A stretch of 47,907 nt of DNA from Candidatus Odyssella sp. (GCA_020726185.1 DYTB01000008.1:1-47907); one strand, 5' to 3'. Positions 1-47,907 are shown, numbered from the stretch's first letter. The notes: a model not told the origin generated them from the letters alone. Numbers and translations: made by a program.

Positions 1-7943: not shown

Positions 7944-8399
7944 ATGGCTATGCGTTGGATTGTTTTTTTATTCATATTCCCTGTTCTTTTGGCGAGTGAT
8001 AAGGTTACTGTCAAAAATTTAGGGTTAAAAATTCTCAATGGCCCGAAAAATGGGGCAGGGTATGCCAGCGTTTATAATGGTAATGCTTTTGCTGTGACTT
8101 TGTATAAGGTTGAAGTGCAGCCAGAGGTTTTTGACCGGGTTGAATTGCATGATCATGTTCCCCGGGAAGATAAAAATGGCACCCAATACATGGAAATGAT
8201 AGAAATTCCAGAAATGGAAATAGCCCCGGGGGCTACGCTTTTTTTGCAACGTGGTGGAAAACACCTGATGTTAATGGGTATTAAACCAACCTTGTGTGGG
8301 TTTAAAAAATTGACGTTTGAATTCTTTTTTAGAACCGGAAAAGACAGCTTTGAGCAAAAAGTTGTCGTTGATGTCCTGAAAAATAAAAGATGCGAATAA
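7944..8399 (+). CDS. Periplasmic copper chaperone PCu(A)C family protein
   Basis: Members of this family (PF04314) bind copper in the periplasm and help metallate cytochrome c oxidase. The 151-residue protein starts with a signal peptide (about residues 1-18). The family landmarks are visible: ELHDHV, then Met residues in YMEMIEIPEMEI, APGATLFLQRGGKHLMLMGI with the His-x-Met pair, and a C-terminal beta strand region. The second in-frame ATG at 7950 is an alternative start. It is divergent from rapZ and followed by the secreted-protein island. Identification is by motif; copper binding is known for the family, not shown here. Confidence 0.85.
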   Translation: MAMRWIVFLFIFPVLLASDKVTVKNLGLKILNGPKNGAGYASVYNGNAFAVTLYKVEVQPEVFDRVELHDHVPREDKNGTQYMEMIEIPEMEIAPGATLFLQRGGKHLMLMGIKPTLCGFKKLTFEFFFRTGKDSFEQKVVVDVLKNKRCE

Positions 8400-8439
8400 C
8401 TAACTAAATTTTTTACTTTTTGTTAACTTTCTTACTTCT

Positions 8440-8494
8440 AGACTTTACTTTAGGCAGGTATTTTTCTGCTTACTTTTTGAAGGGAGTTTACAAG
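8440..8494 (+). promoter_or_regulatory. Shared 5' element, copy E (no AACATGTT block)
   Basis: AGACTTT (8440-8446) is followed by a hairpin: TAGGCAG (8451-8457) pairs with CTGCTTA (8466-8472) around GTATTTTT, with one G-T pair. Then AGGGAG leads to ATG 8495. The same arrangement with different stem bases precedes other genes of the island. Confidence 0.5.
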
Positions 8495-9021
8495 ATGAAA
8501 TTATTAAAAAATTTAGCACTTTTAATGTGCATGCAAATATCTATCACTTTTGCGATGGAAGGGGTTACGATTCAAGAAATTGATGCTGAACCTGCAGCTA
8601 GTGGTGGTGCAGGAATAACTCAGATATTTTTGCTTCTATGGACCCTCTTGGTAAAGCAATTGAAGAAATTGCAGAGCCAAACGTTGGCGTCGTTTTGGGA
8701 TTTATTATGGGGTCAGATGGTCAGCCTGTGCCAGTCATTAAACAGTATACTAAGCGTGATATTTTGGCAGGATTAGAGAATATAAATACAGGCACAAGCA
8801 TACTGATTGAGTTACTAAAAACAGAACAGCCAGACATCCCGCGCATAGTGGGCGCGTTATCAACTATTACAGGAAAAGATGTTCTTACATTGAAACCGCA
8901 TCTTTTGCAGGTTATCTGGGCTTTATACACTCCTGAGCCTGTTATGGTAGCAGCTAATAATGTTGGAACTCCAGAAGACGAGCTTCCTCGTATTGAAGAG
9001 CTTGGTGACAAAGATCTTTAA
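8495..9021 (+). pseudogene. Small secreted island protein, frameshifted
   Basis: The ATG at 8495 follows an AGGGAG box and gives the island-type signal peptide MKLLKNLALLMCMQISITFA. After SGGAGIT (about residue 42) that frame loses sense, while a frame starting DIFASMDPLGKAIEEIAEP carries on to TAA at 9021. The two frames join if one base is added near 8618-8622 (for example ACTCAG restored to ACTTCAG), giving about 175 residues. The mature part is helical, with RDILAGLENI and DVLTLKPHLLQVIWAL, and its acidic end is EDELPRIEELGDKDL. I do not recognise the family. Loss of one base in a short repeat could be decay or an assembly error. Confidence 0.7.
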
Positions 9022-9050
9022 AACAAGTCCGGAATAGTGTCTCTGCCTAT

Positions 9051-9087
9051 CATATCTATAAAATTTTATTAAAATTTTATAGATATG
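9051..9087. repeat. Perfect 18-bp inverted repeat
   Basis: Positions 9051-9068 and 9070-9087 are exact reverse complements around a single T, making a 37-bp near-perfect palindrome, wholly A/T apart from two base pairs on each arm. It sits 30 bp after the stop of the 8495 gene and 28 bp before the AACATGTT block of the next gene. It could terminate the first gene, bind a dimeric regulator, or extrude as a cruciform. Confidence 0.85.
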
Positions 9088-9114
9088 TATAAAAAGCATT
9101 TAAGGCATGTAAAT

Positions 9115-9223
9115 AAAACATGTTTTCTTCTGAGATTTCTTGTACCAGACTTTTATTGGCAGTTATTCTGCCATGTTACATATTATTAATGTTCAATATT
9201 ACCAATTTTTAGGAGTTTAGAAT
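9115..9223 (+). promoter_or_regulatory. Shared 5' element, copy A (full)
   Basis: AAAACATGTTTT (9115-9126) is a perfect 12-bp palindrome. Counting from AACATGTTT, exactly 24 nt (9126-9149) separate it from CTTTTATT (9150-9157). A hairpin follows: TGGCAG (9157-9162) and CTGCCA (9168-9173) with the loop TTATT. TTTTTAGGAG (9206-9215) then places the ribosome binding site 8 nt before ATG 9224. TTGTAC (9140-9145) with TTATTC (9163-9168) 17 nt later could be promoter boxes. Confidence 0.6.
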
Positions 9224-10132
9224 ATGAAGGTATTAAAAGGTTTAGTGTTAACAATGTTGGTTTCTACGGCGACGATCTTTGCAATGGATACTTCTGTTAG
9301 TGAAGTCATAACTGATGGTCAAACAGTTGCTAAAACTGCAGTGCTTGGCACAGTAGGTGATAGTCTTGTAATAAGAGCAGATGGTGGTATTGTTCATGAC
9401 CATGGAGTAGCAGGATCTATGGTTCTTACAGACACAGTAGACCACACCTCTGTTATCGCATTAAGCTCAACCGAAGTTGCTGCTATAAGCCTTACTCGCT
9501 TAATGACTGAAGGTAGTGTTGAAGAAAACACAAGCAGTGTTCTTTCAACAGTCTTGAGCACGTTAGGTAAGGGTACGAACGGTACTGAGGATGCTATTAC
9601 AGCACTTACAGGATTAGCAAGTGGAAGCGAGCTAATTTCTGTTGGCGTCTTGAATACTATTCAATCTGTGCTTGGTGTATTAACTAGTGAAATAGCAGGA
9701 GTGCATACTTGGAAGCAAACAACAACTGGCATACTAACCGCGCATGATATTGGTAGCGATGTAAGTGCTGATTCAGAAGGAAGCACTGTGTTTTCTTTGA
9801 CAGTAAATGAAGTAGCGAAAATTGAATTGTCTCGTCTAGTTACAGATTTAACAACAAGATTAAACACATTTAACCCTTTCACTTTGTCTGCAACAACGGA
9901 GCAGCTTACAAGTGTTATGGATAGCGTTGCTGGTGCTTATGATGCATTAAGTGAAGTTGATACTGCAACTTCTGAACTGGTTGATTCAGATGATGATACA
10001 GGTGATGTAGTTGGTGACTTATCTTCAAGTGTTATGGGATTAGGTATTGGAACAAGTGGTCTTCAAAGGCAAAGCACTGTTGCTGGTGGAGTAGATGAAG
10101 AAAGCACTGTTGACGAAGGCGATCTTTCATAA
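9224..10132 (+). CDS. Secreted Ser/Thr/Val-rich acidic protein, island type
   Basis: The 302-residue protein starts at an ATG preceded by AGGAG. The signal peptide is MKVLKGLVLTMLVSTATIFA, then MD. The mature chain is rich in Ser, Thr, Val, Gly and Asp and almost free of Lys and Cys, with no recognised domain. It contains an internal duplication: SVIALSSTEVAAISLTRLM (about 76-94) resembles STVFSLTVNEVAKIELSRLV (about 187-206), each followed by a leucine-rich helical stretch. The C-terminus is strongly acidic. The composition resembles extended surface or secreted proteins; function unknown. It has its own 5' element and its own terminator. Confidence 0.75.
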   Translation: MKVLKGLVLTMLVSTATIFAMDTSVSEVITDGQTVAKTAVLGTVGDSLVIRADGGIVHDHGVAGSMVLTDTVDHTSVIALSSTEVAAISLTRLMTEGSVEENTSSVLSTVLSTLGKGTNGTEDAITALTGLASGSELISVGVLNTIQSVLGVLTSEIAGVHTWKQTTTGILTAHDIGSDVSADSEGSTVFSLTVNEVAKIELSRLVTDLTTRLNTFNPFTLSATTEQLTSVMDSVAGAYDALSEVDTATSELVDSDDDTGDVVGDLSSSVMGLGIGTSGLQRQSTVAGGVDEESTVDEGDLS

Positions 10133-10161
10133 TTAACGAATACAAAAAAGCCTAAAAAGGG

Positions 10162-10191
10162 ACCAGCGCATTTGTTTGTGCTGGTTTTTTT
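10162..10191 (+). terminator. Intrinsic terminator after the 9224 gene
   Basis: ACCAGCGC (10162-10169) pairs with GTGCTGGT (10178-10185), with one G-T pair, around an 8-nt loop, followed by a T run ending at 10191. Confidence 0.88.
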
Positions 10192-10223
10192 CGTGGATTT
10201 TTAGATTTTTACTCATAAAAATA

Positions 10224-10314
10224 AAACATGTTTATTTATAGAATTTTTTCTTGCAGAATTTTATAAGCGATTACATGCGCTGTGCGAAATATTATTTTTT
10301 TAGGAGTTTGAAAT
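10224..10314 (+). promoter_or_regulatory. Shared 5' element, copy B (full)
   Basis: AAACATGTTT palindrome at 10224-10233, then exactly 24 nt to ATTTTATA (10258-10265), then a hairpin AGCG (10266-10269) / CGCT (10278-10281) with loop ATTACATG, then TTTTTTTAGGAG before ATG 10315. Stem bases differ from copy A but still pair. Confidence 0.6.
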
Positions 10315-10932
10315 ATGAAGTCACTAAAAAGTTTAGTGTTAATAATACTTGTCACAACGGTTACAGCTTTTTCGATGCACGATGAGCATTTAGCAGCTGC
10401 GGAAAACCCAGCTAGCATACCTGATTATAAACCGTCTTCTGTATTTTTAGGTATTTTGGCATTGGGGGATGGAGTCCCGTTTGATGAGAGTTCTATAGTA
10501 GGCACGACAAGTGGCGATTATAGCCCGGGAGTAATAGCTGGACTTTTAAGAAAAGCGTTGCGTAATGATGCGTCTATGTCTGCTACTTCTGACGTAAGAG
10601 GAAACATTGTCAATGGTCTAAAAAAGGTGCTTCAAAGTTTAGAAAGTGGTGCACAAACTAATGTTGAAGAAATTGAGTCTGCCATGAACCTGCTTGCGCT
10701 TGAAAACCCAAATGTTACAGAAGCAAAAAGGTCATTAGAAAACATCTTGAGTGTGCTGCAGGCACAACAATTTGTAGTTTCGGGTATTTTATCTGACTTA
10801 ACAAAAATGCCAGCTGATGGTTCGCCAGTTTTGAAAGAAACAGCTGTTGTTCGTGGTGATGATACAGTACAGCCAGTCGCATGGAACGCTTCTATGCGAG
10901 CTTTATACCATGGGTATGCTTGTGAAAGGTGA
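10315..10932 (+). CDS. Small secreted helical protein, island type
   Basis: The protein is 205 residues with signal peptide MKSLKSLVLIILVTTVTAFS, then MH. The mature part is predicted to be mostly helical: the segment starting SDVRGNIVNGLKKVLQSLES and the following MNLLALENPNVTEAKRSLEN form amphipathic leucine-rich helices. This pattern of two or three paired helices recurs in the 8495, 11075 and 14782 products, hinting at one fold despite little identity. No active-site motif is seen. A terminator hairpin lies after the gene, so it is probably monocistronic and controlled by the full 5' element upstream. Confidence 0.75.
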   Translation: MKSLKSLVLIILVTTVTAFSMHDEHLAAAENPASIPDYKPSSVFLGILALGDGVPFDESSIVGTTSGDYSPGVIAGLLRKALRNDASMSATSDVRGNIVNGLKKVLQSLESGAQTNVEEIESAMNLLALENPNVTEAKRSLENILSVLQAQQFVVSGILSDLTKMPADGSPVLKETAVVRGDDTVQPVAWNASMRALYHGYACER

Positions 10933-10969
10933 TGGTAATATCTAACAATTCAAGTCGCTAAAATTAAAT

Positions 10970-10998
10970 CCGGTGTTAAAAATTACACCGGGTTTTTT
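10970..10998 (+). terminator. Intrinsic terminator after the 10315 gene
   Basis: CCGGTGT (10970-10976) pairs with ACACCGG (10985-10991), followed by G and six T. Confidence 0.88.
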
Positions 10999-11022
10999 AC
11001 TATTTCTAAACCTTATTCCTGC

Positions 11023-11074
11023 AGACTTTATTTAAGGGTAAATGCCCAAGAAAATGTTTTTAGGAGTTTAGAAG
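11023..11074 (+). promoter_or_regulatory. Shared 5' element, copy F (no AACATGTT block)
   Basis: AGACTTT (11023-11029) is followed by GGG TAAATG CCC (11036-11047), a short stem at the place where the other copies have theirs, then GTTTTTAGGAGTTTAGAAG and ATG 11075. Confidence 0.45.
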
Positions 11075-11617
11075 ATGAAAATATTAAAAAAGTCGATATG
11101 CGCAATGCTATTGACGATGCCGTCCATTTTTCCAGGAGAAACTATTGAAGGTATCTTGCAGTTAGCCGAACCAGACTGGGCTGTAGCATCAACTGCTGGA
11201 ATAGCTGCGGATTCGCCTAAATCAGATATCAGTTTATCGGACCCTATAGATTTAGAGATTAGTACTACAATTACATTAACGAGCATGTTGCCTCATTTAG
11301 CTGAAAGTTCAAAAAAGCAAATTGAAGATGTCATTGCTGTATTACATGGTTCTAGTGATCAGAAATTTAAAGATGCTGAAACAATGTTAAGAGCATGCGA
11401 AATTACTCCAGACGAGGCGTTAGCAGATGAGGAAGATTTACCAGCTAGTATTGAACAAACAAGCTCTCAAAGAAATCAACGGTTGCTAGATCAAGATGTT
11501 TTACACGTTTTAAGATCGCTTGAAGTGTATATAAGGGATTTGCCAACAGAGGATGGTTACGATGCTGATGTTGAAAGTCGTAGCGTTGGTTCTGGTTCAT
11601 CTAAGAATTTTGGGTAG
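11075..11617 (+). CDS. Small secreted protein, island type
   Basis: The 180-residue product starts after a strong AGGAG box. Its N-terminus MKILKKSICAMLLTMPSIFP is a signal-like hydrophobic segment, less regular than its neighbours and containing Pro. The mature chain is acidic, with helical stretches around TSMLPHLAESSKKQIEDVIA and FKDAETMLRACEI, and a serine-rich C-terminus. It is convergent with the next, minus-strand gene. No known domain recognised. Resemblance to the 10315 and 14782 products is in helix pattern and signal peptide only. Confidence 0.72.
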   Translation: MKILKKSICAMLLTMPSIFPGETIEGILQLAEPDWAVASTAGIAADSPKSDISLSDPIDLEISTTITLTSMLPHLAESSKKQIEDVIAVLHGSSDQKFKDAETMLRACEITPDEALADEEDLPASIEQTSSQRNQRLLDQDVLHVLRSLEVYIRDLPTEDGYDADVESRSVGSGSSKNFG

Positions 11618-11661
11618 TTTAATTAATTCGATCAATAGTTAAACTGGTGCACTGAGTCTGC

Positions 11662-11680
11662 TTTTTAGAGCTTCTAAAAA
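11662..11680. terminator. Bidirectional A/T hairpin between convergent genes
   Basis: TTTTTAGA (11662-11669) pairs with TCTAAAAA (11673-11680) around GCT. It lies between the stops of the plus gene at 11075 and the minus gene at 11681, and reads as stem plus T-rich arm on either strand. Confidence 0.5.
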
Positions 11681-12193
11681 TTATTCTTCTGCTGCAGTTT
11701 CTGCTGCAGCTTCAGCCGCAGCTGCTGGATTACTCGCAATAGATTCTGCTTGTTCAACTTTTTCCATGAGTGTGTCGTATTTTCCTTCATATTTTGAGGC
11801 TATTCCGCACCCATGAGAAAGTTGCGGGCCAGCTTCTGGAACGGCGGTTAAGGCTAATGTTGCCGGACTGTCGCATATTTTAGAAAGGTCTTTTACGCTT
11901 TTCATGCATTTGTCTATGCTTTGAAGTGCCTTTTTACCTTTTTTGGGATTTTTGGCAGCACTTGCAAAAGCCTTGCCTATTGGTGCTATACATTTAAATA
12001 TTTTTTTCACATCACCAAGTAGTTTTTTAGCTTTTTTCATTGAGCCGCCAATACCTTTCCCTACTTTTTTCGCAACCTTACTAATTGATTTTCCTACTGG
12101 TTTTCCTTTTGCATGGCATTCTGGTGTTTGAAGACACACTGCAAAGAGCATAATCGCTAAACTTTTTAAAACAAGTAATTTCCTGATTTGCAT
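11681..12193 (-). CDS. Secreted Lys-rich cationic protein with acidic Ala tail
   Basis: This 170-residue product is the only minus-strand gene in the island. It has a signal peptide (about 1-28, ending ECHA). Residues about 29-90 are extremely rich in Lys and Gly, for example SKVAKKVGKGIGGSMKKAKK, and would form cationic amphipathic helices like those of membrane-active peptides. Four Cys follow in the mature part (KCIAP, DKCMK, ICDS, HGCG). The C-terminus is an Ala/Glu tail, AAAAEAAAETAAEE. A positive block followed by an acidic tail is reminiscent of propeptide neutralisation, but that is only a hypothesis. Nucleic-acid or lipopolysaccharide binding is an alternative. I do not recognise the family, and it lacks the shared 5' element. 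Confidence 0.7.
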   Translation of the reverse strand: MQIRKLLVLKSLAIMLFAVCLQTPECHAKGKPVGKSISKVAKKVGKGIGGSMKKAKKLLGDVKKIFKCIAPIGKAFASAAKNPKKGKKALQSIDKCMKSVKDLSKICDSPATLALTAVPEAGPQLSHGCGIASKYEGKYDTLMEKVEQAESIASNPAAAAEAAAETAAEE

Positions 12194-12297
12194 TTTTAGA
12201 ATAATTCATAATTATTACTTATGTTTATTAAACTTGTAAAATGTTAATATTTCGATAACATCAATTTATAGTTTTTATTTTAAAGTCCCAAGAAGAC

Positions 12298-12386
12298 AAC
12301 ATGTTTCTTTTTAAAATTTATTGATTCATACTTTTGTTGGCGGTTATTCGTCAAGTGAAATATTTTCTTTATTTAGGAGTTGAGAT
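12298..12386 (+). promoter_or_regulatory. Shared 5' element, copy C (full)
   Basis: AACATGTT (12298-12305) palindrome, exactly 24 nt from AACATGTTT to CTTTTGTT (12331-12338), then a hairpin TTGGCG (12337-12342) / CGTCAA (12349-12354) with loop GTTATT and one G-T pair, then TTTAGGAG before ATG 12387. TTGATT (12321-12326) lies 17 nt before TTATTC. Confidence 0.6.
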
Positions 12387-12863
12387 ATGAAAAGCCTAAG
12401 AAATTTAATATGTACAGTTTTAATGACCATGGCGATGGCTGTTGCAGGGGATGGTGAAGATTTAGAGGACAGAAGTAGTACAAGCATTCCTTTGAGTACT
12501 GCAGGTGGGGTAGTGCGTGAGGAAGGTGTAGGAACAGTCTATTGCAGTGATCCTCATTGCTTTGGGTGTAATTTATCTCGAGTATTAGCGCAGAGTGGCT
12601 CTTTTATAGGAGTACCAACAAGTTCTGTGCAAGTTCCACTAACTGCTGTTGGAGGCGCTGCTGAACCTGAATCTTTAAACAGCATGTTGCGTCGAATATT
12701 TGACCAAAATGGTGAGGACACAATGCAAGCATTAGATGAGAACTTTGGAGTTTTGGTGCTGCATCTTGTTCCTGTTCCTTCTGTTCCTTCTGTTCCTTCT
12801 GTTCCTTCAGCTGATGGTGATGCTGCTTCTAATGGTGGTGTTTCTGCTGATGGTGCTGAATAA
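12387..12863 (+). CDS. Small secreted protein with Val-Pro-Ser repeats, island type
   Basis: The 158-residue protein has signal peptide MKSLRNLICTVLMTMAMAVA. The mature part contains a Cys-rich patch YCSDPHCFGC (about 52-61), which could bind metal or form disulfides, a helical stretch SLNSMLRRIFDQNGEDTMQAL, and a VPSVPSVPSVPS run encoded by a 9-bp tandem repeat. The C-terminus is Gly/Ala/Asp-rich. No known domain recognised. Full 5' element upstream and a terminator downstream. Confidence 0.72.
   Translation: MKSLRNLICTVLMTMAMAVAGDGEDLEDRSSTSIPLSTAGGVVREEGVGTVYCSDPHCFGCNLSRVLAQSGSFIGVPTSSVQVPLTAVGGAAEPESLNSMLRRIFDQNGEDTMQALDENFGVLVLHLVPVPSVPSVPSVPSADGDAASNGGVSADGAE
12768..12809 (+). repeat. 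9-bp tandem repeat inside the 12387 gene
   Basis: Four tandem units of GTTCCTTCT (last ends in A) at 12774-12809, preceded by a partial unit at 12768, encode repeated Val-Pro-Ser. Units of 9 bp change length without breaking the frame. Confidence 0.9.
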
Positions 12864-12894
12864 TTAAGCCTTGAAATATTTTATGTTGTTATGC

Positions 12895-12929
12895 AAATTC
12901 CCTCTTTGGTTCTTTCAGAGGGGGAATTT
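12895..12929 (+). terminator. Hairpin terminator after the 12387 gene
   Basis: AAATTCCC (12895-12902) pairs with GGGAATTT (12922-12929) and the stem extends inward through CT/AG pairs with a wobble. The T run is poor (ATTTATAAG), so termination efficiency is uncertain. Confidence 0.6.
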
Positions 12930-12967
12930 ATAAGAAATAAGCTAATTGTAAGAGAAAGATCTAAAAA

Positions 12968-13519
12968 ATGAAGTGTTTGAAAGGCTTGTTATTAGTAAGG
13001 TTAACATCGATTTTTTTTACAGCTAACGGGTATGCTGTCGCTGACGATGTGTCAGATGTTAGCGATGGCGAAGAAGAGGTGACGCGAATAACCCATGGTG
13101 CGCCAGTTGTAACAACAAGGAAAAGCTTAACGAACAGTGGAAGCACTTTCGCTAGTTCAGATGCAAACTTAACAGCTGATGTATTAAAGGAAGTTACAAT
13201 TCAAACTGCTAAAAATAAGCTATTGAAAATTAAACCAGAGCTAGATTTGACTGTGTGGGAATCTGTTGAAGAGGTTTTGCTTACAAATGATCCGAAGTCA
13301 ATTGTGATATTGCTAGATAAATTGGTTACGAAAAAAGTTGCTCGTTTGGGTACTGGTTCGCAGAGAGAAGCTAGCTTCAAAATGGTCATTTCATCTATTG
13401 CTAGGAGCCTTAGCAAGGCAATATTATCGCCCTCAAAGAAAACAGATTCGATGGACAGCTTGAATGTTTACGATGAACATGCAAGTGGTAGCCCTGATGA
13501 TTATTCTAATGAATATTGA
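12968..13519 (+). CDS. Small secreted helical protein, island type
   Basis: The 183-residue product begins MKCLKGLLLVRLTSIFFTAN, a signal peptide of the island type with an unusual Arg inside the hydrophobic core. After an acidic stretch (DDVSDVSDGEEEV) the chain is helical and basic, with VLKEVTIQTAKNKLLKIKPE and a Lys-rich KLVTKKVARL segment, ending in a Ser/Asp-rich tail. Its ribosome binding site is weak (AAGAGAAAG further upstream) and it lacks the AACATGTT block, so it may be read through from the preceding gene. No known domain recognised. Confidence 0.68.
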   Translation: MKCLKGLLLVRLTSIFFTANGYAVADDVSDVSDGEEEVTRITHGAPVVTTRKSLTNSGSTFASSDANLTADVLKEVTIQTAKNKLLKIKPELDLTVWESVEEVLLTNDPKSIVILLDKLVTKKVARLGTGSQREASFKMVISSIARSLSKAILSPSKKTDSMDSLNVYDEHASGSPDDYSNEY

Positions 13520-13543
13520 TTTTTTTGCATGGTAGCACTGCGT

Positions 13544-13637
13544 AAAAAACATGTTTTTTCCTAAAAATTTTTAATACACACTTTTATATGCGTTTGTTCC
13601 GCAAATAAAGAAATTCATTTTTTAAAGAGGCTAGAAC
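13544..13637 (+). promoter_or_regulatory. Shared 5' element, copy D (full)
   Basis: AAAAAACATGTTTTTT (13544-13559) is a perfect 16-bp palindrome. From AACATGTTT there are exactly 24 nt to CTTTTATA (13581-13588), then a hairpin TGCG (13589-13592) / CGCA (13600-13603) with loop TTTGTTC, then AAAGAGG before ATG 13638. Confidence 0.6.
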
Positions 13638-14171
13638 ATGAAGTTACTTAGGAATTTGGCATTTGCAGTATTGGCGGCCAAAGTTGTGCTTTTTTCAGGA
13701 TTGTTTTGTGGAGAGTTTTCTGAACTAGGGATTGAGGAAAAGAAAAGCACAACCGTTCCTCTTTCGTGTTCTATTCCAGTTAAAGCTTGTGAGTTATGGG
13801 GGCATAATCTGACTGATTCCATGTTTATGTTGTACAGACCATGTCAAGAATTGAATCAGTTGTTTATCATTTTTCGTGCAAATAATGGAAAAAAATATAC
13901 ATGCTGGGATGTGTCTCATTTAATTACTAATTCCCAAGTTGTGTCACTAACTGCTGGTATCGCAGAAGAAAAAAAATCAGGCTTTAGTTCAAGGAGAGCA
14001 ACGCAAGATTTAAGTAAACATTGGAAAGAGACAGAAGCAGAGCAAAATTCTACTCTTCATTCTGGGCTTTCTATTGCAATTCCAACAGATTCAGATGTAA
14101 GTAGGAATCGTGGTCGCTCAATCGATTGGTATATAGGTCATTCACCAACTTCACCAATACTTGTCCATTAA
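13638..14171 (+). CDS. Small secreted Cys-containing protein, island type
   Basis: The 177-residue product has signal peptide MKLLRNLAFAVLAAKVVLFS. Mature features: Cys residues in FCGEF, LSCSIPVKACELW, RPCQEL and YTCWDV, suggesting disulfides outside the cytoplasm, and a beta-rich centre. The C-terminal phrase DWYIGHSPTSP resembles FYIGSPPLSP in the next product, so the two may be distant relatives. No known domain recognised. It carries the full 5' element and is 32 nt ahead of the next gene, so the two may be co-transcribed. Confidence 0.7.
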   Translation: MKLLRNLAFAVLAAKVVLFSGLFCGEFSELGIEEKKSTTVPLSCSIPVKACELWGHNLTDSMFMLYRPCQELNQLFIIFRANNGKKYTCWDVSHLITNSQVVSLTAGIAEEKKSGFSSRRATQDLSKHWKETEAEQNSTLHSGLSIAIPTDSDVSRNRGRSIDWYIGHSPTSPILVH

Positions 14172-14203
14172 AAGCGCAATATTAAACTAGGATTTTACAA
14201 AAA

Positions 14204-14689
14204 ATGATGAACTTGAAAAAATTGATACTAGTGGTTCTATTATCAAACTTTATGATTTTTGCGGAAGATGATTTGAATTTTCCAAATGGTAATAGGTTGA
14301 CAAATCATGCTGCTTCATCGGCCTTTTTATCACAACAATTTCCTGTACTTTTTGTAGACATATCTTTTACGTATGGTCAGCCAATTGTCGGAATATTTTA
14401 TTTTATGTATACAGTTGTGGCTGAAAGTTTTTATGCGAGAATGATGAGTTTTAGTTTTGCGGTGAGGCCTGCAAACTTTAAAAGAACTGATGGAAATTTG
14501 CACCTACCTGATTTGGATACTAATGTTCTTACCCTTACTCTTCCTGAAGACTGCAGCCGCCAGTCTACATTGTCGCCTTGCTTTTATATAGGGTCCCCTC
14601 CTTTATCTCCGTTTTCATCTCCGCAGCGTTCAGGGGTTCGTAAACGTGCTCCTAGTAACTCTTACATGACCAATGTTGATCTATTCTAA
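14204..14689 (+). CDS. Small secreted protein, island type
   Basis: The 161-residue product begins with two Met; the ATG at 14207 gives MNLKKLILVVLLSNFMIFA, the better signal peptide match to its neighbours. The mature part is aromatic-rich (VDISFTYGQPIVGIFYFMYT) and ends in a Ser/Pro/Arg-rich tail with YIGSPPLSPFSSPQ. That motif echoes the 13638 product. Only a weak AGGA-like box (CTAGGAT) precedes it, consistent with transcription from the upstream gene. No known domain recognised. Confidence 0.66.
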   Translation: MMNLKKLILVVLLSNFMIFAEDDLNFPNGNRLTNHAASSAFLSQQFPVLFVDISFTYGQPIVGIFYFMYTVVAESFYARMMSFSFAVRPANFKRTDGNLHLPDLDTNVLTLTLPEDCSRQSTLSPCFYIGSPPLSPFSSPQRSGVRKRAPSNSYMTNVDLF

Positions 14690-14735
14690 CAATAAAAACC
14701 TTTAAATTGGAATTAAATTATGGTATATATCTTGG

Positions 14736-14781
14736 CTTTGTGACCCCCAAACAATGGGAATTTTTTATAGGAGTTAAGAAT
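14736..14781 (+). promoter_or_regulatory. Shared 5' leader, weak copy G
   Basis: CTTTG (14736-14740) is followed by CCC AAACAAT GGG (14746-14758), a 3-bp stem, and TTTTTTATAGGAGTTAAGAAT before ATG 14782. The ribosome-binding leader clearly matches the island; the stem alone would not be convincing. Confidence 0.35.
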
Positions 14782-15108
14782 ATGAATTATCTAAAGAGTT
14801 TAATGCTAATAGTGGTGGTGGCGGTATCTAATGCATCTGCGTCGACTGGGCTTGAGGAATTAATGGAAAATATGCATGTTTTTTCTGGTTGGGTTGGTCG
14901 CGCTAAAGCCATATTGCCAACGGTTCCTTGTTCTGATGAACTGCGCGTAGAAATTGCTTCAATGGTGGCAAATCTTGATGTTAATCAAGAAGAAGCGCTT
15001 GCAGCAATGGTAACTTGGTTTAGTGTTTTTGATGATGCTGAGCTAAATACTGATGGTGCTCATTTTAAATCTGCAATTAGAAAAATCTTCAACCCTGCTG
15101 TTTCATGA
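14782..15108 (+). CDS. Small secreted helical protein, island type
   Basis: The frame is open from a TTG at 14707, but the ATG at 14782 follows AGGAG at the right distance and gives the signal peptide MNYLKSLMLIVVVAVSNASA, so the protein is 108 residues. The mature part is a short helical domain: LEELMENMHVFSGWVGRAKA and then DELRVEIASMVANLDVNQEE and a final AIRKIF helix. It resembles the helical parts of the 8495 and 10315 products in pattern. It ends the island, with a strong hairpin after it. Function unknown. Confidence 0.72.
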   Translation: MNYLKSLMLIVVVAVSNASASTGLEELMENMHVFSGWVGRAKAILPTVPCSDELRVEIASMVANLDVNQEEALAAMVTWFSVFDDAELNTDGAHFKSAIRKIFNPAVS

Positions 15109-15118
15109 TTAGTTTATT

Positions 15119-15151
15119 AAATCCCTATAGTTAAAAGCTATGGGGATTTTT
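15119..15151 (+). terminator. Intrinsic terminator at the end of the secreted island
   Basis: AAATCCCTATAG (15119-15130) pairs with CTATGGGGATTT (15138-15149), with one T-G pair, around TTAAAAG; the T run continues to 15151. Confidence 0.88.
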
Positions 15152-15177
15152 GTTCTTGTGTTTCCTGGTTTTAGCGA

Positions 15178-15206
15178 TTGAGCTTTAGGTACATTTTATA
15201 TAGACT
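15178..15206 (+). promoter_or_regulatory. Putative lysS promoter
   Basis: TTGAGC (15178-15183), a 17-nt spacer and TAGACT (15201-15206) resemble sigma-70 boxes upstream of lysS. Sequence match only. Confidence 0.4.
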
Positions 15207-15239
15207 AAATCAGTTTTTAAAAGGTTTTATAGCTAGATT

Positions 15240-16805
15240 ATGTCTAACAATTCTGCGGTTTCTAATACAACATTTGATGCTAAATCATGGCCGTTTGAAG
15301 AGGCAAAACGGGTATTAGCACGTCTACAGGGCAAGACACCTGAAAAAGGCTATGTGCTTTTTGAAACTGGCTATGGACCTTCGGGATTGCCACACATTGG
15401 AACGTTTGCCGAAGTATTACGCACAACTATGGTGCGCAAAGCGTTTGAAACGCTTAGTGATATTCCTACACGTTTATTTTGTTTTTCAGATGATATGGAT
15501 GGCTTTCGTAAAGTTCCCGATAACGTGCCCAATAAAGATATGCTGGCTAAATACTTGAACATGCCACTAACCAAGGTGCCAGACCCTTATGAAAAATTTG
15601 AAAGCTTCGGTCACCATAATAATGCGATGCTTCAACGCTTTTTAGATAGTTATGGTTTTGAATATGAATTTCAAAGTTCTACTGATTGGTATACATCTGG
15701 GCGGTTTGACCCTTCTTTGAAATTAGTGTTGCAACATTACGATGAAATTATGGGCATTATGTTGCCAACTTTGCGTGAAGAGCGTCGTGCGACTTACAGC
15801 CCATTTTTGCCACTATGTCCTAGAACAGGGCACGTTTTACAAGTTCCTATGGTTGAAGTGCGCCCGGAAAGTGATTCAGTTGTTTACAGGGACCCTGAAA
15901 CGAACCAGCTAACTGAAGTCAAAATTACAGGTGGCAGTTGCAAATTGCAGTGGAAGATCGACTGGGGCATGCGTTGGAAGGCTCTTGGGGTTGATTATGA
16001 AATGTCCGGCAAGGATTTAATTGATTCAGTGAAGTTATCATCGCAAGTATGTAGGGTTATTGGCGGGCGTGCGCCTGAAAATTTAACCTATGAATTGTTC
16101 TTAGATGATATTGGCCAAAAGATTAGTAAGTCTAAGGGTAATGGCCTAAGCATGGACGAATGGCTAACTTATGCACCGCAAGAAAGCTTGGCATATTTTA
16201 TGTACCAAGCACCTAAAAAAGCTAAGCGTTTGTTTTTTGATGTTATTCCTAAAGCAGTAGATGAATACCTGCAGCACGTAAGCAAATTTACGCCAGAGCA
16301 ATATGATAACCCTGTTTGGCATATTCATGGCGGTAAAGCCCCAGCTGCTGAAAGCGGTTTAAGCTTTAACATATTGTTGAACTTAGCATCGGTTGTGAAT
16401 GCTGATGAGGGTAGTATTTTGTGGGGCTTTGTGAAGCGTTATGTGCCGGGTGCCGATGAAGCATCTATGCCGTTTTTAGCAGAAATGATTACCTATGCAG
16501 TGAAGTACTATCAAGATTTTGTAAAACCCAAAAAACAATACCGAGCGCCAAATCAAATGGAGCGTGAGGCTTTGCAACGCTTGCATGATGAACTGGAAGA
16601 TATATCATTTGAAAGCACTGCAGAGGACCTGCAAGGCATTGTGTTTGAGGTGGGTAAACAGTTTGCGTTTTCTGACTTGCGTCAGTGGTTTGGAACGCTG
16701 TATGAAGTATTATTAGGGCAAGCAGAAGGCCCGCGTATGGGTTCTTTCATTGCACTATTTGGTATTGCTGAAACAAGAGCATTAATACAGGAGAAGTTAG
16801 CATGA
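15240..16805 (+). CDS. lysS: Lysyl-tRNA synthetase, class I
   Basis: This enzyme charges tRNA(Lys) with lysine. The 521-residue protein is the class I (archaeal/alphaproteobacterial) form, unrelated to the class II LysRS of E. coli. The Rossmann-fold signatures are present: GPSGLPHIGT (HIGH motif, about residues 41-50) and KISKSKG (KMSKS motif, about 295-301). The C-terminal helical anticodon-binding region follows. ATGA overlap with the next gene suggests a two-gene operon. A class I enzyme supports alphaproteobacterial ancestry, although it also occurs in archaea and spirochaetes. Confidence 0.95.
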   Translation: MSNNSAVSNTTFDAKSWPFEEAKRVLARLQGKTPEKGYVLFETGYGPSGLPHIGTFAEVLRTTMVRKAFETLSDIPTRLFCFSDDMDGFRKVPDNVPNKDMLAKYLNMPLTKVPDPYEKFESFGHHNNAMLQRFLDSYGFEYEFQSSTDWYTSGRFDPSLKLVLQHYDEIMGIMLPTLREERRATYSPFLPLCPRTGHVLQVPMVEVRPESDSVVYRDPETNQLTEVKITGGSCKLQWKIDWGMRWKALGVDYEMSGKDLIDSVKLSSQVCRVIGGRAPENLTYELFLDDIGQKISKSKGNGLSMDEWLTYAPQESLAYFMYQAPKKAKRLFFDVIPKAVDEYLQHVSKFTPEQYDNPVWHIHGGKAPAAESGLSFNILLNLASVVNADEGSILWGFVKRYVPGADEASMPFLAEMITYAVKYYQDFVKPKKQYRAPNQMEREALQRLHDELEDISFESTAEDLQGIVFEVGKQFAFSDLRQWFGTLYEVLLGQAEGPRMGSFIALFGIAETRALIQEKLA

Positions 16806-17632
16806 AAAAATTTTTTATAACTTTGGCATTTGTAAGTACACTATTTAGCTGCGAAACAATTTGGAATAATGGCCCAACGCAATTGCTAAAAGACATTTTT
16901 CATATAATGGATGTTGATGGGGTGAAAAACCTTGAGTCGGCTGTGAAACAAAGTAATTTTCGGTGGATTCGCCCAAAGGGATTTGAACTATGGGACGTGT
17001 ATAGCCTGTTTGATGATGCACAGCGTGCTAAACTGACCGAAATAGTGAAAAACTCTAGTCTAGCAAAAGCAAAACTGCCAACCAAAAAGCACTATGATGC
17101 AGTTGTTATTTTTGGTGCAACCACACCAAGAGTTCAAGATCGCATTGCATTTTTAATGAAGCTTCAGCAGCAAGGTATTACTTGGAATAAAGTGTATTTG
17201 CTTGGTTCAACTCGTAATTTGAAAATTGGTAATGAAGCTGACAAAGCAATGGCTAAAGTATTAGAAACCAAAGGGGCTACCGCTACTGAAATAGCAATGG
17301 TTAATGAAATATGGCAACAAACACCTAAGCCAGATTCATTTAAAGACATTCCAACCGTTTCAATACAATCGGGTCGGCAACCAGATGGCACAAGAGCTAG
17401 TACTGAAGATACATTACGCGAAATGACAAAAGATTTTGGGGATGTAAAAGATAAGGACTTTTTGTTTATTTCAAATAATCCCTACATTCCTTATCAAGAT
17501 GCTGTAACAAAAAAAGTGTTAGGGCAATATGGAATGAGCATTGAAACAGTTGGTGAAGCGATGACAGCTACTACAACCATGGAAAATGTGCTTGATACTG
17601 TGGCTAGGTGTTTGACGAACATTAAAGGGTAA
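16802..17632 (+). CDS. Exported protein, possibly DUF218/YdcF-like
   Basis: The 276-residue product starts inside the lysS stop (ATGA) and has a signal or lipoprotein-like N-terminus, MKKFFITLAFVSTLFSC, in which the Cys at 17 could be lipidated. The core has a beta-strand/helix pattern: DAVVIFGATTPRVQDRIAFL, then KVYLLGSTRNL, then a SIQSGRQPDG loop and a strand FLFISNNPYIPYQDA. This resembles the YdcF/SanA (DUF218) fold, where a strand-Gly motif is followed by an Arg helix and a GS-x-R turn. The match is suggestive only. Activity is unknown; coupling with lysS may be only transcriptional. Confidence 0.6.
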   Translation: MKKFFITLAFVSTLFSCETIWNNGPTQLLKDIFHIMDVDGVKNLESAVKQSNFRWIRPKGFELWDVYSLFDDAQRAKLTEIVKNSSLAKAKLPTKKHYDAVVIFGATTPRVQDRIAFLMKLQQQGITWNKVYLLGSTRNLKIGNEADKAMAKVLETKGATATEIAMVNEIWQQTPKPDSFKDIPTVSIQSGRQPDGTRASTEDTLREMTKDFGDVKDKDFLFISNNPYIPYQDAVTKKVLGQYGMSIETVGEAMTATTTMENVLDTVARCLTNIKG

Positions 17633-17736
17633 CGCTTCGTTGATGAAGGGGCGACACAAGTTGTGACCTCTCTTTTTGTTTGCCAGACTTCTTTGTTTCC
17701 TCATATTATGGGTGAAATTAATTTTTAAGGGATATC

Positions 17737-18255
17737 ATGAACTACTTAACTAAATTATTGCTTGTTGTATTAACCTCATTACCATTGCTTGTTGCTATGG
17801 ATGCGGAGGAAACAAAAGATACACATAAAGTAACAATAAAACTTCCTGAAAATACAAGACTTGCAGAAGATAAAGATATCGGGGGCGTCGAAAGCATCAC
17901 ATGTTGTCAATTTTTAACTCCTAATATTGGGCTAATAGCAGAACGTTTGGGATTGTCTGCTAGGGTAGAACAATTGGGATTATCTGGTATGGCGGAGCAG
18001 TGGGGTGTGACTTCAATGGCGGAACAAGTGGGTGTGTTTACGGTAGCTGAATATTTGGGCTTGCCTACTATAGCAAAACGATTTGGTTTTTTTAATGAGG
18101 TGACCACTGACAACCGAATTTGGACTCTCCCAGTTTTAGAAAAACTCTCTTTTGGACAGTTACTACAACTGGCTAGAGCCTTTGAAATTGGGTTTGATGA
18201 GCTTTTATTAACAGGGGTGCGCAGAGCACTTTCGCCAAAACAAAAAATAGATTAA
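17737..18255 (+). CDS. Secreted protein with nine-residue tandem repeats
   Basis: The 172-residue product has signal peptide MNYLTKLLLVVLTSLPLLVA, then MDAEE, matching the island proteins 2.6 kb away. Residues 68-118 consist of five and a half repeats of nine residues, consensus AEQLGLxxM (AERLGLSAR, VEQLGLSGM, AEQWGVTSM, AEQVGVFTV, AEYLGLPTI, AKRFGF). Period nine with regular Leu/Val and Gly spacing suggests a stacked helical or solenoid surface. The C-terminal part is helical. No known domain recognised. GGGA lies before the ATG. It sits between the lysS pair and an L,D-transpeptidase-like gene. Confidence 0.7.
   Translation: MNYLTKLLLVVLTSLPLLVAMDAEETKDTHKVTIKLPENTRLAEDKDIGGVESITCCQFLTPNIGLIAERLGLSARVEQLGLSGMAEQWGVTSMAEQVGVFTVAEYLGLPTIAKRFGFFNEVTTDNRIWTLPVLEKLSFGQLLQLARAFEIGFDELLLTGVRRALSPKQKID
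17938..18090 (+). repeat. 27-bp coding tandem repeat
   Basis: Five full 27-bp units and two thirds of a sixth encode the AEQLGLxxM repeat of the 17737 product. Units differ at the DNA level more than in their protein pattern, so the repeat is kept by selection on the protein rather than being a recent slippage. Confidence 0.88.
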
Positions 18256-18322
18256 GGAAGTAAGCGCCTTCTGTAAATACATGAAATTTTGAAGGTGCCT
18301 ACAATAATTTTAGTGTGACAAA

Positions 18323-18850
18323 GTGAAGCAAATATTGCAGCAAATTAGTAACCAACAGGTTTCGTGGCAAAACAAAATTTTGCCATGCCGGGTAGGGGTT
18401 AATGATTTTTTAGGGCCTAAGCAAGAAGGGGATTGGTGTACGCCCATAGGTTCATGGAAGCTTCTAACGGTGTATTACCGCCCTGATAAAATGTCTAGAC
18501 CTAAAACTGTTTTGCCTGTTATTGAAATTACCCCCAATATGGGGTGGTCAGATGACCCAGATGATATTGCTTACAACACGTGCATTACTACGCCATACGC
18601 GTTTTCCCATGAGAAACTATGGCGAGATGATAATGTGTACGATCTATTCATGACCACTAGTCATAATACCGATCCGATAGTTCCAGAATGTGGAAGTGCA
18701 ATTTTTATTCACCAGATGAATGAAACCATGACACCTACCGCAGGGTGTTTGGCACTGAAATTTGAAGACCTTCTTAACCTGGTTGAAACGGCAACTTTTG
18801 ATACCTATTGGGTTGTGGGTGACGACCTTGGGTACGTGCATAGTGCCTGA
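18323..18850 (+). CDS. L,D-transpeptidase (YkuD) family protein
   Basis: YkuD-fold enzymes make 3-3 crosslinks in peptidoglycan or attach proteins to it. The 175-residue protein begins at a GTG (18323). It has the family layout: GDWCTPIGSWKLLTVYYR at the N-terminal side, and a His-x(n)-Cys site where FIHQMNETMTPTAGCLAL supplies the His and the catalytic Cys in TAGC. No signal peptide is visible, unusual for a wall enzyme, although many alphaproteobacterial members also lack one. The stop overlaps the mutM start by 8 nt, indicating one operon. Substrate unproven. Confidence 0.78.
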   Translation: MKQILQQISNQQVSWQNKILPCRVGVNDFLGPKQEGDWCTPIGSWKLLTVYYRPDKMSRPKTVLPVIEITPNMGWSDDPDDIAYNTCITTPYAFSHEKLWRDDNVYDLFMTTSHNTDPIVPECGSAIFIHQMNETMTPTAGCLALKFEDLLNLVETATFDTYWVVGDDLGYVHSA

Positions 18851-19658
18851 GCTACCCGAAGTTGAAACCGTATGTCGGGGGCTTCGTCCCTATATGGAAG
18901 GCAAAATTTTACAAAATGTGGTTTTACACCGAGCAAAATTAAGAAATTCTTTTCCGCCAATGTTTGCTGAACGCTTGCAAGGGCAGGTGGTTAACAAAAT
19001 TAATCGCCGTGGGAAATATATTCTTGTTGAATTGCCTGATTACACTTGGATGATGCATTTGGGGATGAGTGGCAGAATTCAACGTAGTATTGCCTCTGAA
19101 TATGTCCATCAAAAGCATGATCACGTGGTGTGGCAGGTAGATGATATGACGTTTGCTTTTAATGATGCGCGCCGTTTTGGTGATATGGATCTGCTGCAAA
19201 AAGGGCAAATGTGTGCGTCAGTAAAGACAATGGCGCCAGAACCTTTTGAAATAGAGGTGGATGATTTTTACAAACGATTGCAGCGGACTACGCGGCCGTT
19301 AAAAACGTCGTTACTTGATCAAGCAATTATCGCTGGGCTTGGAAATATTTATGTGTGCGAAGCGCTTTGGCAAAGTGGGTTATCCCCCTTTAAAGCGTCG
19401 GATTCCATTACCCTTAAACAGACACAGTTTTTATTGAAGAATATCTGCGAAGTGCTAGAGCGGGCGATTGAATCGGGTGGGGCATCGCTTTGTGATCATA
19501 GAACAGTTGAGGGAGCACTTGGGTATTTTCAGCATCAGTTCAGGGTGTATGACCAAAAAGGTAATCCTTGCTTAACTGATTCGTGTTCCGGCACAATTAA
19601 GCGTGAAGCTCAGGCGGGTCGTTCAACGTATTATTGCTCAACTTGTCAGAAAAACTAA
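18843..19658 (+). CDS. mutM: Formamidopyrimidine-DNA glycosylase
   Basis: MutM removes oxidised purines such as 8-oxoguanine and then nicks the DNA. The GTG at 18843 is chosen because it yields PELPEVETV directly after the initiator, leaving the catalytic Pro and Glu at the N-terminus; the frame open further upstream is not used. The protein has 271 residues. The helix-two-turn-helix region (AIIAGLGNIYVCEALW) and a C-terminal zinc finger C-x4-C...C-x2-C (CLTDSC and YCSTCQ) are complete; the x4 spacing is typical of alphaproteobacteria. It overlaps the L,D-transpeptidase gene by 8 nt and is followed closely by hemB. Confidence 0.96.
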   Translation: MPELPEVETVCRGLRPYMEGKILQNVVLHRAKLRNSFPPMFAERLQGQVVNKINRRGKYILVELPDYTWMMHLGMSGRIQRSIASEYVHQKHDHVVWQVDDMTFAFNDARRFGDMDLLQKGQMCASVKTMAPEPFEIEVDDFYKRLQRTTRPLKTSLLDQAIIAGLGNIYVCEALWQSGLSPFKASDSITLKQTQFLLKNICEVLERAIESGGASLCDHRTVEGALGYFQHQFRVYDQKGNPCLTDSCSGTIKREAQAGRSTYYCSTCQKN

Positions 19659-19682
19659 TGTTTAAAAAGGTTATTTTATAAA

Positions 19683-20678
19683 ATGTCTTTAACGGTAGCA
19701 GCGTACCCAAATTTGCGCCTTCGACGTTTGCGTCAATCTGCATCAATCCGTGAATTGTTTCAAGAAAACCATTTAAACCCAAGTGACCTTATTTGGCCAG
19801 TTTTTGTTTGTGAACCTGGGGATGATACGGAAATTGCAACAATGCCAGGTGTGCGCCGGTATTTGGTTGATGAGTTACCGGAGCAAGTTGAAGAAGCATA
19901 TCAGCTGGGTATTCGGGCAATACTGTTATTCCCCAAAACACCAAGTGCGTTAAAAACAGAAAATGCGATTGAAGCGCTAAACCCGAAAAACCTAATATGC
20001 AAAGCTATTCGCAAAATTAAAGAATGCGTTCCCAAAATGGTGGTGTTGACCGATGTGGCGTTGGACCCATATACAACCCACGGGCACGATGGAATTTTAA
20101 AAAATGGCGATGTTGAAAACGATACAACTGTTGATGTTTTAATTAAGCAGACATTAAACCAAGTTGATGCGGGCGCTGACGGTATTTGCCCGTCTGATAT
20201 GATGGATGGCAGGATTCAAGCTATTCGTTGTGCATTGGAAGTAAAAGGGCGCGTTAATGTGTTGTTGGTAAGTTATGGCGTGAAGTATGCCTCAACTTTT
20301 TATGGGCCATTTCGTAGTGCCGTTGGGGCGAATCTGCAGGGGGATAAAAAAACTTACCAGCTTAATCCTGCTAATGCCGTTGAAGCTTTGCGCGACATTA
20401 AGCAAGACATTGCCGAAGGTGCAGATGGCATAATTGTTAAACCGGGATTGCCTTACTTAGATATTGTTTCCCAAGCTAAAAGCTTTGGCGCGCCCATTTG
20501 GGTTTACCAAGTTAGTGGGGAATATGCCATGATAAAATATGCCGCAGCTAACGGCGCAATTGTAGAAGAAGATGCGTTTTATGAAACCTGCCTTAGCTTT
20601 AAACGGGCAGAGGCTTCGAAAATTATTACCTATGCAGCAAAAGAGATTAGTAAATGTCTAAAGAAAATTTCGGCCTAA
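19683..20678 (+). CDS. hemB: Porphobilinogen synthase (delta-aminolevulinic acid dehydratase)
   Basis: HemB condenses two 5-aminolevulinate molecules into porphobilinogen for haem synthesis. The 331-residue protein has both Schiff-base lysine motifs, SYGVKYASTFYGPFRSA and GIIVKPGLPYLDIV. The metal site reads DVALDPYTTHGHDG rather than the Cys-rich zinc type, as expected for magnesium-dependent alphaproteobacterial enzymes. Its last bases overlap the following transporter by 25 nt. It continues the mutM operon. Confidence 0.97.
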   Translation: MSLTVAAYPNLRLRRLRQSASIRELFQENHLNPSDLIWPVFVCEPGDDTEIATMPGVRRYLVDELPEQVEEAYQLGIRAILLFPKTPSALKTENAIEALNPKNLICKAIRKIKECVPKMVVLTDVALDPYTTHGHDGILKNGDVENDTTVDVLIKQTLNQVDAGADGICPSDMMDGRIQAIRCALEVKGRVNVLLVSYGVKYASTFYGPFRSAVGANLQGDKKTYQLNPANAVEALRDIKQDIAEGADGIIVKPGLPYLDIVSQAKSFGAPIWVYQVSGEYAMIKYAAANGAIVEEDAFYETCLSFKRAEASKIITYAAKEISKCLKKISA

Positions 20679-21862
20679 CAAAGTTCCAGTACACAACTTT
20701 ATACCCAGCTTTGTTAATGCTTACTGGTGTCTTAATGGTGGCGAGTATTGATATTTATTCACCAGCTGCACCTTTTTTGAAGCGCTATTTTGAAACATCA
20801 GAGTGGATGATTCAATTTAGTATGATGCAAACACCAATTGTGGCAGCTGTTGTTGGCATGCTCTATGGCCATTGGAGTGATACTAAGGGGCGTAGGCCTG
20901 CAATGTTGTCATCCCTTGGGATATTTTCCGTATGTTCTTTCCTATGCTGTCTATCGTGGAATATTGAATCATTTATTGTGTTACGATTTCTGCAAGCAAT
21001 TGGTGCTGGTGGAATATCTGTGATTAGTATTTCCATTTTGTCCGATATGTTTAGCGGGTCAGTATACGCGCGTTATATGGCAACATATAGCATGAGCTTT
21101 CCTATTATGTTTGCGGTTGCCCCTGTGTTGGGAGCACATTTGTTAAAATGGTTTGGGTGGCAGGCGAATTTTTGGGCGTTAGGTGTAATAGCTACTTGCT
21201 TATGGTTAATATTTGTCAAAAAAATGCCAGAAACCCACAAAAACCATGTTGATACAATGGGCTGGAATCATATTTTAAAAAACCTAAAAGTATTAACCAG
21301 CAACCGATACTTTATAGTTCTTTCTATTTGTCATGGCTTACCGGTTGCTATTGCAGCTGTTTACGGAATAAATAGTTCATTTATTTTTATTGATCATTTT
21401 AATTTTTTGCCAACTACGTATGCATATATACAGCTTGTTCCTGTAGTAATGAATTTAATTGGGTCAATAGTGTATCGTCAGCATGTTGTTAAATGGGGAA
21501 TTGCCAAATCTATTCGTTATGGAATGTACCTAAATCTTGCTTTTTTATGCTTAATCACTCTTGGGACAACACTTAATATTTTGCAATTGCCATTTTCTAT
21601 AGTTGCAATTATGTGCATTTTAAACTTAAGCCTTTCAGCCACCCTTTCAAGCTGTGGAACAAAAGCAATTGAGTGCGCGCCAGAGCAACGAGGATTAGCA
21701 ATTGCTTTCCTTGGATTAATGCGAAACGGCGTGGTTGCAGGGTTAGTTTTAGTGGTTGGAGTATTTTTTGATGGCACTATAATTCCTGTGTATATTGGCA
21801 TGGCAATCTTAACAGCAATTTTAGTATTTTTAACTTGGCCACTTTCTAAAGAGGCTTCTTAA
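20654..21862 (+). CDS. MFS transporter, Bcr/CflA-like
   Basis: This 402-residue membrane protein has about 12 predicted transmembrane helices. It has the TM1 motif DIYSPAAPFL and the loop 2-3 signature GHWSDTKGRRP, both typical of Bcr/CflA drug-proton antiporters. The start lies 25 nt inside hemB, so translation is coupled. Substrate cannot be told from sequence; drugs, sulfonamides or cysteine-like compounds are transported by relatives. A general metabolite exporter is the alternative. Confidence 0.85.
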   Translation: MSKENFGLTKFQYTTLYPALLMLTGVLMVASIDIYSPAAPFLKRYFETSEWMIQFSMMQTPIVAAVVGMLYGHWSDTKGRRPAMLSSLGIFSVCSFLCCLSWNIESFIVLRFLQAIGAGGISVISISILSDMFSGSVYARYMATYSMSFPIMFAVAPVLGAHLLKWFGWQANFWALGVIATCLWLIFVKKMPETHKNHVDTMGWNHILKNLKVLTSNRYFIVLSICHGLPVAIAAVYGINSSFIFIDHFNFLPTTYAYIQLVPVVMNLIGSIVYRQHVVKWGIAKSIRYGMYLNLAFLCLITLGTTLNILQLPFSIVAIMCILNLSLSATLSSCGTKAIECAPEQRGLAIAFLGLMRNGVVAGLVLVVGVFFDGTIIPVYIGMAILTAILVFLTWPLSKEAS

Positions 21863-21915
21863 CAATTTTTTAATCAAAATTTTCTAGTCTAATAAAAAAG
21901 AATATGGAGGTGTTA

Positions 21916-23232
21916 ATGATCAGATTGGTGTTGTGTGGCGCGTTAACTGTATTTACGTGCTTATTTGCAAGTCATGAAAAAAAAGATCCAATTCCCTTAT
22001 TTGATTCGGTTCTTTTAGCTAAAGCAACAACAGCTGCTGTTGTGGATGTTTATGCATATAGAGAAAGGGATGGTGAAATCTTCCAGCCCTTTGAATTAGG
22101 CGATATTGAATCGATGCTATTTGGGGCTAAGCGTCATGGCAACTCAAGTGGAACTGGCTGCATTATTAGTTCTGATGGGTATATCGTGACGTGTAATCAT
22201 GTTGTGCAAGATGCAACACGGATCTTTGTCGGTCTTAATGATGGTAGAAAAATGCAAGCTACAAAGGTTTTTAGCAATGCTGATGCGGATATTGCATTTT
22301 TAAAAATTGATACAAAAAATTTATCATGTCTGAAGCTTGCAAATTCAAAGACACAAATAGATTTAGGCGAGCCAGTGCTTGTTGCTGGTAATGCTTTTGG
22401 TATGGGTAAAACCAGTATTTTTAGAGGGTTAGTTTCATTTATTAACAGAGTAGTTGATGGAAAAGTTGTGCTGCAAAGTGATGCGCACATCGGTGTTGGA
22501 AATTCAGGAGGACCTATGGTTAATTCCATGGGAGAAATGATTGGTATGGCTTTTGCTATTCCACGCATGGGCGGGCTTTCTTTCTTTATTCCGGCTAGCA
22601 TGATTGGGTACTATTTTAATAAAGAAATTTTGAAAAAACCTTGTGCTTGGTGGGGTGTTAACACACAGATGATGACACCCAATATGCTAGAAAGCTGTGG
22701 ACTAGAAGACAAAAATCTTTTTGGCGTGATTGTGAATGAAATTGATAGCAGCTCTCCTGCGAAAAGTGTTTTAAAACATGGAGATGTGATTGTAGAGGCT
22801 AACGGCCAAAAACTAAGTACTCCGGAAGAGCTAGATTTTTTTGAAAAAACTTCAAGTTTAGAGGAAGAGGTTACTTTAAAAATATGGAGAGAAAATAGTT
22901 TACAAGATGTGAGATTTATCCCTATTAAAGAGCCAAAATCTTCCACTCAAGAAGTTGACAATAAGCTTTTGGGAAATGTGCAATTTGAACAAACGCCAAA
23001 CGGCGTGATAGTCAAGCAGGCAGGCAATAGTGGATTGTTTCAAGAAGGCGATAAAGTTATTGCACTAAATAAGAAAAAAATTAAAAAGCTTCGTGAAATT
23101 GAAAAAGCCTTAAAGTCAACGGATGGTGCATTAAGTGTGACTGTTGATAGAAAGGGAGTAAAAATTTCTCAATCATTTTCCAATAGAGACGGTGGAAGTT
23201 TTTTTAGTCAAAGCATAATTAGTGGCGGGTGA
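21916..23232 (+). CDS. degP: Periplasmic serine protease, DegP/HtrA family
   Basis: DegP-type proteases degrade or refold damaged envelope proteins. GGAGG at 21906-21910 is best placed for the ATG at 21916, giving a 438-residue protein with signal peptide MIRLVLCGALTVFTCLFA. The trypsin-like triad is present: His in VTCNHVV, Asp in DADIAFLKI, Ser in GNSGGPM. Two PDZ domains follow (around GVIVNEIDSSSPAKSVLKHG and GVIVKQAGNSGLFQEGDK). It may be DegP, DegQ or DegS-like; two PDZ domains exclude DegS. It stands alone with short intergenic gaps. Confidence 0.9.
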   Translation: MIRLVLCGALTVFTCLFASHEKKDPIPLFDSVLLAKATTAAVVDVYAYRERDGEIFQPFELGDIESMLFGAKRHGNSSGTGCIISSDGYIVTCNHVVQDATRIFVGLNDGRKMQATKVFSNADADIAFLKIDTKNLSCLKLANSKTQIDLGEPVLVAGNAFGMGKTSIFRGLVSFINRVVDGKVVLQSDAHIGVGNSGGPMVNSMGEMIGMAFAIPRMGGLSFFIPASMIGYYFNKEILKKPCAWWGVNTQMMTPNMLESCGLEDKNLFGVIVNEIDSSSPAKSVLKHGDVIVEANGQKLSTPEELDFFEKTSSLEEEVTLKIWRENSLQDVRFIPIKEPKSSTQEVDNKLLGNVQFEQTPNGVIVKQAGNSGLFQEGDKVIALNKKKIKKLREIEKALKSTDGALSVTVDRKGVKISQSFSNRDGGSFFSQSIISGG

Positions 23233-23243
23233 TAACCGTTTAA

Positions 23244-23282
23244 CCTTAGCAATAATTTCCGTATCAATCCATTGCGCTAAGG
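23244..23282 (+). other. Hairpin between degP and fabI
   Basis: CCTTAGCAAT (23244-23253) pairs with ATTG-CTAAGG (23271-23282), with a two-base bulge, around a 17-nt loop. There is no T run, so it could be a weak degP terminator or part of the fabI leader. Confidence 0.4.
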
Positions 23283-23329
23283 ACCTGGATTGTCTATGCT
23301 ACAAGGCAATGAATTAAACGAGAAAATCA

Positions 23330-42387: not shown

Positions 42388-45104
42388 TTATAACTCCTGT
42401 AACGTTCCAAACAGTGCGGCTTCTACTGCTGCAGCTTGCTCTTTTTCATGGATGCCAGCAATACCTGTAGCGGGTGATGCTGCTTCTTTTCGCCCAACAT
42501 AATGTGGTCGACTGTGTGTGTGTTTTATTTTTTTCAATACTTCTTCTAGGCGGCGATCAGAAAGTTCCAGGCCCCCATGTTGCGGGGTTCTTCTTGGCAC
42601 CAGACAAGTGGTGCATTGCCATATTTTTGTAATTCATCAACCAAAGAAGATTCAGGGAATGGATAGAACTGTTCAAGCCTTACAATGGCGATGTCGTTTG
42701 CTTTCCTTGCTTGGCGTGCTTCAACTAGGTCGTAGTAAATTTTGCCACTGCATAAGACGATGCGTGTTGGTTTCTTTGCGTTTTCATCGGCAATGACTCG
42801 TTTGAAATAAGTGCCTTCGCTCATATCGCTAAGGACTGATACAGCTAATTTATGGCGCAATAATGATTTTGGCGTCATGATAATTAATGGTTTTCGCCAA
42901 TCACTATGCAGTTGACGGCGTATGACATGAAAAAAGTTTGCAGGGGTTGTGCAGTTCACAACTTGAAGATTATCTTCGGCGCATAGTTGCAAATAGCGTT
43001 CAAGTCTTGCTGAGGAATGTTCTGGCCCTTGGCCTTCCATACCATGAGGAAGCAGCATGACAAGGCCTGATAGGCGTAACCATTTTTTTTCAGCGGAACT
43101 AATGAACTGATCAATAATAACTTGGGCACCGTTTGCGAAGTCTCCAAATTGGGCTTCCCATACGACTAGTGCTTCTGGGTTTGCTGTGCTGTATCCGTAA
43201 TCGAACCCAAGCACTGATGCTTCTGCCAATGGGCTATCAAGTACTTCAAAATTTGCTTGTTTAACGCCTAAGTTGTTTAGAGGGATATATTGATTTTCAT
43301 TAACTTGATCAAAAATAACCGCGTGCCGGTGAGAAAATGTTCCACGACAGGAATCTTGACCTGAAAGGCGCACTGGGTTTCCCTCAGTCAAAAGACTAGC
43401 AAAAGCTAAAGATTCACCGGCAGCCCAATCTAGTGGGCCATCCTTTTGAAATGCTTGAGCGCGTTGATCTAATTGGCGTTTGAGCTTCGGATGGATAGAA
43501 AACCCTTCTGGAACAGAACAAAGAGCGAGTCCCAATTTTTTAAGGTGCTTGAGTGAAACACCAGTTTCAGCTTTTTTACTTTTGTCTTTAATAATGCTCC
43601 AAGCGCCTTCAAGCCAGTCTAGCTTTTTATCGTTTTGGTCTATGCAGGAAGCCGCTTCAAATTCGCTATTTAAAAAACTTTGAACTTTGCTTTCAATGGT
43701 TGTGGCATCGGTAGTGCTTAAAATATTTTGATCTAGCAATTGTTTGGCATATAAAGCGCGTGTTGTTGGATGCTCTGCAATTGTTTGGTACATAATGGGC
43801 TGGGTGAATGATGGTTCATCCATTTCATTGTGACCGTAGCGCCGGTAGCAAATCATATCGATTACTGCATCTACCCCAAAAGTGCGCACAAATTCTGCAG
43901 CTAGGCTACTAACCCAGACGACATCTTCAGGAGAATCAGCATTTACATGAAAAATTGGTGCTTGAATGGCTTTTGCAATGTCTGACGAGTAGGGGCTGGA
44001 GCGCGAATGTGGCGGAGAGGTTGTAAACCCGATTTGATTATTAATAATAAAGTGAAGCGTGCCACCTATTTCATAGCCTTCAAGACCACACAGGCCAAGT
44101 GATTCTGCAACTAACCCTTGTCCTGCAAATGCGGCGTCTCCGTGCAATAAAATGCTCGCAACTGATTTGCGTTCTGTATCATTCTTTTGATCTTGTTTTG
44201 ATCGCACTTTACCCAGTACAACTGGGTTTACAGCCTCAAGGTGAGACGGATTTGGACTTAATGATAAGTGAAGGCGTTTTCCAGAAATTGTTCGGTCTGA
44301 AGAATACCCTAGGTGATATTTAACATCACCAGAGCCCTTATAATTATCCGGGTTTAAGCTTTGCCCCTGAAACTGCGCCAAAATATAGCGAACTGGCTGA
44401 TGCATAATGTTTGCAAGCACACTTAAGCGTCCGCGGTGAGCCATGCCAAAGCAAACTTCTTCAACGCCATAAGCTTGATACACTTCCAATGCCTGTTCAA
44501 TTCCTGGTATAAGGCTTTCCCCGCCTTCTAACCCAAAGCGTTTTGCGCCTGGAAATTTTACGTTTAAAAACTTTTCAAAAAATTCCGCCTGAGTTAATTG
44601 CGCTAGGATTTTTTTAGGGTCAATTTTTGGTTTGATCGAATTTTCAATGCGTTCTTGAATCCAGTTTTTTTGAACAGGATCTTGAATGTGCATAAATTCA
44701 ACACCAATGGTGCTGCAGTACGTTTTGTGGAGTTTATCTAGAATGGTTCTTAATGTTGCGCGCTCTAAGCCTAGGACTTTATCTAAGTAAATCGGTCGAT
44801 CGTAATCACTGGCTGAAAATCCATAATTTTCAGGGTTAAGTTCCCAGTGTGTGCCACGTTTTTCAATGCCTAAGGGGTCTAATTTTGCGGCTAAATGGCC
44901 ACGAACACGGTAGGTTCGAATAAGCATTAGGGCGCGTACAGAATCAATAATGGCGCGTTCGTCAGGTGAGATGTTAGATGAAATTGGACCTAAATCACGG
45001 AAGACGCGCTGCCATTTCTCATCAATTGCTTCAGGATTTTTGCTGTATTGCTTGTAGAGCTCGCTTAAATATGCAGCATTATCACCTTGAAGCAGGTCTT
45101 CCAT
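42388..45104 (-). CDS. sucA: 2-oxoglutarate dehydrogenase E1 component, frameshifted near the C-terminus
   Basis: SucA decarboxylates 2-oxoglutarate with thiamine diphosphate. The long frame runs 45104-42546 (852 residues) with [20 protein letters not shown] at the start, the ThDP motif GDAAFAGQGLVAES and NNQIGFTT, and QEEPRNMGAWNF at the end, then stops in LIAA. The missing end continues in another frame, SDRRLEEVLKKIKH then RPHYVGRKEAASPATGIAG, stopping at 42388. Adding one T at 42561-42563 (TTT to TTTT on the minus strand) restores 905 residues. It starts by overlapping sucD (TAATG). The intact extension leaves 3 nt to sucB, showing the true end. The frameshift may be real or a sequencing error; without it about 50 residues are lost. 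Confidence 0.9.
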
Positions 45105-45991
45105 TAGGCTGCTCCCATAGCTTTCTTCATTGCATCGCCCATATGGGCTGGGGTAGGGGCTATTTCAATTCCAAGGGCTTGCAGGAAAGTAATTTTATCT
45201 TGAGCGCTGTCACCTTTACCTGATGCAATTGCACCCGCATGGCCCATACGGCGACCCACTGGTGCAGTAACGCCAGCAATAAATGCAGCGACAGGTTTTT
45301 TGATTCCTTTTTTAGCTTGAGAGGCTACATATTCTGCAGCTGCTTGTTCGTCTTGCCCGCCAATTTCACCAATCAGCAAAATTCCATGGGTAGTGTCGTC
45401 TTTATAAAATATTTCTAAAACGTCAATAAAGTTCAGACCTTTTACTGGGTCTCCGCCAATACCAACGCAGGTGCTTTGTCCTAGTCCATTTTGTGTGGTC
45501 TGGTAAACGGCTTCATAGGTTAATGTACCTGACCTTGAAACTATACCAACCGTTCCATTTTTATGAATGAATCCTGGCATAATACCGATTTTGCAAGCAC
45601 CAGGAGTAATAATTCCAGGGCAGTTTGGGCCAATTAAATGGCATTTTTTAGATGCTAATGTTTGTTTTACCTGGACCATGTCGTGCACAGGAATGCCTTC
45701 TGTAATGCAAACAATCACTTCAATTCCGGCATCGGCTGCTTCTAAAATAGCATCGGCTGCAAATGGGGCAGGAACATATATCATGGTGGCGTTTGCGCCA
45801 GTTTTTGAAACAGCTTGTTCTACTGTGTCAAACACAGGTCTATCAAGGTGCGTTGTTCCACCTTTTCCGGGTGTAACACCGCCTACAAACTGCGTACCAT
45901 AAGCAATTGCTTGTTCGCTATGAAATGTTCCTTGTTTGCCTGTGAAACCTTGGCAGATAACCTTTGTGTGTTTATTAACTAAAATAGCCAT
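45104..45991 (-). CDS. sucD: Succinate-CoA ligase, alpha subunit
   Basis: SucD carries the phosphohistidine that transfers phosphate between succinyl phosphate and the nucleotide. The 295-residue protein has the CoA-binding N-terminus ([29 protein letters not shown]) and the active-site His in [14 protein letters not shown]. Its stop overlaps the sucA start by one base. It lies 3 nt after sucC, and the pair forms the ADP/GDP-dependent enzyme. Confidence 0.96.
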
Positions 45992-45994
45992 TGC

Positions 45995-47155
45995 TTAACC
46001 TTTCACAGCTGCAACTGCTTTTTGTGCAGCTTCGTCTAAGCCATCAGCGGCGATTATATTCAAGCCTGAATCGTTTAGCATTTGTTTGCCCAAGTCTTTG
46101 TTTGTGCCTTGTAACCGCACAATGAGCGGCACGTTTAATTTCATTTCAGACGCGGCGGCAATAATGCCTTGGGCTATAATATCGCAGCGCATAATGCCGC
46201 CAAAAATATTTACCAATATGGCTTTAACGCCTTGGTCTTTTAAAATAATTTGAAAGGCTTTACTTACGCGTTCTTTGTCAGCGCCACCACCGACATCAAG
46301 GAAATTTGCTGGTTCTCCGCCGTAATGCTTAATAATATCCATTGTGGCCATTGCAAGGCCCGCACCATTTACCAGGCAGCCAATTGTGCCATCTAGCTTT
46401 ACGTAGCTAAGATCATAGGTTTTGGCTTCTGTTTCAGACGCATCTTCTTCGAAAGGATCATTCAGTTCAACAATTGATGCATGACGATACAGGGCATTAT
46501 CATCAAAGCTAACTTTGGCATCTAACGCTAAAAGGGTTCCTTCTTTAGTTAGGACCAATGGATTAATTTCAATGAGGCTGCAGTCACAGCTTTCATAAAA
46601 TTCATATAGTCCTTGCAGTAAATGTAATACATCTTTTGATTTATCAAGCATGCCAAATACTGTGGCTACGCGTCTTGCGTGGTAGCCTTGAATACCCGTT
46701 GCAGGAGGAATGCTTAAATTGACAATTTTGTCTGGGTGGTTTTGGGCTACTTCTTCAATATCCATACCACCTTCGGCAGAGGCGATAATGCAAACTTGGC
46801 TGGTATTGCGGTTAAGCACTAAGCTTAAATACAATTCTTTATTTATATTGGCTGCTGATTCTACATAGATCTTGCGAACTTTTTGACCCAAAGGTCCTGT
46901 TTGATGGGTAACTAAAGTTGAGCCAAGCAGGGATGTTGCGTAGGTTTTTATTTCATCTAGGCTTTTACAGACTTTTACGCCGCCAGCAAGTCCGCGTCCG
47001 CCAGCATGGATTTGGGCTTTCACTACCCAGAGCGTGCCACCAAGTTCTTGGGCTGCGGTAACGGCTTCATCTACTGTTTCCGCGACCTCTCCTTGGCCTA
47101 CGGGCACATCAAATGCGCTTAGTAGTTTCTTGGCTTGATATTCATGAATGTTCAT
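45995..47155 (-). CDS. sucC: Succinate-CoA ligase [ADP-forming], beta subunit
   Basis: SucC is the ATP-grasp subunit that binds ADP or GDP. The 386-residue protein has [20 protein letters not shown], the nucleotide site [24 protein letters not shown] and [20 protein letters not shown]. It is the second gene of mdh-sucC-sucD-sucA-sucB, immediately after mdh with no spacing (mdh stop 47156-47158, ATG 47153-47155). Confidence 0.97.

Positions 47156-47907
<752 letters not shown>

Follow-up and report, generated by a model that had tools for sequence, protein, structure and literature searches.

A composite 5' element precedes an array of exported-protein genes in a 47,907-nt stretch of DNA from Candidatus Odyssella sp., a protist-dwelling alphaproteobacterium (GCA_020726185.1 DYTB01000008.1:1-47907; hereafter the window). 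Four full copies stand before the genes at 9224, 10315, 12387 and 13638, as a preliminary description of this DNA had proposed, and they are accompanied by two shorter ones. The copies share a fixed geometry, are conserved in congeneric species, retain a paired hairpin and are restricted to one island. On balance, we think that the element is probably a lineage-specific promoter and 5'-UTR module, activated by a LysR-type regulator and carrying a 5' hairpin, that drives an island of duplicated, fast-evolving genes for exported proteins.

A repeated element in the window

The palindrome AACATGTT occurs exactly five times in the window, against about two expected, and four of these occurrences belong to element copies, with true starts (9117, 10225, 12298 and 13548) 0-4 nt from where they had been placed originally. 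In all four copies exactly 24 nt separate AACATGTTT from the CTTTTAT-like block (CTTTTAT at 9150, ATTTTAT at 10258, CTTTTGT at 12331 and CTTTTAT at 13581), in keeping with the first report. The fixed spacing holds for the upstream half of the element, the stretch from the hairpin to the ATG being variable in length. The AGGAG leader is found in three of the four full copies, with AAGAGG before 13638; over all six element genes, the ribosome sites read AGGAG (9224, 10315, 11075 and 12387), GGGAG (8495) and AAGAGG (13638). Elsewhere, AGGAG precedes 14782 and 3 of the 33 other starts checked.

Partial copies had been suggested before three further genes. Those at 8495 and 11075 are genuine (each E<1e-9 with the profile R1, below), forming a short class that keeps the T-rich core, C/TANACT, the hairpin and the leader, whereas 14782 shares the leader only and is not a copy (E=1.08 genome-wide with R1; leader alone, 0.0057). 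The coordinates are collected in Table 1. Immediately 5' of the c1 element, a long AT-rich inverted repeat, CATATCTATAAAATTTTA/TAAAATTTTATAGATATG, can be seen by eye (9051-9087); the related genome G002 aligns with its 3' arm only.

Table 1. The exported-protein gene island and the element copies in the window (c1 to c4, full copies; positions counted from the first letter of the window)
Feature	Coordinates	Strand	Remarks
Exported-protein gene island, duplicated genes	8400..15239	.	between PCu(A)C-like gene and lysS; present in congeners
PCu(A)C-like gene	7944-8399		left flank of island
lysS	15240-16805		right flank of island
Short-class copy, gene 8495	8413..8497	+	TAGACT 8439-8444, hairpin 8451-8472, GGGAG; without palindrome; orthologs in G002, G008
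c1 upstream sites, ATG-N9-CAT-N7-ATG-N9-CAT	9085..9121	+	LysR-like spacing; exact match; conserved columns
c1 palindrome AACATGTT	9117..9124	+
c1 putative -10 (CAGACT) and discriminator, CAGACTTTTAT	9146..9156	+	A2, T6 invariant over copies
c1 hairpin TGGCAG/CTGCCA	9157..9173	+
c1 ribosome site AGGAG	9211..9215	+	gene 9224
c2 palindrome AACATGTT	10225..10232	+
c2 putative -10 and discriminator, CAGAATTTTAT	10254..10264	+
c2 hairpin AGCG/CGCT	10266..10281	+	weak fold on its own
c2 ribosome site AGGAG	10302..10306	+	gene 10315
Short-class copy, gene 11075	10997..11077	+	CAGACT 11022-11027, hairpin GGGT/GCCC 11036-11047, AGGAG; without palindrome
c3 palindrome AACATGTT	12298..12305	+
c3 putative -10 and discriminator, CATACTTTTGT	12327..12337	+
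c3 hairpin TTGGCGG/TCGTCAA	12337..12354	+
c3 ribosome site AGGAG	12375..12379	+	gene 12387
c4 upstream sites	13516..13552	+	LysR-like spacing, 2 mismatches
c4 palindrome AACATGTT	13548..13555	+
c4 putative -10 and discriminator, CACACTTTTAT	13577..13587	+
c4 hairpin TGCG/CGCA	13589..13603	+
c4 ribosome site AAGAGG	13625..13630	+	gene 13638

Confinement to one syntenic island

R1, a sequence-only profile built from the six window copies (four full and two shorter), returned only those six from the 1.54-Mb genome (94.7% complete), each with E<1e-9, the next match having E=0.04; the weak matches do not lie in front of exported-protein genes of the island type. Further copies are thus absent from the rest of this genome but present in seven congeneric species, where R1 found 16, all in the syntenic island. 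Since R1 was trained on the six, it is these homologous copies that provide independent proof of the element. Searched against 143 relatives, R1 gave strong matches in the same genus only. A second profile, made from 22 copies, returned 22 matches in 8 of 11 species (E<2e-7), then a gap to 6e-4, and those of its next-best matches that were opened gave no sign of being copies; as it recovers its own 22 training sequences, this result speaks for completeness and is not independent evidence. A weaker 23rd copy, G005c, lies within the island of its genome.

All copies fall in the interval between the PCuAC gene and lysS, or beside one of these genes at contig breaks, and none was found outside the island in the genus genomes searched. 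The interval is nearly empty in two loci (L069 and L081) and holds a single unrelated gene on the opposite strand in another (L068). Judged by lysS relatives, the group belongs to the Paracaedibacteraceae (Holosporales), and MAGs labelled Candidatus Finniella inopinata are closest to it. Lineage-specific exported-protein genes have built up in the island. A widespread regulon was rejected, as the profile searches gave no further copies. The idea of a jointly controlled secreted arsenal therefore stands in its link to exported-protein genes and fails in its genome-wide reach: because the element is confined to a single island in every species, it would control a local array, not a scattered arsenal. 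Similarly, "secreted" holds only in the sense of Sec export, judged from signal peptides by inspection.

Other exported proteins were seen in the window. The tandem pair at 82-1923 encodes homologous proteins (MFKKL...) and does so without the element. Inside the island, 11681-12193 on the minus strand encodes a Lys-rich exported protein that has no Pfam match, with similar-looking ones in L064, L065, L066 and L067.

Upstream sites and a candidate regulator

A gapless alignment of the 16 palindrome-class copies runs from about -60 to +12, where 0 is the base preceding CANACT, and give the consensus aTG..tttTt.gcAT.taAG..aTGcaAAAAAAACATGTTTTTTtcTaAAATTTtTT..T.CAgACTTTTAT, then a stem-loop whose shared core resembles GCGATTATTCGC. 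Variants of AACATGTT (AATATGTT, AACATATT and AATATATT) never alter its central AT. The palindrome had been described as the upstream part of the element, but it is not alone there: conserved positions reach -60 (-59/-58, -47/-46 and -37/-36, in addition to the palindrome AT at -25/-24) and fit a LysR-type spacing, together reading AT-N11-AT-N7-AT-N11-AT. This is the reported layout for LelB and LelC, LysR-type regulators of Legionella effector genes (PMC12239595), and the two systems resemble each other both in the AT spacing upstream of the -10 and in the local regulation of genes for host-interaction proteins. Unlike in Legionella, no regulator gene lies in or beside the island, and the predicted sites are joined to a module of 5' hairpin and signal peptide.

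The LysR-like spacing is matched at a mean of 6.88 of 8 positions over the 16 copies and ranks first among 1871 spacings (runner-up, 6.75), with a hypergeometric estimate of p about 0.01 that is post hoc, the columns having been seen first. Exact matches to the 12-base ATG-N9-CAT-N7-ATG-N9-CAT in the fetched loci are limited to three element copies, which show up in 13 loci that overlap one another, and with up to three mismatches the pattern shows no excess over chance in the window. The strongest dyad is AACATGTT itself, and part of the upstream array is missing from c2, c3 and G005b. From the spacing, then, a LysR-type assignment is plausible, as a lead of moderate strength.

LysR matches number one to three per genome in 10 of the 11 genomes of the genus. 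The best-conserved protein (G000:C44) is present in nine of them, three of which lack the element; no LysR gene was found in G005 (98% complete) despite its three element copies, which may reflect an assembly gap. An identification of the conserved protein as VtlR/LsrB could not be established, there being no trxB neighbour in the loci examined and no NCBIfam equivalog above cut-off. Another LysR-like gene (G000:C32:11119-11492; L207, L218), which lies in two frames with stops, is probably a decayed regulator.

Putative promoter core and hairpin

No copy departs from A2 or T6 of CANACT, as would be predicted for a -10 element; position 1 is C instead of T. The CTTTTAT motif, originally set apart as a separate block, is better read as the end of this putative -10 plus the discriminator, which would make the hairpin the 5'-terminal part of the mRNA. 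Transcription would start 6-8 nt downstream of the -10, at the initial bases of the stem, giving an mRNA with the hairpin at its very start. On this numbering the centres of the upstream boxes would fall near -66 and -44, positions that we take to suit LysR recognition and activation sites. A consensus scan of the aligned core revealed no recognisable -35 at 16-18 nt, and a poor -35 would be natural in an activated promoter.

Sigma70-family genes number just two in the genome, one the size of RpoD and the other the size of RpoH. A sigma-54 promoter was rejected given the absence of rpoN (no PF04552 match in the genome; control genomes positive), as were TTGGCA of the c1 hairpin as a -35, which misfits in c2, c4 and others, and TAAAAT at -14 as a -10, whose position 2 is G in 7 of the 16 palindrome-class copies. 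An RpoH promoter was likewise set aside, heat-shock genes offering no usable comparison: groES has TTGACA-N17-TAAATA with an apparent CIRCE operator, and clpB and hsp20 yielded nothing to compare. The -10 of the element partly resembles that of alphaproteobacterial RpoH promoters.

The proposal of a hairpin that changes in sequence and keeps its pairing was borne out. Over the 34 nt after the core, the folding energies of 23 copies sum to -115 kcal/mol, compared with -67±8.7 for dinucleotide shuffles (0 of 300 as low), and the upstream gap and the leader, used as control stretches, show no folding excess over shuffles. When 3' arms were dealt to other copies, 0 of 5000 permutations paired as well as the real arms did (z 4.6). 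Full independence cannot be claimed for related copies, and a set with one copy per group gives the same answer (-75.7 against -38.8±6.8 for shuffles). The stem is kept by pairing for the set of copies rather than in each copy: it is absent from p6 of G002 and weak in G004a and G009b.

An Rfam search gave 0 matches above the gathering score. Hairpins at the 5' end hinder RppH and stabilise mRNA (PMC3997798), and by analogy the hairpin may be a 5'-terminal stem-loop that stabilises the mRNA. The ompA and papA stabilisers (references in PMC3997798) are likewise short stem-loops near the 5' end of exported-protein mRNAs; the present hairpin, by contrast, forms a unit with a conserved promoter in many copies, and the 5' end next to it is a predicted one.

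Proposed mechanism and alternatives

Taken together, these features suggest that the upstream sites, the last CAT of which lies within AACATGTT in an A-tract/T-tract setting, would bind an activator, most likely of the LysR type, that makes up for the poor -35. RNA polymerase would use the -10 CANACT with a TTTTAT discriminator and start on the first G of the hairpin or on an adjacent base. The mRNA would thus open with a stem-loop that shields its 5' end, and a strong ribosome site and the signal peptide would come next. The shorter version, carried by two genes, lacks the upstream sites.

It is also conceivable, if rather unlikely in our view, that tandem duplication multiplied an ordinary constitutive promoter with no dedicated regulator, with the palindrome and A/T tracts serving RpoD polymerase as an UP-like element or as bent DNA. 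This would agree with the limitation of copies to one tandem array, with signal peptides that are similar too, with the presence of two sigma70-family factors only and with the element of G005, carried without a detectable LysR gene. However, conserved positions extend far upstream of the core promoter, and the element retains its sequence and spacing in spite of divergence in mature coding regions and at fourfold sites, which argues that selection acts on the element.

The covarying stem would also suit a leader that is transcribed from further upstream and works as a regulatory RNA, either a thermometer or a protein-binding hairpin controlling translation, in which CTTTTAT may pair with the AGGAG region. 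Such a CTTTTA-TAGGAG pairing can be drawn by inspection with two G-U pairs, yet base composition would lead one to expect pairing between T-rich and purine-rich stretches, and the C-G pair is lost in c2; given also the lack of an Rfam match and a hairpin-to-ATG stretch of variable length with no fold signal, we consider a regulatory RNA improbable. We give very little credence to the inverted repeat 3' of CTTTTAT being a DNA operator over the start site instead of an RNA hairpin. With the -10 at TTTTAT its 5' arm would be untranscribed, and inverted repeats over +1 are common repressor sites, but the arms differ among copies with pairing kept, and a protein operator would keep its sequence.

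For the promoter and 5'-UTR module that we favour, the kinds of part are known (shared effector-gene promoters and 5' stabilising hairpins), and the module itself is lineage-specific. To our knowledge, gene regulation and exported host-interaction proteins have been little studied in Holosporales symbionts of protists; the module offers both a sequence signature for candidate host-interaction genes and a defined regulatory unit, with a regulator class, to test. The p28-Omp proteins of Ehrlichia chaffeensis are homologous throughout, whereas the mature parts of the proteins here are mostly unrelated. The likeness, drawn from description, is that of an intracellular alphaproteobacterium with RpoD and RpoH as its only sigma factors and an exported-protein gene family with analysed promoters (PMC2694197, PMC3836757).

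A conserved 5' block in front of divergent proteins

Between the genomes G000 and G002, element regions are 77-97% identical, compared with 62% for lysS fourfold sites. The signal peptides of island genes are similar, whereas mature proteins of different island genes within one genome have no detectable similarity, with the exception of a versus c in G005 (E=0.003), and the mature parts of orthologous c1 and c3 proteins gave no match across species. For c1 of G000 and G002, a 5' block (93% over 213 nt; 97% upstream, and no difference in the first 51 coding nt) extends as far as the end of the signal peptide, and similarity resumes only at the last codons and the terminator; in the c3 ortholog pair, DNA similarity stops just past the signal peptide.

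These boundaries suggest that behind an unchanging 5' cassette the payload has been exchanged or has diverged very fast. We tentatively raise the possibility that the cassette, from the regulator sites through promoter, hairpin and ribosome site to the signal peptide, stays constant and receives unrelated mature proteins by exchange where the signal peptide ends. If true, a swapping island would generate new exported proteins under ready-made control. The island offers a locus at which any exchange of payloads can be followed across species while promoter and signal peptide stay fixed, and its interest would be greatest if such swapping were confirmed.

A Pfam search for protein function gave no significant match, and a structure model of the 13638 protein was uninformative (pLDDT 32). 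The first island gene (8495-9021) is frameshifted, the reading frame of its signal peptide differing from that of the remainder; the ortholog of G002 carries a frameshift too, with a slight displacement of the affected base, and that of G008 is an intact 174-aa ORF, a pattern that may reflect either independent decay or a programmed shift.
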